Shown here: positions 1-64,000 of the stretch, piece after piece
How the letters are laid out: each line of letters begins with the position of its first letter
How positions within the stretch are numbered: the first letter of the stretch is position 1
From: Saprospiraceae bacterium
Lineage (GTDB): Bacteria > Bacteroidota > Bacteroidia > Chitinophagales > Saprospiraceae
Assembly: GCA_020629715.1 (NCBI GenBank)
Contig: JAHDCU010000001.1
Span: 186,001-250,000 of the forward strand
DNA: 64,000 nt
Direction: 5' to 3'
The notes under the pieces: generated by a model
Told to the model about the DNA's origin: nothing
Seen by the model: the letters and a program-made list of their open reading frames with translations, nothing else
Databases searched by the model: none
Translations under genes and position numbers: made by a program

Positions 1-203
1 AACTTAATCGGGGAAATAATGGGGATAGTCAAACCGTACCATTAATTGGTGTTTTGGGATCTGCGGGTGTTGCAATAGGCTTTGCATTATCCTCTAGCAA
101 TCTTAAGAAAAAGGCCATATTGAGCTATAATAATAATCTAGAAACGAATACTCTTTATTTAGGTCCTACACAAGATGGTCTTGGTTTAAGTCTTAGCTTC
201 TAA
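1..203 (+). CDS. C-terminal fragment of an unidentified, possibly outer-membrane protein
   Basis: An open frame enters from the left edge and ends at the TAA at 201-203, giving about 66 C-terminal residues. They contain one hydrophobic Gly/Ala/Val-rich stretch (LIGVLGSAGVAIGFALSSS) followed by a polar tail ending GLGLSLSF. Ending in an alternating hydrophobic pattern with a terminal Phe is common in outer-membrane beta-barrels, but the fragment is too short to assign a family. About 110 bp of non-coding sequence separate it from the next gene. Confidence 0.5.
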   Translation, partial: LNRGNNGDSQTVPLIGVLGSAGVAIGFALSSSNLKKKAILSYNNNLETNTLYLGPTQDGLGLSLSF

Positions 204-315
204 TTCTTAAAATAAAAAACCAATTTTTTTTGATCGATCCGTTAAAGTAGATTCTATTATCGTTTGGATTAATTATTTGAGTGAACAATTAGTAGTCTTA
301 TGAGCTTAAAGAGTT

Positions 316-780
316 ATGAAATACATCGCACTCCTCTTTATAGCAGTCTTATTATTCTCTTGTAGTAAAGACTCCACCGATCCAGTCTCACTTAATGGTG
401 AGCGATGGACAGGTCCAACTATTACATTTTCAAAAGCCGCCGGAGCAGACCCAACTCTAGCAGAAAATCAAGATCGCATCACGGATAATGTTTGGCTTAC
501 CAGAGGTAACGACGGCGGTCAAATCTATAATGCCGTCACTGAAACTAACGCCGATAAGAATGACAGTCCAAACGGGACTTCCTGGGCCATCGGTACAATC
601 GATAATATTGAAAATCTAGAGTTCAAAAGTTTCCGATCTACCCTAGAAAAACCGAAAGATCACATCGGCACTGAGCTCGTACTCTACCTTCAACAAGATG
701 AAATCTACATCAGCTTCAAGATTACCTCTTGGCAATCCGGTATGCAGGGCGGATTTAGCTATGAAAGGTCTACGCCTTAA
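316..780 (+). CDS. Small exported lipoprotein of unknown function
   Basis: 154 residues. The N-terminus MKYIALLFIAVLLFSCS is a signal peptide with an SPII lipobox (LLFSC, Cys16), so the mature protein should be lipid-anchored in the envelope. The body is rich in Gly, Asn and Asp (WTGPTITFSK, NVWLTRGNDGGQIYN) and ends with SWQSGMQGGFSYERSTP, a pattern I associate with beta-rich secreted Bacteroidota proteins whose role is unknown. No catalytic motif is visible. It lies 10 bp before another small exported protein on the same strand, so the two are probably co-transcribed. Confidence 0.75.
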   Translation: MKYIALLFIAVLLFSCSKDSTDPVSLNGERWTGPTITFSKAAGADPTLAENQDRITDNVWLTRGNDGGQIYNAVTETNADKNDSPNGTSWAIGTIDNIENLEFKSFRSTLEKPKDHIGTELVLYLQQDEIYISFKITSWQSGMQGGFSYERSTP

Positions 781-790
781 AATAAGGATT

Positions 791-1141
791 ATGAAAGCTC
801 TTATTACATTCAGTATTCTACTACTAGGATCCTACGGACTTAGTGCTCAAACGGATTTTGTTCTAGACCCATCACAAAGTATGTTGATGACGGGTAAAGG
901 ACCTGGGCAAGATGGCACTATCAATCCATACGATGGTAAAGACTGTTACGCTGTCATTGAAAGCACGGGTGATGTAGAGTTTTATATACGTATCCAGTCT
1001 AAAACAGAAATTGTACTTACACAAACTATTACACCAGGAACTAGTGAAAAAATAATATTGAAAGCAGGGCAAGAATTATACTTAGATCCTAATGAAAAAG
1101 CTACTGGTAATGCTCGAGTTTCTTATGAACCCTTAAAGTAA
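791..1141 (+). CDS. Small secreted or periplasmic protein, unknown function
   Basis: 116 residues from the ATG at 791. The frame is open upstream to 698, but only the start at 791 gives a clean signal peptide (MKALITFSILLLGSYGLSAQ) and avoids overlapping the preceding lipoprotein gene. The mature part of about 97 residues is predicted beta-rich (alternating hydrophobics in DVEFYIRIQSKTEIVLTQT) and has a single Cys. It may be a small Ig-like or carbohydrate-binding fold, but I do not recognise the family. It follows the lipoprotein gene by 10 bp. Confidence 0.65.
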   Translation: MKALITFSILLLGSYGLSAQTDFVLDPSQSMLMTGKGPGQDGTINPYDGKDCYAVIESTGDVEFYIRIQSKTEIVLTQTITPGTSEKIILKAGQELYLDPNEKATGNARVSYEPLK

Positions 1142-1241
1142 ATCCATCTCCGGTTTCGATAATTTCTATAAAATCAAGCCCATCTCTGTAACCTTATCTC
1201 AACTGTTGCGACTATCCTCTTGAAAATCTTAATTTCAAAAG

Positions 1242-1784
1242 ATGGCAGAGGAAAAACAGCAGCGATTTTGGAAAGCATATGAGGAGGCTCACGAAGCTTT
1301 TCTAAGATACTGCTCTGCCCTATCCTATGGTAAAATGGATACCGAAGACCTTGTTCAGGACGTACTGTTATCGGCTTATAAAAACTTTGATAAGATCAGT
1401 CCAGAAAAACCTTTCATACACTACTTAATCCGTGCCGCTAAAAATAGGAAGATAAGCATTTGGCGAAAGCTTAAATTCAGTACAGAACTTATCGAACAAC
1501 AAGCTCTCAGACTACAGTCAAAAGATGTAGCTCCAGATAAGATCTTAGAAATCCAACATCTCTATCAAACACTAGATCGATTGCCTAAAAGCCAAAAAGA
1601 GGCGATCATACTTTTCGAAATTAGTGGATTTTCCATGCGAGAAATTGCGGAGATTCAGAATAGTACTGAAGGTGCCATAAAAACAAAGGTGAGTCGCGGT
1701 CGTACAATGCTGAAAAGGCTACTTCAACAGGAAGATAATCATCTCAGCACAAGCATGAATAATCTCAAAACGATAATGCTATGA
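1242..1784 (+). CDS. ECF-type RNA polymerase sigma-70 factor
   Basis: 180 residues, the normal size for an extracytoplasmic-function sigma factor. Region 2 lies at about residues 20-80, with the core-binding helix DTEDLVQDVLLSAYKNF. Region 4 lies at about 110-162, with a helix-turn-helix FSMREIAEIQNSTEGAIKTK that would bind the -35 element. There is no region 1.1 or region 3. Its last codons overlap the next gene by an ATGA junction (1781-1784). That translational coupling and the partner's membrane topology suggest a sigma/anti-sigma pair. The target genes are unknown. Confidence 0.9.
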   Translation: MAEEKQQRFWKAYEEAHEAFLRYCSALSYGKMDTEDLVQDVLLSAYKNFDKISPEKPFIHYLIRAAKNRKISIWRKLKFSTELIEQQALRLQSKDVAPDKILEIQHLYQTLDRLPKSQKEAIILFEISGFSMREIAEIQNSTEGAIKTKVSRGRTMLKRLLQQEDNHLSTSMNNLKTIML

Positions 1785-3079
1785 ATCCAGAACTACAGAA
1801 CATTCTTGCTCAAGCACGATCGGTCCCAACTGAGCTCAGTACTGAGGAAGTACGTGCTATGTTTGATACAATCGTACCTCAACCAGAGCAAGCTGAATCA
1901 AATAACCACAAGCTTACCCCTAATCAAATAAAACTAATCATCATGAGCCTTACTACTCTTAGCCTGAGCCTTGTCATTTACTTTTTTGGATTTGCAAACA
2001 ATATCAATTCAAGAACTACCAGTGTTATCGCTCCATTGCAATCGTCGAATCAAAGCGAGATAAAGTTTCAAAGAGAACTAAATGATCTTGACTATTTCAT
2101 TAATCAAAATTATACGAAACAAGAAAGAAGAGCTCGAACAGCGGAAATAGAGTCCCTTTCCCTGCTGACAAAAGGTACAAATCAAAGTATTTCGATTCCC
2201 GAAAGAGATATACCAAGTGTTGATATGAAAAAACCAGAGTTCGAGGATACCCAAGATCAAGCACAGGATAATAAAATGAAATATTATTCCAATTATGGAA
2301 TTCTACGATATCATGAAGTGACATCTGATCCTTTGCCCGAACTATCGAGTCGTACAATGCGCCGCATGAAACGAAAATTATACAAAGAACTAGTGAACGA
2401 TCAACTGATCCGAGCAAAAGGAATACCGGTCACAATAGAATTACATAAAGACCAAATCACAATCAACAACCAAGTTTTGAATAACGAGCTGGAGATAAAA
2501 TACTACCAAATCACTCACAAAGCTGGTACGGGTCCAAATCGTAAAATCGAAATGCATTCTACGTATATTAAGATTGGAGATTTTACCTCTGTTGGATTTA
2601 AAGGTTCAGGTCTAGGAACGTTTGAAATGGAAGGTCCACTAGAGCTTACTGCGCCAAATGCTCCCGAAGATCCATGGAATATTCTCTGGAAAGAAGAACG
2701 AAATGCACTCAATCAATTCTGCGAAAATCTTCTTGATCAAATGGAACATATTCCAGGTAAAAATCCACTTTTCAGCGTCAATATAAAAGACAGCGAAAAA
2801 CTCAGATCGCTTAGCCAATCTCTAAGAAATGCGCTAATCGAAGATGAATATATTACAGATCCAGAAGATTTTATTTTGATTACTCATCAAAAAGATAAAA
2901 TGACCATCAATGGTAAAACTCTGGATGACAATCAAAGAATGAGCTATGTAGATCTATTAGCAACTTGTAAGGTAAAAGCAGCTCCAAACCGCATGGTCCG
3001 TATGAGTAAACATACCATTTCAATAGGTGATTTTACTCCCCAAGAATTCACTGGTACATTGGCTAATTATGAAGATTAG
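1781..3079 (+). CDS. Membrane protein with a duplicated extracytoplasmic domain; candidate anti-sigma factor
   Basis: 432 residues. The cytoplasmic N-terminus (about 1-45) has an amphipathic segment (STEEVRAMFDTIV). One membrane helix lies at about 48-70 (IKLIIMSLTTLSLSLVIYFF), and a large charged C-terminal part follows. Placement directly after an ECF sigma gene with a 4-nt overlap, plus the single-pass topology, fits an anti-sigma factor, but no zinc-binding anti-sigma motif is present. The C-terminal part holds two related units, at about 200-275 and 350-430, each with an acidic helix, a DQITINNQVL/DKMTINGKTL strand, an N-R-basic motif and IGDFT. Two copies of one sensor domain are likely. 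The ligand is unknown. Confidence 0.65.
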   Translation: MNPELQNILAQARSVPTELSTEEVRAMFDTIVPQPEQAESNNHKLTPNQIKLIIMSLTTLSLSLVIYFFGFANNINSRTTSVIAPLQSSNQSEIKFQRELNDLDYFINQNYTKQERRARTAEIESLSLLTKGTNQSISIPERDIPSVDMKKPEFEDTQDQAQDNKMKYYSNYGILRYHEVTSDPLPELSSRTMRRMKRKLYKELVNDQLIRAKGIPVTIELHKDQITINNQVLNNELEIKYYQITHKAGTGPNRKIEMHSTYIKIGDFTSVGFKGSGLGTFEMEGPLELTAPNAPEDPWNILWKEERNALNQFCENLLDQMEHIPGKNPLFSVNIKDSEKLRSLSQSLRNALIEDEYITDPEDFILITHQKDKMTINGKTLDDNQRMSYVDLLATCKVKAAPNRMVRMSKHTISIGDFTPQEFTGTLANYED

Positions 3080-3203
3080 GGTAAGGATAACAGATTTGGG
3101 CTTACAGGTTACCTTCTAGCCTATGTAATTTTCAATAATCGAAGTCTCCATATGTAGTAGAGACTTCGACAATCTTTATCAAGATATTTCCAAATGAATC
3201 ATC

Positions 3204-3950
3204 CTAATTCCTCCCTGCAATCACGCCGCCGTCGGTATCCCATATCGCACCTGTGACCCATGATGCTTTATCAGATAATAAAAACACGATAGAATTAGCG
3301 ATATCATCTGGAGTACCATTACGACCAATGGGATGGAAGGCATGGAATCCTTCTAATGCCTCTTCAGCTTCGGATTGACCGCCGAATACACCATGATAGA
3401 CTGGAGTGCTTACCACAGCTGGTGATACAGCGTTGACTCGGATCTTATGATCCGCTAACTCCATAGCTAAGTGTTGAGTCAGAGAATGTAATCCTGCTTT
3501 TTGCATAGAATATGCAGACGATGGAGTTGCTTTGACGGCTTGTTTTGCCCACATCGATCCAACATTAACGATTGATCCGCCATTGGTATCTTTCATCTTA
3601 TTGGCTACGCCTTGGGTCAGAAAAAAGAAGCCTCTATTGAGATCCAAATAAGAATCATAGTCTTCCGGTGTATGATCTAAAAAGGCTTTAGGTCCAAAAA
3701 TACCACTGGCATTGACGAGGTAGTCTACATTATCCATAGCCGCTACTTTTTGTACGAACTGGCTAACCTGATCTCTATCCGTGATATCGACTCGGTGTTT
3801 GTGCAATCCAGCGCGGTCATCGACTTTATCGATGCTTCTACCTAGGATATGCACCTGTGCTCCTTGATCTAATAATTGCTGTGCAGTGGCTTTTCCTATA
3901 CCACTCGTACCACCGATGATGATGGCAACTTTGTTTTGTAAATCGTTCAT
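3204..3950 (-). CDS. Short-chain dehydrogenase/reductase (SDR)
   Basis: 248 residues, the standard length of a classical SDR. It has the Rossmann dinucleotide motif GGTSGIG (residues 13-19), the NASG motif (80-83), the catalytic pair Tyr147 and Lys151 in YSMQK, and the usual RVNAVSP segment after the active site. It should be an NAD(P)H-dependent oxidoreductase of a small alcohol or ketone; the substrate cannot be read from sequence. A TetR gene lies directly upstream on the same strand, and a TetR-like dyad lies 17 bp before the start codon, so induction by a small molecule or aldehyde/quinone stress is likely. Confidence 0.92.
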
Positions 3951-3966
3951 ATTATTAAAATTATAC

Positions 3967-3980
3967 AGACAAGTCTGTCT
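3967..3980. promoter_or_regulatory. Probable TetR operator upstream of the SDR gene
   Basis: AGACA-AGTC-TGTCT, a 5-bp inverted repeat with a 4-bp spacer, lies between the TetR gene and the SDR start codon at 3950. The same arms and spacer length occur in front of the TetR gene (4587-4600). Two matching dyads, each upstream of one gene of the pair, are good evidence for a shared repressor site. Confidence 0.7.
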
Positions 3981-3998
3981 TTTTATGATTAAAAAATT

Positions 3999-4553
3999 TT
4001 ATCCTATAATTTTCGACGCGATAGCCTTAGCGCTCGTGATGGGCCAATCGGCCTGATGCAAGTGGCTTTCTGATACTGCTGACTCATACAACAGATAAAC
4101 CTGACGTGCCGTATTACGGCGCTCACCTACATCCTTGATATCCATGAGCAAACTCTCTATGAAGTCAATCAGTTGATTTTTCTGTTTTTGTATTTCTTTA
4201 CGGATGCGCTCATCTTCACGAGGGATCTCTGCCACCGTTTTGATACACCAGCAGCCATTGAAATCTCGGTCTTGAAAGAATGCTCCCAAGAAATCGAAAA
4301 TCGCCAACACCTGCCGTCCATCAGCAGGACGAGCATCACAATAGGATTTAATGTCCTTCACAAACACCTCATGCTTATACTGCAAGTAAGCAATACAGAT
4401 CTCATCTTTGGAACGAAAGTGATTGTACAGCGTTGCCTTGGCAATCCCCGACTCGGCGATGACTTCATTGATCCCCGTACGATTATATCCATTACGGTAA
4501 AACAAATCGGATGCTACTTCTACTATATGCTGTCGGGTACTTGATCTCGGCAT
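3999..4553 (-). CDS. TetR/AcrR family transcriptional repressor
   Basis: 184 residues from the ATG at 4553 (MPRSSTRQHIVEVASDLFY). The longer frame to 4583 would use TTG and run into the operator, so I prefer 4553. The N-terminal helix-turn-helix (GINEVIAESGIAKATLYNHF) is typical of TetR, including the recognition-helix pattern TLYNHF. The C-terminal ligand-binding half contains a Cys-rich CWCIKT segment seen in TetR_C-type repressors. Dyads before this gene and before the SDR gene point to autoregulation and control of the SDR. Confidence 0.92.
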   Translation of the reverse strand: MPRSSTRQHIVEVASDLFYRNGYNRTGINEVIAESGIAKATLYNHFRSKDEICIAYLQYKHEVFVKDIKSYCDARPADGRQVLAIFDFLGAFFQDRDFNGCWCIKTVAEIPREDERIRKEIQKQKNQLIDFIESLLMDIKDVGERRNTARQVYLLYESAVSESHLHQADWPITSAKAIASKIIG

Positions 4554-4578
4554 GACTGCAAGATATAACAAAATGGAA

Positions 4579-4608
4579 GACAAAGTAGACAGATTTGTCT
4601 ACTTTGTC
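4579..4608. promoter_or_regulatory. Perfect 13-bp inverted repeat: TetR autoregulatory operator
   Basis: GACAAAGTAGACA, GATT, then its exact reverse complement TGTCTACTTTGTC. The inner AGACA-N4-TGTCT matches the dyad in front of the SDR gene. It lies 26 bp upstream of the TetR start codon, where a repressor would block transcription. Confidence 0.8.
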
Positions 4609-4795
4609 TTGAGGGCGATGGTTTTTATGTTGGTTGGCTTAATTATGGCCAGATCCTTAGACTTCAGCATTTTACGCTTTAGGAATAAACGTTGTTATGC
4701 TAATTAACACCAAACCTCCACTTTAAATGCTATTTTAGGGTATGTGGAAATTGTTCCTGTTATACTGGAGTTGTACGACATAAAAACTAAAAGAA

Positions 4796-5686
4796 GTGAG
4801 AGAAATTGATTTAAGACAGTTTGATGATATATTCTATCTATACTTTGGTGTAGATCAACATCATGTAAATGCTGAAACTCTTGCAAAATCACTTTTAAAC
4901 TTTACTGAAGGGCTTAAACGAACTGAGAACATTGTTAATGTTGGTCACGAATTAGAAATTATAGTTGAGACTTTAGAGAACGGAAGTTTCAAGGTCAAAT
5001 TGAGACAAGTCCGAAAATCACTAAATAATGTCTTCAGTAAACAGAATTTAACAGCACTTGGAATATCACTACTTGCCGCCGCAATTTGGGACTTTGCTAC
5101 TCCAGACAAAGAAATAAACATAATCGTAAATACAAATGAATACATAATTGAAACTGAAAAAGAGCGAATTATCCTACCAAGAGAAGCTGAGCAATAAATT
5201 GAATCAATCAAAACGGATAAATCAATAAAGAAATCAATAGAAAAGACCTTTGAATCATTAGATAATGATGATGAAATCATCTCATTTGAAATCTCTAAAA
5301 AAGACAACAAGAGACGAAAAGACAGAATATTGATTGATAGGACTCAATTTCACAATTTAAAAGTAATCATTGAAAATCCTATAGATGAGAAATTAATATT
5401 TAGTGAAGAGATTTTAATAATCATTAAAGCAGTCTTGGAGAAAGGAAAAAGGAAATGGGAATTCTTAATGTCAGGAAACAAAATTAATGCTCCAATTTTA
5501 GATGAAGTATTTTTTGATGAATTCATTGCTCACAAAATCACAATAGCACCTGGTGATGCTTTGAAAGTAAAGTTATTAACTATTCGGAAATTAGATCCAA
5601 ATATTAACCTATATGTAAATCATAAATATGAGATCATAGAAGTACTAGAACATATTCCAAAATCTGAACAATTAGACTTAATATAA
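4796..5686 (+). pseudogene. Uncharacterised protein gene split by an in-frame TAA
   Basis: The frame starts with GTG at 4796 (an in-frame TAA at 4781 bars an earlier start), meets TAA at 5195-5197 after 133 codons, then continues in the same frame, fully open, to the TAA at 5684-5686. Read through, it encodes about 296 residues. The first half has a hydrophobic segment (NLTALGISLLAAAIWDF), and the second half resembles a compact beta domain (KRKWEFLMSGNKINAPILDE, IAPGDALKVK). The stop follows REAEQ. No frame is lost, so a point nonsense mutation, stop-codon readthrough, or a split into two polypeptides (second start possibly TTG/ATT near 5330) are all possible. I know no function for the family. 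The DUF6236-like gene follows after 10 bp. Confidence 0.6.
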
Positions 5687-5696
5687 AGCCTACTAA

Positions 5697-6680
5697 ATGA
5701 AGAAGTTCCTTTATTATCCAAATTTCGAACCGCCAAATACTGAGTGGTTAAAGTTGGCAGTTTTATATCTTGACAAATTTGAAAGTATTGTTCCTTATGG
5801 AAGGCAACACTTAATAAGTGATAATTATAGAAGATTGACGGATGAAACTGATTTAGTAGAAATGTTTTCGCCACATCCTGATCAAGGAGAAAGAGCATCA
5901 TTAAAGGCAATCGAAGAAACTGAAAAAATACTTGAGAATCCTTATAAGAGGAGCTTCCTTTTCAATCGAATCAATTTAAGAAGAGATTGGACAGACGAAA
6001 ACAATTGGAATTATCAAATCTATTCAGAGAAATTCTCATACCACTGGGGACAATATTGTGAAGAGCAAGGAATTGGAAGAAGGAATAATGATGGTCTCTC
6101 ATTACCCTCCGAATTAGCCTATTTATTTATGACTCATTTAGCAAAAGAGATATCACACGAAAGAGATGGTTCAATAATTACTGATAATGTAGATTTCGAT
6201 AACTATTCAAATTTCTCAAGAGTTCATGACCCTCGAATTCGAACCCGACATAAGTTCATGAAAGGGATTATAAACTTATTGATCCCAAGAAATATTTCTC
6301 AAATACCACTGAACTCACTCATTCAATTTAGAACCAATAATCGAGAGGCAATAAGAGAATTTAATAGACAAATTACCGAAATGGAAGAAGCCATTAGTAA
6401 TGGCATGACTGAAAGAGCATTTATAGATAGCTTTAATAACATTTATTCTGAGCTAACACGTGAAATAGTTTTAATGGGTGTAGGTCTTGCATCTATTCCA
6501 TTTGCTGCTTACGTATTAATAAACAATCCTCAGGCACTATCAGCAGAATATGCAAAAGAGGTACTTGGTGCCTTAGGTATTGGTCTTGGCGGAACATTTG
6601 CTGTAAAAAGAGCCATGTTTGACACCAAAGGACAAAGAAGTTGTAAGAAATATTTGACAAACATAGAACGCTTAAGATGA
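5697..6680 (+). CDS. DUF6236-like protein of unknown function
   Basis: 327 residues. The N-terminus LYYPNFEPPNTEWLKLAVLYLDKFESIVPYG has the pattern (LYYP...WLK.A.LY.D....I.P) that I associate with DUF6236. The middle is polar and helical. The C-terminal part has two hydrophobic segments, IVLMGVGLASIPFAAYVLI and EVLGALGIGLGGTFAVK, which may be membrane-associated. No enzyme motif is visible. It sits 10 bp after the interrupted gene, so they form one transcription unit. The pair looks like an accessory module inserted between housekeeping-type neighbours. A defence or stress role is conceivable but not shown. Confidence 0.6.
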   Translation: MKKFLYYPNFEPPNTEWLKLAVLYLDKFESIVPYGRQHLISDNYRRLTDETDLVEMFSPHPDQGERASLKAIEETEKILENPYKRSFLFNRINLRRDWTDENNWNYQIYSEKFSYHWGQYCEEQGIGRRNNDGLSLPSELAYLFMTHLAKEISHERDGSIITDNVDFDNYSNFSRVHDPRIRTRHKFMKGIINLLIPRNISQIPLNSLIQFRTNNREAIREFNRQITEMEEAISNGMTERAFIDSFNNIYSELTREIVLMGVGLASIPFAAYVLINNPQALSAEYAKEVLGALGIGLGGTFAVKRAMFDTKGQRSCKKYLTNIERLR

Positions 6681-6786
6681 TACGGCGTACAACAAACTGT
6701 GTTTAGGGAATCGTTCCTTCGTCACAATTCCTTATACAACCAAACCTTTTATGCAAGCCTTTCGAATATTAATTTATCTGAAACCA

Positions 6787-7290
6787 ATGCAAACCAAAAT
6801 CTTCCAATTCACAGTTATCGTAATCTTGATCATCACATACGGATGCAGCAACAACAATAGAAGTTATCAAATAAGCGATATTGACCCAGAACTAGAAAAA
6901 GCCGAGATACTAGTATGCTTAAATAATGAAACCAAAGCTGCTTTTGCCAGAGACTATGAGTTATGGACAGAGCACTGGATACATAGAGATAATATATCTA
7001 AAACCTACATCAATTATGTAGACTCTAGCTTTTCAGAATCCATAGGCTGGTCAGAGATCAGTGGTTTTGTACATCAGTTTATAGAAGAACATCCTACACC
7101 AGAACCTACACCAAAATTATTGGAATATATCCACGTACAATTGTATGATTCTGGTGCTTGGGTTAGCTATAAGCAGATAGACTCATTAAGAGGCTTAAAA
7201 CGAGAAACAAGATTGATGGAAAAGGAAAACGGGAAATGGAAAATTGCAGGGATGCATACAAGCATTTATGGATTTGATAGTATCAAATGA
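6787..7290 (+). CDS. Lipoprotein with an NTF2/SnoaL-like domain
   Basis: 167 residues from the ATG at 6787, which gives an SPII signal (MQTKIFQFTVIVILIITYGCSNN). The upstream ATG at 6751 adds only 12 residues and weakens the signal peptide. The mature part reads like a DUF4440/SnoaL fold: an N-terminal helix with a conserved acidic/Trp patch (ARDYELWTEHW), then strands ending ETRLMEKENGKWKIAGMHTS, the usual last strand pair of NTF2-like proteins. Members bind or transform small hydrophobic ligands, but no active site can be named here. Confidence 0.75.
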   Translation: MQTKIFQFTVIVILIITYGCSNNNRSYQISDIDPELEKAEILVCLNNETKAAFARDYELWTEHWIHRDNISKTYINYVDSSFSESIGWSEISGFVHQFIEEHPTPEPTPKLLEYIHVQLYDSGAWVSYKQIDSLRGLKRETRLMEKENGKWKIAGMHTSIYGFDSIK

Positions 7291-7689
7291 TACTATCATA
7301 AGTATTAGACAATTCATTACGCCATGTATACATCTGGTTCAGAATAAGGCAGAATAGAAGTAACAAGTGTCTTTTTAAGATGTGCCCCCTTCGATTTGAA
7401 TTAGTGATCTAACTATTATACATTTAGAGATATTCTTAATCATCTATTCATTTTCTTTGCTTTTGACATTCATCTCACTCTGTTCGTCGGATATCGGCGA
7501 AAACGAATCAAAAGAAAAGACGCCCGCTATGGCGGGGAATTTCCCCTCGTCTAAGACGGGAAAAACCATCAAATAAATCCTAAAACTGCTCCAAGGTTTC
7601 ACAGTTTTTAAACGGACTAATTTGATATATTCTGGTGAAAAAGAAAAGTTACAATCTTCGATTGTTTTAATGTTTATCACCACTATTCC
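7291..7689. other. Intergenic region between convergent genes
   Basis: 399 bp between the NTF2-like lipoprotein gene and the end of the macroglobulin gene. Apart from the palindrome cluster at 7518-7558 I see no RNA gene, promoter or convincing small gene. The reverse-strand open frame at 7444-7683 runs through those palindromes and has no homologue I recognise. Confidence 0.5.
7518..7558. repeat. Cluster of nested palindromes (REP-like)
   Basis: Several inverted repeats are packed together: CCCGC-TATG-GCGGG (roughly 7523-7536), GGGGAATTTCCCC (7534-7546) and CGTCT-A-AGACG (7548-7558), all inside an outer AGACG/CGTCT pair. It is locally GC-rich in an AT-rich gap between two convergent genes. 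It may be a bidirectional terminator or a REP-type element. There is no T-tract directly after the stems. Confidence 0.5.
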
Positions 7690-10600
7690 TTACTCAACTG
7701 TCATCCGACCTCCCTCACTGTGACTAATAAACTCAGGCGCATACATACTCTGAATACTGGCCATACCTACGGAGTAATCCCCTTCATGTACGACACGTAA
7801 AGGATACTCAAATACGTATGTACCTTTCGCTAAATGACCAATGTAGAAGTGAGAAGCGAGGTCTCTCGTGCTTTCATAGTAGCCGAATCCTGACTTCCAT
7901 TTGTATTGGCTGATTGTATTTTCAGGCTCTAGTCCTGATGGTCGAAGATCTTTGAGATGTAGATAATTCATCGATCGATCTGATCGGATCTCGATTCTAC
8001 TGATGATGCGATCACCAGGTGCCAGTTTAGCTTTATCGTCGAGTTCAATCAACTGTGATCCATAGTCTGTGCTGATCTCTTTGAAGAGTTGCTTTTTGAC
8101 TTGAAGTGGATTGTCTTCATGAGACTTGACCTTATCTATATCCTCAAAATACTGATAGTAGGTACCTCCCCAAGATACTTGCTCATTGGGATTATAGATT
8201 TTGACACTATTTAGGTTTTCATCCAATGATGCCTGACCCCATGATTTTTTGAAATATCCAGTTGCGGTTTCCAGCTTATCTTTCGTGATCTCCAATTTCT
8301 TATCGTCTAACCAAATATCTGCGCTACCCTCTTCCATAATCCATGGTGTAATACCTTCTGATTCACCATCGATCAAGAGTGCATAGATGGCTGTTGCCGT
8401 GGCACTACCGCTACGCCAGTGATTGGTTCTTTTATTGTTGAGTAGCCAGATCTTAGCATCGGTGATGAAATTTTTATCATAGTTGATCTCGCTAAAGAAT
8501 GACAACAACATCGCATGTGACTCGATCGGTAGATCTTGCCAGTGATAGCCATTGCCCAAATTCCAATATCGACCTAGATCATCTCTGTAAAATGATCGCT
8601 CCACGAGAGAGGCTTTGATTTCTTCATAGGTAGCGTCATCATTTCGGTAGAAATACAATCCCATCATCGCTTGGGCATACAGGTTTTTAATATTCCAATG
8701 CTCTTGAGACTCTTTCCCGTAGAAAGAATATGCTTTTTGAGCTTTGACAGGTATCTCTTGTGATCGGAAACTACGTAGGTATAGGTATTGGATACTGAGG
8801 TAATCCAAATGATCAATATCATCAGTCCACGCATTAGGGTGATACTTCAGTACCGTTTCGTACCGTTTTATCAATTGCTCATCTGCATATTGATATGCTC
8901 GATTGAGCATATTTTGGATCTGGTAGTTGCTTTCATCTAATGCATCCAGAGAAATCAATCGCTCCAGTGACTCGATTACTTGCTGTGTAATGCTAATATT
9001 CTCACGACCACCTTTGATCCAAGGAAATCCACCTGATGGCAGCTGTATATCTGTCAATTGCTGGATGTCTACTTGCAGCTCCGCCTTCATTCTCTCATTG
9101 TCAAATAGAATCGAAATATCCTTTTTCTGCTGGGTCTCACCCTGTGCAGTTCTCACCCATGGTGTCTCTTCTAGCAATGCAGATTTGAGTTCGATATTCT
9201 TTTCCAGATTACTTTTTAGCGCAGCAGAGTTTTCTGCGGTCCATCGCTCATACACTTCTTTGATCTTAGGATTTGCTTTAGAGATGCGTTGAGCAAGCAT
9301 ATTGGCATAGATACGATGTTGCAAGGAGCTTGCAGTAGGGTGAGGACTTTTATGTAGATACGGCAATGCCTGTACTGCATACCAGACAGGACTACTACTA
9401 TACTCCAGGGAAAATTGATAAGGATTTGCCGTATTACTATCCCGATTATAACTACCTAGATCAAACTGCTTGGTCTCACCACCTTTGACATACAATACCT
9501 TGGCTTCTGTGACCATGATCTGATCTGTCAATATGGGCAGTATATCCGATTGACCATCAGTGTGATCATTGGCTTCAACGGTGACTACATATTTAATAAC
9601 TCCAGTATAAGCTTCTGGTACTTGGATGGTCCAAGCTACTTTCTCAGATGCTGATTTCGCAACATCGATTTTGATATACTTCTCCTGCAAGCCAAACTGA
9701 TCGCTCACGTCCTCTCCAGAGAATACATCCAGTATCTGAAGCTTTGCTTTTGCTTCGAAATCCTGATCCGATAGATTACTTACTGTTGCTGGAAACTTAA
9801 TCTCATCCCGACATCTCAAGAATCGAGGTGGTTTAGGTAAGATCATCACATCTTTCTGTGTTTTTACCGTTTGTGTAGCAAAGCCATATCTCAATTGTTG
9901 ATCATGCGCTACCGCTTGAAACTTCCAAGTAGTCAAGGCATCATTCATTTTGAAATCCACTTTTATATTACCATCACGATCTGGCTTAAGCTCTGGATAG
10001 AAGAATACAGTTTCGTTTAGGTTTTCACGGATAGCAATATCCGTGTCATTTTCTTTGTCTTGTTGTGGAGATGTAGAAACTTCAACGTTTGTGGCACTTG
10101 CCATTACAACAACCTCATCTATTGTACCTGAATCAACGTTATCCATACTCATCTCTGGAGCTGGCATTGATTTAGATCTCTTTTGAACTTGACCAACGGC
10201 TCTAACACCGTCTATATAATAATCAGTTGCATTACTTCGACTCCCTCTGATCCGAATATCACCTAGATATCCATTTTGATATAAAAACTGATTAAAGCCA
10301 ATAATACGTGCAGGAACTGGGTATGAAAAAGACTCCCTAGGTACTCGATATCGATGATTACTCAGCACGGATCCTAAGCCAAAATGACTAGTACCTGAAC
10401 TCAAACTTGAATAATGCGATGGGTATGGTGACCATCCAAACCGATGTTGTACAAACTGATCTAGACTCTCATCATACATGGTCGCTAATAGCTCTCCTTG
10501 GTAAGGTTTACCTTCATGATCTATCACCTGCAAGGTCCACGACTCATCCGTGCCAGGTACAATGAGATCTCTGAAACTCGTCAGCTTCACTTGAAGCTGC

Positions 10601-13600
10601 TTGTCATCCCAAGGAATATTGAAGTCAATCCGATCTTGAAATAATCGATTTTGATAAATGTAGTTGAGATGTAAGCTTATACCGCCTTGATCTTGAGCTC
10701 TCACCTTATGTTGTAAAGATTCAGATTGCGATACCGTGATCCAACCGGCTTCTACTTCACGATGACCATTCATCCATTGATAGTAGATGTCTACTTTTTC
10801 TGCAGTAGCATTCAGTTTAACGTTTAGCTGCTCTCCTACTCTATAACTTGACTGGCTTTCTGTTTTATGCAATAACCTTAGTGGTCTATAGTCATCTTTT
10901 CGTGCATTATTGACGGCGATATATTTGATCTCTTCTACATGATCACCTTCATAGTTTTCTGTTGATTTTAAACTGATCTTATAGCTACCTGAAGATAGCT
11001 CTGATAATATTGCAAATATCTTTTTATCAGGACTTAACAAGAGCTTCGTTTTGAGTATTTCTTCCAATTCAGGATATTGAGAAAGATCTGCATCAGTAGA
11101 TGCCTGACTATTGCCTCCTCTATACCAATAAGATGGCACCCCTTGCTTACTCCAGTAGTCTGATCGCTGCCATTCATTGGGTTCTTGTAATTTTACCACA
11201 GTTAGCACTGCATCAGACTTTACCGCAACCTGCTTTGCATTAATAGCCTCGATTTTTATTTCTTTTAAATCATTGACATCTACGACTTTTTCAAGGTCAA
11301 GTTTGTAGGCATAAGGCAGCTTGGATATTAAGATCGATTCGTTTGCTGATCTGGTTTCTCCATTGGCATTGGTGACATCTACGTTTATACTATAGTGCAG
11401 CATGGGATTACCCTGCACGTTCATATTGACAGGAGCTTGCGCTAAAAACTCAAAGCTAAAAAGTCCTTGATCATCCGTTTCTATTTCTGCCTGTGCGACC
11501 TGTGTTTTATTGTTATTCTGACCATACCAACGGCTCCATCCAAAATATCGATATCCTTGCTCCACTTTGTAAGTCAACTTGCTATTGGCAATCGGTACAC
11601 CTGCGTAGGAGATCGCTACACCGCTCACGGCTACTAGATCTCCTAGTCGATACTCTGCCTTCATAGTATCCAGTTTTACCTGAAAAGTAGGCCTCTTATA
11701 TTCTTCTACCTTAAAGGATTTTCGTCCACTCCCATAGTATTCATTATCGTCATCTTCATCAATGAAATCATCATTTTCTAGGCTGGCTTCTAAGGTGTAA
11801 TTCCCCGTCAACCTTCCTTCTGGGATCGTAAATGAACCCGAAAAGCTACCGTATTCATTTGTCGTGATTTCAAGTTCGCCTACTTTTTGATAATTGGCAT
11901 CCATGAGATACACCGTACCATTCGATTTTGGTGCTATATGGGGAATTTTATACGCATCATATCCGATTGCAATTCCTTTGAACTCTACAATCTGCCCCGG
12001 TCTATAGATAGCTCGATCCGTAAAGATTTCTATGTTGCCGTCAGGCAGATAATCATTGATTCTATTTCCATATACATTGGTCCGTGGAGCATATTGATCT
12101 TTACCCTTCTCATGAGCTAATATTAAATTTCGATTCTTGTCTGATAAGAAAGACTTACCATCCATATCTGTCTTTGCTTTATTTAGCTTTTTATCTCGAT
12201 ATCGTCTTGCGCTGCGATCATATTCTTGCTTATAATATTGTAGCTCCACATCTTTGACGGGCTCTCCAGTGATCCTATTTCGTAAAAGGATATATGGCTT
12301 TTCTATATTAGACATGACCGTCAGTCCTAAGTCTGAGACGGTGATCATACCCATCTTTATGATATTTTGACCATCTTTTAGATTCTCAGTATTGGAGACT
12401 GCTATCGCATACTTTCCGTAAGGTAACGGATCATAGGTAAGCACTTTACTATGAAATCTATAGTCCTTTTTCAATCCACCGACTGTAGTAGTCATCATAG
12501 GTTTGAGGTCGATGATGTTCTCGACTAGATTTTGATTATTCCGCTGATACTCATCTATATCCATCTTAGAGATATCAAAAATCGATATGAAACTCTCTTC
12601 TAAATTTTTAGAGTTTATCTGAACCTTAATAGAATCTACCGATGTATAAATATCCTCCACCTTCAGCTGTAGATCAATTGATTCGATCTGAGCAATCAGA
12701 TTTTTACTCTGTGCTACTACAACATGCTCTTGGTTCCTTTCTATAAGTACTTTGCACTTTGTTATGGCTTTTTTATACTCAGCTTCACCAGATAATTGCT
12801 GCGCATATCGAAAACCAAAAATATCCCCTAAATCATGCTGATTATAAAAAGTCTCAGCCTCTAGATTAAATCGTTTAGCCAGTTTTTTATCCCTTAGTTG
12901 AGAGATGAGATAATCTGCTCGCTCTATATCATACGATCTTAAGGCTTTATAATTCTCTTGAGATAAATGATATGCCAGAATATCCTGATACAATTTGAGC
13001 CGCTTGAAATCAGTAGATATGCTATCCTTACTTGTAAGCTCCAATTTGATGAAATCCTCAGCGGAGACGAGATACTTATTTTCTACTCTAAACTTAAATG
13101 AAGGTCTAGTGCCTAAATCATTTCCCGCCCTGAGATAGTTCAGCACTCTATCAACTAGAAGATCGTACAAATTGGGTCGTAGGTTATAATCTATAAGCGT
13201 AGAGCTATGGCTTTGAAGTAGATCCTTCACTTCTTTGGTATCAACACCCCTTAGTTTTTGGTCATCAATCGATTGAAAATATAATCCAGAAACGTAGTCT
13301 CTATAGTTATTAGTCGTCCAAGTACGGATATCGCCAGTATCAAACTCCTCGAGATCGGTTCGTTGGCTTATGGTCCAGTGATTTCTTCTAAAATAACTCT
13401 GTACTAGCTCAGCGGCTTGACTTTGCAAAATGGATTTGGCAGGAAATGCTGCCTGATCAATCTTATCATCCAGGTTTTTTATCGCTAGCTCTAGTCCGAG
13501 CTCCTCCGTATTCAATATGAGATTGGCCTCAAAAATGGTCGCTTTGACTTGTTGATATGTATTCTTATCATCTAATGCCTGAGCATAGATTTTCTGAACC

Positions 13601-13752
13601 TGCTTGAGTGCAGATTTAGGCAACTGCTTATTCAACTGTTTGTTGACTTCAGTCCAAGCCTTATCGTAGTCAAAATCATTGTTTGATCCACCTATCATCA
13701 TAAGCATACTAAGGCACAAGGTAAATGAGTAAAATTTCCAGTTAGCTCCCAT
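7690..13752 (-). CDS. Giant alpha-2-macroglobulin family protein with TonB-plug-like insert and no thioester
   Basis: 2020 residues with an N-terminal export signal (hydrophobic stretch FTLCLSMLMMIGG). A helical N-terminal third (about 30-400) precedes macroglobulin beta domains (the MG2-type stretch near 590 has EIFTDRAIYRPGQIVEFKG) and the A2M domain near 1250 (ALTTWKFQAVAHD), then an alpha-alpha toroid-like thioester domain (about 1440-1750). Where the family has YPY-(E/G)-C-x-EQ, this protein has SPHPTASSLQ at about 1468-1477, so the thioester Cys is absent. At about 1160-1180 the bait-like insert contains IRIRGSRSNATDYYIDGVR, the sequence style of a TonB-receptor plug. Family members trap proteases at the cell surface. 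Without the thioester it would act non-covalently or structurally. Confidence 0.88.
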   Translation of the reverse strand: MGANWKFYSFTLCLSMLMMIGGSNNDFDYDKAWTEVNKQLNKQLPKSALKQVQKIYAQALDDKNTYQQVKATIFEANLILNTEELGLELAIKNLDDKIDQAAFPAKSILQSQAAELVQSYFRRNHWTISQRTDLEEFDTGDIRTWTTNNYRDYVSGLYFQSIDDQKLRGVDTKEVKDLLQSHSSTLIDYNLRPNLYDLLVDRVLNYLRAGNDLGTRPSFKFRVENKYLVSAEDFIKLELTSKDSISTDFKRLKLYQDILAYHLSQENYKALRSYDIERADYLISQLRDKKLAKRFNLEAETFYNQHDLGDIFGFRYAQQLSGEAEYKKAITKCKVLIERNQEHVVVAQSKNLIAQIESIDLQLKVEDIYTSVDSIKVQINSKNLEESFISIFDISKMDIDEYQRNNQNLVENIIDLKPMMTTTVGGLKKDYRFHSKVLTYDPLPYGKYAIAVSNTENLKDGQNIIKMGMITVSDLGLTVMSNIEKPYILLRNRITGEPVKDVELQYYKQEYDRSARRYRDKKLNKAKTDMDGKSFLSDKNRNLILAHEKGKDQYAPRTNVYGNRINDYLPDGNIEIFTDRAIYRPGQIVEFKGIAIGYDAYKIPHIAPKSNGTVYLMDANYQKVGELEITTNEYGSFSGSFTIPEGRLTGNYTLEASLENDDFIDEDDDNEYYGSGRKSFKVEEYKRPTFQVKLDTMKAEYRLGDLVAVSGVAISYAGVPIANSKLTYKVEQGYRYFGWSRWYGQNNNKTQVAQAEIETDDQGLFSFEFLAQAPVNMNVQGNPMLHYSINVDVTNANGETRSANESILISKLPYAYKLDLEKVVDVNDLKEIKIEAINAKQVAVKSDAVLTVVKLQEPNEWQRSDYWSKQGVPSYWYRGGNSQASTDADLSQYPELEEILKTKLLLSPDKKIFAILSELSSGSYKISLKSTENYEGDHVEEIKYIAVNNARKDDYRPLRLLHKTESQSSYRVGEQLNVKLNATAEKVDIYYQWMNGHREVEAGWITVSQSESLQHKVRAQDQGGISLHLNYIYQNRLFQDRIDFNIPWDDKQLQVKLTSFRDLIVPGTDESWTLQVIDHEGKPYQGELLATMYDESLDQFVQHRFGWSPYPSHYSSLSSGTSHFGLGSVLSNHRYRVPRESFSYPVPARIIGFNQFLYQNGYLGDIRIRGSRSNATDYYIDGVRAVGQVQKRSKSMPAPEMSMDNVDSGTIDEVVVMASATNVEVSTSPQQDKENDTDIAIRENLNETVFFYPELKPDRDGNIKVDFKMNDALTTWKFQAVAHDQQLRYGFATQTVKTQKDVMILPKPPRFLRCRDEIKFPATVSNLSDQDFEAKAKLQILDVFSGEDVSDQFGLQEKYIKIDVAKSASEKVAWTIQVPEAYTGVIKYVVTVEANDHTDGQSDILPILTDQIMVTEAKVLYVKGGETKQFDLGSYNRDSNTANPYQFSLEYSSSPVWYAVQALPYLHKSPHPTASSLQHRIYANMLAQRISKANPKIKEVYERWTAENSAALKSNLEKNIELKSALLEETPWVRTAQGETQQKKDISILFDNERMKAELQVDIQQLTDIQLPSGGFPWIKGGRENISITQQVIESLERLISLDALDESNYQIQNMLNRAYQYADEQLIKRYETVLKYHPNAWTDDIDHLDYLSIQYLYLRSFRSQEIPVKAQKAYSFYGKESQEHWNIKNLYAQAMMGLYFYRNDDATYEEIKASLVERSFYRDDLGRYWNLGNGYHWQDLPIESHAMLLSFFSEINYDKNFITDAKIWLLNNKRTNHWRSGSATATAIYALLIDGESEGITPWIMEEGSADIWLDDKKLEITKDKLETATGYFKKSWGQASLDENLNSVKIYNPNEQVSWGGTYYQYFEDIDKVKSHEDNPLQVKKQLFKEISTDYGSQLIELDDKAKLAPGDRIISRIEIRSDRSMNYLHLKDLRPSGLEPENTISQYKWKSGFGYYESTRDLASHFYIGHLAKGTYVFEYPLRVVHEGDYSVGMASIQSMYAPEFISHSEGGRMTVE

Positions 13753-13904
13753 AGCTTTCGTTTTTGATGATTCACGTAGAAAAGATGATTTTATAATGTT
13801 AAGACGTTTTCAGAGACAGATGTGGTTCACTGAATCATAGATATCTTCTTAAAGACTTGTTAAAGATTAAAATCAACACTTAGTGCTATTTGCGACTTAG
13901 TGCC

Positions 13905-14444
13905 TTAGTGATCATATTCTCCTTGATCAAAAGTCTGTATGTATTCAGGAATTATGAAATCAAATAATGCAGGCAAATCTTTGATATCATCCAAGATCAT
14001 TTGACACCGTGCTTCGATATCGGCCTGATTGCCCTCCCCTTGAATCATGAGTAAAGCTTGATTAAAACTTTTAATAATCGTATTATATAATACTTGGGAG
14101 TGAAAACGATATTCCTTCATTAAATAAACACCACACTCTGTATTATGCAGGTAGATATCAATCATTTCAAAATCTAACAGACCCTTTTTCTCAAGCTCCT
14201 TCAGGAGCACATTTACCTTTTGTATCCTTGGACGTCGTGGTCGACGATAACTCTTGGTCGCATATTTACCGGCGATATCCTTTTTTGCCTTAAGCAATAC
14301 TCGTTCACGATCTTTCGCAGATCCCAAGTCAATTTTATAATGCTCACGTACCTCCTTAAGCTTATCATAAAGCATGAGCAACTCTTCCCTGAGATCTTGC
14401 TCTTCAAGGTGTTCTAGATGTTTTATAAATTCTGATTTGCGCAT
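13905..14444 (-). CDS. DUF6155 family protein
   Basis: 179 residues, soluble, helical and highly charged. The N-terminal block (about 1-60: EFIKHLEHLEEQDLREELL, then KLKEVREHYKIDL), a basic linker (KSYRRPRRPRIQKVNVLLKEL) and a C-terminal helical half match the layout I know for DUF6155. Function is unknown. No signal peptide, so cytoplasmic. It reads toward the macroglobulin gene 152 bp away and probably has its own promoter. The basic linker could contact nucleic acid, which is inference only. Confidence 0.75.
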   Translation of the reverse strand: MRKSEFIKHLEHLEEQDLREELLMLYDKLKEVREHYKIDLGSAKDRERVLLKAKKDIAGKYATKSYRRPRRPRIQKVNVLLKELEKKGLLDFEMIDIYLHNTECGVYLMKEYRFHSQVLYNTIIKSFNQALLMIQGEGNQADIEARCQMILDDIKDLPALFDFIIPEYIQTFDQGEYDH

Positions 14445-14680
14445 GTTCTTAAGTTTCTGGCCGTCATATGGCGGTGAAGGTCACAGATTTTTGTTTTGTT
14501 TATCGATTTTCAGTATAAATGTGCCGTATTTTGGTAAAAATGCAAGCTAGTTTACATAAAAATGCAGAAAAGCTACTTTTTTCGGGGCATGCACCATCCT
14601 ATCTTTATAGTGTTGTGAAATAGGAATGAACTTAAAGAAGCGAATTCGAAAATTATTTAACTATTAAATTTTGGGTGTTT

Positions 14681-15058
14681 ATGAAAAATTTACTTGCATT
14701 AATCGCACTATGTTTGTCCACTTACGCTGCATCTGCCAACGTAATGAATACAAATCCTACTCTTCCAGCAATGACAATAGTAGAAGAGACATTTTCTTTA
14801 TCAGTAACTGCTGAAGACAATACCTTTTTTAATAGTGTATACTATTGTACTATTGTCGAAAAGGTATGTTTCAAAGCAAAAGCAAATATTGAAATGGTTC
14901 AGGTCACAGATTCTAATCATGACATTGTAATGTTTTTGCCAATAGGCTCCGATGTTATGCACTTATCTATGGACGAGCTTAACAAAGGCGATTATACTAT
15001 TAATATTATGTTGGAAGGTACCGATGAGATCATCAAAACCGATGTTTCTAAAAAATAA
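14681..15058 (+). CDS. Small exported protein, first of a tandem paralogue pair
   Basis: 125 residues from the ATG at 14681 (the GTG two codons earlier would add only two residues). Signal peptide MKNLLALIALCLSTYAASA. The mature part carries a two-cysteine block SVYYCTIVEKVCFKAKA, then a beta-rich end (MVQVTDSNHDIVMFLPIG ... MDELNKGDYTINIMLEG ... VSKK) that resembles a DUF3244 or type IX sorting-domain fold. The copy at 15572 shares this whole second half. The two Cys may form a periplasmic disulfide. A strong terminator follows at 15116-15153, so each copy is its own transcript. Role unknown. Confidence 0.75.
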   Translation: MKNLLALIALCLSTYAASANVMNTNPTLPAMTIVEETFSLSVTAEDNTFFNSVYYCTIVEKVCFKAKANIEMVQVTDSNHDIVMFLPIGSDVMHLSMDELNKGDYTINIMLEGTDEIIKTDVSKK

Positions 15059-15115
15059 AAACTCAACCAAGAAAGCTTTAAAAAGCAATGATATAGGGTG
15101 TCATATGCTTATTTC

Positions 15116-15153
15116 AAAAAAAAGAGATGTCTGCTTAGACATCTCTTTTTTTT
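15116..15153. terminator. Strong bidirectional intrinsic terminator
   Basis: Eight A, then GAGATGTCT, loop GCTT, AGACATCTC, then eight T. The stem including the A/T tracts is perfect. It ends the transcript of the first paralogue gene and would work in either direction. Confidence 0.95.
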
Positions 15154-15571
15154 GTGTCCTAAATTAAGACTTTTAAACTCTACCTTTTCCTGTTCAACTG
15201 ATATAGATTACAGGGAATTTACTTATTAGCTAGAGGTTTTTACATTAGATTGATACCAAATATCGTGTTAACAGTAATTTAAGTACAGGCCCATTAATTA
15301 TTTCACTCTAATGACCGTTAACCAAATCATATGCTAAAAAAAGGACAAGTTGCAAGTATATAGCGATAATTACCCATATGTCTTTTTATCATGATGACTG
15401 ACACTAGTACGATTTTCGGTAAATAATACCGATTTACAGCAATTTTGTAAAGTACTTGTCATTAGTTGTCCAATTATGACTTGTTATGCTTCTTGCTTGT
15501 CTTTACATTTATAATATCCAAAGTGAATAATTATTACTTGGATCGATTTTAAAAAGATAATAGGTACGTTT
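15154..15571. other. 418-bp AT-rich gap before the second paralogue
   Basis: No open frame of interest and no RNA gene seen. It must hold the promoter of the gene at 15572, but I find no clean TAnnTTTG element near the start. Gap length and AT-richness suggest a regulated upstream region. Confidence 0.4.
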
Positions 15572-15949
15572 ATGAAAAATCTAATTACAACTTTATTTTT
15601 AGCGTTAGCATTTTTGAGTTCTACAATATCATTTGCAAACGTAGAGCCTTCGACAGCTAATCTTCTCATTGAAGAAAATACATTTACCCTTAACATGGCA
15701 GAAGAAGATAATTTACACTTCAATAGTGTTTATTATTGTACTATAGTAGAGAAAGTATGCTTTAAAGCTAAAGCTCAGATTGATATGGTACAAGTGATAG
15801 ATTCCAATGATGAAATCGTAATGTTCTTACCTATAGGCGCAGAGGTTATGCATTTATCTATGGATGAGCTCTCTTCAGGTGATTATACAATCAATATTAT
15901 ACTTGAAGGTGCGGATAAAGTTGTTAAAACCAACGTAAGCAAAAAATAA
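15572..15949 (+). CDS. Small exported protein, second of a tandem paralogue pair
   Basis: 125 residues. Signal peptide MKNLITTLFLALAFLSSTISFA. From FNSVYYC onward it is nearly the same as the protein at 14681, including both cysteines, LPIG, MHLSMDEL and GDYTINI. The signal peptides and first 20 mature residues differ. The DNA of the shared part differs mainly at third codon positions, so both copies have been kept under protein-level selection since an old duplication. It ends in VSKK like its twin. Function unknown; possibly secreted or periplasmic and disulfide-bonded. Confidence 0.75.
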   Translation: MKNLITTLFLALAFLSSTISFANVEPSTANLLIEENTFTLNMAEEDNLHFNSVYYCTIVEKVCFKAKAQIDMVQVIDSNDEIVMFLPIGAEVMHLSMDELSSGDYTINIILEGADKVVKTNVSKK

Positions 15950-16028
15950 ATTTTCTCTAGATTTCACTCTTATAACGATGCTTAAAACATTGAATAATAG
16001 TGATCTGTAAATCAATTGAATAATATTT

Positions 16029-16063
16029 GAGACAACCCGTCTGTTGATGGTTTGTCTCTTTTT
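16029..16063 (+). terminator. Intrinsic terminator after the second paralogue
   Basis: GAGACAA and TTGTCTC arms, reinforced by CC/GG pairing closer to the loop, followed by five T. It separates the paralogue gene from ruvB. Confidence 0.8.
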
Positions 16064-16094
16064 AGTAGTAGGACATATATGTAATTAGATTTTG

Positions 16095-16115
16095 TATTTT
16101 TGTAATATTACAAAA
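16095..16115 (+). promoter_or_regulatory. -7 promoter element merging into a perfect 18-bp palindrome before ruvB
   Basis: TATTTTTG (16095-16102) fits the Bacteroidota -7 consensus TAnnTTTG. Its last five bases are the left arm of the perfect palindrome TTTTGTAATATTACAAAA (16098-16115), which ends 7 bp before the ruvB ATG. A protein on the palindrome would cover the -7 box and the start region. I see no good -33 TTG at the normal distance. Confidence 0.5.
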
Positions 16116-16122
16116 TCCTTTA

Positions 16123-17151
16123 ATGCAAAATCCTCATTTAGATCCATCAGATTCGAGCTTTACAGCTGAAGAAAAACAGTACGACAAGGCACTTAGACCG
16201 CTAAGTTTTACTGACTTTGCTGGCCAACCTAAAATTGTTGAAAATCTTGAGGTCTTTATCAAAGCTGCAAAATTAAGAGGAGAAGCACTCGATCATGTTC
16301 TTTTGCATGGTCCTCCAGGTCTAGGTAAAACTACCTTATCTCATATTATTTCAAATGAAATGGGTACAAGTCTCAAGATCACAAGTGGCCCTGTACTTGA
16401 AAAACCGGGTGATCTTGCAGGTTTATTGACTAATTTAGATGAAGGGGATGTATTATTTATCGACGAAATACACAGGCTCAATACCGTAGTAGAAGAATAC
16501 CTTTACTCCGCGATGGAAGACTATATGATCGATATCATGATCGATTCAGGTCCGAATGCCCGAAGTATACAATTATCATTGAACCCATTTACACTTATAG
16601 GAGCCACAACACGAATGGGATTACTTACTGCTCCAATGAGAGCAAGATTTGGGATCATATGTCATCTGGATTACTACAATGTAGATACGCTCAATAGTAT
16701 ATTGCATCGTAGCGCCAAAATCCTAGATATACCATTACATGAAGATGGTTCTTACGAAATTGCAAGCCGTAGTAGAGGAACACCTCGTATCGCCAATGCC
16801 CTACTGCGACGCATCAGAGACTTTGCCCAGATAAAAGGAAATGGTACTATAGACCTTAAGATCTCACAATTTGGTCTCAATGCACTTAATGTGGATGAAT
16901 CAGGTCTAGATGAGATGGATAATAAAATATTAGAGACCATCATCAGTAAATTTAAAGGTGGGCCTGTAGGTATCAAAAATATAGCTACTGCAGTTGGTGA
17001 AGAAGCGGGTACCATCGAGGAGGTACATGAGCCATTCTTGATTATGCAAGGATTTGTATTACGTACTCCTAGAGGACGAGAAGCTACAGAAAAAGCTTAT
17101 CGCCATCTAGGAATTGCTCCCAAAGCAGAACAAAACGATTTATTTAGCTAA
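16123..17151 (+). CDS. ruvB: Holliday junction branch migration ATPase RuvB
   Basis: 342 residues, the usual length. Walker A GPPGLGKT at 63-70, Walker B with DEIH at 114-117, sensor 1 region ending GATTRMG, arginine-finger segment MRARFGI, and a C-terminal winged helix (about 260-335) ending in the typical [20 protein letters not shown]. RuvB hexamers drive branch migration with RuvA during recombination repair. ruvA and ruvC are not beside it, which is normal in this phylum. The palindrome before the start codon may be a regulatory site. Confidence 0.98.
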
Positions 17152-17159
17152 GTAAGTTT

Positions 17160-17477
17160 CTAGGCTTGTGCCGTAGGGGTAAAGTTAAGTGGTGCCATGG
17201 GAGGCTGTTGATCAGGCCCCTTTATAGGTCCAAACTGTGCCTCATATTTTTTTACGTTATCGGCCAATGCTTTTAGAAGTCTCTTCGCATGAAAAGGAGT
17301 AAGTAATATTCTAGACTTCACTTTAGCCTTAGGTACATTAGGAACCATTCGTACGAAATCAACAACAAATTCACTATGAGAATGAGAGATGATTGCAAGG
17401 TTAGAATAGATTCCCTCCGACACTTCTTCTGGTAATTCTATATTGAGTTGATTATTTTTTTTAGTCTCTTCAGCCAT
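17160..17477 (-). CDS. DUF3467 family protein
   Basis: 105 residues. The core at about 10-90 (LNIELPEEVSEGIYSNLAII, then SEFVVDFVRMVPN and KSRILLTPFHAKRLLKAL) is the full DUF3467 pattern, followed by a Pro/Gln-rich tail. These are small cytoplasmic proteins common in Bacteroidota and related phyla; no biochemical role is established. It ends 8 bp from the end of ruvB, tail to tail, so there is no room for a separate terminator between them. Confidence 0.9.
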   Translation of the reverse strand: MAEETKKNNQLNIELPEEVSEGIYSNLAIISHSHSEFVVDFVRMVPNVPKAKVKSRILLTPFHAKRLLKALADNVKKYEAQFGPIKGPDQQPPMAPLNFTPTAQA

Positions 17478-17734
17478 GATCTTCCTTATTTATTTAGTAA
17501 TAAAAATACGAGCTCAAGGTACTCAAACATTTTCTTTTCACTTATATAAGCGTCTGTGATTTATAAATACTTGTCGTCGTGCATCTTATAGATATTAAAT
17601 TAAAAATATAATTATCAGTGCAATACATATTAAAATTATATATAATATCAACTAGGAGATCTATCAATATCTTATTACCTTTCGGAAGTAATTAGATTCC
17701 CCAGATCTTATTACTCATACAAGAACCGATATTT

Positions 17735-18178
17735 ATGAATTTTGCTTCTACTTTACGGAGTATACCAAAACTTATTTTTTCTCTGAGTATAGATCAGATA
17801 ATTCTATGTGGTATGATGACGATTGGTGTCGTTGGATTTTCCTTTATAATTCATAGCAAATTTGAGGAGCCAGCATTAGTTCATAATAATTCTTCTTTGG
17901 ATATCGATAATACCATAAGTACATCACCTCAGAGGTTATCTTTTACCGAAATACAGCGATGCGATGAGAAAAACAGGGTATCAATCAAGCTTATCTCCGC
18001 AGATTTTAATGATAAGTTTCTAATCGATTTTGGAGATGGAAAAATAAGTACAATACGTGAGGCTGATTTTACCTATGAATACCCAAAGCATGGTCACTAT
18101 GTGCTATCTCTAATCAAGAAGGATGCCTTTAAAGAAACAGTTCTAGAAAAGAAGTCACTCGACTTTTTTCCAATTTAA
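17735..18178 (+). CDS. Single-pass membrane protein with PKD-like domain
   Basis: 147 residues. One membrane helix at about 19-41 (IDQIILCGMMTIGVVGFSFII) and an extracytoplasmic part. The C-terminal half, about 75-140, has IDFGDGKISTIREADFTYEYPKHG and then HYVLSL, matching the PKD strand pattern (DFGDG ... Y.Y...G.Y.V.L). Such domains usually mediate protein or glycan contacts at the cell surface. It is followed after 62 bp by the PspC-like gene. No enzyme domain is present. Confidence 0.7.
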   Translation: MNFASTLRSIPKLIFSLSIDQIILCGMMTIGVVGFSFIIHSKFEEPALVHNNSSLDIDNTISTSPQRLSFTEIQRCDEKNRVSIKLISADFNDKFLIDFGDGKISTIREADFTYEYPKHGHYVLSLIKKDAFKETVLEKKSLDFFPI

Positions 18179-18240
18179 ATACTGAAAATTAAACAAATAG
18201 AGCAATTTATCTATTGTTTTTACGTACTTTATTAGAAGCC

Positions 18241-18456
18241 ATGAAAAACATTAGATCATATATTGATAAATATTCCTTCGGCGTATGCTCCTATTTGGCC
18301 TCAAAAATGGGAGTAAATGCTACTAGAGTTCGGTTATATTTCATCTATACGAGTTTCGCAACCTTCGGATCACCTTTTATCTTTTATTTAGCTATCGGAT
18401 TTTGGATAAACGTAAAAAAGTATATTCGTAATAGCACCAAGCTAATATTCGACTAG
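18241..18456 (+). CDS. PspC-domain small membrane protein
   Basis: 71 residues from the ATG at 18241. The pattern is that of the PspC domain: a short amphipathic start (KYSFGVCSYLASKMGVNATRVRL) followed by a membrane segment (YFIYTSFATFGSPFIFYLAIG) and a basic end. PspC-like proteins act in envelope stress and membrane integrity. The stop codon TAG overlaps the stop codon of the convergent DUF4159 gene in a shared CTAG. No other psp gene is nearby. Confidence 0.75.
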   Translation: MKNIRSYIDKYSFGVCSYLASKMGVNATRVRLYFIYTSFATFGSPFIFYLAIGFWINVKKYIRNSTKLIFD

Positions 18457-19112
18457 TCTCCCATAAATACATATTGTATCAAATTAGCTCCCATTTTTAG
18501 CGCAGCTACTCTTTTTTCTTGTGGATCTTTATGTACTTCTTGATCTTCCCAACCATCACCTAAGTCACTTTCATAACTATAAAAACATACTAATCTTCCT
18601 TCATGTATGATACCAAAGCCTTGAGAAGGCTTATCATCATGCTTATGTATCTTAGGAAGTCCATTATCAAAATCAAATTTTTGATGATATACCTCATGAT
18701 CAAAAGGCAATTCTATAAACTCATGCTCTGGAAACACTTTTTTCATAGCAAGACGAACATATGGGTCCATGCCATAATTATCATCAATGTGCAAAAATCC
18801 ACCAAGCAATAGATACTTTCTGAGATTATCTGCTTCTTGATCTGAAAAAACGACATTACCATGACCAGTCATGTGAATAAACGGAAATTTAAACAGCTCA
18901 ACGCTTCCTATATCTACCGTAGAATATTCGATATCAAAATTAGTATCCAGCGTTTGATTACAGAAAGCAGCTAAATTATTAAGTGCTGTAGGATTACTGT
19001 ACCAATCACCTCCTCCACTATATTTCAGTACAGCCAACTGCAATTTAGATTGAGATGATAATGAAATGGAAGCTAAAACACCCAATAATATCGGTAACCA
19101 AATTTTCTTCAT
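18453..19112 (-). CDS. DUF4159 family exported protein
   Basis: 219 residues from the ATG at 19112 (a TTG three codons earlier is possible but unnecessary). Signal peptide MKKIWLPILLGVLASISLSSQ. The core has the features I know for DUF4159: an early GGGDWY, FPFIHMTGHGNVVFS, LRKYLLLGGFLHIDDNYGMD and ELPFDHEVYH, an overall class-I glutamine-amidotransferase-like fold lacking a clear catalytic triad. It is often linked to gliding or MoxR-type gene sets in Bacteroidota, but no such partners are here. It converges with the PspC gene, and the genes overlap by 4 bp. Confidence 0.88.
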   Translation of the reverse strand: MKKIWLPILLGVLASISLSSQSKLQLAVLKYSGGGDWYSNPTALNNLAAFCNQTLDTNFDIEYSTVDIGSVELFKFPFIHMTGHGNVVFSDQEADNLRKYLLLGGFLHIDDNYGMDPYVRLAMKKVFPEHEFIELPFDHEVYHQKFDFDNGLPKIHKHDDKPSQGFGIIHEGRLVCFYSYESDLGDGWEDQEVHKDPQEKRVAALKMGANLIQYVFMGD

Positions 19113-19264
19113 ATTTCTCAAACTCTTTAAAAGCTAAAGTACGACTAGATGGTGGTATTACAATATCACTTCTAATAATTCACTTACATATAACTTAAAT
19201 ATTTAATATAAGTTATATTTTTATATGCGCATTTTAATGATTCAATTTCTCATATCTTACTTGC

Positions 19265-21895
19265 ATGAAACAACTTATAACTTCTTTGCTCCTAGTTACC
19301 TTATTACCACTAAATTATCTCTTAGGACAGACTCCCGAGCTAATATTCAAATTAGATCAAAATTTTGTAGAGCAACAATTAGAAAATGCTCCACTTATAT
19401 ATTCTGATAATTATGAGAAAAAAATAATACCCATTGAGCTTCCTACGCCTGAAGGAGATTTGCAAACCTATCAAATCATAGAAATGCCTATGATGGATGA
19501 AGAGCTACAAAGACAGTATCCAGAAATTAAAAGTTATATCCTATCAAGTCTTGAAAATCCTGCTATCAGTGGTACATTATCTAAAGGAATAGATGGTGAG
19601 ATTCATGCTACTATCATAGGACCTAAAGGCACTAACTACATCGAATCAATAGATCCGTCAAAACTAAACTACAGAAGTTTTTATTCTGACGGCAAGATCC
19701 CTCACAATGCAGACGATGCGTTTCGAATAGATCAGAAACACTTACACCAGCATGATGCTGCTGATGAGGCTCATGAGCATGATATGAAAAGAACGGATCC
19801 TTATAACATAGGTGGGCAACTCAGGACATTCAGAATGCATGTCATTGCTGATGGTGAATACTCTGTCGCAGTAACTAGTCCATCAGCACCTACCGTAGCT
19901 GACGTAACTTCAGAAATAGTTGATGCACTCGCTGGAATGAATGCATTTTATATAAGAGATCTTGCCATGTCCTTGATGCTTACCAGTAATACAACGATAC
20001 ATCTAGACCCTGCAACAGACCCTTTCACTGATGGTAGTGGAAGTAATTTAATACATGAATCCGCTTGGCAACATGAGGTACTAGATGGCAATGGTTCAGG
20101 TGCTGTTCAGTACAGCACTTACGACGTTGGGCACTTATTCTCGGGTAGAGGTGCCGGTGGAGCTGCTTATGTAGGGGTAGTATGTTTAGATCAAGAATTC
20201 CCACTCACAGGTTCCGCACTACCACAAGGAGCTCCTTCAGGAAGTATGGGTGTATATAAAGCTGGAGGTGGATCTGGCATTATGAATGGCGGTGGATTTT
20301 CAGGCCCACAAGGGCCTCAATGGATAGAGCTATTGGCACATGAATTCACTCATCAATTTAAGGCTGACCACACTTGGACAGGTTCTGATGGTTTTTGTTC
20401 TGCAGGTCAATGGAGTACTGGAGGGCAGACCTCCTATGAGCCTGGCAGCGGCTCTACGATAGTTGCTTATAGTGGTATCTGCGGTAGTCATAACATACCA
20501 AATGCAGGAAATACTGGGTATTACCACACCGCCAATATCAACGAAGTCAATAATTTTATTAACCAAATAAATTGTGCAACTAATACATCATCTGGAAACG
20601 ATATACCATCAGCTCTTGTAAATGAATGTGGAGGAAACACCAATATTCCGAAGGCAACACCTTTTGAAATTACTGGTGGTGTAGAGGATGTTATGAATAA
20701 TGGCATTACTTACTGTTGGGAACAATTTGATTTAGCACCTGCTCAAAATGCTCCATGGAATGCTCCAAGTACGACAACCGATCCTCTTGTGAGAAGTTAT
20801 TTCCCTACCAGTAGTCCTACTAGACAGATTCCAGCAAATAATCTTTTATTAACTAACGATTATAATACTTCTGGTATGACTCCTGCTCAGATACAAGCAA
20901 TATGGCAGGGGGAGTTGCTTTCTGACGTAGCAAGAAATATAACCATGCGTTTAACGGTGAGAGACAATCATGCCATCGCTGGTGGTGTCGAATATGCTGA
21001 CTTAGAACTTAACGTTACCAATGATGGACCATTTTTAGTAACTAGTCCAAATGGTGGAGAAACGATGTCTAGCGTATCACCTAATAACATCACGTGGGAT
21101 CCTGCAGGAACAAATATGGGAGTAATCGATTGTCAAACGGTAAATATATTATTATCCACCGATGGAGGCAATAGCTTTTCTACTACCCTTGCCTCTGGAG
21201 TTGCTAATGATGGAAGTGAATCTATCACATTCCCATCTGTAATGACAAGTAATGCAAGGATAAGAATAGAATGTGCTACAAGTGACTGCATCAAATTTTT
21301 TGATATATCTAATGATGAGTTCACTATAGCTCCAATATTACCAGTAGCACTCTCCGATATTACAGCAAATCCCAAGGAAAATTCTGTGAAATTAAACTGG
21401 ACCACGATATCAGAAATTAATAATGAAGGATTTGAAATACAACGATCTAAAACATTGAATTCATCAGAATTTGAAGAAATAGCTTTTGTGGGTGGAAATG
21501 GTAATTCAAACACTGAAAACCAATATGAATACGAAGATTTCGAAGTAAGCGTTAATCAACCATATTACTATCGACTGAAACAGTACGATTATGATGGAAA
21601 ATTTGAATATTCTCCCATTGTAAGTGCGAAGATTGTCCAAAAACAAAAGGTAGATTTCAGCATTAGCCCAATTCCTGCCCGAGATATATTAAGTATTTCT
21701 CTTTCTGGTCTAAGTACAACGACCATATCGCTTGAGATTATAAATACACAAGGGCAGCAAGTAAAAGCAATACAACTAAATCCTGCAAATGGATATGCTG
21801 TAGATCTAGATATACAAGATCTAAGTTCTGGCATATACTATGTCCGATCTTTGAATCATGACCAGGTATCTACCACCAAAATAATTATAGAATAA
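19265..21895 (+). CDS. Secreted reprolysin-like zinc metalloprotease with type IX sorting domain
   Basis: 876 residues. Signal peptide MKQLITSLLLVTLLPLNYLLGQ, then a propeptide-like region and a metzincin catalytic domain with HEFTHQFKADH (His359, Glu360, His363, His369), the HExxHxxxxxH-type zinc site. An Ig-like strand region (about 590-690) and an FN3/T9SS linker (KENSVKLNWTTISEINNEGF) follow. The last ~80 residues are a type A sorting domain (ISPIPARDILSISLSG ... LSSGIYYVRS ... KIIIE). It should be exported by Sec, then by T9SS, to the surface or medium, where it degrades proteins. Confidence 0.93.
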   Translation: MKQLITSLLLVTLLPLNYLLGQTPELIFKLDQNFVEQQLENAPLIYSDNYEKKIIPIELPTPEGDLQTYQIIEMPMMDEELQRQYPEIKSYILSSLENPAISGTLSKGIDGEIHATIIGPKGTNYIESIDPSKLNYRSFYSDGKIPHNADDAFRIDQKHLHQHDAADEAHEHDMKRTDPYNIGGQLRTFRMHVIADGEYSVAVTSPSAPTVADVTSEIVDALAGMNAFYIRDLAMSLMLTSNTTIHLDPATDPFTDGSGSNLIHESAWQHEVLDGNGSGAVQYSTYDVGHLFSGRGAGGAAYVGVVCLDQEFPLTGSALPQGAPSGSMGVYKAGGGSGIMNGGGFSGPQGPQWIELLAHEFTHQFKADHTWTGSDGFCSAGQWSTGGQTSYEPGSGSTIVAYSGICGSHNIPNAGNTGYYHTANINEVNNFINQINCATNTSSGNDIPSALVNECGGNTNIPKATPFEITGGVEDVMNNGITYCWEQFDLAPAQNAPWNAPSTTTDPLVRSYFPTSSPTRQIPANNLLLTNDYNTSGMTPAQIQAIWQGELLSDVARNITMRLTVRDNHAIAGGVEYADLELNVTNDGPFLVTSPNGGETMSSVSPNNITWDPAGTNMGVIDCQTVNILLSTDGGNSFSTTLASGVANDGSESITFPSVMTSNARIRIECATSDCIKFFDISNDEFTIAPILPVALSDITANPKENSVKLNWTTISEINNEGFEIQRSKTLNSSEFEEIAFVGGNGNSNTENQYEYEDFEVSVNQPYYYRLKQYDYDGKFEYSPIVSAKIVQKQKVDFSISPIPARDILSISLSGLSTTTISLEIINTQGQQVKAIQLNPANGYAVDLDIQDLSSGIYYVRSLNHDQVSTTKIIIE

Positions 21896-22594
21896 TTACA
21901 TCCTTGCGTTAAGGACTGAAGCAACATATACACCTGCTGTTTCAGTCCTTAACCTACTAAAACCAAGGTGACATCTATTAAAACCAAACGATTCGGCGCT
22001 TTTTACTTCATCTGGGTGAAACCCTCCTTCTGGCCCGATACAAATACTTATATTATTGCTCCTATCCAACAATTTCGTGATATGGGGCGAAATCTCGTCT
22101 TCCGAAATATATGCAATAGCTTTATCAGCCGAATTACAATTTTTAATAAAATCAGAGAACGAAATCATCTCTGAAATCCAAGGAAAATGAAATTGTTTGC
22201 TCTGCTTGGCTGCAGAGACTATAATCCGCTCACATCTATCAAGTCTAATTTTCTTTCTTTCACTATATCGAGTCACGATAGGTACAAAAGAGGATACGCC
22301 TATCTCGGTTGCTTTTTCTAAAAACCACTCAAAGCGGGCCATGTTTTTAGTAGGAGCCATGGCTATTTCAAGCTGCAATAGTGGCTTAGGATGTGTTTCA
22401 ATATTTAATATTTGCAGCTCCGCGAATTTCTTTTTGATCTCTATTATTTTAGACTCGTAGCTAACGCCGCGACCATCTAATACATAAATAATATCGCCCA
22501 CTTGCTTGCGTAAAGTCTTAGCTAGATGAATAAGCTCATCTTCTCTTATCACTATTTTATCATCTAAAATCTCTTGACTATAGAAATATTGCAT
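21896..22594 (-). CDS. rsmE: 16S rRNA (uracil1498-N3)-methyltransferase RsmE
   Basis: 232 residues. N-terminal PUA-like RNA-binding domain (about 1-70: QYFYSQEI, HLAKTLRKQVGD, LDGRGVSY) and C-terminal SPOUT methyltransferase domain with the knot motifs ICIGPEGGFHPDEV and LGFSRLRTETAGVYV. It methylates U1498 of 16S rRNA using SAM. Its stop codon (21896-21898) directly abuts the stop of the protease gene at 21895, with no spacer, so the two transcripts must overlap at their 3' ends. Confidence 0.97.
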   Translation of the reverse strand: MQYFYSQEILDDKIVIREDELIHLAKTLRKQVGDIIYVLDGRGVSYESKIIEIKKKFAELQILNIETHPKPLLQLEIAMAPTKNMARFEWFLEKATEIGVSSFVPIVTRYSERKKIRLDRCERIIVSAAKQSKQFHFPWISEMISFSDFIKNCNSADKAIAYISEDEISPHITKLLDRSNNISICIGPEGGFHPDEVKSAESFGFNRCHLGFSRLRTETAGVYVASVLNARM

Positions 22595-22631
22595 AAGACA
22601 AAACTACGAAACAGCAAATAGATCACAGCTA

Positions 22632-22663
22632 TTGCAGCTAATGACTCTAATGTATTACATTTG
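22632..22663 (+). promoter_or_regulatory. Promoter for rseP-hscB
   Basis: TTG at 22632-22634 and TACATTTG at 22656-22663, separated by 21 bp, close to the Bacteroidota sigma-A arrangement. The leader to the rseP ATG would be about 60 nt. Confidence 0.6.
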
Positions 22664-22728
22664 CACTTTCAAAAAAACCAGCGCTATGTATCATCTTTGA
22701 AGCATAGTGTCTAATCGATAATAACCCT

Positions 22729-24048
22729 ATGGGCACCTTAATAACTATCGCTCAAGTCATATTGAGTTTATCTATATTAGTTACACTGCATGAATGCGGT
22801 CACTTTTTTCCTGCAAAATGGTTTAAAACCAAAGTAGAGAAGTTCTATCTATTCTTTAATCCATGGTTTGAATTATTCAAATTTCAAAAAGGTGAGACCG
22901 AATACGGTATAGGTTGGCTACCTCTCGGTGGGTATGTTAAGATTGCGGGTATGATTGACGAGAGTTTTGATAAAGAACAAATGCAAGGCCCTCCTCAACC
23001 ATGGGAATTTAGATCAAAACCGGCTTGGCAGAGGCTGATCATTATGATAGGTGGTGTTACTGTCAATTTTATCCTTGGTTTTTTCCTTTTTATTATGATT
23101 ACATGGGTATGGGGAGAATCATATACGCCAACGCAAAATGTAAGCAATGGTATCGTAGTAGATAGTATGGGCTACGAAATGGGACTAAGAGATGGAGATA
23201 AGATCTTAAAGCTTGGAGTTAATAATTTTGATAGATTCAGTCCTGGAGCGGTAAAAAGAGAAATTATTGTAAATGGTATCAACACCATCACAGTGGAGCG
23301 AAATAGTGCTCAAGTAAAAGTACCTGTGGATATCTCTCTAGCCAAAACATTGACAAGTACAGCTAAAGGTGCTAACTTATTCACAGCAAGGTATAGCAAT
23401 GAAATAGGTGCAGTAAGGTCCGATTCGCTCGGTGCTCAAGTAGGTCTACAAGTAGGAGATCAACTTATCAGTATCAATGGTCAACCTACTCCTTACTTTG
23501 AAGATTTCAGAAAAAACTTCATGACTAGCAGAGGCTCAGAAATAAACTTTGAGGTGCTTCGTAATGGAAGTGATACCATTGCATTATCCGTAAGCCCCAA
23601 TAAGCATCAGACATTAAATATCAATCCTGTATTCCCAGAATCAAAGGTAGATTATTTTAGCCTTGGAGAATCCATACCTAAAGGACTTAGCAATGGTTGG
23701 AATGCCCTTGCCGATCAAGGAAAAGCATTTGGGAGAATGTTTAAAGGTGAGATATCAGCTAAAGACAACTTAGGTTCTATCATTACGATAGGTAAAGAGT
23801 TTGGTACTACCTGGGATTGGAGACGCTTTTGGTCATTGACGGCCATGCTCTCTTTGATACTAGCCGTAATCAATTTATTACCTATTCCTGCATTGGACGG
23901 TGGTCATGTAATCTTTTTACTTTTTGAATGGATCACAGGTATCAAACCTAGCGATAAGGTGATAGAGTACTCTACCCTAGTAGGATTTTTCTTATTGATG
24001 GGTCTTATGATATTTGCACTTGGATTAGATATCTCAAGGTTATTTTAA
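22729..24048 (+). CDS. rseP: Site-2 protease RseP (RIP metalloprotease)
   Basis: 439 residues, a membrane-embedded zinc protease. Active site HECGH (residues 21-25) in the first membrane helix, GxxxN-type helix after RLIIMIGGVTVNFILGF, two PDZ-like regions (about 130-300) and the second metal motif PALDGGH near residue 386. RseP cuts membrane anti-sigma factors after a first cleavage and removes signal-peptide remnants. The putative anti-sigma protein encoded at 1781 could be a substrate; that is inference. The stop overlaps the start of hscB by one base. Confidence 0.96.
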   Translation: MGTLITIAQVILSLSILVTLHECGHFFPAKWFKTKVEKFYLFFNPWFELFKFQKGETEYGIGWLPLGGYVKIAGMIDESFDKEQMQGPPQPWEFRSKPAWQRLIIMIGGVTVNFILGFFLFIMITWVWGESYTPTQNVSNGIVVDSMGYEMGLRDGDKILKLGVNNFDRFSPGAVKREIIVNGINTITVERNSAQVKVPVDISLAKTLTSTAKGANLFTARYSNEIGAVRSDSLGAQVGLQVGDQLISINGQPTPYFEDFRKNFMTSRGSEINFEVLRNGSDTIALSVSPNKHQTLNINPVFPESKVDYFSLGESIPKGLSNGWNALADQGKAFGRMFKGEISAKDNLGSIITIGKEFGTTWDWRRFWSLTAMLSLILAVINLLPIPALDGGHVIFLLFEWITGIKPSDKVIEYSTLVGFFLLMGLMIFALGLDISRLF

Positions 24049-24572
24049 TGGATAATTATTTTGATTTTTTTGGTCTTGAGATTACGTTCAGTATCGATAA
24101 AGCATCATTAAAAAAGCAATACTTTGTTAATACTAAAGCCTATCACCCTGACCGTTATATCAACGCTTCTCCTAAAGAGCAGCTTGCAGTACTCCAGAAG
24201 TCAACTCTGAATAATACTGCTTATAAAACACTCAAAGATGATCAAAAGAGGTTGGCTTATATTCTTACATACTTTGGTAAATTAGGTGAAGGTACGACTC
24301 CTGAAATTCCCCAATCATTTTTGATGGAGATGATGGATATCAATGAAGAAGTGATGGAATTGCAAATGGATTATGATGGTGCCAAGCATCATCAAATACA
24401 GGAGGAAGCCAACAAAATCATCTCTGAACTTGATGACGAGGCCAAAATTATTTTATCCAGTGAAGATCCTATCGAAAGTGGTGATCCACGTTTAGATGAA
24501 GCTTTAGCTTATTATTTGAAAAGCAAATACATCCGTAGATTACAAGAAAACTTAGATAAAATAGAAAGCTAA
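24048..24572 (+). CDS. hscB: Fe-S assembly co-chaperone HscB (J-domain protein)
   Basis: 174 residues. J domain at about 1-75 with HPD (33-35) in AYHPDRYINASPKEQ, and a C-terminal three-helix domain of the HSCB oligomerisation type (about 95-172, with FLMEMMDINEE, the ISCU-contact helix). It stimulates HscA/DnaK ATPase and hands IscU to the chaperone in iron-sulfur cluster transfer. The start ATG overlaps the rseP stop, so translation is coupled. Iron-sulfur partner genes are not in the window. Confidence 0.92.
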   Translation: MDNYFDFFGLEITFSIDKASLKKQYFVNTKAYHPDRYINASPKEQLAVLQKSTLNNTAYKTLKDDQKRLAYILTYFGKLGEGTTPEIPQSFLMEMMDINEEVMELQMDYDGAKHHQIQEEANKIISELDDEAKIILSSEDPIESGDPRLDEALAYYLKSKYIRRLQENLDKIES

Positions 24573-24614
24573 TTTTTTCCTTTTGAATAGATGATTTTAT
24601 CTATTTATTTACTT

Positions 24615-24622
24615 TACATTTG
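24615..24622 (+). promoter_or_regulatory. -7 promoter element of the tRNA-Leu locus
   Basis: TACATTTG matches TAnnTTTG. It lies upstream of the interrupted tRNA-Leu 5' half at 24662, so the fragment would be transcribed as a leader of the intact tRNA. No TTG at the ideal -33 distance. Confidence 0.5.
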
Positions 24623-24661
24623 TGTCCTCGAAGCAAATATCGATTTGCACTTTTGATGTAT

Positions 24662-24704
24662 AGCGATGTGGAGGTTCCGATAACTATCGGAAGGAAGACA
24701 CATC
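24662..24704 (+). repeat. tRNA-Leu 5'-half copy with a palindrome in the D-loop
   Basis: AGCGATGTGGAGG, then TTCCGATAACTATCGGAA (24675-24692, palindromic except the centre), then GGAAGACACATC. Next to the intact tRNA-Leu (GCCGATGTGGTGG-AATT-GGTAGACACG) the acceptor, D-stem, conserved GG and GACAC all line up, and only AATT is replaced by the palindrome. Similarity stops before the anticodon arm. The copy ends 12 bp before the intact tRNA. See the matching arrangement at tRNA-Met. Confidence 0.7.
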
Positions 24705-24716
24705 TTTTTGACATAG

Positions 24717-24800
24717 GCCGATGTGGTGGAATTGGTAGACACGTTGGATTCAAAATCCAATGTCAGCAATGACGTGGGGGTTCGAGTCCCCCCATCGGTA
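24717..24800 (+). tRNA. tRNA-Leu (anticodon CAA)
   Basis: 84 nt. Acceptor GCCGATG/CATCGGT (G1-U72 wobble), D-arm GTGGAATTGGTAGACAC, anticodon stem TTGGA/TCCAA around loop TTCAAAA with anticodon CAA, long class II variable arm TGTCAGCAATGACG, T-arm GGGGG-TTCGAGT-CCCCC, discriminator A. CCA is not encoded. Confidence 0.97.
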
Positions 24801-24855
24801 CTAACTTGTGGGTAATTTTCGTTTTATCTTGAAAAAGAGGTTTAAATGTTTGTTT

Positions 24856-25107
24856 ATGTTCTATGTCTATATTCTTTATTCTGAAAAATTTGACTCCTTC
24901 TATATAGGACAAACCAATAACCTCACCAAGAGGATCTTAAGGCATAACAAAGGCTATGTAAGGTCAACTAAAACCAAGAGACCTTGGGTGGTCTGCTACT
25001 CCGAATGTTATGATTCCAGAGCTCATGCCATGAGTAGAGAAGCTCAACTAAAAGCATGGAAATCGAAATCCAAAATACGTGAATTAGTAGACGTATCCCG
25101 ATTTTAA
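24856..25107 (+). CDS. GIY-YIG nuclease (small standalone)
   Basis: 83 residues from the ATG at 24856; the frame is open to 24808, but homologues start MFYVYILYS. GIY-YIG core: VYILYS ... FYIGQTNN, then Arg (LTKRILRHNKG), His, and Glu in SREAQLKAWKSKSK. Single-domain members of this family are metal-dependent DNA or RNA endonucleases, with roles seldom known. The gene starts 55 bp after tRNA-Leu. Its final codons and stop (VSRF, TAA at 25105-25107) lie inside the palindrome that begins the downstream tRNA 3' fragment. The position between tRNA halves suggests it belongs to a small mobile element. Confidence 0.88.
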   Translation: MFYVYILYSEKFDSFYIGQTNNLTKRILRHNKGYVRSTKTKRPWVVCYSECYDSRAHAMSREAQLKAWKSKSKIRELVDVSRF

Positions 25108-25154
25108 TCGGGATGTCAGCAATGACGTGAGGGTTCGAGTCCCTCCATCGGTAC
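25095..25154 (+). repeat. tRNA-Leu 3'-half copy preceded by a palindrome
   Basis: ATCCCGAT-TTTA-ATCGGGAT (25095-25114) runs into TGTCAGCAATGACGTGAGGG and on through TTCGAGT-CCCTC-CATCGGTAC (to 25154). The last 41 bp match 24761-24801 of the intact tRNA except at two sites, G to A and C to T, which pair with each other in the T-stem. It therefore comes from a tRNA that folded correctly. The fragment lacks acceptor 5' strand, D-arm and anticodon. Confidence 0.85.
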
Positions 25155-25159
25155 GAAAT

Positions 25160-25195
25160 AAAAAAACCTAAGTAGAAGTCTGCCTAGGTTTTTTT
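25160..25195. terminator. Bidirectional intrinsic terminator
   Basis: AAAAAAACCTA and TAGGTTTTTTT arms around a 14-nt loop. It follows the tRNA-Leu 3' copy on the plus strand and the end of the symporter gene on the minus strand, so it can serve both. Confidence 0.9.
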
Positions 25196-25224
25196 ATGGT
25201 ATAAAACACGTATCGCTTTGCGGT

Positions 25225-26829
25225 CTACCACCATACCGCATAAATAACTGCCAGTAAACCGAATACAGCAATTGCTGCTCCTTTAAATAACATTGAAGTC
25301 TCAAATAATGACTTCTCTAATTCTATAGCTTTCTCGTCATCGCCTTGATTGGTCATCATGGATATCGCAATCATGATAATAGATAGAATCACGAAGCTTA
25401 CTCCCATTTTATTGATGAACGGCAACGTGCTTTCTGGAAATGCTATATCAATACCCAAACTTAACGGAAGGGATATCAATACAACCGCCATGGCAGCTTT
25501 TGCAGAGGCTCTTTTCCAAAACATTCCAAATAGGAAAATCACTAAAATACCTGGACTGAAATATCCTGTATATTTCTGTATAAAAGAGAATGCACTTCCT
25601 AACTCTTTAAACTGAGGAGCTATACATACACCTATAAATAATGCTACAGCTGCCGTAATTTTGCCGATAGTAACTAATTGTTTTTCAGACTTATTCTTAC
25701 CAAAAAATGGCTTATACAAATCCATAGTAAAAATGGTCGAAGCACTATTGACCATAGAGCTGATGCTCGATCCAACAGCCGCAATCACAGCTGCAAAACA
25801 TAATCCTTTAAATCCTGCTCCGACGAACTCATTGAGTACCCAAGCATAGACCTGGTCACCTTTCTCTACATTGGCATTCATAGCAAAGGCTACTATACCA
25901 GGAAGTACAACGATAAGTGGCAATAGTATTTTCATAATCGCTGCAAAGGCAATACCCTTACGAGCCTCGCTAAGGGACTTTGCCGCTAAAGCTCTCTGAA
26001 TAATATATTGGTTCATGCCCCAGTAATATACATTGGCAATCCACATACCTCCAATGAGTACTCCTAGGCCAGGTAGCTTTTCCCATACATCTTGGGTTGC
26101 GCCCTTATCATCGATATAAGTAAGTTCTCCTTTGAATACTATCATGTTAAATTTATCAGAAAACTGGTCAGTCAATTTACCGAGTCCTGCCATCGCTCCA
26201 TCCGCTCCACCAAAAGCATCTAGCGCTAAATAGGTGGTAAACAATCCACCAACCACCAAAAATACCACCTGTATCAAGTCCGTCCATACCACTGTTTTCA
26301 GACCACCAAAAATGGAAAAAGTAGCTGAATATAGTGCCAATCCTAAAACACCTATCCACATATTAATACCTAAGGTAGCTTCTAACGTAAGCGCTCCGAG
26401 ATATAACACTGAGGTGATGTTGACAAATACGAATATGAGTAGCCAAAATATTGCTAACCCCGTACGTACATTACTATCAAACCGCTGCTCTATGAATTGA
26501 GGCATCGTATAAATACCCTTTTTGAGAAACACCGGTATGAGAAACCATGCAACAATAATCAGAGTAGCCGCAGCCATAAATTCATAGGAAGCGATCGCCA
26601 TACCAAATCGGAAAGCATCACCGGACATTCCAATGAATTGTTCTGCAGAAATATTACTGGCAATCAATGATCCACCAATAATCCACCAAGGCAGTGATTT
26701 TCCTGCCAAGAAGTAGCTCTCTGTAGTCTCTCCTCCCTTACTTTTACGTGTAGAAATATAAACGGCGATACCAATGACAACACATAAATACCCTATAAAA
26801 CTGATATAGTCTAAAGTTGAAAATCCCAT
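25225..26829 (-). CDS. Sodium/sugar symporter, SSS family
   Basis: 534 residues with about 13-14 predicted membrane helices, a standard SGLT-type layout. Signatures include SLIASNISAEQFIGMSG in the second helix region (Na+ site), FGGLKTVVWTDLIQ and the C-terminal GYFSPGILVIFLFGMFWKRA. It should couple Na+ influx to uptake of a hexose or related solute. No glycosidase or catabolic gene adjoins it, so the substrate is open. It is separated from the esterase gene by about 94 bp. Confidence 0.93.
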   Translation of the reverse strand: MGFSTLDYISFIGYLCVVIGIAVYISTRKSKGGETTESYFLAGKSLPWWIIGGSLIASNISAEQFIGMSGDAFRFGMAIASYEFMAAATLIIVAWFLIPVFLKKGIYTMPQFIEQRFDSNVRTGLAIFWLLIFVFVNITSVLYLGALTLEATLGINMWIGVLGLALYSATFSIFGGLKTVVWTDLIQVVFLVVGGLFTTYLALDAFGGADGAMAGLGKLTDQFSDKFNMIVFKGELTYIDDKGATQDVWEKLPGLGVLIGGMWIANVYYWGMNQYIIQRALAAKSLSEARKGIAFAAIMKILLPLIVVLPGIVAFAMNANVEKGDQVYAWVLNEFVGAGFKGLCFAAVIAAVGSSISSMVNSASTIFTMDLYKPFFGKNKSEKQLVTIGKITAAVALFIGVCIAPQFKELGSAFSFIQKYTGYFSPGILVIFLFGMFWKRASAKAAMAVVLISLPLSLGIDIAFPESTLPFINKMGVSFVILSIIMIAISMMTNQGDDEKAIELEKSLFETSMLFKGAAIAVFGLLAVIYAVWW

Positions 26830-26922
26830 AATGTATGATTAGTTAGTAACGCTATATTACTAAAAATACATCATAGCAAGGTACTTAATGGTCATTTTAC
26901 ACGAAGTAATAAATTACTCCGT

Positions 26923-28032
26923 TTAAATCTTTACAAACTTCGTAATGGCGGCATCTTGGGTTTGAATAAAATATACGCCTGACTCTAAATCTTGTATATC
27001 ATGCTTCGCAAAAGACTGAAAAGATCTAATGACTTGTCCCTGTATGTTGATAATATTGAATTTTTGAACAGTTTGAGTATTCGGACTTGACTGCACCTCA
27101 ATGTACTCAGCTGCAGGATTTGGGGTAACTGTTAAAAGGTCTTTTTTAGTATCAAAGGTCGATGTGGAGCTTGGTAATTGATATTGAGCGAAAAAATTCC
27201 AGATCTCTTGCGATGCATTGAAGTCACGATTAGTCACTCCTATATCAATACTAGCACCGGGCCAAGTATGGGCACCATCTTGTATTTTATAAAACGCTAC
27301 AGCTACGTCATCTTCACAATCGTCATAATCTATTCTGATAGCAGTACTTCCATCATTTGGATTAATGTCGTCAATGAAAGTAGTATCACCCATCGCAGCG
27401 CAGGAATTTTCATCTACCCAAAATCCTACCACATCTTCGATCGGAGCACTGATAAAAGGTGTCCCATTATAAAATACGGTAGCATCATCAGTGCCATGTA
27501 TTTGCATGACTGGAATCTTTCTGGATGGCTCGCAACTATTGATACTTGCAGGTAACATGGCACCTGTCACAGAGGCAATCGCAGCTATCCTATCAGTTAA
27601 TTCGCATGCCAAGCGATAACTAAAAAAACCTCCATTGGACATACCACATGAATAAATTTTAGACTGATCAATATTAAAATCATCTGATAATTGATCAATC
27701 ATGGCCTCAACAAAACTTACATCATCGCTATCTGAATTGATACTCCACCCAACATTCCAAGCGTTATCAATACCCTCTGGGTAGCAAACCGCAAAATACT
27801 CCTCGTCAGAAGTGAGATTCATCCCAGAGTAGAATTCTTGTTGTACAGCATTAGATCCGAATCCATGAAAGTTAAATACCAACGGAATCACGTCTCCATC
27901 CACGTAATCTGAAGGTAGATGTAAAAGAAATGATCTTTCTACCCCATTAACATTGATATTGTATCTATCAGATTGTGCCGTAAGAATAACAATACCCAAT
28001 AGGCTGAAAACTAAAACAAATAACTTTTTCAT
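26923..28032 (-). CDS. Secreted PHB-depolymerase-type (LpqC) esterase with type IX sorting domain
   Basis: 369 residues from the ATG at 28032. Signal peptide MKKLFVLVFSLLGIVILTAQ. An alpha/beta-hydrolase domain of the LpqC/feruloyl-esterase group spans about 20-290: oxyanion FNFHGFGSN, nucleophile Ser in CGMSNGGFF, acid in MQIHGTDD, His in GAHTWPG. The last ~75 residues are a type A sorting domain (PNPAAEYIEV ... DLESGVYFIQT ... KFVKI). Likely surface-exposed and active on acetyl or feruloyl esters of polysaccharides, or on polyesters. Paired export route with the metalloprotease at 19265. Confidence 0.92.
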   Translation of the reverse strand: MKKLFVLVFSLLGIVILTAQSDRYNINVNGVERSFLLHLPSDYVDGDVIPLVFNFHGFGSNAVQQEFYSGMNLTSDEEYFAVCYPEGIDNAWNVGWSINSDSDDVSFVEAMIDQLSDDFNIDQSKIYSCGMSNGGFFSYRLACELTDRIAAIASVTGAMLPASINSCEPSRKIPVMQIHGTDDATVFYNGTPFISAPIEDVVGFWVDENSCAAMGDTTFIDDINPNDGSTAIRIDYDDCEDDVAVAFYKIQDGAHTWPGASIDIGVTNRDFNASQEIWNFFAQYQLPSSTSTFDTKKDLLTVTPNPAAEYIEVQSSPNTQTVQKFNIINIQGQVIRSFQSFAKHDIQDLESGVYFIQTQDAAITKFVKI

Positions 28033-28094
28033 AATCAAAAATTCTATCTATTTGCACTCCTTATCTCTAACGCCTCTGGCCTTGAAAATGTTGA

Positions 28095-29087
28095 TCAGTC
28101 ATTCATGATAGACCATAGCCTATCTTTCAACTCCGTGATCCCTTCTTGACTGACTGAGGAGATGAACATGTAAGGAATATCAATATTAAGTTCTGCTACT
28201 AACAGCTCTTTTAACTCTTCATCGATAAGATCCGCCTTGGTGATAGCCAAAAATCTAGGCTTAAACATCAGCTCTTTATTGAATTGCTCCAACTCATTGA
28301 GCAAAATCGCATACTCTTTATTGATGTCTTCTGTATCTGCAGGTATCATGAAAAGCAATACTGCATTACGCTCTATATGTCTTAAAAATCTAAAGCCAAG
28401 CCCCTTCCCTTCATGTGCCTTTTCTATAATACCAGGGATATCTGCCATCACAAAAGAGCGATGATCTCTATATTTTACAATACCCAAATTAGGGACTAAG
28501 GTCGTGAACGCATAATTAGCGATTTTGGGTTTGGCAGCTGTGATGCTGGCTAGCAAGGTTGATTTTCCAGCATTCGGAAAACCTACAAGACCAACATCAG
28601 CCAGTACCTTAAGCTCTAGTATCTTCCACTCTTCTTTCCCTTCTTCTCCTGGCTGAGCATACCTCGGTGATTGATTAGTTGGTGATTTAAAATGGCTGTT
28701 GCCGAGACCTCCTCGTCCTCCTGCGAGGAGAATATGGCTTTGACCATCTTCGGTAATTTCACAAACAACTTCTTGACTTTCAGCGTCTTTAGCTACTGTA
28801 CCTAGTGGAACTTCTAATACAATATCTTCACCGTAAGCACCACTACTATGCCCTCCGCTTCCGTTTCCACCTGCTCCAGCAATAATATGTTTTCTATACT
28901 TCAGCGGTAATAGCGTCCATAACTGGGCATTTCCTTTTATGATGATATGACCACCTCGACCTCCATCACCACCATCTGGACCACCGAATGCATTTCGCTT
29001 ATCTCTAAAAAAATGGGATGATCCAGCACCCCCACGCCCTGATCGACAACAGATTTTTACGTAGTCAATGAAATTCTTTTCAGCCAT
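28095..29087 (-). CDS. obgE: GTPase ObgE/CgtA
   Basis: 330 residues. N-terminal glycine-rich Obg domain (about 1-160, [19 protein letters not shown]) and C-terminal G domain with G1 GFPNAGKST, switch segment [10 protein letters not shown]3 DIPGIIE and G4 TKAD. It lacks the extra C-terminal OCT domain of some Firmicutes members. Essential GTPase in 50S assembly and stress control. It is followed in the same direction by other housekeeping genes (adk upstream by 66 bp), a common order in Bacteroidota. Confidence 0.97.
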
Positions 29088-29153
29088 AGGTATTGGATAT
29101 TTCTCGAATAAACGGTTAGAAGAGTTTTACATAACCCTAAGGCTCGAAACGTT

Positions 29154-29729
29154 TTAGATATTAGAATCTATAGCTTTACAAAGTCTCTCGAAGATCTCTT
29201 CTATAGTCCCCATACCATCTACCGTGGATGACTTATGCTGCTTTTCATAGTGTCCATATACGACTGCGGTCTCTTTATGATAAACTGCAATTCTCTTACG
29301 GATGACTTCTTCATTACTATCATCAGCTCTTCCAGACGTCTCTCCTCTTTTGAGTAATCTTTTGACAATTTCTTCTTCATCCACATCTAATGCGATCAAT
29401 GCATTGATATCGTCACCCGATTCTTTGAGGTATTCATCCAGCGCTATACATTGAGGTGTAGTCCTCGGGAAACCATCAAAAATAAAGCCTTTAGCATCTT
29501 GATTAGCATCAACTTTATTTTTGAGCATACCAATCGTCACTTCATCTGGTACTAAATGGCCCTTGGACATGAATTCCTTTGCTTTAAGACCTAGCGGGGT
29601 ATTATTTCCAATTTCATATCTGAAAAGATCTCCAGTAGATATATGCACGAGTCCATATTTTTCCTCAAGCTTTTTGGCCTGCGTTCCTTTTCCAGAACCT
29701 GGAGGACCAAATAATATAATATTTATCAT
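29154..29729 (-). CDS. adk: Adenylate kinase
   Basis: 191 residues from the ATG at 29729; the frame continues upstream by 20 codons, but the enzyme begins MINIILFGPPGSGKGTQA. P-loop GPPGSGKGT, NMP-binding region with ISTGDLFR, LID contact DGFPRTTPQC, and the short LID seen in small adenylate kinases, without a zinc motif. It interconverts ATP, ADP and AMP. It runs into obgE on the same strand, so the two are likely co-transcribed. Confidence 0.97.
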   Translation of the reverse strand: MINIILFGPPGSGKGTQAKKLEEKYGLVHISTGDLFRYEIGNNTPLGLKAKEFMSKGHLVPDEVTIGMLKNKVDANQDAKGFIFDGFPRTTPQCIALDEYLKESGDDINALIALDVDEEEIVKRLLKRGETSGRADDSNEEVIRKRIAVYHKETAVVYGHYEKQHKSSTVDGMGTIEEIFERLCKAIDSNI

Positions 29730-29859
29730 GCTCAGTGTTGTTTTCCTTGATAAGAGGGCGAAAATAAGTTTTCTTATTCTTTCTAGCATAATAAAGAGAC
29801 TTAAATTAGAATGGTTCCAAAAATAGAAGTATTTCTAGAAGTCAGTGTACGATTTGTAC

Positions 29860-30450
29860 CTATTGTAATATTCTTCTTGCATAAAGATACTTATCACTCC
29901 AATAGCTGGAACCGTAGATCTCATCGATTCTGACTCCTTTTTTACTTGTACTATGGATCACGTAGAGTTCGTCATAATCCGATTCTAACACAATGGCACA
30001 ATGAGATACCTTTCCATTAGATCCAAAAAACACAAGATCTCCTTGCTTGATCTCTTTATCAGCAATTTTCTTTCCCTGTTTAGCAAGTTGACGAGAAGAA
30101 CCTGATAATGGAAACCCATTGGAGCTAAAAACATAGGTCAGTAAACCTGAGCAATCAAATCCTGAAGAGGGCTTTTTTCCTCCATAAACATAAGGTGTAC
30201 CTATATATTTCTTGGCATCCTCAGCAATCTCAGCTCTTATTGCATTACTAATATCACCTGCACTAGAGCTATCATGGTTCTTGGACTCCTTCTTGGGATA
30301 AGCTTTGACTACAGATGTGTTTTGCTTGGCTTTCGATCTACTCTTGGTGTATGTCGGGATTCGATAGGTCTCACGAGAAGAATGGCATGACGACAAGAGT
30401 AGTAAAACCAGACATGGAAGCAGCGCAATGGAAATTCTGACGTTTTTCAT
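29860..30450 (-). CDS. NlpC/P60 family cell-wall peptidase, lipoprotein
   Basis: 196 residues. SPII signal MKNVRISIALLPCLVLLLLSSC, then a basic linker (about 25-75) and an NlpC/P60 domain (about 80-196): YIGTPYVYGG, catalytic Cys in FDCSGLLTYVF, QGDLVFFG, catalytic His in VSHCAIVLE and a third polar site VIHSTS. It should cut peptidoglycan stem peptides (gamma-D-Glu-diamino acid bonds) while tethered to the outer membrane. Single gene, 400 bp from the next peptidase gene. Confidence 0.93.
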   Translation of the reverse strand: MKNVRISIALLPCLVLLLLSSCHSSRETYRIPTYTKSRSKAKQNTSVVKAYPKKESKNHDSSSAGDISNAIRAEIAEDAKKYIGTPYVYGGKKPSSGFDCSGLLTYVFSSNGFPLSGSSRQLAKQGKKIADKEIKQGDLVFFGSNGKVSHCAIVLESDYDELYVIHSTSKKGVRIDEIYGSSYWSDKYLYARRILQ

Positions 30451-30495
30451 AGTGTAATTATAAGCTCTAAGTCAAGAAAGAGTGATAGTTTAGTT

Positions 30496-30563
30496 TTATA
30501 CGATATTTAAAATCGTATAAGTTAATTAGTTGTAAAGTCCTGCCTGAAAAACAGGACTTTTTA
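30496..30563. terminator. Two hairpins: TTATACGAT dyad and a T-tailed terminator
   Basis: TTATACGAT-ATTTAAA-ATCGTATAA (30496-30520) is followed by AAAGTCCTG-N9-CAGGACTTT plus five T in all (30534-30562). The second stem is a good terminator in the plus direction and also A-rich on the other side, so it may end the M24 peptidase transcript read leftward or act for both. Located in the 200-bp gap between the M24 peptidase and NlpC/P60 genes. Confidence 0.6.
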
Positions 30564-30653
30564 CATTAAACTATTTTATAATATATCAAGAATAGTGCCA
30601 TGCACTTGATCGTGTTTGATTAACAACAACACTCCATAGTATATTGAATATTC

Positions 30654-31994
30654 CTATCTCTTTCTAGGTATCGTCAAAATCTCCTTTTGCCTACCATCCA
30701 AATAATAGAAACCATCTTTTCCAAATACACCATCCTCTTCTAGCATGATCCTGACGATCTGCCCCCACTCATCTACCTCTGTCGCAGCGAATAATTCTAT
30801 AGAGTAAGCCGTATTTTCATACAAAGGATAATCTCCTCTTCCCTTTACACCGTCTTGCTGATCCCACATACCTATGGTCGGTCCAGCTGCATGACCGTGC
30901 AAACCAATGGGATGCGTATATACTGATGCTGAATATTTATTTCCTTTGACTTGATCAAGCGTAGCTTTAAGTATCTCATTCCCTGATCTACCTTTTATAA
31001 AATTTGATGTCAGTACATCTTGCAGTTCATTACCATTTTTAAAGGCTTGCGCCAATCCTGTAGGAACTTGAGATTCTCCATCTTGAAGCACATAGAAGTG
31101 TTGCTGTTGATCCGTATTAAGTCTAAGGTAGGTAATCCCAAAGTCAACATGGAGCAAATCTCCTTTTACGATAATCTGCTGTTTCGGTCGCTTAGAAAAT
31201 GATCTTAGAAAATCGTTTTTACCATTACTACGGCGCTGTATAGATACCGAAGGATGAAACCATGTATCTAGCCCTAGATCGTTGACTCTCTGGCGTAACC
31301 ACCAGACTACATCATCTGTCGTGGTGATACCAGGATGTATGTGTCGCTCTGAGAGCCCCTCTTGTAGTATCTGATGTGCCATGTGACATATCATCGGATA
31401 TATTTCTAACTCTCTTTCTGATCTAGTCTCTAGCCATGCAATCGCCAAATTTTGAGCCGAGACCACTTTTTCTTGATCTTTAGCGGATAGTTTTTCTAAA
31501 AATTCAGAATATTCAGTATGTACAAGACCATCTGCCAATGCAAAATCCTTAGATACGTTTATTCCTATTTTTTTAGGATTTCGTTCTTTTATAATATTGA
31601 CTAGAGCTTCCCATTGATCAGGGAATACATCGAGGTTCCATTCACCTTTGAGTAACTTACCCACGTCATATCTGGCAATAGCTATTTTTTCGAAGTCTCC
31701 TTTTTCAGGCTGATGAAAGACCATGATGGTTCTACGCCTAGCAGATAGCCAGGTGCTGGGAAGCATCGCCTTCATCACTGGATCTTCATTGTACTCACGA
31801 GATATGATAATCCACATATCTATACCCTCTCGTCGCATCAAAGACGGCAGTAAATTATCTAATCGATCTTCCAATATCTCATCGACGACTTCCGCTTGCT
31901 TTTCTAGAGAAAGGATCTGTGGGAGATATGATTGAGCATATGTAGCCGCTGCAATCAACGCTAATAAAGCAGGTAGTAGTAGATATCGTTTCAT
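30654..31994 (-). CDS. Exported M24 family metallopeptidase (Xaa-Pro aminopeptidase type)
   Basis: 446 residues from the ATG at 31994 (MKRYLLLPALLALIAAATYAQ signal peptide). N-terminal creatinase-like domain (about 25-210) and C-terminal pita-bread domain. The metal site can be read: Asp in HVDFGITYL and Asp 11 residues on (RLNTDQ), His in HPIGLHGHAAG, Glu in YSIELFA, last Glu in MLEEDGVFG. It would remove an N-terminal residue before proline in the periplasm. Homologues with a signal peptide are usual in Bacteroidota. Confidence 0.88.
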   Translation of the reverse strand: MKRYLLLPALLALIAAATYAQSYLPQILSLEKQAEVVDEILEDRLDNLLPSLMRREGIDMWIIISREYNEDPVMKAMLPSTWLSARRRTIMVFHQPEKGDFEKIAIARYDVGKLLKGEWNLDVFPDQWEALVNIIKERNPKKIGINVSKDFALADGLVHTEYSEFLEKLSAKDQEKVVSAQNLAIAWLETRSERELEIYPMICHMAHQILQEGLSERHIHPGITTTDDVVWWLRQRVNDLGLDTWFHPSVSIQRRSNGKNDFLRSFSKRPKQQIIVKGDLLHVDFGITYLRLNTDQQQHFYVLQDGESQVPTGLAQAFKNGNELQDVLTSNFIKGRSGNEILKATLDQVKGNKYSASVYTHPIGLHGHAAGPTIGMWDQQDGVKGRGDYPLYENTAYSIELFAATEVDEWGQIVRIMLEEDGVFGKDGFYYLDGRQKEILTIPRKR

Positions 31995-32071
31995 AGTACT
32001 TCCCAATTTAGCTCTTAATATTGAAGAATCTAAAACTTATAGCGTAGAGCTAATCTTGCGGAGTTGAAAAA

Positions 32072-32143
32072 GTTAATGGAATGATGAAATGTCGCCGTCT
32101 CTCTGAGGAACGAAGAGATATGCGATCATATCTATTAATAGGC
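32072..32143 (-). repeat. 72-bp direct repeat, copy downstream of the toxin-antitoxin genes
   Basis: Aligns without gaps to 32847-32918, offset 775 bp. The best-kept core is CGTCTCTCTGAGGAACGAAG (here) against CGTCTCTCCGAGGAACGAGG. The ends are worn (GTTAATG and AATAGGC). It lies at the 3' end of the antitoxin gene. Confidence 0.8.
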
Positions 32144-32155
32144 ATCGTGCTTCAT

Positions 32156-32449
32156 CTACGCTGGCTTAAGTTCAATTGACAAATTAAGTGCACTAATAAG
32201 TAAAGAAAAGTTGGATAGTTTTATATCTTCTCCTTTTTCAATTCGCGAAATGTAGGGTCGTTTTTTTCCAATCTTGTTCGCTAGTTCTTCCTGAGTCATT
32301 TTTAGGCTCTTTCTTCTATCTTTTATTATTTCAGCAAAGTAAAAAGCAAACGCTTCCTTTCGGAACTTCTCTCTTGATTGCGTTCCAAGTTTACCATATT
32401 TTGAACTCAATAATTCTTCCGCTGTGTATAGTTTTTTATTCTTCTTCAT
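32156..32449 (-). CDS. XRE-family antitoxin (HigA-like)
   Basis: 97 residues from the ATG at 32449. N-terminal 45 residues are linker-like (LYTAEELLSSKYGKLGTQS); the C-terminal half is a Cro/C1-type helix-turn-helix: MTQEELANKIGKKRPYISRIEKGEDIKLS. It should neutralise the RelE-like toxin and bind the operator at 32784-32805. Gene order is toxin first, antitoxin second, as in higBA, with a 14-bp overlap. The N-terminal extension is likely the toxin-binding part. Confidence 0.9.
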   Translation of the reverse strand: MKKNKKLYTAEELLSSKYGKLGTQSREKFRKEAFAFYFAEIIKDRRKSLKMTQEELANKIGKKRPYISRIEKGEDIKLSNFSLLISALNLSIELKPA

Positions 32450-32777
32450 CAATTAAATTTTCTAGTATTTTACGTGATTCTCTAATTGCCTTCACATAGT
32501 CCTTTTTAGATTTCTTTAGAAATGCATGTAATAGTATTATGCTTTGAGATTCAATCAAGTTTTGTTGTGAATAAGTAAAAAGAATTACTCTGTATTCATT
32601 TCCCGCCTTAATTCGCAGTTCGTAAAATTCTGTTCCGACTAATTTTTTAGCTACCTTATTAGGAACAACTTTGATAGTAACAAGAACTTCAACAAGTTGA
32701 TAAAATTTCTTCTCAACTCTTGAGTTTTGTTTTTCAAAGTATTCTTTACACTCAAAACTGATTTCAATTTTCCTCAC
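32436..32777 (-). CDS. RelE/HigB-like toxin
   Basis: 113 residues. The start is GTG at 32777; an ATG two bases upstream is followed at once by TGA. The RelE-type features are VAKKLVGTEFYELRIKAGNEYRVILF (the L-E-RI...YRVI pattern) and a final helix-rich HAFLKKSKK ... KAIRESRKIL. Such toxins cut mRNA on the ribosome. It is co-transcribed with the XRE antitoxin. A dyad with AATGTAAC arms 6 bp upstream of the start is the probable autoregulatory operator. The module is flanked by two 72-bp repeats. Confidence 0.9.
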   Translation of the reverse strand: MRKIEISFECKEYFEKQNSRVEKKFYQLVEVLVTIKVVPNKVAKKLVGTEFYELRIKAGNEYRVILFTYSQQNLIESQSIILLHAFLKKSKKDYVKAIRESRKILENLIDEEE

Positions 32778-32783
32778 ATTACA

Positions 32784-32805
32784 AATGTAACATTAAAGTT
32801 ACATT
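32784..32805. promoter_or_regulatory. Operator dyad of the toxin-antitoxin operon
   Basis: AATGTAAC-ATTAAA-GTTACATT, perfect 8-bp arms, directly upstream of the toxin GTG start at 32777. Further outward, TTACAA and TTGTAA add imperfect symmetry. Likely bound by the toxin-antitoxin complex. Confidence 0.75.
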
Positions 32806-32846
32806 ATTGTAAGTATTTTACGATTCAATTTTTGCTTTCGCATAAT

Positions 32847-32918
32847 GCCTAACGTATAATGCTATTTCGTCGTCTCTCCGAGGAACGAGGAGGTATGCTG
32901 TCATATCTTTTGTTAGCC
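32847..32918 (-). repeat. 72-bp direct repeat upstream of the toxin, attC-like ends
   Basis: Bounded by GCCTAAC (32847-32853) and GTTAGCC (32912-32918). Read on the minus strand it runs GGCTAAC ... GTTAGGC, close to the RYYYAAC/GTTRRRY ends of an integron attC site, though the inner symmetry is weak. It matches 32072-32143 at about four of five bases over the central part, without gaps. It separates the toxin-antitoxin pair from the DUF4375 lipoprotein gene. Confidence 0.7.
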
Positions 32919-32928
32919 TTTCGTGATT

Positions 32929-33471
32929 CTATTTGAGTTTAAAGTATGTCAAGTTTCTTTTAATATAGTTCGTTTGAAGTTTAAGTATATTATTCACGTT
33001 TGATTCAAGGTAAAATCTTTCATCTAACTTGTTTAGTGGATTTTCATCCAAAGACTCTATTTTGTTTGCTATGATATAGTTGTTTGCTTCTTTCACAATT
33101 TCACCATGATTTTGTGCACCTATCATTTCCATGAATTTTGGTATATCTTCGGCTAGTTCATATCCTCTATTCGAATAAAATTGGCTAAACCCACCATTAT
33201 TTACTTCCATTTCAAGTAAGTATGTTTTATAAATTACTCTCTTTTGAATTGGTAATTTGGTAAAATAATCCATATCAACTTTCTTATCAATCCAAATCTC
33301 CTTAGCAATTGATTGAAAAACAGCATGCACTATATCATCTCCTTCTAAACTTGCTAATTCATCTGTTTTCATTGTTTCAGTATTTTGTTTGTCTACATTG
33401 TCAGTTTGTGATTTGCATGAAAATGTAGATGTGACAAAGAATGATAATATGATAATTTCCAACAGGTGCAT
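32929..33471 (-). CDS. DUF4375 (DMP19-like) lipoprotein
   Basis: 180 residues. SPII signal with lipobox ...FSC (Cys19) and an Asn/Asp/Gln-rich linker. The domain at about 45-165 shows the DUF4375 signature: LEMEVNNGGFSQFYSNRGYELAEDIPKF followed by IGAQNH and a helical end. DUF4375 proteins are related to DMP19-type DNA mimics and to Imm-like proteins, but no activity can be read here. Its stop is 10 bp from one of the 72-bp repeats, and a GCTAAC motif lies 5' of the gene at about 33501, so it may be a cassette cargo. Confidence 0.75.
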   Translation of the reverse strand: MHLLEIIILSFFVTSTFSCKSQTDNVDKQNTETMKTDELASLEGDDIVHAVFQSIAKEIWIDKKVDMDYFTKLPIQKRVIYKTYLLEMEVNNGGFSQFYSNRGYELAEDIPKFMEMIGAQNHGEIVKEANNYIIANKIESLDENPLNKLDERFYLESNVNNILKLQTNYIKRNLTYFKLK

Positions 33472-33612
33472 TTTTGTTCTTTTTTGATTTTCACGAAAGC
33501 TAACAACTAAATATCAGTAACAAATATACATAGATACAGATATACCCTTTATGTATAGGCATACTCCATAATACCATTCAGAAATCACCTTTCATAACAC
33601 AAAACTACAACC

Positions 33613-33649
33613 AAAAAAAAGACCCAACTGAAAATCAATCAGTTGAGTC
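33613..33649 (-). terminator. Terminator of tRNA-Met
   Basis: On the minus strand GACTCAACTG, loop, CAGTTGGGTC (one wobble pair), then eight T. It starts 5 nt after the CCA end of tRNA-Met. Confidence 0.9.
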
Positions 33650-33654
33650 ATATT

Positions 33655-33731
33655 TGGTAGCGTGAGGCAGGCTTGAACTGCCGACCTCAGCATTATGAAT
33701 GCTGCGCTCTAACCAGCTGAGCTACCACGCC
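33655..33731 (-). tRNA. tRNA-Met (anticodon CAT, elongator type)
   Basis: 77 nt with CCA encoded. Acceptor GGCGTGG/TCACGCT, D-arm GCTC-AGCTGGTTA-GAGC, anticodon stem CAGCA/TGCTG around TTCATAA (CAT), T-arm GGCAG-TTCAAGC-CTGCC. The anticodon stem lacks the three G-C pairs of initiators, so it is elongator Met, or a CAT-anticodon Ile tRNA if C34 is modified to lysidine. Confidence 0.96.
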
Positions 33732-33740
33732 ATTAGATTT

Positions 33741-33787
33741 TTATGACGCTCTAACCTTCCGATAGCTATCGGAAGAGCCACCACGAC
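33741..33787 (-). repeat. tRNA-Met 5'-half copy with a palindrome in the D-loop
   Basis: On the minus strand GTCGTGGTGGCTC, then TTCCGATAGCTATCGGAA (perfect palindrome, plus-strand 33757-33774), then GGTTAGAGCGTCATAA. The intact tRNA reads GGCGTGGTAGCTC-AGCT-GGTTAGAGCG and later TTCATAA. The palindrome replaces or expands AGCT between the D-stem and the conserved GG. It lies directly upstream of the intact gene. Confidence 0.75.
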
Positions 33788-33801
33788 ATTCAAATCGAGC
33801 G

Positions 33802-33809
33802 CAAATATA
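33802..33809 (-). promoter_or_regulatory. -7 promoter element of the tRNA-Met locus
   Basis: TATATTTG on the minus strand (CAAATATA here) matches TAnnTTTG and ends 14 bp before the interrupted 5' half copy. The spacing is what a normal tRNA start would need, so the damaged copy occupies the original promoter-proximal position. Confidence 0.6.
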
Positions 33810-34136
33810 ATCGATTATTTTTCATAATCGCTATTCCTTAATTCCATTTTTTTCTCCGAGCTTACATTCATAGACTCTTAAATAAACATTAAGCTTGGTG
33901 TTAATACTCTTTTAAGAAAGCAAGCTTTTGTTTACTTCTGTTCCTCTTGCGCAGTCTTCCCAATGATAAGCAAATACAACCTTCAAAAGTGAAGGTTATT
34001 CTGAAAAGAAGGCTTGTCTTCTAATTGTATTTTGATCAGCATTTTTTGAAGAAGCCGTTCCGCATAGTGCTTGCAGGATGGCTTCTTCCGTTTAGGACTC
34101 ATACGATGTGCCGTACATTATTTATATCTTCGTTGC
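33810..34136. other. Gap between tRNA-Met promoter and lpxH with two hairpins
   Basis: 327 bp without a convincing gene. AACCTTC-AAAAGT-GAAGGTT (33978-33997) and GAAGAAGCC ... GGCTTCTTC with a 23-nt loop (34048-34056/34080-34088) form stems, neither followed by a T-tract. The second lies about 50 bp before the lpxH ATG and could fold in its leader RNA. Confidence 0.45.
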
Positions 34137-34922
34137 ATGTCGCAGGTTTGCTACTTTGTATCTGATTTTCATCTTGGTCTTGACGTGCTAGATAGCTCCC
34201 GTGATCGGGAACTTAAAGTCGTCCGATGGCTTCAATCTATTGAGTCAGAAATTGGGAGACTTTATATCGTAGGAGACATTTTTGACTACTGGTTTGAGTA
34301 CTCTTCAGCCATCCCAAAAGGATATATCAAGTTTATCAGTCAGCTAAGTAGGATGTGTGATCTTGGGTGGAAGATTGAGTTTTTTACTGGCAATCATGAT
34401 ATGTGGCAATTTAGATATTTTGAGGATGAGCTTGGTATAGTCACACATACATCTCCTATCGATATAGTTTTACAAGATAAAAGAATCATTCTAGGGCATG
34501 GAGATGGCCTAGGCCCTGGCGATCATGGTTATAAAATAATCAAAAAGATATTCTCCAATCGGATATGCCAATGGCTCTATGGCTGGATACATCCAACGGT
34601 AGGATTAGCGATCATGAAGTACATCAGTGGGCGGAGCAATCGTGAAAATGATCTCAACCGGTCATGGCAAGGAGCTGATAAAGAATGGCTGGCACAATAC
34701 GCAGAGTCACACCCTGATCGTGACGAGATCGATTATTTTATTTTTGGTCATCGACATTTAGTCGTTGATTATGAATTAAAAAACAAGAAAACTCGTTATA
34801 TCAATATTGGAGATTGGATCCATCATCGATCGTATGCAAAACTAGAAGACGGTAACATTAGTATCCATTTTTATGAAAACCCTGATGCTCAAATATCTTA
34901 TACCAATCGTACTCCTACTTAG
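34137..34922 (+). CDS. lpxH: UDP-2,3-diacylglucosamine pyrophosphohydrolase (LpxH-type)
   Basis: 261 residues from the ATG at 34137 (MSQVCYFVSDFHLG). Calcineurin-like phosphoesterase with its metal motifs in order: SDFHLG, VGDIFDYW, GNHD, HGDG and FGHRHL. The first metal Asp, the GDxxDxW pair and the NHD are intact. It makes lipid X in lipid A synthesis at the inner membrane. The frame stays open upstream to a TTG at 34071, but homologues start at the ATG. The 3' end overlaps the next gene by 50 bp. Confidence 0.9.
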   Translation: MSQVCYFVSDFHLGLDVLDSSRDRELKVVRWLQSIESEIGRLYIVGDIFDYWFEYSSAIPKGYIKFISQLSRMCDLGWKIEFFTGNHDMWQFRYFEDELGIVTHTSPIDIVLQDKRIILGHGDGLGPGDHGYKIIKKIFSNRICQWLYGWIHPTVGLAIMKYISGRSNRENDLNRSWQGADKEWLAQYAESHPDRDEIDYFIFGHRHLVVDYELKNKKTRYINIGDWIHHRSYAKLEDGNISIHFYENPDAQISYTNRTPT

Positions 34923-35688
34923 TAGTTCCTATTATTCTGCGCAAGCTCAAAGGCCTGAAGTCGTATCAGATACTATTCATCAAGTGAAATTTTTTGACAT
35001 TGATATATTAGGTCAGGTCATAGTCATCAGTAATAGCGATGAAGTCAGAATTACAAATCCCATACAGCGACGTATGGTACCTTATCAAAATGACATATTA
35101 GGAAATCTAACCCATGTAGATGTAGCCAATCCCCAGCGTATTTGCCTTTTTTATCATGATAATCAGACTATCGTCCTCCTTGATGACGCTTTATCAGAAA
35201 TAAAATTGATAGACCTTGGAGATTGGTCATATTACGATATATCTGCTGTCGCGGTAAGTAACGATAATGGATTTTGGCTATATAATGAGATAGAACAGAA
35301 TATCATAAAAGTCAATGATGAGGGCGTCGAAGTGACCAGAAGCTTAGATTTCAGAGATATCAATATGGCTGATGTTAAAGTGATCCAAATGAAAGAGCGG
35401 AACAACGAGCTTTACCTATTGACAGAAAATTATGGCTTGATGATATTTGATAATTTTGGACAATATGTCAAATCAATCCCCTATCTCAAAGGCGTTAGAG
35501 ATATACAATTTCTTAAAAATAGGATGATCTATGTAAGGGACGGAGCTGGCGCTGCATATGATAGAAAGGCGATTGAAGAATACAGCCTAAAGTTGGATAC
35601 CAATATGGTTCAGCTTAAAATCTGGGAAAACCAAGCATATATTTTGAATGATCAAGGTGGACTTTACACCACTAGACCTTCAAAATAA
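34873..35688 (+). CDS. Exported protein with beta-propeller-like repeats, unknown function
   Basis: 271 residues. Signal peptide MKTLMLKYLIPIVLLLSSSYYSAQA (an alternative ATG lies four codons in). The mature chain is a run of short strand pairs with Asp/Gly turns (VVISNSDEVRITN, IVLLDDALSEIKLIDLGDW, NNELYLLTENYGLMIFDNFG), suggesting a partial propeller or similar fold of five or so blades. It overlaps lpxH by 50 bp, which points to coupled expression and perhaps to an envelope job. I do not recognise a named family. Confidence 0.7.
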   Translation: MKTLMLKYLIPIVLLLSSSYYSAQAQRPEVVSDTIHQVKFFDIDILGQVIVISNSDEVRITNPIQRRMVPYQNDILGNLTHVDVANPQRICLFYHDNQTIVLLDDALSEIKLIDLGDWSYYDISAVAVSNDNGFWLYNEIEQNIIKVNDEGVEVTRSLDFRDINMADVKVIQMKERNNELYLLTENYGLMIFDNFGQYVKSIPYLKGVRDIQFLKNRMIYVRDGAGAAYDRKAIEEYSLKLDTNMVQLKIWENQAYILNDQGGLYTTRPSK

Positions 35689-35693
35689 TAGGA

Positions 35694-36257
35694 TTATATT
35701 GTCATAATATCCTTCTCTTTGTTTTCACAAAGCTCGTTTATCTTGGCAGTGTATGACTTGACCATACCATCTACTTCTGCCTCCATGCGTTTACCTTGAT
35801 CTTCTGGATAACCATCTTTGACTTCTTTTTTGATACCACCGATCATTTTTTGCCTTGCAGACCTGAGTCCTACTTTTGCTTCTTCTCCTAGAGCTTTAGC
35901 TTGCTTACTTAATTGCCTTCTACGATCTTCAGTCAAAGGCGGAATGATGATTCTGACAAACTCCCCATCATTCATGGGAGTAAGTCCTAGGTTGGCACCA
36001 AATATGGCTTGTTCGATAGCTCCGAGCATGCCTTTTTCCCAAGGTTGTATACTGATAGTCTTAGAGTCAGGAGTTGACAGATTAGCCACTTGTGTAAGCG
36101 GTGTCGGCGATCCATAATATTCCACCATAATACCTGAAAGCATTGCTGGGCTTGCCTTACCAGTCCTGATCTTATTTAATTCGTCAGAAAGCCTAGCTAT
36201 GGATTTATCCATTCCTTCTTTGCCTTCATCCATATATAGATCTATCATTTCACTCAT
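35694..36257 (-). CDS. frr: Ribosome recycling factor
   Basis: 187 residues from the ATG at 36257 (MSEMIDLYMDEGKEGMDKS); the open frame reaches 36293, but the family length of about 185 favours 36257. Three-helix bundle domain plus the small beta domain, with KIRTGKASPAMLSGIMVEYYG and the C-terminal VRIIIPPLTEDRRRQLSKQAK block. With EF-G it splits ribosomes after termination. pyrH, its usual neighbour, is not here. It ends 5 bp from the convergent gene at 35688. Confidence 0.98.
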   Translation of the reverse strand: MSEMIDLYMDEGKEGMDKSIARLSDELNKIRTGKASPAMLSGIMVEYYGSPTPLTQVANLSTPDSKTISIQPWEKGMLGAIEQAIFGANLGLTPMNDGEFVRIIIPPLTEDRRRQLSKQAKALGEEAKVGLRSARQKMIGGIKKEVKDGYPEDQGKRMEAEVDGMVKSYTAKINELCENKEKDIMTI

Positions 36258-36345
36258 AATGCTATTTTTATCAATCGTTGTGCTAATGTACAAAACCCGA
36301 AATAAATCAAATCATTTCGGGTTTTGCAAATAATATTCTAGTCTT

Positions 36346-37035
36346 CTAGTCTCTTCCTAAAAACTGTAATAAAAAGTATAAGAACATAACTAGCGCTGAC
36401 AATGCCGCTACTACATAGGTCATGGCTGCCCACCAAAGTGCATCTTTAGCGCCATCGTATTCTGCTCCATGCGTAACTCCAGTCTCATCAAGCCATACTA
36501 GTGCTCGCCTACTGGCATCAAACTCTACCGGCAATGTCACCAATGAAAATAATGCTGTGATACCAAAAGTGACTACCAATGCAAGCATCATGATATTACC
36601 CAAATATGGACTAGCCATTGCTCCGAAAATAAATCCCATAAATAGGAATTGTTGAATTCTACTTGATATCTGTACGACAGGCACAATCTTAGATCTAAAC
36701 CCAAGCATGGCATATGCAGTATCATGTTGTATAGCATGTCCTACTTCATGTGCTGACACTGCTGCTGATGCTACAGATCTTCCTTGAAATACTTCTGGAC
36801 TGAGTGAGACGGTCTTGGTCATTGGGTTGTAATGATCCGTCAACATCCCTTGTCCCATCACTACCTTTACACCAGAAACTCCATAGTGTCGAAGCATCGC
36901 ATGTGCAACATCTTCACCACTCATACCGGAGCTAGTAGGTACTCTGCTGTACTTATTAAATTTTGATTTCAATCGATTACTTACCAGCCATCCGACGATT
37001 CCGAATACACCGATAATAACATAATACATCATCAT
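36346..37035 (-). CDS. Membrane zinc metallopeptidase, YugP family
   Basis: 229 residues. An N-terminal membrane helix (YYVIIGVFGIVGWLV), then the zinc site HEVGH (SAAVSAHEVGHAIQHD) at about 95-100, then three or four more membrane segments to the C-terminus. The DHYNPMTKTVSLSPEVFQGRS stretch before the site is typical of neutral zinc metallopeptidases of the YugP type. Role in membrane-protein quality control is suspected for the family but not established. It precedes nothing in an obvious operon; serS lies 12 bp upstream on the same strand. Confidence 0.9.
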   Translation of the reverse strand: MMMYYVIIGVFGIVGWLVSNRLKSKFNKYSRVPTSSGMSGEDVAHAMLRHYGVSGVKVVMGQGMLTDHYNPMTKTVSLSPEVFQGRSVASAAVSAHEVGHAIQHDTAYAMLGFRSKIVPVVQISSRIQQFLFMGFIFGAMASPYLGNIMMLALVVTFGITALFSLVTLPVEFDASRRALVWLDETGVTHGAEYDGAKDALWWAAMTYVVAALSALVMFLYFLLQFLGRD

Positions 37036-37047
37036 ATCTTTTCAATT

Positions 37048-38328
37048 TTATTTTATGACGTCAAATCCTGTATAAGGTTTCAGCGCTTCTGGAATTTTTA
37101 TTCCATTGGCTGTTTGATTATTTTCTAGTAAAGCCGCTACTATTCTTGCCAATGCCAAGGCACTACCATTGAGCGTATGAGCAAGTTGCGTCTTTCCGTT
37201 TTCACCTTTATATCGAAGTTTCAGTCGATTAGATTGATAGGTTAAAAAATTAGATACTGAACTTACTTCTAACCACTTTTTCTGAGCTGCAGAATACACT
37301 TCAAAATCAAAGGTTAAAGCAGAAGTAAAGGTCAGATCTCCACCACATAAACGCAAGATACGGTATGGCAGTTCCAATTTGATCAATAAGCTCTCGATAT
37401 GCTTGAGCATTTCTTGGAGCACATCATAAGATTTATCGGGATGCGCAATCTGTACTATCTCGATTTTTTCAAACTGATGCACTCGATTGAGTCCTTTTAC
37501 ATCTGATCCATAAGATCCAGCTTCTCTTCTAAAACAAGGTGTATGTCCTGTCACTTTCTGTGGAAAGTCAGATTCTTTGAGGATAACATCACGATAGATA
37601 TTGGTCAGTGGTACCTCAGCCGTAGGTATCAAGTATAGACCATCACGCTCCATTTCATACATTTGGCCCTCTTTATCCGGCAGTTGGCCCGTACCTCTTG
37701 CAGAATCCTCATTTACCAACAATGGTGGCATCACCTCTTCATACCCAGCGGCAACAGCTTCATCCAAAAAGAACTGGATCAATGCTCTTTGCAGTTTAGC
37801 TCCATGACCTCTATACAAAGGAAATCCGCTTCCAGTTATTTTTACACCTAGCTTAAAGTCAATCAAATTATATACATCGGCAAGTTCCCAGTGTGGTTTA
37901 GCATGATCACCTAAATCAGGAAGATCACTAGACCAATCTTGATACACCTCATTATCCTCTTCTGTCAGTCCATCAGGAACACTATCATGTGGTATATTTG
38001 GTATAGTCAATAATACTTTATAAAGCTCCTCCTTTACGAGTTTCATCGCTTCTTCTTCCTTAGCGGCACTAGTCTTTAGTACCGAAACTTGATCTTTTAT
38101 AGCATTGGCTTCCTGTGCTTTACCAGACTTATACAACATTCCAATCTCTTTGGAATGAGCATTAATAGCTGCAAGTTTTTGATCAAGACTCGTCTGTAAT
38201 GACTTCCGTTGATCATCTAATACGATTGTGCGATCAAGAGACTGTAGCCTTTCTTGATCAAAACCTCTCTTTTTGAGGGCTTTCTTATAAGCCTCAATGT
38301 TTTCTCTAATTTCACTTACTTGCAGCAT
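37048..38328 (-). CDS. serS: Seryl-tRNA synthetase
   Basis: 426 residues. N-terminal coiled-coil arm (about 28-105) that grips the long arm of tRNA-Ser, then the class II catalytic core: motif 2 region TPCFRREAGSYG, tRNA/serine contacts in TAEVPLTNIY, and motif 3 (LNGSALALARIVAALLENNQ). It charges tRNA-Ser with serine. It shares a 221-bp divergent region with rho. The YugP-type protease follows after 12 bp. Confidence 0.98.
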   Translation of the reverse strand: MLQVSEIRENIEAYKKALKKRGFDQERLQSLDRTIVLDDQRKSLQTSLDQKLAAINAHSKEIGMLYKSGKAQEANAIKDQVSVLKTSAAKEEEAMKLVKEELYKVLLTIPNIPHDSVPDGLTEEDNEVYQDWSSDLPDLGDHAKPHWELADVYNLIDFKLGVKITGSGFPLYRGHGAKLQRALIQFFLDEAVAAGYEEVMPPLLVNEDSARGTGQLPDKEGQMYEMERDGLYLIPTAEVPLTNIYRDVILKESDFPQKVTGHTPCFRREAGSYGSDVKGLNRVHQFEKIEIVQIAHPDKSYDVLQEMLKHIESLLIKLELPYRILRLCGGDLTFTSALTFDFEVYSAAQKKWLEVSSVSNFLTYQSNRLKLRYKGENGKTQLAHTLNGSALALARIVAALLENNQTANGIKIPEALKPYTGFDVIK

Positions 38329-38396
38329 AGCGTCCGTTTTACTGTTAAAATTTCATATATATCATCATGATTATATGAAGGTGCAAAAATAGTATT

Positions 38397-38426
38397 TTGA
38401 ATTTCAATATATAAATGTATTTTTGC
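38397..38426 (+). promoter_or_regulatory. Promoter of rho
   Basis: TTG at 38397-38399 and TATTTTTG at 38419-38426, 19 bp apart, a textbook Bacteroidota sigma-A promoter. It predicts a leader of about 115 nt before the rho ATG, long enough for autoregulation by Rho. Confidence 0.8.
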
Positions 38427-38549
38427 GTTGATTTTAAAATGCTTGGATAATCAATCAGGCATTCCCACAACACTTAACCCACAACAAGATCTTATTCGAG
38501 GATCCGATTTCAATGTTCTAAGCAAAGAATATAACAAGTTCAAAACAAG

Positions 38550-40217
38550 ATGTACGACATTCTACAATTAAATGATATGCTAGTGCCCGAACTCCGCGAT
38601 CTTGCGGAAACACTAGGATTGAAAAGCTATAAAAAGTTAAGCAAGCAAGACTTAATCTACAAAATATTAGATGAGCAAGCTCTATCTTCTGATGGTGGCA
38701 AAGCAGCTGAAAAACCAAAAAAAGCTGTAGCTGAAAAACCTAAACGTGAGCGTAAGCCACGGACCCCAAAAGCTAAGGAAGAAAAAACCGAAGCTGAAAA
38801 ACCAAAAGCTAAGGAAAGTAAAGCTGCTAAACCTGAGTCCACTCCTTCAAAAGAAGAAGCTCCAGAAAAGCCAAAAAGGACAAGACGTACTAGAAAGACA
38901 GATAGTCAAGCGACTAAGTCCAATGCCGAAAACAAAAGTTCTGAATCAGAAGAATCTGAAGAAAAGACTTCTGGCACTGAGAATAGAGAAGAAAAATCAA
39001 AATCGCAAGATAGACCGGCTAGAAACAATCCTCGGCCTAAATCGGAGGCAAAACCTAAACCAGAACCTGCTCCAGAACCAAAATTCAAAATTGATATCGA
39101 TGGTCTTGTAGAAGGCGAAGGTATATTAGAAATGATGTCCGACGGCTACGGGTTTTTAAGAAGTAGTGATTATAACTACTTAAGTTCGCCAGACGATGTT
39201 TATGTAAGTCCAAGTCAAGTAAAACTTTTCGGACTTAAAACAGGAGATACCGTAGTAGGTGCGATCAGACCACCTAAGCCAGGAGAGAAGTATTTTGCTC
39301 TATTAAGAGTAAGCTCCATCAATGGAGTAACTCCTGAGAAAATTAATGAAAGAGTACCTTTTGAATATTTGACACCACTCTTCCCTACTGAGAAATTTAA
39401 CCTTTCTAACCACCCAGCTGGAAAAGATTACGGTAATCGTATGATCGACCTGTTCTCGCCGATCGGTAAAGGTCAGAGAGGTCTTATCGTAGCACAGCCT
39501 AAGACAGGTAAGACTTTCTTACTCAAGGATGTGGCTAATGCCATAGCAGATAATCACCCTGAGTGCTACATGATTGTATTATTGATCGATGAGCGTCCTG
39601 AGGAAGTTACGGATATGAAACGTAGTGTAAAAGCAGAGGTAGTAGCCTCTACTTTTGACGAACCCGCTAATAATCACGTACGTGTAGCCAATATAGTATT
39701 GGAGAAAGCTAAAAGAATGGTAGAGACAGGTCACGATGTAGTGATCTTATTGGATTCACTCACGAGACTTGCTCGTGCATATAACACTGTATCTCCTGCA
39801 TCAGGTAGAGTACTATCAGGTGGTGTGGAAGCAACGGCACTTCATAAACCTAAAAAATTCTTTGGTGCTGCAAGAAATATCGAAGGTGGTGGATCTTTGA
39901 CCATATTAGCTACTGCATTAATCGACACAGGATCCAAGATGGATGAAGTCATCTTTGAAGAATTCAAAGGTACAGGTAACATGGAGCTTATGCTCGATAG
40001 ACAACTAGCCAATAAGCGACTCTATCCTGCCATCAACTTGACTAACTCTTCTACTCGTAGAGAAGAATTGCTTATGGATGAATCTACGCTACGTCGTATG
40101 TTTATGTTCAGAAAATATCTTGCAGATATGAAACCTGACGAGGCTATGGAATTCTTGAGAAAGCACATGAATGGTACGAAGAGTAACGAAGAGTTTTTAT
40201 CATCCATGAATAGATAG
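38550..40217 (+). CDS. rho: Transcription termination factor Rho with a charged insert
   Basis: 555 residues against about 420 for E. coli Rho. N-terminal helical domain (1-45, [20 protein letters not shown]), then a roughly 130-residue Lys/Glu/Pro/Ser-rich disordered insert (50-180), then the cold-shock RNA-binding fold (GYGFLRS), and the hexameric ATPase with Walker A QPKTGKT (about 316-322) and the Q-loop/R-loop block. It ends in ...[10 protein letters not shown]. Such insertions are known in Bacteroidota Rho and can help RNA binding or phase separation. Promoter at 38397-38426. Confidence 0.97.
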
Positions 40218-40236
40218 ATAAATAAGCTTCATTAAA

Positions 40237-40267
40237 TTTGAATATTAACAAAGAAAGCATACTTTTG
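40237..40267 (+). promoter_or_regulatory. Promoter of rpmH
   Basis: TTTG at 40237-40240 and TACTTTTG at 40260-40267 with exactly 19 bp between them, the clearest Bacteroidota promoter in the window. The leader to the rpmH ATG would be about 20 nt. Confidence 0.9.
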
Positions 40268-40293
40268 CACTCTGTTTGTAAAAAGAACTTATT

Positions 40294-40449
40294 ATGAAAC
40301 GTACATATCAACCATCGAAGAGAAAAAGAGCTAATAAACACGGATTTAGATCTAGAATGAGCTCAAAGAATGGTCGTAAAGTTTTAGCTAGAAGAAGAGC
40401 TAAAGGAAGATTACAGTTGACTGTTTCTGACGAAAGAAAAGGTAAATAG
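40294..40449 (+). CDS. rpmH: 50S ribosomal protein L34
   Basis: 51 residues, very basic: [18 protein letters not shown], then [20 protein letters not shown] and [10 protein letters not shown]. It is the usual L34 sequence with a short C-terminal extension. It packs in the 50S exit-tunnel region. The gene precedes rnpA, the conserved rpmH-rnpA order, but a strong terminator (40492-40524) stands between them. Confidence 0.98.
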
Positions 40450-40491
40450 TATTTGTAAGTTCCTCTGGAGCAACAAAGCATGAAAATAATC

Positions 40492-40531
40492 ACCCGGATG
40501 TGTAATTGCGCATTCGGGTTTTTTATTTTTG
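40492..40531 (+). terminator. Terminator between rpmH and rnpA, overlapping a -7 box
   Basis: ACCCGGATGTG, loop TAATTG, CGCATTCGGGT (eleven pairs, two of them G-U), then TTTTT. The last T is the first base of TATTTTTG (40524-40531), a TAnnTTTG box ending 8 bp before the rnpA ATG. The rpmH message should end here and rnpA restart, with almost no leader. Confidence 0.75.
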
Positions 40532-40539
40532 GATAAATT

Positions 40540-40935
40540 ATGAAACGATATACCCTCGGCAAAGAACAAAAACTAAAAAGTCCAGAAGCTATATCTGAAT
40601 TATTTAGAGGAGGGCATTCATTATACAAGTATCCGTTAAAACTCAAATGGTCACTGACTGATAATCAAGAAAAGACAACACCACAATCTAAATTCGGAGT
40701 AACAGTTCCTAAACGTAGATTCAAGTCAGCCGTAAAGCGTAACCGTATCAAGCGGCTTATACGTGAAGCTTATCGACTAAATCGCCCAGAATATATACCC
40801 AACGATAAACTGAATTGCTCTATACAGCTGTTATTCATGTATATTGCTGATCAAGAAGAGTCTCTAGAGACTATAACCAAATCAATACAATGGCATTTAC
40901 AACAACTACAAACCAAGAGCTGCAATGAAGAATAG
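40540..40935 (+). CDS. rnpA: Ribonuclease P protein component
   Basis: 131 residues, basic. Core signature FGVTVPKRRFKSAVKRNRIKRLIREAYR (the RNR motif region), preceded by the substrate-leader cleft strands (LFRGGHSLYKYPLKLKW). With the RNase P RNA (not in this window) it removes 5' leaders from tRNA precursors, which makes the abnormal tRNA leaders at 24.7 and 33.7 kb interesting. Its end overlaps the following gene by 11 bp. Confidence 0.96.
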   Translation: MKRYTLGKEQKLKSPEAISELFRGGHSLYKYPLKLKWSLTDNQEKTTPQSKFGVTVPKRRFKSAVKRNRIKRLIREAYRLNRPEYIPNDKLNCSIQLLFMYIADQEESLETITKSIQWHLQQLQTKSCNEE

Positions 40936-41434
40936 TGCATTATTATTCATTATTATGTCATGCTTCTGCAATAGCCTCAGCAGTCAGATCTATCTGCAGA
41001 TCGAAATATTCAATAATCCACGAACTATAAAGTATCATAGTAATGATGTGATCGAGTTTAAGGTTAAAGAGTATCCGGATACTTGGAGAAAAGAGCGTAT
41101 TGAAGAGATTATTCCCGATGGTAATGTGCTTTTATTTAGTGATGGTTTTGAAACTATTGATAATATCATCAAAGTACGTCGTATAAATCCACCTGCCAAA
41201 TACTTAGGAAGAGCACTGATGGTTTTCGCGGCAAGTTACGCTATCTATGGAGTGATCGCAGATTTTGGATTTGGAGATGATGCCATCACTGGAACTAATA
41301 TTGGTATTACAGGTGCCTCACTAGGTACGGGATTTTTACTGGATAAGGGTTTTGGCCAAAAATATTATGGAATTGGAAAAACTAGCCGACTCCGTATTGT
41401 GGATTTGAGATTTCAGGTGGATGTGGATGACTAA
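40925..41434 (+). CDS. Exported protein of unknown function
   Basis: 169 residues. Signal peptide MKNSALLFIIMSCFCNSLSSQ. The first half has a translation-barrel-like run (TIKYHSNDVIEFKVKEYPDTW, then IDNIIKVRRI) and the second half a glycine-rich membrane-like segment (YLGRALMVFAASYAIYGVIADFGFG). The usual gene after rnpA in many bacteria is yidD; this is not YidD, which has conserved Cys and Arg residues absent here. It overlaps rnpA by 11 bp and runs into the next gene, so the group is one transcript. I recognise no family. Confidence 0.65.
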   Translation: MKNSALLFIIMSCFCNSLSSQIYLQIEIFNNPRTIKYHSNDVIEFKVKEYPDTWRKERIEEIIPDGNVLLFSDGFETIDNIIKVRRINPPAKYLGRALMVFAASYAIYGVIADFGFGDDAITGTNIGITGASLGTGFLLDKGFGQKYYGIGKTSRLRIVDLRFQVDVDD

Positions 41435-41450
41435 AATAATGATAGCACAA

Positions 41451-42410
41451 ATGAAATTCTGGATAACAACTATTACAATTTTATTGGCCCTTCATGTACA
41501 TGCTCAAAAGACTTCAATTAGTTATGAGCTCAATGGCAGGTCTTCGAATATACAAATTCAAGATTCACTTGAGCTATCTAAAAATCCATTTGCAAAGTTT
41601 ATAGGTGAATGGACGCTTAAAAACGATATTTGGATACAAAATTGGGGTAGTGAAAATGATACTCTAAAGATATCTGAACATCATACGATATCTGCACAAA
41701 TAAATACTGAAAATAGCCTTTTATCGATTATCGATGGACCAGAACCAAACGGTCATATATTTTGGTCTTACAATCCTAATACCCGAGAAGTAGATCATTT
41801 GTCAAGCTTTGGAACTAATAGAGCTGGAGTTGGAAAAGGCAAATTTTACGGCAAAGGTAACTTAAAGCTAAAGGTAAGTTTTGAAGGCGAAGCTTTAGGA
41901 ACCTATCGAATATATACTTATAACTGGATTAATGATAATGAATATGCTCTCTTATCGGTGCAGTATGATAAGAATGATAAGCCAACTGGTCTTTTTTATA
42001 AAGGCAATTTTATCAGGGAAAATAACAAGGATAACCTACAAAAAGCAATTAAGAAAATCCTGAACGTCTTAGACGATCATAGGATCTCAAAGGAGCAGCA
42101 AATCAAGGTTTACGCCGATGATATTGTGCATATGGCACCCAATCAGGAGGTCATCAATAATAAACAAGATTTACTTACATACCTTAACAAACAAAAAAGC
42201 TTTGGGTATGCCAAAATGGAGCATAAAATTGATGACTTGACGGCATATGGTGACCTTGTCATAATGAGAGGTAGTGTAAGTGGCTTTTTCTATCCAGTAA
42301 ATGATGTGAATGGAGTCCAATTCCGAACAAAAAACCTGATCATTTTTAAAAGAATAAATGGGATGCTGAAAATTACGAAAGTGATCTACAATATGTCCCC
42401 AATCGAGTAA
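41451..42410 (+). CDS. Exported protein: DUF1579-like domain plus NTF2-like domain
   Basis: 319 residues from the ATG at 41451, which starts the signal peptide MKFWITTITILLALHVHA. In-frame ATGs at 41421, 41427 and 41439 are possible and would overlap the previous gene. An N-terminal beta-barrel-like part (about 35-190, NPFAKFIGEWTLKNDIW, LLSIIDGPEPNGHIFWSY) resembles DUF1579 domains, and a C-terminal NTF2/SnoaL-like part (about 210-315) ends FKRINGMLKITKVIYN. Both halves usually bind or sense small molecules. Function unknown. Confidence 0.65.
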   Translation: MKFWITTITILLALHVHAQKTSISYELNGRSSNIQIQDSLELSKNPFAKFIGEWTLKNDIWIQNWGSENDTLKISEHHTISAQINTENSLLSIIDGPEPNGHIFWSYNPNTREVDHLSSFGTNRAGVGKGKFYGKGNLKLKVSFEGEALGTYRIYTYNWINDNEYALLSVQYDKNDKPTGLFYKGNFIRENNKDNLQKAIKKILNVLDDHRISKEQQIKVYADDIVHMAPNQEVINNKQDLLTYLNKQKSFGYAKMEHKIDDLTAYGDLVIMRGSVSGFFYPVNDVNGVQFRTKNLIIFKRINGMLKITKVIYNMSPIE

Positions 42411-42442
42411 AGAAAGGTAAGGTCAATAATAGGTTATCCCTC

Positions 42443-42880
42443 TTACGAGATATCTCTTTTTATTAAGAATCCTATCCCTTCCTGATACCCTGCTAAGCCC
42501 TTACCAACAATACAATGTACCGCGGCATCAGTAATATATGAGTAATGTCTAAAAGGCTCTCTTTCGTAGACATTAGAGATATGCACCTCTACGACAGGCG
42601 TTTCTATCCCTTTAATAGCGTCGTGCAAGGCGATCGATGTATGGGTATATGCACCAGCATTAAGAATCACCCCAACATTCGGCATAAATCCAATTTCGTG
42701 TAGTTTATCTAGAAGATGTCCCTCATGATTGGACTGAAAATATACCAAGTCAAGATTTAGATTATTACGCTGGAGCTCTTCAAAATAGTCTTCAAATGAT
42801 CTCGCTCCGTAAATATCTGTTTCTCTCTTGCCCAGTAAATTTAGATTGGGACCATTAATGATGTATATCGTTTTGATCAT
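42443..42880 (-). CDS. aroQ: Type II 3-dehydroquinate dehydratase
   Basis: 145 residues, the standard AroQ length. N-terminal INGPNLNLLGKRE with the catalytic Arg (LGKR), Tyr/His cluster YIYGARSFEDY, FQSNHEGHLLDKLHE, ILNAGAYTHTSIALHDAI and HISNVYEREPFRHYSY. It makes 3-dehydroshikimate in the shikimate pathway. It reads from the same strand as recQ, 5 bp downstream of it, so the two are co-transcribed. Confidence 0.97.
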   Translation of the reverse strand: MIKTIYIINGPNLNLLGKRETDIYGARSFEDYFEELQRNNLNLDLVYFQSNHEGHLLDKLHEIGFMPNVGVILNAGAYTHTSIALHDAIKGIETPVVEVHISNVYEREPFRHYSYITDAAVHCIVGKGLAGYQEGIGFLIKRDIS

Positions 42881-42885
42881 AAATC

Positions 42886-45084
42886 TTAATTCGCCATTTC
42901 TGACATGAACTTAATCCGAACCATACTGATCTCCTCTAGGCTTATATCATCTTCTTCCAGTTCTTTGAATGCCTCATCGATACTGTCAGAGTCCGCCTCA
43001 CTGAAATGATCATATATATCCTCCAAGGTATCTTCATCCATATTTTCCTCTAGATAGTAGTTGATATTTAGCTTGGTACCTGAGTCCACAATATTATTCA
43101 TCTCTTGGAGCAGATCTTCGAGGCTCATGCTCATATCATCGGCAAGGCCTTCTAGCTCCAGTTTTTTATCTATCCCTTGAATGATCGCCACTTTATTTTT
43201 ACTCTTATTAGCGACCTGTTTGACCACAACCTCCATCGGTCGATCAATATTATGCTCTTCGACATAATCCTTGATTAGTAAGATAAAAGGCTTAGCATAT
43301 CGCATGGCCTTACCACGACTTACACCACTAATATTTTGCATATCTTCCATGCTGATGGGATACAGTGTTGCCATTTCTATCAAGCTGGGTTCTTGAAAAA
43401 TCACCCAGGGCTGTATTCCTTTTTTCTTGGCTTCAGTTTTTCGTAAATCTTTAAGCAATTGAATCAGTACGGTATCCAATGCTGTTGACTTAGAGTCATC
43501 AGAGCTATTAGAGCTTTCTTTAGAAAAATCACGATTGAGCGGAATCATGGCGGTTCGTGGCTTAGCCAAAAACTCGTGTCCACGATCAGTGATTTTTAGG
43601 ATACCGTATTGCTCAATACTTTTTTTGACAAGATCATGTAGTATAGCTTGTCGATATATACTATGCCAGAAAAGGTCATCCTTATCTTTTCCTGCTCCAA
43701 AAAGCTCACGATCTACATATTTGTAGTCTTTCATCAGCTGCGTTGATTTTCCTATAGTGAAATCAACCAGTGGCTTGATGGTCAGGTTTTCTTTTAGCTC
43801 TTTGATGATTTTGATTCCAAGCGCCATTTCTTCTTTCACCTCCAATTTTTCTTTGGGGTGCCGGCAATTATCACACATATTGCTGCATGCTTCATCATCA
43901 TAGTGCTCTCCAAAATAGTGCAACAAGTACTTGCGTCGACATCCAGCAGTCTCAGAGTATGATACTACCTCATCCAATAACTGAGCACCTAGATCTCGTT
44001 CAGAGGCTGGTTTATCACGTAAAAACTTCTCTAGTCTAAGTACATCCTTATAGCTATAAAAAGCATAACAATCACTTTGAATACCATCTCTGCCTGCCCG
44101 TCCTGTTTCCTGATAATAATTTTCGATACTCTTGGCGATATCATAATGTATCACAAATCGGACATCCGGCTTATCGATACCCATACCAAATGCAATAGTT
44201 GCGACAATGACGTCTACCTCTTCCATCAAAAAATCATCCTGTGCTTTGACTCTCACTTTAGAATCTAATCCTGCATGATATGCAGCTGCTTTGATGCCAT
44301 TAACATTCAATACTTTGGCAATTTCCTCCGTTGATTTCCGAGACTGCACATAGACTATACCTGACCCACCTTCCTTCTTTTTGATGATCTGTACAATTTC
44401 TTTGAATGTCTGTTCTTTAGATTTTTTGGCTCTAATCTCATAGTACAGATTGTCCCGATTAAATGAAGAAACGAATTGATTTTCGTTCTCCATATTAAGA
44501 TTTTTGACAATATCCTGTCTGACTTTGGGCGTAGCAGTTGCAGTCAATGCAATAATAGGAATAGACGTATTGATAGCCTCTATCATTTGTTTGATACGAC
44601 GATATTCTGGTCTAAAATCATGCCCCCACTCCGAAATACAATGTGCCTCGTCGACAGCTATAAAACTAATCTTAACCGATTTTAGAAAATCTATATTTTC
44701 TTCTTTGACCAAGGTCTCAGGTGCTACGTATAAGAGTTTCGTTTTACCTTGTACGATATCATCCTTTACCTCTTTGATCTGAGTTTTGTTGAGAGACGAG
44801 TTTAAAAAATGAGCTATTCTGTCATCACTTCCATAGCTCCTGATGCTGTCCACCTGGTCCTTCATTAAAGCGATCAATGGAGAAACAACAATGGCAGTAC
44901 CTTCAGAAATCAAAGCTGGTAACTGATAACACATGGATTTTCCACCACCCGTGGGCATAATAACAAAGGTGTCTGTCCCAGAAAGTATACTTTGTATGAT
45001 TTTTTCTTGCTCTCCTTTGAAGGTATCAAAACCAAAATACTTTTGTAATTCTGCCCCTAGATTGAGACTTGTAGATATATCCAT
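42886..45084 (-). CDS. recQ: ATP-dependent DNA helicase RecQ
   Basis: 732 residues. SF2 helicase with Walker A MPTGGGKSMCYQLPA, DEAH box (VDEAHCISEWGHDFRPEY), motif VI ETGRAGRDG, the RecQ-Ct zinc motif (CRRKYLLHYFGE ... CSNMCDNC) and an HRDC domain (about 535-610), plus a further C-terminal extension with HTH-like and acidic segments. It unwinds recombination intermediates 3' to 5'. It is followed by aroQ. Confidence 0.96.
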   Translation of the reverse strand: MDISTSLNLGAELQKYFGFDTFKGEQEKIIQSILSGTDTFVIMPTGGGKSMCYQLPALISEGTAIVVSPLIALMKDQVDSIRSYGSDDRIAHFLNSSLNKTQIKEVKDDIVQGKTKLLYVAPETLVKEENIDFLKSVKISFIAVDEAHCISEWGHDFRPEYRRIKQMIEAINTSIPIIALTATATPKVRQDIVKNLNMENENQFVSSFNRDNLYYEIRAKKSKEQTFKEIVQIIKKKEGGSGIVYVQSRKSTEEIAKVLNVNGIKAAAYHAGLDSKVRVKAQDDFLMEEVDVIVATIAFGMGIDKPDVRFVIHYDIAKSIENYYQETGRAGRDGIQSDCYAFYSYKDVLRLEKFLRDKPASERDLGAQLLDEVVSYSETAGCRRKYLLHYFGEHYDDEACSNMCDNCRHPKEKLEVKEEMALGIKIIKELKENLTIKPLVDFTIGKSTQLMKDYKYVDRELFGAGKDKDDLFWHSIYRQAILHDLVKKSIEQYGILKITDRGHEFLAKPRTAMIPLNRDFSKESSNSSDDSKSTALDTVLIQLLKDLRKTEAKKKGIQPWVIFQEPSLIEMATLYPISMEDMQNISGVSRGKAMRYAKPFILLIKDYVEEHNIDRPMEVVVKQVANKSKNKVAIIQGIDKKLELEGLADDMSMSLEDLLQEMNNIVDSGTKLNINYYLEENMDEDTLEDIYDHFSEADSDSIDEAFKELEEDDISLEEISMVRIKFMSEMAN

Positions 45085-45322
45085 ATTGTTTTTTCGATCG
45101 TTGAAACCCGTTTTAAAAAGTCAAATGTCGCTATTTACTAAAATACCAAAATAGCTTCAATACCAAGCCAAAATAAAATTGAAAATCAAAAAATTGACAT
45201 TATTTGGACTTAGAATTACGAAGTAGTAACACAACTATTCAAAATTGTTTATTTAATATTGAAGTGAAACTAAACTTATCAGCATTATCACAACAAAAGA
45301 ACTTGCACTGCATACCTTACAA

Positions 45323-46246
45323 TTGGAGACTAAAGCAATACAATCTTTGTATTCAGTCATTAATGAAGAGTTTGAAAAAATTATAGAAAATATATATAAA
45401 AGCAAAGGTCGGCTCATTGTTTCTGGTATTGGCAAAAGTGCAATCGTTGCTCAAAAAATGGTGGCTACACTTAATTCCACAGGAACTCCTTCTATCTTTC
45501 TGCATGCTGCAGATGCTATACATGGGGACCTAGGTATGGTACTTCAAGATGATATCGTATGTCTTATATCTAAGAGTGGAAACTCCCCTGAGATACAAAA
45601 CTTAATGCCTATTCTGGATCGAATGCCTAATCAGGTGATCGCAATCACCAATAAAAAAGAAAGCGCTCTATACCAATACGCTGATTCAAGAATCTTGATT
45701 CCGGATACACCAGAAGCTGATCCCAATAATTTGGCTCCGACCTCTAGTACCATCAGCCATATCGCTATAGGTGATGCAATTGCCGTATGCCTCATCAAAA
45801 AAAGAGGATTTAGCTCATCACAATTTGCTCAAAACCATCCGGGAGGTCAGCTTGGTAAGCAGCTACTACTAAGGATTAGTGATCTTATTAAAAGTCAAGA
45901 AAAACCTTTAGTATTCGAAAATGCATCGATCCATGAAGTAATACACGAAATATCATCTAAGAGGCTTGGAGCAACAGCAGTCATCAATAATCAAGAGCAA
46001 ATCTTAGGTGTTATAACTGATGGAGACCTTAGAAGGATGTTGAGTAATCACAATCACATAAATTCACTTAATGCTCGCGATATAATGACTCCAAATCCTA
46101 TAGAAGTACAACCTGATATGCTTGCCGCTGAAGCACTGAAACTACTTAACCAGAAGAACATCACCACGCTACTGATTTCAGAAAATGGTATTTATTCGGG
46201 TATCGTGCATATCCATGATATACTCCGAGAGGGAATACAGGTCTGA
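45323..46246 (+). CDS. kdsD: D-arabinose-5-phosphate isomerase (KpsF/KdsD)
   Basis: 307 residues from a TTG at 45323. SIS domain (about 20-190, with SGIGKSAIVAQKMVATLNSTG, SKSGNSPEIQNL, NHPGGQLGKQL) and two CBS domains (about 205-307). It isomerises ribulose 5-phosphate to arabinose 5-phosphate for Kdo synthesis. The frame runs upstream without a stop to 45263, has no ATG, and encodes ELALHTLQLETKAI, which matches the N-terminal helix of family members, so the true start is likely a non-ATG codon upstream (for example ATT at 45284). Confidence 0.85.
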   Translation: METKAIQSLYSVINEEFEKIIENIYKSKGRLIVSGIGKSAIVAQKMVATLNSTGTPSIFLHAADAIHGDLGMVLQDDIVCLISKSGNSPEIQNLMPILDRMPNQVIAITNKKESALYQYADSRILIPDTPEADPNNLAPTSSTISHIAIGDAIAVCLIKKRGFSSSQFAQNHPGGQLGKQLLLRISDLIKSQEKPLVFENASIHEVIHEISSKRLGATAVINNQEQILGVITDGDLRRMLSNHNHINSLNARDIMTPNPIEVQPDMLAAEALKLLNQKNITTLLISENGIYSGIVHIHDILREGIQV

Positions 46247-46311
46247 TCTTAGATTTTTGGCTCTGAAACTTAGGAATAGTAATTAGCGTTCTATTATTAA
46301 AATCAATAACT

Positions 46312-46521
46312 ATGAGCAATATGATGGTCACAATCAAGTATTTCAACGACCGATTTGAAGCCAATGTATCCGCGAATAAGCTCGAAGCCAATGGTATTCA
46401 AAGTTATATCCATCATCAAGATTCTGTAATCGTAGATCCTGGTACATTCAGTGCAGCTAAGATCGAACTTAAAGTGGCGGCCGGTGATGTAGAAAGAGCT
46501 ATTGATGTACTAAATCACTAA
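46312..46521 (+). CDS. DUF2007 domain protein
   Basis: 69 residues: MVTIKYFNDRFEANVSANKL and EANGIQSYIHHQDSVIVDPG, with a short ferredoxin-like alpha/beta pattern ending AGDVERAIDVL. The N-terminal F...A...L..NGI pattern is DUF2007 (putative signal-transducing). Cytoplasmic, no signal peptide. It sits between kdsD and xerD on the same strand; function unknown. Confidence 0.85.
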   Translation: MSNMMVTIKYFNDRFEANVSANKLEANGIQSYIHHQDSVIVDPGTFSAAKIELKVAAGDVERAIDVLNH

Positions 46522-46583
46522 AACAAGCCTTAATTACTGAATATCAAATCTTATTATATTAATATTTTTTATAATATTTGTAT

Positions 46584-47489
46584 ATGAGTTGGCTGCATTT
46601 GATAAAGAGTTTTACGCAATATCTACGATTGGAACGCTCTCTTTCCATGCATTCTATTGAGGCATATGAAAAGGATGTTCTGAAATTATATCAGTTTATT
46701 CAAATGCATCATCCCGATAGTAGTCCTGGTGACCTCAGCTATCCTGTTCTACAAGAGTTTTTAGCATGTCTACATGATTTTTCTTTATCTGATCGATCTC
46801 AAGCTCGTATTATCTCAGGCATCAAGGCATTTTATAAATTTTTGCTAATTGAAGACGTCATCACGTCTAACCCTGCAGAATTATTAGAAGGTCCTAAACT
46901 CGGACAAAAGATTCCAGACTTCTTAAGTATCAAAGAAATAGAGCTCATATTGGCGACCATTGATATGAGCACTCCTCATGGTCAGCGCAATAGAGCCATA
47001 CTTGAAACCCTATATGCATGTGGTCTTCGAGTGAGCGAGCTGATCAATCTCAAGATCAGCCAATACTTTCCAGATATTGGATTCGTAAAAGTGATCGGTA
47101 AAAATAATAAAGAGCGCATAGTACCCATCGGCTCGGAAGCTATCAAACAGATAGGACTATATATGGATCATATCAGAGTTCATCTAAAAATTGCAATTGG
47201 GCATGAGGACTATATTTTTCTCAATAGAAGAGGAAAAAAGCTGAGTCGTATCATGATTTATAATATCATCAAGACACTTGTAGCAGAAGCCGGAATTAAA
47301 AAAAATGTAAGCCCACATACATTCAGGCATTCCTTTGCTACGCATCTTGTAGAAGGGGGTGCTGATCTTCGAGCTGTACAAGACATGCTAGGCCATGAAT
47401 CGATAACTACGACGGAAATCTATACTCACCTTGATCGAAACTACCTAAGAGAGACCATTCTGATGTATCATCCTGCATGTCAGAATTGA
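46584..47489 (+). CDS. xerD: Tyrosine recombinase XerD
   Basis: 301 residues from the ATG at 46584. SAM-like N-terminal DNA-binding domain (about 5-90) and catalytic domain with Arg in ACGLRVSELINLK, Lys in VIGKNNKER, HTFRHSFATHL (HxxR), His in MLGHESITTT and the nucleophile Tyr in EIYTHLD. It resolves chromosome dimers at dif with XerC. No dif-like site is obvious in this window. It is also the sort of recombinase that can be borrowed by mobile elements. Confidence 0.94.
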   Translation: MSWLHLIKSFTQYLRLERSLSMHSIEAYEKDVLKLYQFIQMHHPDSSPGDLSYPVLQEFLACLHDFSLSDRSQARIISGIKAFYKFLLIEDVITSNPAELLEGPKLGQKIPDFLSIKEIELILATIDMSTPHGQRNRAILETLYACGLRVSELINLKISQYFPDIGFVKVIGKNNKERIVPIGSEAIKQIGLYMDHIRVHLKIAIGHEDYIFLNRRGKKLSRIMIYNIIKTLVAEAGIKKNVSPHTFRHSFATHLVEGGADLRAVQDMLGHESITTTEIYTHLDRNYLRETILMYHPACQN

Positions 47490-47657
47490 TTTTTATCCAA
47501 AATCTAATATTCCTTTCATCCTTCATTTTATCCACTTCGTAGACCAAAATCTACCATTGATATGATGGTCTAAAATGATCTTAATTTCTAGAGTAACCTT
47601 TTAGGCTTTTATACGTTTCTCCTTCGTATTATATCATCAAACGAAACCACAAAACGC

Positions 47658-50027
47658 GTGAAGAATATTGTAAGGAGCGTTCTATTAGTCTTCTTGGTCC
47701 AAATAGGTTTATCAGCTCAAGAGTCCACCATAAGCGGCTATATACGTGATGCTAGCAACGGAGAGACCCTGATCGGAGCCACTTTGAGTTTAGAAAATGA
47801 TGCCACAGGTACCATTACTAATGTTTATGGATTTTATTCCTTAACAATAGAAGCTGGACAATACAATGTCGTGGCAAGCTATCTAGGCTACGAAGACCAA
47901 ATTATCAGTGTAGATCTACAATCAGATAAGACATTAGATATCGAATTGAAATTGCAGTCTAACAAACTACAAGAGGTCGTCGTAACAGCCGAAGAAAAAG
48001 ACAAAAATGTCAAAGACATCCAGATGAGTGTCAATAAATTGGACATTAAGACTATTGCCAAGATTCCTACCCTACTTGGAGAAACTGAGGTACTTAGAAG
48101 TATTCAACTTCTACCTGGAGTTACATCGGTCGGTGAAGGTGCAGCAGGTTTTAATGTACGTGGAGGTAGTATTGATCAGAATCTGGTACTCCTTGATGAA
48201 TCACCCGTTTACAACTCCTCGCATCTCTTTGGATTCTTCTCCGTATTCAATCCAGACGCAGTAAAAGACGTGAAGCTTTATAAAGGAGGTATCCCAGCAA
48301 GATACGGTGGTCGACTCTCTTCTATACTCGATGTACGTATGAAAGAGGGAAATAATAAAGGTTTTGAAGCCAATGGTGGTATCGGAACAATCTTTTCTAG
48401 ATTAGCTTTAGAAGCACCTATTGTCAAGGATAAGTCAAGCTTTATAGTAGCGGGGCGAAGATCTTATATCGATATTTTGGCTCAGCCATTCTTATCGGAT
48501 GATCTAGGTGACACCGCACTCAACTTCTATGACCTGACACTTAAAACCAACTATAAGTTTAGTGACAAGGACCAACTCTTTCTATCAGGATATTTCGGCC
48601 GAGATAATTTTAGCTTTGGAGATGCAGCGGGATTCAACTGGGGTAATGCGACTACAACCTTGCGATGGAACCACTTATTTTCACAAAAGCTATTTTTCAA
48701 TCTGACGAGTTATTATAGTAACTATGACTACAAAATCAATTTTGGAGATACAGACCTAGATAGTTTCGATTGGAATGCTCGTATTATCAATTACAGCGTA
48801 AAACCAGAATTTTCTTGGTTTATCAATCCTGAAAGTGTTTTGCGATTTGGTGGACAGAGTATTTACTATATTTTCGAACCAGCGAACGCGGTAGCCGTAT
48901 CTAATGGTACCACTGTAGATATTAGTGTAGATGAGCAATATGCTTTAGAATCAAATGTTTTCGTTGAGCATGAATTGAGTTTTTGGGATCGCTTTAAGGT
49001 AAACTATGGACTTAGACTTTCTAGATTTGACTATTTCGGAGGTCGAGATGTATACACCTTCCAAGAGACAGAGCCAGGTCAAGAAAAGCTCCTAGTAGAT
49101 CAGCAGTTTGCAGAAAGATCTGAAAACGTGGCAAACTATACACGACTAGAGCCTAGATTTGCATTGAATGTAAGCCTTGATGAAACCAGCTCTTTAAAAG
49201 CTAGCTATAATCGTACAGCTCAGTACATTCACCTGCTTTCTAATACAACAGCCTCCACTCCAGTAGATATTTGGACACCAAGTACCAATAATATCGTTCC
49301 ACAGATGGCCGATCAAGTAGCGCTAGGATATTTCAAAAATCTAAGCGATAATAATATCGAACTATCCGCAGAAGTCTACTATAAAAAGTTTAATCACTTA
49401 ATAGACTACATAGATGGTGCGGATCTCATCTTAAATGAATACGTGGAAGGACAGACGACAGAGGGAGATGGTAGAGCTTACGGTCTTGAAACTCAACTCA
49501 AGAAAAATACAGGTAAGTTTTCAGGATGGATCAGCTATACATTGGCTCGAACAGAAAGACAAATCAACGGAATCAATAATGACGAGTGGTACCCATCTCG
49601 ATATGATCAGACCCATAATCTCAGCCTAGTAGGATTCTATGAACTTACCAAGAGATTAACCTTAAGTGCAAATTTTGCCTACATAACCGGGACACCCACG
49701 ACTTTTGCGACAAGCAGATATACACAGCAAGGCATCGTAATTCCGAATGTTGATAATAATGGCAGAAACAATGTACGTATACCTGACTACCATAGATTAG
49801 ACTTAAGTCTTACGCTCGATCCTAAGGATCGTCCAAATCGTAGATGGAAAGGTCAGTGGGTATTTGGGGTATACAATGTTTATGCCCGCCGTAATGCATT
49901 TACAATCAACTTTGGTCAAGAAGACGGTAGAGTACCCGCAGGTCAGCCTGTCAATACAGAGGCAACAAGACTTTCTGTGATAGGTAGTTTCATACCATCC
50001 GTTTCTTACAACTTCAAATTCAAATAA
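47658..50027 (+). CDS. TonB-dependent outer-membrane receptor with carboxypeptidase-like N-terminal domain
   Basis: 789 residues starting at GTG 47658. Signal peptide MKNIVRSVLLVFLVQIGLSA, then a carboxypeptidase-regulatory-like beta domain (about 20-110: STISGYIRDASNGETLIGATL), a TonB plug (about 115-240 with LPGVTSVGEGAAGFNVRGG), and a 22-strand barrel ending SVSYNFKFK. It should import a TonB-energised ligand, maybe a glycan, peptide or metal complex. The DUF4249 lipoprotein gene follows after 2 bp, a pair often seen in Bacteroidota. Confidence 0.95.
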   Translation: MKNIVRSVLLVFLVQIGLSAQESTISGYIRDASNGETLIGATLSLENDATGTITNVYGFYSLTIEAGQYNVVASYLGYEDQIISVDLQSDKTLDIELKLQSNKLQEVVVTAEEKDKNVKDIQMSVNKLDIKTIAKIPTLLGETEVLRSIQLLPGVTSVGEGAAGFNVRGGSIDQNLVLLDESPVYNSSHLFGFFSVFNPDAVKDVKLYKGGIPARYGGRLSSILDVRMKEGNNKGFEANGGIGTIFSRLALEAPIVKDKSSFIVAGRRSYIDILAQPFLSDDLGDTALNFYDLTLKTNYKFSDKDQLFLSGYFGRDNFSFGDAAGFNWGNATTTLRWNHLFSQKLFFNLTSYYSNYDYKINFGDTDLDSFDWNARIINYSVKPEFSWFINPESVLRFGGQSIYYIFEPANAVAVSNGTTVDISVDEQYALESNVFVEHELSFWDRFKVNYGLRLSRFDYFGGRDVYTFQETEPGQEKLLVDQQFAERSENVANYTRLEPRFALNVSLDETSSLKASYNRTAQYIHLLSNTTASTPVDIWTPSTNNIVPQMADQVALGYFKNLSDNNIELSAEVYYKKFNHLIDYIDGADLILNEYVEGQTTEGDGRAYGLETQLKKNTGKFSGWISYTLARTERQINGINNDEWYPSRYDQTHNLSLVGFYELTKRLTLSANFAYITGTPTTFATSRYTQQGIVIPNVDNNGRNNVRIPDYHRLDLSLTLDPKDRPNRRWKGQWVFGVYNVYARRNAFTINFGQEDGRVPAGQPVNTEATRLSVIGSFIPSVSYNFKFK

Positions 50028-50029
50028 TC

Positions 50030-50923
50030 ATGATCAGAAATAAATATATAGTATTAGCATTATTTACTGGATTTATTGCCCTGGGACTAACTAGCTGCGA
50101 AGATGTTATCGAAGTGGAAACAGGCTTTGAAACTCCTCAGCTAGTCGTAGATGCTTGGATAGATAATCGATCACAGGATCAGACCATAACACTATCATTG
50201 TCACAAGATTACTTTGACAGTAGTCTTCCATCAGGTATTGAAAACGCAAGTGTAGTGGTCAGAAAAGATGACTTTAGCTACGAGTTTAATCATACTGAAG
50301 ATGGAAAATACGTTTGGTCACCAAATGATGGCGAAAGCCTCGGTACTGTCGGCGATGAATTTGAACTGGAGATCAGGTATAACGAGTCTACCTACGTTTC
50401 CAATACCAAGATAAATAGAGTACCTGTCATAGATTCTATAGCGCTTATTTTTGAGGAAGCAAGCCCCATATTTGAGGAAGGTCTTTATGGAGAAGCATAT
50501 GCTATAGATTTTGTGGGCGAAGGTGACTCTTACTGGATGAAAACATGGGTCAATGACACTTTACTCAATAAGCCATTTGAATTAAATATCATTTGGGATG
50601 CTACTTTTGATCCTGGATCTGGACTTGATGGAGTTACATTTATACCACCAAAGAGGCGTACGATCACTCCCATCGACGATGACAATAGTTTGATTCCTTT
50701 CGTATCGGGAGATCATATTTATGTAGAATTACATTCGATATCTAATGATGCCTTTCAATTTTTAGCCATCACATTTGAGCAAATTACCAATAGTGAAAAT
50801 GGAATATTTACTCTTCCCCTAGCCAATGCACCAGGTAATGTCGTCAATAGAGATTCTGGTGAATCTGTACTAGGCGTATTTAATGTAGCCGCCATAACTA
50901 CGAATGAACGAACAGTGGAATAA
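50030..50923 (+). CDS. DUF4249 family lipoprotein
   Basis: 297 residues. SPII signal MIRNKYIVLALFTGFIALGLTSC, then an Ig-like, beta-rich chain with DVIEVETGFETPQLVVDAWI, ASVVVRKDDF, and a C-terminal half ending ESVLGVFNVAAITTNERTVE. These match DUF4249, a surface lipoprotein that usually accompanies a TonB receptor and may act as its ligand-capture partner, analogous to SusD but of a different fold. Two bp after the receptor gene. A terminator follows at 50964. Confidence 0.88.
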   Translation: MIRNKYIVLALFTGFIALGLTSCEDVIEVETGFETPQLVVDAWIDNRSQDQTITLSLSQDYFDSSLPSGIENASVVVRKDDFSYEFNHTEDGKYVWSPNDGESLGTVGDEFELEIRYNESTYVSNTKINRVPVIDSIALIFEEASPIFEEGLYGEAYAIDFVGEGDSYWMKTWVNDTLLNKPFELNIIWDATFDPGSGLDGVTFIPPKRRTITPIDDDNSLIPFVSGDHIYVELHSISNDAFQFLAITFEQITNSENGIFTLPLANAPGNVVNRDSGESVLGVFNVAAITTNERTVE

Positions 50924-50963
50924 TCTTGATAGAAGATAAAGCTTTTCAAAAGCAATTAGAAGG

Positions 50964-51000
50964 AAGGCTTCATTACCTTTGTGTAATGGAGCCTTTTTTA
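50964..51000 (+). terminator. Intrinsic terminator of the TonB/DUF4249 operon, overlapping the next gene's start
   Basis: AAGGCTTCATTAC and GTAATGGAGCCTT (13 bp, one wobble) around loop CTTTGT, followed by TTTT. The hairpin loop holds part of a -7 box, and the right arm holds the methyltransferase ATG at 50986. Confidence 0.8.
50974..50981 (+). promoter_or_regulatory. -7 box of the methyltransferase gene, inside the terminator loop
   Basis: TACCTTTG matches TAnnTTTG and spans the hairpin loop. The ATG begins 4 bp later, so transcription here would give a nearly leaderless mRNA. Confidence 0.5.
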
Positions 51001-52137
51001 GTATTTGAGCAAAAACTTCAAAAATCGATCGACCAAGAATCGATTCAATCTATGCGTCTAGTAGATCGCAGCCGATCCGATATGGAGATCAAGCAAATTC
51101 TGGTCAAAGCTGTACTGCTAAAAAAGGGATTTAGATTACAACTTGTATACCGATATCAAACTAAGGATATCACGAAAAATCTGAATAAAAAAGAGGCATA
51201 TAATGCTTTGTTGAATCATGCCAAGCATGACTATAAGCAGATTACACTTACCATGGCTGATGCCGAAATACTGCTTTCCAAAAACCCTAAGGGTAAATAC
51301 ATCATCAAAGAAAGGGCTATAGCTTCTACAAAAAAATCAGGAAGCCATGATCACCAAAAGCATAGGCTCATCAAGAGTGACCGCTCTTTCTTACATGCCT
51401 TAGGTGTAACAGATATCGACGGTAATATCAAAAAAGATAAACAAGCTAAGTTCCGTCAGATTAATCGCTTTATAGAATTACTGGATTCTAAAATACCCAT
51501 GTCAAAAAGCCTCAAAGTTGCCGACATGGGCAGTGGAAAGGCTTATCTCACTTTTGCATTGTATGATCACCTGGCGAGTAAAAAATTAGATAAACTAGAG
51601 GTAGTAGGAATAGAAATGCGCTCAGGTCTGGTGCAGCAATGTAATGATCTGGCTCAATCATTAGAGTTAGATAGCATATCTTTTCGTCAGGGTACCATTC
51701 AAGAAAACGATATTCAAGAGATAGATATTCTAGTTGCCTTACATGCATGCGATACTGCCACAGATGATGCTCTGATCAAAGGCATACAGTCCAATGCACA
51801 GCTTATCGTGGTCTCCCCATGCTGCCATAAACAAGTCAGAAAAGCCATGAATACTCAAGGTGCTCTGGCTGAAATCACCAACTACGGCACCTTCAAAGAG
51901 CGTCAAGCAGAGCTTTTAACAGATACCATTCGTAGTCTCTACCTACAAGCATACGGCTATAAAGTGACCGTCAGTGAATTCGTAGCAACATCCCATACCC
52001 CAAAGAATATCCTTATCATGGCGACTAAAGGACAAAATAAAAACGAATTAGTTGATAGAACAATCCTAGACAAGATCAATGATCTCAAGAGCCAGTTTGA
52101 AATATCGCATCATTATTTAGATCAATATCTGGTTTAG
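50986..52137 (+). CDS. Class I SAM-dependent methyltransferase, PCC(H)K type
   Basis: 383 residues from the ATG at 50986 (MEPFLVFEQKLQKSI). A TTG at 50926 could add 20 residues but would start inside the terminator. N-terminal half is a basic RNA-binding-like domain (about 1-160), then a SAM fold (about 175-330): ADMGSGKAYLTFAL, VGIEMR, LVALHACDTATD, VVSPCCHKQ. The family is predicted to methylate RNA or a small molecule. The stop codon lies in the first unit of the TTTAGGG repeat. Confidence 0.85.
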   Translation: MEPFLVFEQKLQKSIDQESIQSMRLVDRSRSDMEIKQILVKAVLLKKGFRLQLVYRYQTKDITKNLNKKEAYNALLNHAKHDYKQITLTMADAEILLSKNPKGKYIIKERAIASTKKSGSHDHQKHRLIKSDRSFLHALGVTDIDGNIKKDKQAKFRQINRFIELLDSKIPMSKSLKVADMGSGKAYLTFALYDHLASKKLDKLEVVGIEMRSGLVQQCNDLAQSLELDSISFRQGTIQENDIQEIDILVALHACDTATDDALIKGIQSNAQLIVVSPCCHKQVRKAMNTQGALAEITNYGTFKERQAELLTDTIRSLYLQAYGYKVTVSEFVATSHTPKNILIMATKGQNKNELVDRTILDKINDLKSQFEISHHYLDQYLV

Positions 52138-52167
52138 GGTTTAGGGTTTAGGGTTTAGGGTTTAGGG
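52133..52167 (+). repeat. Five tandem TTTAGGG units
   Basis: A perfect 7-bp tandem repeat, TTTAGGG x5, right at the end of the methyltransferase gene. The gene's TAG stop is bases 52135-52137, so copy-number change would not alter the protein. The sequence equals the plant-type telomere repeat, presumably by chance. Confidence 0.98.
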
Positions 52168-52419
52168 CTATTATTTATATCATATTCATATTTCTTTCTC
52201 CCCATTTTTCATTTTGAGCCTGTCGAAAAATCTTTTTATACAAAAAGTACAAACTCATGTTTCATATACTCCTTTCAAACCATTTTGCAAATTCAAAGCT
52301 TATCGATAACGTAAATTTTTAAATCGACAATATTCCTAAATCTGTTTATGAAAGCGATTCAGCTAGTACTTTACTATAGATAAATTTCAAAATCTCTATA
52401 TTGATACAAATTGTAGCCT

Positions 52420-53658
52420 ATGGAAGCCTACGCTCAGGTTTTACTCATCGCGATACCCGTTTTCTTTGTTTTGATAATCATAGAGGCACTATACGGCTAT
52501 GTAAAAGGCGAGCAAACCTACAATGCCATGGATACGATATCAAGCCTCAGCTCTGGTATCACGAATACGCTTTTCGAAATCATGGGATTGACGCTGGTCG
52601 TGATAAGCTACTCGTGGCTAGTCGATCATCTGGCACTGATGACTATCGAAAATACAATCTTGATCTATATCCTTTGTTTTATCACTCTTGATTTTGCAGG
52701 ATACTGCAATCATCGACTACAACATTCCGTTAATTTCTTTTGGAATATCCATATCATACATCATAGTAGTGAAGAATTTAACCTAGCCTGTGCTCTGCGA
52801 CAGACTATATCTAATCTCTTTGGAGTTGGGGCTATATTTCTTGTTCCAGCAGCACTTATAGGGATACCTGCCGAGGTTATCGCTGTTGTGGCACCGTTAC
52901 ATTTATTCTTACAGTTTTGGTATCATACTCGACATATTGGCAAACTTGGATTCCTTGAATACATCATAATCACTCCATCTCAGCATCGAGTCCATCATGC
53001 GATTAATGATATCTACCTAGATAAAAATATGGGTCAAATATTCTCATTTTGGGATCGGATATTTGGAACATTTCAGGAAGAACTCGAAGCAGAACCACCA
53101 GTCTATGGAGTCAAACGAGCGGTAAGAACTTGGAATCCAATCACCATCAACTATCAGCATCTGAGTCTACTCTTTCAAGATGCTTGGCGGACAGATAATA
53201 TCATCGATAAATTTCGTATCTGGTGGATGCCTACTGGGTGGCGACCCGCTGATGTAGCCATACAATATCCTATTTCTTATATAGAAGATCCACATGAATA
53301 TACCAAGTATGGTCACCCAATGAGTAAGGCTCTGCTATACTGGACTTGGTTTCAGTTTTTACTGACGAATGCGCTTGTCGTAGACTTCCTGATCCATTTT
53401 GCAGAGATGGGTTGGCGGCAAGTTCTGCTTTATGGCTGTTTTCTTTTTACACAAGTGTATGCATACTCTACTGCAATGGATCATGATCGTAGAGCGCCGA
53501 TCTTTGAGTTAATTAAGTCAGTATTCGGAATATCGATTCTGTGGCAAATTGGTACTTGGTTCTTGATTGATCAGGCTTTTGCTGCGGGAAGCTATTTTAT
53601 GTTAGGATATTTGATTATTAGTCCGTTAGCAGTCTACCTACTAACTGATAAAGAGTAG
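52420..53658 (+). CDS. Sterol desaturase/fatty acid hydroxylase family membrane protein
   Basis: 412 residues with about 8 membrane helices. The di-iron histidine boxes are visible: HRLQH (near 103), HIIHHSSEEF (near 118), and HRVHH (near 192). The enzyme would insert a hydroxyl or double bond in a lipid or sterol/hopanoid-like chain at the membrane. The C-terminal half (about 270-412) adds four hydrophobic segments with no further His boxes. A second, smaller paralogue-like member is at 60327. Confidence 0.9.
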   Translation: MEAYAQVLLIAIPVFFVLIIIEALYGYVKGEQTYNAMDTISSLSSGITNTLFEIMGLTLVVISYSWLVDHLALMTIENTILIYILCFITLDFAGYCNHRLQHSVNFFWNIHIIHHSSEEFNLACALRQTISNLFGVGAIFLVPAALIGIPAEVIAVVAPLHLFLQFWYHTRHIGKLGFLEYIIITPSQHRVHHAINDIYLDKNMGQIFSFWDRIFGTFQEELEAEPPVYGVKRAVRTWNPITINYQHLSLLFQDAWRTDNIIDKFRIWWMPTGWRPADVAIQYPISYIEDPHEYTKYGHPMSKALLYWTWFQFLLTNALVVDFLIHFAEMGWRQVLLYGCFLFTQVYAYSTAMDHDRRAPIFELIKSVFGISILWQIGTWFLIDQAFAAGSYFMLGYLIISPLAVYLLTDKE

Positions 53659-53706
53659 TAACAAGGTTTCTATTATGCTCTTTTTCTAAGTAAAAAATAG
53701 ATAGGA

Positions 53707-54153
53707 TTGGAAAATAAGTACATTGTCTCTACTGAAAAGCAATTATTGGATATTGATATGATTCATAATTTTTTATCCACTAAAGCGTATTGGAGTCTTA
53801 AGATTCCAAAGGAAACTGTAATTAAATCAATAGAGTACTCACTTTGCTTTGGTGTATATAAAGATCAAGAACAAGTGGGGTTTGCTAGAGTAATATCCGA
53901 TTATGCGACGATAGCGTATTTAGGTGATGTATTTATTCTCGAGCCATATCGAGGAAAAGGGCTCTCAACATTACTGATGAATTCTATAATGGATCACAAG
54001 GAGCTACAAGGATTAAGAAGGTGGATTTTACTTACAGGTGATGCGCATGGCCTTTACAAAAAATATGGTTGGAAAGAATTAGCTGATCCAAGCTTATGGC
54101 TAGAGCTTAATGATAGTGAAGTTTACCAGAAAGATGAAAATATGATTGTCTAG
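53707..54153 (+). CDS. GNAT family N-acetyltransferase
   Basis: 148 residues from TTG at 53707; homologous proteins begin around YIVSTDK, so the TTG is likely true even though an ATG occurs 18 codons on. GNAT fold: beta4 VFILEPYRGKGLSTLLMNSI (acetyl-CoA loop RGKGLS) and the C-terminal GLYKKYGWKEL. It should move an acetyl group from acetyl-CoA to an amine on a small molecule or protein. Substrate unknown. No operon partner within 190 bp. Confidence 0.85.
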   Translation: MENKYIVSTEKQLLDIDMIHNFLSTKAYWSLKIPKETVIKSIEYSLCFGVYKDQEQVGFARVISDYATIAYLGDVFILEPYRGKGLSTLLMNSIMDHKELQGLRRWILLTGDAHGLYKKYGWKELADPSLWLELNDSEVYQKDENMIV

Positions 54154-54343
54154 AATATTTTAATCCTTCATTATCCTATATAGATCAATCAGGCAAAATT
54201 TACTTAATGTTTATACAATGATTAGTCTACTCTGGATTCCAGTTTACCTTATGAATTAATTCTATCATTCTGATTTTTTCATTTCTGAGTCAATACAAAA
54301 AATGTTAAATTCAGATCTTATAACCACATTAAAATAAACTATT

Positions 54344-54628
54344 ATGAAAAAAATTACCGTAATTTTTGCTTTAGCAATCTTCTGTTCGTCATGTTATACC
54401 GTAAGATATAACGTAGGTCAAGGACCTAGTACGGGAGTGGAAGTCTCTGCAAAAAATCACTTTTTGATTGCAGGTCTAGCACCAGTAGGAGATCAAAAAT
54501 CACCTCAAGAATTAGCTGGTGATGCAACTGATTATGAAGTAGAGATAAGCCACACTTTTGTAGATGGACTATTAAATGCACTTACATTTGGAATCTATAC
54601 ACCAACAACAACTACGATCCGAAAATAA
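54344..54628 (+). CDS. Bor/Iss-like small lipoprotein
   Basis: 94 residues. SPII signal MKKITVIFALAIFCSSC, then YTVRYNVGQGPSTGVEVSAKNHFLIAGLAP and a C-terminal FGIYTPTTTTIRK. The HFLIAGLAP and GIYTPTT pattern resembles the lambda Bor/Iss lipoprotein family, which coat the outer membrane and can influence serum survival in enterics. In this organism the role is unknown. Followed after 4 bp by a small membrane-protein gene. Confidence 0.75.
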   Translation: MKKITVIFALAIFCSSCYTVRYNVGQGPSTGVEVSAKNHFLIAGLAPVGDQKSPQELAGDATDYEVEISHTFVDGLLNALTFGIYTPTTTTIRK

Positions 54629-54632
54629 GGCT

Positions 54633-54824
54633 ATGAGAATAGCAAAAATCATTTTTTACATCATTTTGATTATATTAATTGTAAGTCAGATTATAGCGAT
54701 CTTGGAACATATAGATATTAATGAATCATATAATCAAGGATATGTTTTAGGAAAATTAATCGTCATAATTTTAGCATTTATAGGTCTTTTTATAACCTAT
54801 AGATACAAGCAATCAATGCAATGA
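54633..54824 (+). CDS. Small two-helix membrane protein
   Basis: 63 residues from the ATG at 54633, 4 bp after the Bor-like gene. Two hydrophobic segments (IIFYIILIILIVSQIIAIL and GKLIVIILAFIGLFITYRY) separated by a short polar loop (HIDINESYNQGY). Unknown function; probably co-expressed with the lipoprotein before it. A strong terminator follows at 54844. Confidence 0.65.
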   Translation: MRIAKIIFYIILIILIVSQIIAILEHIDINESYNQGYVLGKLIVIILAFIGLFITYRYKQSMQ

Positions 54825-54843
54825 ATTGTAATAGATAAGTTCT

Positions 54844-54888
54844 AAAGAAATGGGCTGTTTTTCAGGATGAAAAATCGCCCATTTCTTT
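54844..54888 (+). terminator. Intrinsic terminator
   Basis: AAAGAAATGGGC and GCCCATTTCTTT arms, with extra TTTTTC/GAAAAA pairing inside the loop. It ends the two-gene transcript before it. Confidence 0.85.
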
Positions 54889-55108
54889 ATATACTACTTT
54901 TTTAATCAGCTATCCAAAAAGATAAAATTTAATTTGCTAAATCGAACAGGTACTTCGCTATTCTTCAATTATCACTTCGCCACTAAAATTTATATCACGT
55001 AGGAAAGCATTCCTTTATTATTAAAGTTAAGTTAATCCTGTAATCACTACTTTCATTAGAGCACTATTTACAATAATCTTTGTTTTTTACCATATCAACA
55101 ACAGGACT

Positions 55109-55543
55109 ATGACATACTTTAGAGAATTCCCCTCCAAGAGAATTTTGACCTCGAAATATTTTACTTTATTGGCTATCGTTCTGATATGCTGTCTTACTAT
55201 ATCATGTACTGATGATGATCCAGAAGTCATCGTTGAGCCTGATACTTACATATATCTTGTAACGCTCAATGAAGATCCAGAACTTCAATCTTTAACTATC
55301 ATAGATTCATTAAATGGAACAGGGAGTATGGTAGTACCAGATATACCCGCTCATCTTTCAAGTAGATTTGAGCTTGTAATTGATAGGGTAGATGATAGCA
55401 GGGCAAATATATCCGCATCTCAACCCAATAGTCCTGGGATTTCAGATGTAACAGGTGCTGGCTTTTTCACAGCTGATAGTGTTTATGTAGAATTGATCAT
55501 AAATGGGTTTACTAATAGAGATATTCTATCAGGTAATAGGTAG
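55109..55543 (+). CDS. Lipoprotein of unknown function
   Basis: 144 residues. N-terminal basic stretch then an SPII signal (YFTLLAIVLICCLTISC, lipobox TISC) and an acidic linker DDDPEVIVEPDTY. The rest is beta-rich (YIYLVTLNEDPELQSLTIID, then RVDDSRANISASQP) without a known domain. Nothing in the sequence names a function. A gap of 246 bp separates it from the broken DUF2911 gene, and its upstream gap carries the terminator of the previous unit. Confidence 0.65.
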   Translation: MTYFREFPSKRILTSKYFTLLAIVLICCLTISCTDDDPEVIVEPDTYIYLVTLNEDPELQSLTIIDSLNGTGSMVVPDIPAHLSSRFELVIDRVDDSRANISASQPNSPGISDVTGAGFFTADSVYVELIINGFTNRDILSGNR

Positions 55544-55789
55544 ATTATATTTGTAATACTGGGCTGAAAATCAACACTAATTATTATTACCATTATTGGG
55601 ATTCAATCTTTTTGGTTATTAAGAATTTTAAGTTAAATACATGGTACCCAATCTATGTGGAAGAGGTAAAACAATTATAATGCGAATTATAAGATGTGGG
55701 TATTTTATACATTCTTAATTAAATTCAAATCATATTTTTTAAATCATTAGCTCTAAGACTGCACAAGGAAGAGTCGACATAAAAATTAC

Positions 55790-56643
55790 ATGAAAATAAA
55801 AGTAGCTACACTTCTGTTAAGTATTGTTTACTTATCTAGCCTATCTGGACAAGTTGAATATTTACGATTGAGCCCTGCACAAAAATCATTCAACGGGTAG
55901 GTGCAACTGATGTTGAGATAGAGTTTTCAAGACCACAGATCAAAGGAAGAACTATATTTGGCGGGCTCGTACCGTATGGTCAATTATGGAGAACAGGCGC
56001 TAATGAGAATACTAAAATTAAGTTCAACCATAGTGTTCGGATCGGAGATACGGATGTTGCCGAAGGCACCTATGCATTAATGACCTTACCCAAGAAAAAA
56101 ACTTGGAATATATACTTGTATACCGACACTCAAAACTTTGACATTCCCGATCCAATAGATAGTACAAAATTGATATTTCTAACCACGGTAGAGACACATC
56201 AATTACAAGAGCCAGAAGAAACACTGGTTATCAACTTTTATGATATCACGGAGACTTCAGCTTCGCTCGGGATAAGCTGGGAAAACACAGCTGTAAAAAT
56301 ACCGATACATTTTTATACCCATGAGGCAATGACTAAAATGATTGAAAAAGAAATGAAGCAAAATGTCATGGACCTTAATATAGCAGCAGCCTACTATGCT
56401 CAAAGAAATATGGAACTTGATCAAGCTAAAAAGCTTCAAGAAATTGTAATGCAACTTAGAGATGAGCCAAGTGCATGGGCATATCACGAGTATGGGATTA
56501 CCTTAGAAAAACTCAATAAAAATGAAGAAGCAATAAAAGCCATAGGGTATTCTCTCCAACTGGCTCAAGAGTCCAATAATGATTATTTGATTCAAGAGAA
56601 TGCCAAGATTCTCAGTCGATTGAAAAGTAGAACGGATCCTTGA
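55790..56643 (+). pseudogene. DUF2911 family exported protein, frameshifted in an A-run
   Basis: The ATG at 55790 opens a signal peptide (MKIKVATLLLSIVYLSSLSG) and the DUF2911 start LRLSPAQ, but the frame ends at a TAG at 55898-55900. The homologous text (KIIQRVGATDVEIEFSRPQIKG, then TIFGGLVPYGQLWRTGANE) continues one frame over, from 55885, and stays open to the TAA at 56643. The switch is at the run of five A at 55881-55885: one more A restores a single ~285-residue protein with a C-terminal TPR-like helical part (AAAYYAQRNMELDQAKKL). A real mutation, phase variation, slippage or a sequencing error are all possible. Confidence 0.85.
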
Positions 56644-56721
56644 TAGGATAAGCAGCAAGATATATCACTATTTCATAACTGATTTTCTTTAATTTAAAGA
56701 TTGATCTTAAATCCTTGCATC

Positions 56722-58347
56722 ATGAAGTTCAATATGTATATTTTGCTTGTAGCATCCTTGCTCATTATTAGTTGCTCTTCCAAAGAACAATCTACTGAAC
56801 GGCCAATGACCTCAGAAGAATCTACTCTTGGCGAACTCCAACATGGATTTAAGCTAAACCCAGTTACACAAGAAAAATTTGATGAAGGTCTACTCCTACT
56901 CCACAATTTCGAATACGAAGATGCACTGACGGCTTTCGAAGCAGCGACGGAATCAGATAGCACTGAGGTACTGGCGCATTGGGGAGAAGCTATGTGTCAT
57001 TATAAAGCACTTTGGAGATTACAAAATACAGATAAAGGGAAAGCAATACTTACCCGATTAGGAAATACAGCACAAGAACGTATTGCAAGCATCAATGATC
57101 CCATCAAAAAAATCATGTGGGAGCTTGTAGAGATCATGTACGGCGAAGGAGAATTTGACGAACGCAATAACATGATCAAAGAGCACTTAGCTACAGCTCA
57201 CCAACAATATCCGGAACATCAAGAAATTGCAGCATTTTATGCTTTATCACTGATATGGGCAACAGAAGAATATGGTGATGGTAGCGATGATCTAAGACTT
57301 GCTGCATCCATCACAGATAAGATTACTAAAGTCAACCCCTTACATCCAGGTGCATTGCACTATAAGATACATGCCTTAGACGGTCCTACCTCTGCTAAAG
57401 AAGCCCTAGATGCGGCCGATGCATATGCTAAAGTTGCTGCAGATGCCGCCCATGCCCTTCATATGCCATCACATATATATCTGGCAACTGGAGATTGGAA
57501 AGGCGTGGTCGAGTCCAATCAACGATCATATGATGCAAGTGTGGATCGAATGATCGCTAAGGAATTGGAAGATGGCTCTCGTGGCTATCACTCTTATGCT
57601 TGGCTGCATTATGGGCTATTACAACAAGGGAAGTATAGCGAAGCAGAGAAGATCTTAAAAGACATGATCATGTTAGTACCTAAAGATCCTACCAAAGGAG
57701 CAAGAGGATACTTATTAGGAATGCAAAGTCGGCAGCTCGCAGCAACCGAGAATATGTCTGATGAAGTCAAAATGGATACTGATGTAAAAGTCGATGATAT
57801 CGGTATATTACCGCAATCCGTCAGAAGTTTTCTGAAAGCACAGATCGCTTATGACAACAAAGATACTCAGACCATCAAGTATGAAATTGACTGGCTTGCC
57901 AATAAGATTACTATAGCCTCACAGGACATTAATGAAGGTGGTGCAGCCATGTGCTCCGCTGGTACAAGTAGATATGCGCCAACCGAAAATGCTGTACGAA
58001 GTGCTAGAGTCATCATGAATCAAATGGAAGGCTTTGTTGCATTGCTTAATAAGGACAGTAAACTATTTGAGAATCATCTCCAAAAAGCGGTAGAACTCGA
58101 AGATCAAACCAACTTTCCTGCCGGTCCGCCCAGGATCACGATGCCATCATATGAGCAATATGGAGATTGGTTAGTTGCTCAAGGCAAGCATGAAGAAGCA
58201 AACGAATTATTTGATAAAGCTCTACTGCGTATGCCAAGAAGAACCAAGTCTCTACAGGGTAAGGTGACTTGTCTTAAGGCGCTGAAAGAACAAGATGAGC
58301 TTCGAAAGGTCGAAGAAGAACTTCGATCCATTTTTGATGAAGCATAA
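56722..58347 (+). CDS. TPR lipoprotein (TTC38-like)
   Basis: 541 residues from the ATG at 56722, which begins the lipobox signal MKFNMYILLVASLLIISCSS. A TTG at 56701 would add seven residues. Helical repeats run throughout. The pattern FEYEDALTAFEAATESDST and AHALHMPSHIYLATGDWKGV resembles the tetratricopeptide repeat protein 38 family. A C-terminal TPR (YEQYGDWLVAQGKHEEANELF) follows. It probably acts as a periplasmic scaffold; partners unknown. It is 78 bp after the broken DUF2911 gene. Confidence 0.85.
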   Translation: MKFNMYILLVASLLIISCSSKEQSTERPMTSEESTLGELQHGFKLNPVTQEKFDEGLLLLHNFEYEDALTAFEAATESDSTEVLAHWGEAMCHYKALWRLQNTDKGKAILTRLGNTAQERIASINDPIKKIMWELVEIMYGEGEFDERNNMIKEHLATAHQQYPEHQEIAAFYALSLIWATEEYGDGSDDLRLAASITDKITKVNPLHPGALHYKIHALDGPTSAKEALDAADAYAKVAADAAHALHMPSHIYLATGDWKGVVESNQRSYDASVDRMIAKELEDGSRGYHSYAWLHYGLLQQGKYSEAEKILKDMIMLVPKDPTKGARGYLLGMQSRQLAATENMSDEVKMDTDVKVDDIGILPQSVRSFLKAQIAYDNKDTQTIKYEIDWLANKITIASQDINEGGAAMCSAGTSRYAPTENAVRSARVIMNQMEGFVALLNKDSKLFENHLQKAVELEDQTNFPAGPPRITMPSYEQYGDWLVAQGKHEEANELFDKALLRMPRRTKSLQGKVTCLKALKEQDELRKVEEELRSIFDEA

Positions 58348-58704
58348 AGTAAAGCTTTTGGTCAAGCTGGTGAATAGTGCTTTTTAGTTTTTCTGATTTT
58401 CGATAATCAGCTTTCAGAATGATCTTATTTAAAGATGATCATTAATACTACCTTATTTCAGCTCATCAACTTATAAGAAATCATTGATTTTTAATGAATT
58501 GGGGCTATTAAAATATTCTATGATTCCTCTGATTTAGAGCTTGTTCATTTTTTCAGTCGAAAAAACCGAACCAAAAATTCTCGTCAAAAAAAATACCTTA
58601 CAGTCAAACAGGTTTTGGACCTCCAATCGCCCGAAGGCAGAACTAGATAAACCTAACTCATAAATACTTAATATTAACTCTATGAGAGTCACCAAATATC
58701 ACCC
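58348..58704. other. 357-bp non-coding gap between convergent genes
   Basis: AT-rich, with stop codons in every frame; the longest open run is short and has no recognisable product. No tRNA, no obvious terminator stem with a T-tract. The segment with an A-run near 58580 (CGTCAAAAAAAATACC) is the only low-complexity stretch. Confidence 0.5.
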
Positions 58705-60147
58705 TTAAAACCACTTTATCGTAAAATCAATCAAACGTTGCTTGAAATTGTCATAAGGAGGCGTAAGCAAATCTAAAGCATTAGGTACATGTTGATTAAA
58801 TACACCACGTGCATTGGAGAATGATTTGAATCCTTCAAAGCCATGTGCTTTACCGATACCGCTATTATTAGATCCACCAAAAGGCAGATTGGTATTATAA
58901 AAATGTGCGGCATTGTGATTGATACAAGTCCCACCAGCTCTCGTATTGTGTATGATATGCTTTATATTCTTCTTGTTTTTACTATATATGTACAGCGCTA
59001 ATGGTTTTTCACGAGCATTGACTTCATCGATGACATCATCAATATTTCGGTACGTAAATACGGGTAATACCGGTCCAAATATCTCCTCTGTCATCAATTT
59101 AGAATCCTTGGCTACATTAGTCATGAGCGTTGGTGCAATGTAGTCCTGATTTTCATCAAAAGTGGCTCCAGCTTCTACTTTTGCACCTTTTGCGATGGCA
59201 TCATCTATATAACTTTTGACTCGATGATAGTGACGTTTATTCACGATCCTTGCATACGAAGATTCCTGGGAAGCATCTTCCGTAAAAAAGTCCTTCATCT
59301 GCTTCTTATACTCTTCCAGAAATGCCTCCTTTTTAGATTCATGAACGTAAGCATAGTCCGGTGCTATACATACTTGACCATTATTGACATATTTTCCCCA
59401 AGCAATTCTTTTGGCTGCAAGCTTAATATCTGCGGTCTGATCTACGATCGTAGGCGACTTACCTCCTAGCTCGAGTGTTACCGAAGTCAAGTGTTCGGCG
59501 GCAGCCTTCATAACTATCTTTCCGATGCTCGGAGCACCCGTAAAAAAGATATGATTGAATGGTAGCTTCAATAATGCGGTTGACGTCTCTACTCCACCCT
59601 CTAGTAAGGAAACTTCATCTTCAGTAAAGACTTCTCTGACTATTTTACCCATTAGCGCAGAAGCGTTAGGCGTCATTTCTGAAGGTTTGATCATCACGGT
59701 ATTGCCCGCAGCTATGGCCGATGCCAATGGCCCGAAAGTCAAGTTTATGGGGAAATTCCAGGGAGAAATTATCAAAACGATACCTTTTGCTTCATACCTG
59801 ATGTAAGAGCTGGATCCCATCATCGCCAAAGGCGTTTTGACATCTTCGCCCCTCATCCAAGTTTTGAGATCTCGCTTGACATGTTTGATCTCACTTGTTA
59901 CAGGATATATCTCAGTTAAGTCTACCTCGCTCGGATGTTTCCGGAAGTCTTTGTACAAGGCATCCTTTATCTGTGGTCGATATCGTAACACAGCCTCATG
60001 TAGCTTCTTCAATTTCGCTATACGCTGATTTGCTGTTGTATTAGCAACTTTATATTGACTCTTTTTCTGAAGATCAAATATTCTACGAATTTCAGAATTT
60101 GAAGTTTCTGTAGGCTTAGTATCAGTAGGAAGTGCTTCGGTTATCAT
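58705..60147 (-). CDS. Aldehyde dehydrogenase (class 3-like)
   Basis: 480 residues. NAD(P)-dependent ALDH fold: catalytic Glu in VTLELGGKSPTIVD, catalytic Cys in NNGQVCIAPDYAYV, cofactor segment SPWNFPINLTFGPL, and C-terminal LPFGGSNNSGIGKAHG. Length and lack of a signal peptide fit the group 3/ fatty-aldehyde branch, which oxidises medium/long-chain aldehydes to acids. It ends in hydrophobic LLTPPYDNFKQRLIDFTIKWF, which may anchor it at the membrane as in FALDH. The neighbouring desaturase-like gene at 60327 is divergent. Confidence 0.93.
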   Translation of the reverse strand: MITEALPTDTKPTETSNSEIRRIFDLQKKSQYKVANTTANQRIAKLKKLHEAVLRYRPQIKDALYKDFRKHPSEVDLTEIYPVTSEIKHVKRDLKTWMRGEDVKTPLAMMGSSSYIRYEAKGIVLIISPWNFPINLTFGPLASAIAAGNTVMIKPSEMTPNASALMGKIVREVFTEDEVSLLEGGVETSTALLKLPFNHIFFTGAPSIGKIVMKAAAEHLTSVTLELGGKSPTIVDQTADIKLAAKRIAWGKYVNNGQVCIAPDYAYVHESKKEAFLEEYKKQMKDFFTEDASQESSYARIVNKRHYHRVKSYIDDAIAKGAKVEAGATFDENQDYIAPTLMTNVAKDSKLMTEEIFGPVLPVFTYRNIDDVIDEVNAREKPLALYIYSKNKKNIKHIIHNTRAGGTCINHNAAHFYNTNLPFGGSNNSGIGKAHGFEGFKSFSNARGVFNQHVPNALDLLTPPYDNFKQRLIDFTIKWF

Positions 60148-60326
60148 AAGTAGATCTATTTATTAGCATGGAAAAGATAGTGATTTATATTGAGTTACTG
60201 ATTTTAGAAAACGTCTAAATCAAAACACTTCAAGTCTTAAAATATAAAATCATTATCTTGTTAGTGAACATGGAAAAGTCGAAAATTAAGGCTGATTCTA
60301 TCGACTCCATGACAAAATGAATTTCT

Positions 60327-61208
60327 ATGGAAAGTGAAATAATTAGCAAAGTCATACCGATCAGTATGCTTTTGATACTTGGTATGTTAGAAGCTCTTGG
60401 CGGTCTCTACTTAGATGATAAAAGGACCAGAAATGATTGGACGATCGAATTGATCAGCCTATTCACCTTACCGACATTGATACAGCCTGCTATATTCATA
60501 GCGGTTATATGGCTGGGTCAGACCTTTTTTTCAGCGTATGAAGATGCACTTGTTTCTATAGCTATAGGATGGCAAATTCTTGCATTTCTAGTACTCGATG
60601 ATATGACACAGTATTGGTGGCATCGTCTATCGCATTCCAATCGTATGATGTGGAAACTGCATAGGCCTCATCATGTGGTTGAAGAAATGGGTGTGATGGT
60701 TACGTATCGAAATGCGATGCTCTATTATGGTCTTATGCCTGGTATTTGGCTATCGGCAATACTCATTTTCTTGGGTATGGGTTATGTCTATCTTTTCTAC
60801 TTACCTATCAAACTGACTATCATCTTACTGGCACATAGCGAAACGAAATGGGATAGAGTTCTATATAAATATAAATGGCTTCACCCTGTTGCTTGGATAA
60901 TAGAAAGGACTATCTCTACGCCCAGTACTCATTTTGCACATCATGGACTTACTGCCGAAGACGGCGTATCTCATCCTAATGGTAATTATGGAAATCTGCT
61001 TTTTATTTGGGATATTATTTTTGGTACCGCCAAGATCACCAGAAAATACCCAACCCAATTTGGTGCATGGAATCAAGTCAAGGAAAGCTGGCATGTACAG
61101 CTCTTTTTTCCATTTATACGCTCATCAAGACCTGAGAGTGAATTACACTCTTTAGTAACCAAAAACGATTACGATCCATCGATTGATTATAAAGGTTTTG
61201 ATCGGTAA
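60327..61208 (+). CDS. Sterol desaturase/fatty acid hydroxylase family membrane protein
   Basis: 293 residues, smaller than the relative at 52420. Four or so membrane helices. Histidine boxes HRLSH and HRPHHVVEEM in the middle and HFAHHGL near residue 208, the di-iron ligand set of the family. It should hydroxylate or desaturate a lipid chain. It is divergent from the aldehyde dehydrogenase gene, and the two activities could act on the same fatty aldehyde or alcohol; that is inference. Confidence 0.9.
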   Translation: MESEIISKVIPISMLLILGMLEALGGLYLDDKRTRNDWTIELISLFTLPTLIQPAIFIAVIWLGQTFFSAYEDALVSIAIGWQILAFLVLDDMTQYWWHRLSHSNRMMWKLHRPHHVVEEMGVMVTYRNAMLYYGLMPGIWLSAILIFLGMGYVYLFYLPIKLTIILLAHSETKWDRVLYKYKWLHPVAWIIERTISTPSTHFAHHGLTAEDGVSHPNGNYGNLLFIWDIIFGTAKITRKYPTQFGAWNQVKESWHVQLFFPFIRSSRPESELHSLVTKNDYDPSIDYKGFDR

Positions 61209-61385
61209 CACTGAGTAACAAAGTACATATGCGGAGATTTCAACAAGAACAATCTTGATTTTACTTAGTTACGCATAGGAATATGAATAATTGTTACTTT
61301 TGAGCATGAAACCAGTCTCTACTACATAGCTTCACAACCTTGTCATGTGGAGACCTATGAGGTCTCAGGAAAATAATAATCCAGA

Positions 61386-62348
61386 ATGTCACTATTGATT
61401 CCCTGCTGCTTATTGATTTTAGGTTTTTTTGTACTCATAAAAGGTGCAGATTGGATGGTCGACGGTGCATCTATTCTGGCCAAAAAATATAATGTTTCGG
61501 ACCTCACCATAGGATTAACTATTGTAGCATTCGGTACATCTGCACCAGAACTCGTCATCAACTCGATTGCATCTTTTGATGGACAGTCAGAGATTATCAT
61601 TGGTAATATCATCGGTAGTAGTAATTTTAACTTACTAATGATTCTAGGTATTACAGCAATGATATGCCCAATCAAAGTGCAGCGTAATTCCGTATGGAAG
61701 GACATTCCTATTGCTTTGGGTGCGGTCCTCGTATTTTTCCTACTTGGTAATGGTTTTTGGATTCAAAATGAATTTTCCATTGATAGAATTGAGGGCAGCA
61801 TAATGATACTTTTGTTTTTAGCCTTTCTTTATTACGTCTATCAAAAATCGAAATATGAAGAGAATGAAGATTTAGATGAGGTAGATACCGATACTAAGAG
61901 CTTTAAAATTTGGCTATACATTATTGGGGGTATGGTAGGACTTATTGTTGGCGGTAATTTAGTCATGGATAATGCCATTCTTATTGCTACCGATTTTGGA
62001 GTCAGTAAAAAGGTAATTGGCCTTACCATTATTGCAGCAGGTACTTCATTACCAGAACTAGTCACCTCTGTAGTAGCTGCGCTTAAGAAAAAGAGTGATA
62101 TGGCTATTGGTAGTATTTTAGGTTCTAATATATCGAACATACTACTCATCATAGGAGTGAGTGCCTTGATACATCCTATTGATTACGACCCATCCTTTAA
62201 TTTTGATATGCTTATGTTAATGGCGGGTACTTTCTTTTTGTTTGTATTTATGTTCATTGGCAAAAGAAATACCCTAGGACGAGCAGGGGGATTGATCATG
62301 CTTGGTTCTTTTATTAGCTATACGATATATTTATTGATGAATAATTGA
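61386..62348 (+). CDS. Calcium/sodium antiporter (CaCA family)
   Basis: 320 residues with about 10 membrane helices and the inverted internal repeat of the Na+/Ca2+ exchanger family. The two alpha-repeat signatures are visible: GTSAPELVINSIASFDG in the first half and GTSLPELVTSVVAALK in the second. It would extrude Ca2+ in exchange for Na+ (or H+). The loop between halves (about 140-180) is short, without a large regulatory domain. Confidence 0.94.
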   Translation: MSLLIPCCLLILGFFVLIKGADWMVDGASILAKKYNVSDLTIGLTIVAFGTSAPELVINSIASFDGQSEIIIGNIIGSSNFNLLMILGITAMICPIKVQRNSVWKDIPIALGAVLVFFLLGNGFWIQNEFSIDRIEGSIMILLFLAFLYYVYQKSKYEENEDLDEVDTDTKSFKIWLYIIGGMVGLIVGGNLVMDNAILIATDFGVSKKVIGLTIIAAGTSLPELVTSVVAALKKKSDMAIGSILGSNISNILLIIGVSALIHPIDYDPSFNFDMLMLMAGTFFLFVFMFIGKRNTLGRAGGLIMLGSFISYTIYLLMNN

Positions 62349-62378
62349 TCATAAGAAATTGAAGCTATGTCTATTAAA

Positions 62379-63704
62379 CTAGACTGTATCTAGCTCCAGC
62401 ACGGTAATCTCAGGCCACATGCCTACTCTACCAGGAAATCCAAGATATCCGAAACCTCGATTGACATACAATTTCTGATCTTTTTCTTCATATAATCCAA
62501 GCCATCGCTTATATCTATATTGAACTGGACTCCATTGCATGCCTGGCAGTTTTATCCCAAATTGCATTCCATGAGTATGGCCGCTCAAGGTAAGGTCTAT
62601 ATGCTGAGGATGCTCCAAAACTTTCTGTTCCCAATGTGTAGGATCGTGAGATAGCAATAGATTGAACGTATCGAGATTTGCATTAGCAATGCTTTTATCG
62701 AGATCTCCCTTTTTAGGAAAGTGTCTACTTGACCCCCAGTTTTCTACACCCAAAAGATTGAAATGCTGACCATCTTTTTCAATACGACGATGATCGTTCA
62801 TGATGAGATCAAATCCCATGTACTCAAACTTAGAATAGAAATCATCCCAATATGCTTTCTTTTCTTCCTCACCATCATAATATCGACCGCCGTAATAATC
62901 ATGATTTCCTAATATGGCAAACTTACCATATGGTGCATCCAAGGAAGCAAAAATATCCATGAAAGGATCGATTTCATCTTTATGACTATTGACCAAATCG
63001 CCCGTAAATACGATCATATCTGGTTTTTGATCTTGTATCATTTGGATACCTCTGGCAACCTCTTCTTTATCATCCCAGCTACCCGCATGGATGTCACTTA
63101 TTTGTACAATTTTGAAACCCTTAAAAGCATCGGGTAAAGAACTAAATCCAAGTCGCTGCTTATTAACGGTAAATTGGTATTTCCCTTTGGTAATACCGTA
63201 TAACATACTAAAAAACGGAACCGCCGCAGCTCCTGCAGCAAGCAATGAAATAGCCTGTCGTCTACTCGGTACAAAACCATCTCCCGAATCATTGCTAGCA
63301 ACCAAATTGTAGGCACCTGCAAATAATCGACCGATATCCTGTACAGCCATAAATCCTGAGAAGATCAACTTCGTAACAAACATCGTAAACCCAAAACCTA
63401 GTAACAAGCTAAACGTAGTACTCGGCATACGAAATACACTGGCACCATTCATCATGGCATAGACCAAACCAAAATAACCTAATGCCGATAATCCTACATA
63501 TAATGCTAGCCAATATATCTTGTAATCTGAAGCACTGACGATAGAGTTTACTGCTCCGAAAACATAAAATTCTAATGTAGCAAATATTAAGATCAAGGCG
63601 CCGAAGGCAACCATTCTTTGTTCGGTCATAAAGATGATAGCAAATGAGCAAATGATAATGGCCATTGCAATGAATGGCCCTAAGTTTTTAAGTTTGTTTT
63701 TCAC
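62379..63704 (-). CDS. Membrane-anchored metallophosphoesterase
   Basis: 441 residues from GTG 63704. The N-terminal ~145 residues have four hydrophobic helices. A linker (SRRQAISLLAAGAAAVPFFS) looks like a fifth anchor or twin-Arg-like segment. The C-terminal part is a calcineurin-like phosphoesterase: QISDIHAGSW, FTGDLVNS, LGNHDYYGG, LSHDPTHW, LSGHTHGMQ. It would cleave phosphodiester or lipid phosphate bonds at the outer face of the membrane. It is related in fold to LpxH but is the YkuE type. Confidence 0.92.
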   Translation of the reverse strand: MKNKLKNLGPFIAMAIIICSFAIIFMTEQRMVAFGALILIFATLEFYVFGAVNSIVSASDYKIYWLALYVGLSALGYFGLVYAMMNGASVFRMPSTTFSLLLGFGFTMFVTKLIFSGFMAVQDIGRLFAGAYNLVASNDSGDGFVPSRRQAISLLAAGAAAVPFFSMLYGITKGKYQFTVNKQRLGFSSLPDAFKGFKIVQISDIHAGSWDDKEEVARGIQMIQDQKPDMIVFTGDLVNSHKDEIDPFMDIFASLDAPYGKFAILGNHDYYGGRYYDGEEEKKAYWDDFYSKFEYMGFDLIMNDHRRIEKDGQHFNLLGVENWGSSRHFPKKGDLDKSIANANLDTFNLLLSHDPTHWEQKVLEHPQHIDLTLSGHTHGMQFGIKLPGMQWSPVQYRYKRWLGLYEEKDQKLYVNRGFGYLGFPGRVGMWPEITVLELDTV

Positions 63705-63806
63705 AATAGTGTAAACGAAATAGAACTTTTATGTTTTACAAAAAAGGTCCAATTGTCGAAAATACTCCTCGAATGGTAATGTACCATCACTGAATATATA
63801 GTATGA

Positions 63807-64000
63807 TCATTTTCTTGTATATGAAAACAACCAATCCAATTGGTCATGCTCTGACATCGCTCTTGTCCATACATCATGCGTTCCGTCTGGATATTCGATG
63901 TACTCATAATTTGCTTTTAGTTTTGCCAATGCTGTGGCAATATTCCTAGAGTTCTGCACTGGTACTACTTTATCCAATGCACCGTGATAAATACGAAGTG
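63807..64000 (-). CDS. C-terminal part of an alpha/beta hydrolase (prolyl oligopeptidase type)
   Basis: A partial gene entering from the right edge and ending with TGA (63807-63809). It encodes LRIYHGALDKVVPVQNSRNI, then ATALAKLKANYEYIEYPDGTHD and a short helical tail. The Asp in GALDKVVP and the His in GTHD fit the acid and base of an S9-type serine hydrolase. The nucleophile lies beyond the window. Preceded (downstream) by a 100-bp gap before the metallophosphoesterase. Confidence 0.75.
   Translation of the reverse strand, partial: LRIYHGALDKVVPVQNSRNIATALAKLKANYEYIEYPDGTHDVWTRAMSEHDQLDWLFSYTRK

What the first reader, a model, noticed from the sequence alone, without database searches (positions are those of the whole stretch)
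24615..25195. tRNA-Leu locus that looks like a tRNA gene split by a ~440-bp nuclease-carrying element
Seen: a promoter box, a tRNA-Leu 5' half, a palindrome, an intact tRNA-Leu, a GIY-YIG gene, a second palindrome, a tRNA-Leu 3' half and a terminator, in that order. The two halves would pair in six of seven acceptor positions. Promoter before and terminator after the halves are where an undivided tRNA would need them. Inference: an element bounded by CCGAT/ATCGG palindromes (24675 to 25114) entered a tRNA-Leu gene and supplies a complete replacement tRNA, so insertion is not lethal. A tRNA-splitting, tRNA-restoring GIY-YIG element would be new to me.
Basis: partly seen in the sequence, partly recalled or inferred. 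Interest (0 to 1): 0.87.

Follow-up and report, generated by a model that had tools for sequence, protein, structure and literature searches.

The report
tRNA-splitting, tRNA-restoring GIY-YIG mobile element
A tiny mobile gene for a probable DNA-cutting enzyme appears to have jumped into a transfer-RNA gene while leaving a complete copy of that gene in place, and the same layout recurs at many different tRNA genes in several bacterial phyla.

Summary
In the window an intact tRNA-Leu(CAA), a GIY-YIG ORF and a displaced tRNA-Leu 3' part follow one another. A congener carries the same hscB/tRNA-Leu locus with neither GIY gene nor 3' copy. The displaced part matches the congener's tRNA; the window's intact tRNA has one changed T-stem pair.

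Among 172 best-scoring GIY loci in four samples, 143 (139 of 168 without repeats) have an intact tRNA within 260 bp, always on the same strand. In 125 a piece of that tRNA lies beyond the GIY gene (112 with 13 nt or more; controls 6 and 1 of 286). Seventeen isotypes are hit in several phyla. Filled and empty sites are seen at two loci. Many fragments carry palindromes cleanly inserted in tRNA loops. Tandem arrays reach ten copies.

Best reading: a homing-type GIY-YIG element that carries part of its target tRNA gene and restores it, like fragment-carrying endonuclease ORFs of fungal mitochondria. Cutting and movement are inferred. Nine literature searches found no description.

The parts
24615..24622 (+). 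TACATTTG, promoter-like box (TAnnTTTG, the Bacteroidota -7 motif as recalled)
   Evidence: motif near chance frequency in the window; weak
24663..24701 (+). older tRNA-Leu 5' fragment (GCGATGTGG ... GGAAGACAC) interrupted by a palindrome; not part of the GIY insertion
   Evidence: also present in congener G001, which has no 3' copy and no GIY match in the fetched stretch
24675..24692 (.). palindrome TTCCGATAACTATCGGAA at about the D-loop position of the older 5' fragment
   Evidence: hairpin, z -2.85 for 24655-24712
24717..24801 (+). intact tRNA-Leu(CAA): host 5' part plus (inferred) element-supplied 3' part
   Evidence: against the congener it differs at 24777 and 24791, one T-stem pair changed from A-T to G-C
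24802..24855 (+). spacer between tRNA and GIY ORF
   Evidence: in this arrangement 27 of 37 loci have 35-58 bp between tRNA and GIY match
24856..25107 (+). GIY-YIG nuclease ORF (in-frame GTG start also at 24808); its last codons run into the displaced tRNA copy
25082..25095 (+). inner piece of the displaced tRNA-Leu copy (GAATTAGTAGAC..., D-arm), diverged and coding
   Evidence: the Rfam tRNA model also matches 25087-25153 at 15.6 bits, E 3.6, below its cut-off
25096..25113 (.). palindrome TCCCGATTTTAATCGGGA in place of the anticodon arm of the displaced copy
   Evidence: perfect arms of 9; CCCGAT(N4)ATCGGG is single-copy in the genome
25114..25154 (+). displaced original 3' part of tRNA-Leu
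   Evidence: T-stem as in the congener's intact tRNA
25158..25197 (+). terminator-like inverted repeat with T run
   Evidence: 19-nt arms, 89% complementary; not listed by the scan

Best explanation
This is a very small mobile element of the homing-endonuclease type, made of a GIY-YIG nuclease gene plus a piece of its target, a tRNA gene. Shown: it sits inside a tRNA locus, on the tRNA's strand, in one of two mirror arrangements. In A, a complete tRNA is followed by GIY and then a displaced 3' part. In B, a displaced 5' part is followed by GIY and then a complete tRNA. Near relatives have the same locus with one undivided tRNA. Related nucleases tend to sit in the same isotype, and the nuclease is under purifying selection. 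Inferred: the nuclease cuts undivided tRNA genes, probably in a loop sequence. The break is repaired by copying the element through tRNA homology, so the gene is split, but the part carried by the element completes a working tRNA and the insertion costs little. The leftover copy often carries a palindrome in a loop, which may block its cut site or stop precise excision. The short direct tRNA repeats allow tandem arrays. In the window the element took tRNA-Leu(CAA) behind hscB in arrangement A.
For: Adjacency: intact tRNA within 260 bp in 24/33, 73/80, 21/29 and 25/30 loci; 143/143 on the same strand; a tRNA piece beyond the GIY gene in 20, 63, 18 and 24. Pieces of 13 nt or more stand in 112 of 143, against 1 of 286 control regions; any piece in 125 against 6 of 286. 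Further out there were 4 tRNAs in 318,629 bp (D2), 2 in 40,747 bp and 1 in 45,521 bp (D3, D4). Empty/filled: of 30 hscB loci only L038 and L048 have GIY, and the congener is empty. In Flavobacterium, L113/L205 is filled; the 29 other loci fetched show one tRNA-Arg match and no GIY. In 12 genomes the left match runs to tRNA position 22 and the right match resumes near the start of the complete tRNA. Target fidelity: isotype changes on the GIY tree 48 against a shuffled minimum of 67; Arg anticodon 16 against 23. Selection: dN/dS 0.08-0.35 in 7 of 10 pairs, 3 saturated. Arrays: ten units of about 457 bp after tRNA-Met in G341. Loops: 63/81 junctions in D, anticodon or T loops, where about 45% would be expected from position counts.
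Against: No cleavage, movement or expression was measured. 29 of 172 loci have no tRNA within 260 bp; several end near a contig edge, others do not. The eight-copy array G397:C34 (L315) and the G143 pair (L320) have no tRNA in the fetched stretch. Host group also clusters on the tree (21 changes against a shuffled minimum of 27), so much of the spread may be old or within lineages. The complete tRNA should also be a cut site, and nothing here shows how the carrier is spared. Chimerism of the window's tRNA rests on one compensated T-stem pair, which could be later drift. Palindromes are not explained by plain homing and also occur elsewhere in some genomes. Arrays can arise by unequal exchange rather than re-insertion. 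No copy was found in the phage or plasmid collections with one query each. Loci were the best scorers for queries that are themselves tRNA-linked.
Confidence: 0.68

Rival explanations
1. A structure-specific nuclease (SLX1-like) works with mobile palindromes: hairpin DNA is inserted into the loops of hairpin-forming DNA, tRNA genes being the commonest target, and GIY is the gene that mobilises palindromes, as RAYT transposases do for REP repeats (recalled).
For: The nearest solved relatives with a known activity are SLX1 structure-specific nucleases. In 30 loci the insert is placed without loss of tRNA bases, 17 times as exactly 20 nt; 28/30 inserts are inverted repeats against 48/1500 control segments. 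The same palindrome also sits in other repeated sequences of Dokdonia and Sphingobacterium. Many isotypes are hit.
Against: The palindrome of the window is single-copy in its genome, and 4 of 12 other GIY-carrying genomes had none of the CTGCCTG(N4)CAGGCAG type. GIY clades track isotype, which structure alone would not predict. Of 40 palindrome places read (L165-L204), 37 have no GIY match within about 500 bp.
Confidence: 0.17
2. A tRNA-dosage device: the nuclease keeps or amplifies tRNA genes for the host's benefit, as phage SegB amplifies tRNA loci against tRNA-cutting defences.
For: SegB is a GIY-YIG enzyme that cuts within tRNA genes, is widely linked to phage tRNAs and drives their amplification (PMC13096335, passages). 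Arrays of up to ten units exist.
Against: In the four arrays read that have a tRNA of the element's isotype (L314, L316, L317, L318), GIY and a tRNA piece are repeated but the complete tRNA is single; L315 has none. Patchy occurrence within a genus looks selfish rather than useful.
Confidence: 0.07
3. Tandem tRNA duplication debris beside an unrelated GIY gene.
For: Repeated tRNA parts flank the gene; tRNA arrays duplicate easily (recalled); the window's upstream fragment exists without GIY.
Against: The order tRNA, GIY, tRNA piece (or its mirror) recurs in 112-125 of 143 loci, always on the tRNA strand, and near relatives have neither GIY nor the second piece.
Confidence: 0.04
4. Integrase-type tRNA-site island reduced to a remnant.
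For: Integrases commonly use tRNA genes and restore the 3' end (recalled).
Against: The unit is about 350 bp and in the window holds no other ORF of 50 aa or more wholly inside it. A 5' part is duplicated in arrangement B, junctions lie mostly in D, anticodon and T loops, and the nuclease is under purifying selection.
Confidence: 0.02

Closest known systems
Fungal mitochondrial mobile ORFs that carry a gene fragment (Allomyces/Glomus atp6, atp9, cox2, nad3; PMC3630166, passages read)
   Same: An endonuclease ORF is inserted in a gene with a duplicated gene end. The carried end makes a hybrid gene, while the displaced native end matches the near relative.
   Different: Those are organellar protein genes, C-terminal ends, and in Glomus mostly LAGLIDADG enzymes (GIY-YIG in atp9). 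Here they are tRNA genes of bacterial genomes, many isotypes, either end duplicated, palindromes in the leftover, and units of about 350 bp.
Phage SegB and other free-standing GIY-YIG homing endonucleases (PMC2988022 and PMC13096335, passages)
   Same: A GIY-YIG enzyme beside tRNA genes. SegB cuts inside tRNA genes; its reported motif RAWTSGAAC reads GTTCSAWTY on the other strand, which is like the T-loop (my reading).
   Different: Those are phage genomes, and the passages describe no carried tRNA part and no split and restored gene. PHROG matches of A1 members were weak and to generic homing endonucleases or unknowns.
UPF0213 small GIY-YIG proteins (1zg2, 1ywl) and SLX1
   Same: Sequence family: a GIY-YIG domain; the two UPF0213 chains are of similar size (107 and 96 residues).
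   Different: The solved UPF0213 proteins are labelled hypothetical. SLX1 works with SLX4 and has an added domain (recalled).
Group I introns with GIY-YIG genes, including tRNA-Leu introns (recalled)
   Same: A GIY-YIG gene inside a tRNA-Leu locus; 7 of 20 A1 members match NCBIfam's group I intron endonuclease model.
   Different: No intron structure was found in the window stretch and none is needed, because a complete tRNA stands beside the gene.

Membership tests
Free-standing GIY-YIG homing endonuclease gene | GIY-YIG domain with conserved residues of the active site (residue roles recalled) | tested here: met
   six invariant columns (Tyr, Tyr, Arg, His, Thr, Glu) across 20 members
Free-standing GIY-YIG homing endonuclease gene | alleles with and without the gene at the same locus | tested here: met
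Free-standing GIY-YIG homing endonuclease gene | cuts the allele that lacks the gene and is inherited preferentially | not testable with these tools
   needs enzyme and crosses
Gene-fragment-carrying mobile ORF (fungal mitochondrial type) | duplicated part of the target gene beside the ORF, with one complete gene | tested here: met
Gene-fragment-carrying mobile ORF (fungal mitochondrial type) | displaced native part resembles the relative more than the carried part does | tested here: inconclusive
   window: yes, but by one compensated pair; in other loci the outward pieces are on average 99.5% identical to the complete tRNA, so they cannot tell
Gene-fragment-carrying mobile ORF (fungal mitochondrial type) | organellar protein gene | tested here: not met
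   tRNA genes of bacterial genomes
Group I intron with GIY-YIG | intron RNA structure splitting the gene | tested here: not met
   Rfam scan of 24500-25300 to E 5 gave no group I intron
tRNA-site integrative element | integrase in the element | tested here: not met
   window only: the sole listed ORF of 50 aa or more wholly inside the unit is the GIY gene
SLX1-like structure-specific nuclease | cleaves branched or hairpin DNA | not testable with these tools
   sequence relation only

The most novel reading that the evidence does not exclude
A new class of bacterial mobile element in which a minimal SLX1-like GIY-YIG nuclease reads tRNA-gene loops as its target. It leaves a short palindrome as its mark in the broken copy and rebuilds a complete tRNA gene from its own cargo, so it can invade essential genes of nearly every isotype, and re-invade the same site, across several bacterial phyla.
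Probability: 0.35. Interest if true: 0.93.

Novelty: new variant of a known kind. Interest (0 to 1): 0.86.

Why it matters
tRNA genes are among the most conserved and essential targets in a genome. A 350-bp element that splits them and repairs them with its own cargo would be among the smallest autonomous mobile elements. It would explain many small GIY-YIG genes and tRNA fragments in Bacteroidota and Patescibacteria genomes, and it gives a testable bacterial counterpart to the hybrid-gene elements of fungal mitochondria. It also links a nuclease family of unknown function (UPF0213-like) to a concrete candidate substrate, and it raises a direct question: why do the broken tRNA copies carry clean palindrome insertions in their loops?

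Tried and rejected
Literature: nine searches of the open-access PMC library showed no description of tRNA-restoring GIY-YIG elements in the listings. Searches returned no paper, one unrelated phage paper. One search was aimed at the fungal analogue. Only listings were seen, except passages of three papers. Subscription papers and preprints are not held.

Palindrome as a genome-wide repeat of the host: rejected for the window (single copy) but true for some genomes, so its role stays open. I first took the D-arm-like GAATTAGTAGAC in the window for coincidence; other loci with long inner tRNA pieces changed that. Vehicles: none found with the window protein in plasmids or L019 in phages at E 1e-8; the viral-contig scan with A3 matched 58 stretches, none of them a relative. 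No structure prediction or covariance model was run.

Host/element junction at the palindrome: outward pieces average 99.5% and inward pieces 97.1% identity, but inward pieces lie next to or inside the ORF and may simply decay faster, so I do not count this as proof.

Counting notes: all samples are best-scoring loci, not random ones. D1 is the window, L002, L004 and L006 of the own genome, and L009-L037. L003 and L007 (open frames of 605 and 475 aa) and the repeats L005 and L008 were left out before counting. One search's 81 junctions include three repeats; one search drops them. L235-L254 were fetched but not counted; L319 and L320 were only scanned for tRNAs. Of the 125 tRNA pieces, 13 are under 13 nt and may be chance.

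Full report
What is in the window. A tRNA-Leu(CAA) gene at 24717-24801 is intact. A GIY-YIG ORF follows it and ends at 25107 (PF01541, E 8e-17). A 42-nt copy of the tRNA 3' part stands at 25113-25154, followed by an inverted repeat with a T run. Aligning the displaced copy with the intact gene shows that it also holds D-arm-like sequence, and that a palindrome, TCCCGATTTTAATCGGGA, stands where the anticodon arm should be. That palindrome motif is single-copy in the 4.13-Mb genome.

Empty site and the upstream half. The order hscB then tRNA-Leu(CAA) is conserved. An hscB query in 60 genomes (own included) matched in 29; of the 30 loci fetched, 21 carry a tRNA-Leu(CAA) behind hscB. Only two of the 30 show a GIY match: ours and G035. 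The congener G001 has the intact tRNA and, in the fetched stretch, no GIY match and no 3' copy, but it does have the upstream tRNA-like fragment with its palindrome-like insert. So that fragment is older than, or independent of, the GIY insertion. The displaced 3' part in the window has the congener's T-stem pair, whereas the intact tRNA has a changed pair (24777/24791). That is what an element-supplied 3' part would give, though one compensated pair could also be later drift. In G035 the same locus was entered in the mirror arrangement: 5' part with palindrome, GIY, complete tRNA. G028 has a palindrome-bearing tRNA-Leu fragment before its intact tRNA-Leu and no GIY match in the fetched stretch.

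A recurrent family. Four sets of best-scoring loci were treated alike: D1 (33 loci: the window, three more own-genome loci and 29 from relatives), D2 (80 named loci from genome contigs), D3 (29 Patescibacteria loci) and D4 (30 loci from the own class). An intact tRNA lay within 260 bp in 24, 73, 21 and 25 of them, always on the GIY strand (143 of 143), and a piece of that tRNA lay on the other side of the GIY gene in 20, 63, 18 and 24. Pieces of 13 nt or more stand in 19, 58, 12 and 23, that is 112 of 143; equal control regions of the same loci gave any match in 6 of 286 and 13 nt or more in 1 of 286. Background tRNAs were 4 in 318,629 bp (D2), 2 in 40,747 bp and 1 in 45,521 bp (D3, D4). Four entries repeat a locus (168 distinct, 139 with tRNA). 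Twenty-nine of the 172 have no tRNA in range; some of these run off a contig, others (for example L028, L035, L255, L259, L311, L312) do not. Seventeen amino-acid isotypes are seen, Arg most often in D2. The named D2 hosts are mainly Bacteroidota, with Ignavibacteria/Chlorobiota, Patescibacteria, Omnitrophota and a Planctomycetota MAG; the Chloroflexi MAG L086 has its tRNA 330 bp away. An A2-type GIY gene is held by 86 of 198 class genomes (E up to 1e-12) and 82 of 116 Patescibacteria genomes (E up to 1e-8). In the window's own genus the three genomes have GIY genes at different tRNAs: Leu, Arg and Met in G000, Ala in G001, Val in G002. Not every GIY-YIG gene belongs: of seven PF01541 hits in the own genome, L002, L003 and L007 have no tRNA in the fetched stretch.

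A second filled/empty comparison. A 2-kb query across the Flavobacterium L113 locus was run on 41 genomes of the genus, itself included; 40 matched. The 29 other loci fetched each show one tRNA-Arg match and no GIY match; one (L225) has short traces of tRNA pieces upstream. In 12 genomes the left match runs exactly to query 749, which is tRNA position 22 of the fragment, and the right match starts at 1032-1048, the complete tRNA starting at 1043; in most other genomes the main left match stops earlier.

Palindromes. In D1 and D2, at the inner end of the outward tRNA piece, perfect inverted repeats with arms of 9 or more stand in 26 of 81 loci against 9 of 2430 control segments, and arms of 6 or more in 63 against 241. 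So 18 of 81 show no such repeat. The junction lies in the D, anticodon or T loop in 63 of 81, where the position counts would give about 45%. In 47 of 80 loci tRNA pieces stand on both sides; in 30 of these they are contiguous in numbering with a 17-80 nt insert, 17 times exactly 20 nt, and 28 of the 30 inserts are inverted repeats against 48 of 1500 control segments. The commonest is CCTGCCTGCCGGCAGGCAGG (11 of 30), each time at GGATA|G in the D-loop. In some genomes the same palindrome also sits in other repeated sequences: 8 of 12 genomes tested had the CTGCCTG type, and of 40 places read 37 have no GIY match nearby.

Mobility and selection. On a quick tree of the GIY proteins (137 rows, about half the forks unresolved) the isotype changes 48 times against at least 67 in 1000 shuffles, the Arg anticodon 16 against at least 23, and the arrangement 26 against at least 31; host group changes 21 times against at least 27, so relatives also tend to share hosts. 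One small tRNA-Cys clade joins a Bacteroidetes, an Ignavibacteriae and a Patescibacteria member (support 83). dN/dS is 0.08-0.35 in seven of ten pairs; three pairs are saturated. Arrays: G341 has tRNA-Met followed by ten units of about 457 bp each ending in tRNA positions 48-74; G328 has three units after tRNA-Leu; G397:C23 has three units before tRNA-Arg; G380 two before tRNA-Glu; the eight-copy array G397:C34 has no intact tRNA in the 4.5 kb fetched. The own genome has two tandem units before tRNA-Arg(TCG).

How it most likely works. The arrangement matches gene-fragment-carrying mobile endonuclease ORFs of fungal mitochondria, where a foreign gene end carried by the element makes a hybrid gene and the displaced native end matches the near relative (PMC3630166, passages read). 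[quoted passage not shown] SegB, one of them, cuts within tRNA genes and is linked to phage tRNAs (PMC13096335, passages); its motif reads GTTCSAWTY on the other strand, which resembles the T-loop (my inference). I therefore take the element as a homing-type unit that cuts tRNA genes and is copied in through tRNA homology. The nearest solved relatives, UPF0213 and SLX1, leave room for a structure-specific enzyme that reads loops or palindromes. Cutting, copying and the palindrome's part are inferred.

Novelty. No paper in the listings of nine searches describes it (open-access library only). The principle, an endonuclease gene that brings its target's missing part, is known from fungal mitochondria. 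Its use on bacterial tRNA genes of many isotypes, at both ends, with loop palindromes, is to my knowledge new; I call it a new variant of a known kind.

Noticed in passing
L004/L005 (G000:C7:425314 and 425689): The own genome has a tandem pair of GIY units (375 bp apart), each preceded by the first 16 nt of tRNA-Arg(TCG), then one complete tRNA-Arg; the fragment aligned holds a 29-nt insert in the D-loop.
   Followed up: partly
L006 (G000:C8:427954): A further own-genome GIY gene lies 209 bp after a tRNA-Met(CAT) without a recognisable fragment behind it.
   Followed up: no
L314 (G341:C9:905000-911500): Ten tandem units of about 457 bp of a GIY element after one tRNA-Met, each ending in tRNA positions 48-74.
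   Followed up: partly
L315 (G397:C34:6300-10800): An eight-copy GIY array (period about 367 bp) with no intact tRNA in the fetched stretch.
   Followed up: no
L185-L201 (Dokdonia), L176-L184 (Sphingobacterium), L168-L172 (Thermoflavifilum): The palindrome CCTGCCTGCCGGCAGGCAGG also interrupts other, similar repeated sequences, mostly away from tRNA genes, apparently a tiny mobile palindrome.
   Followed up: partly
L083 upstream of the GIY gene: The displaced 5' tRNA-Arg piece differs from the complete tRNA at several positions, and its D-stem would not pair well with the piece beyond the palindrome; possibly a host/element junction at the palindrome.
   Followed up: no
L295, L308, L309, L302: Some displaced copies are nearly full-length tRNA genes whose main visible damage is one or more inserts in loops.
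   Followed up: no
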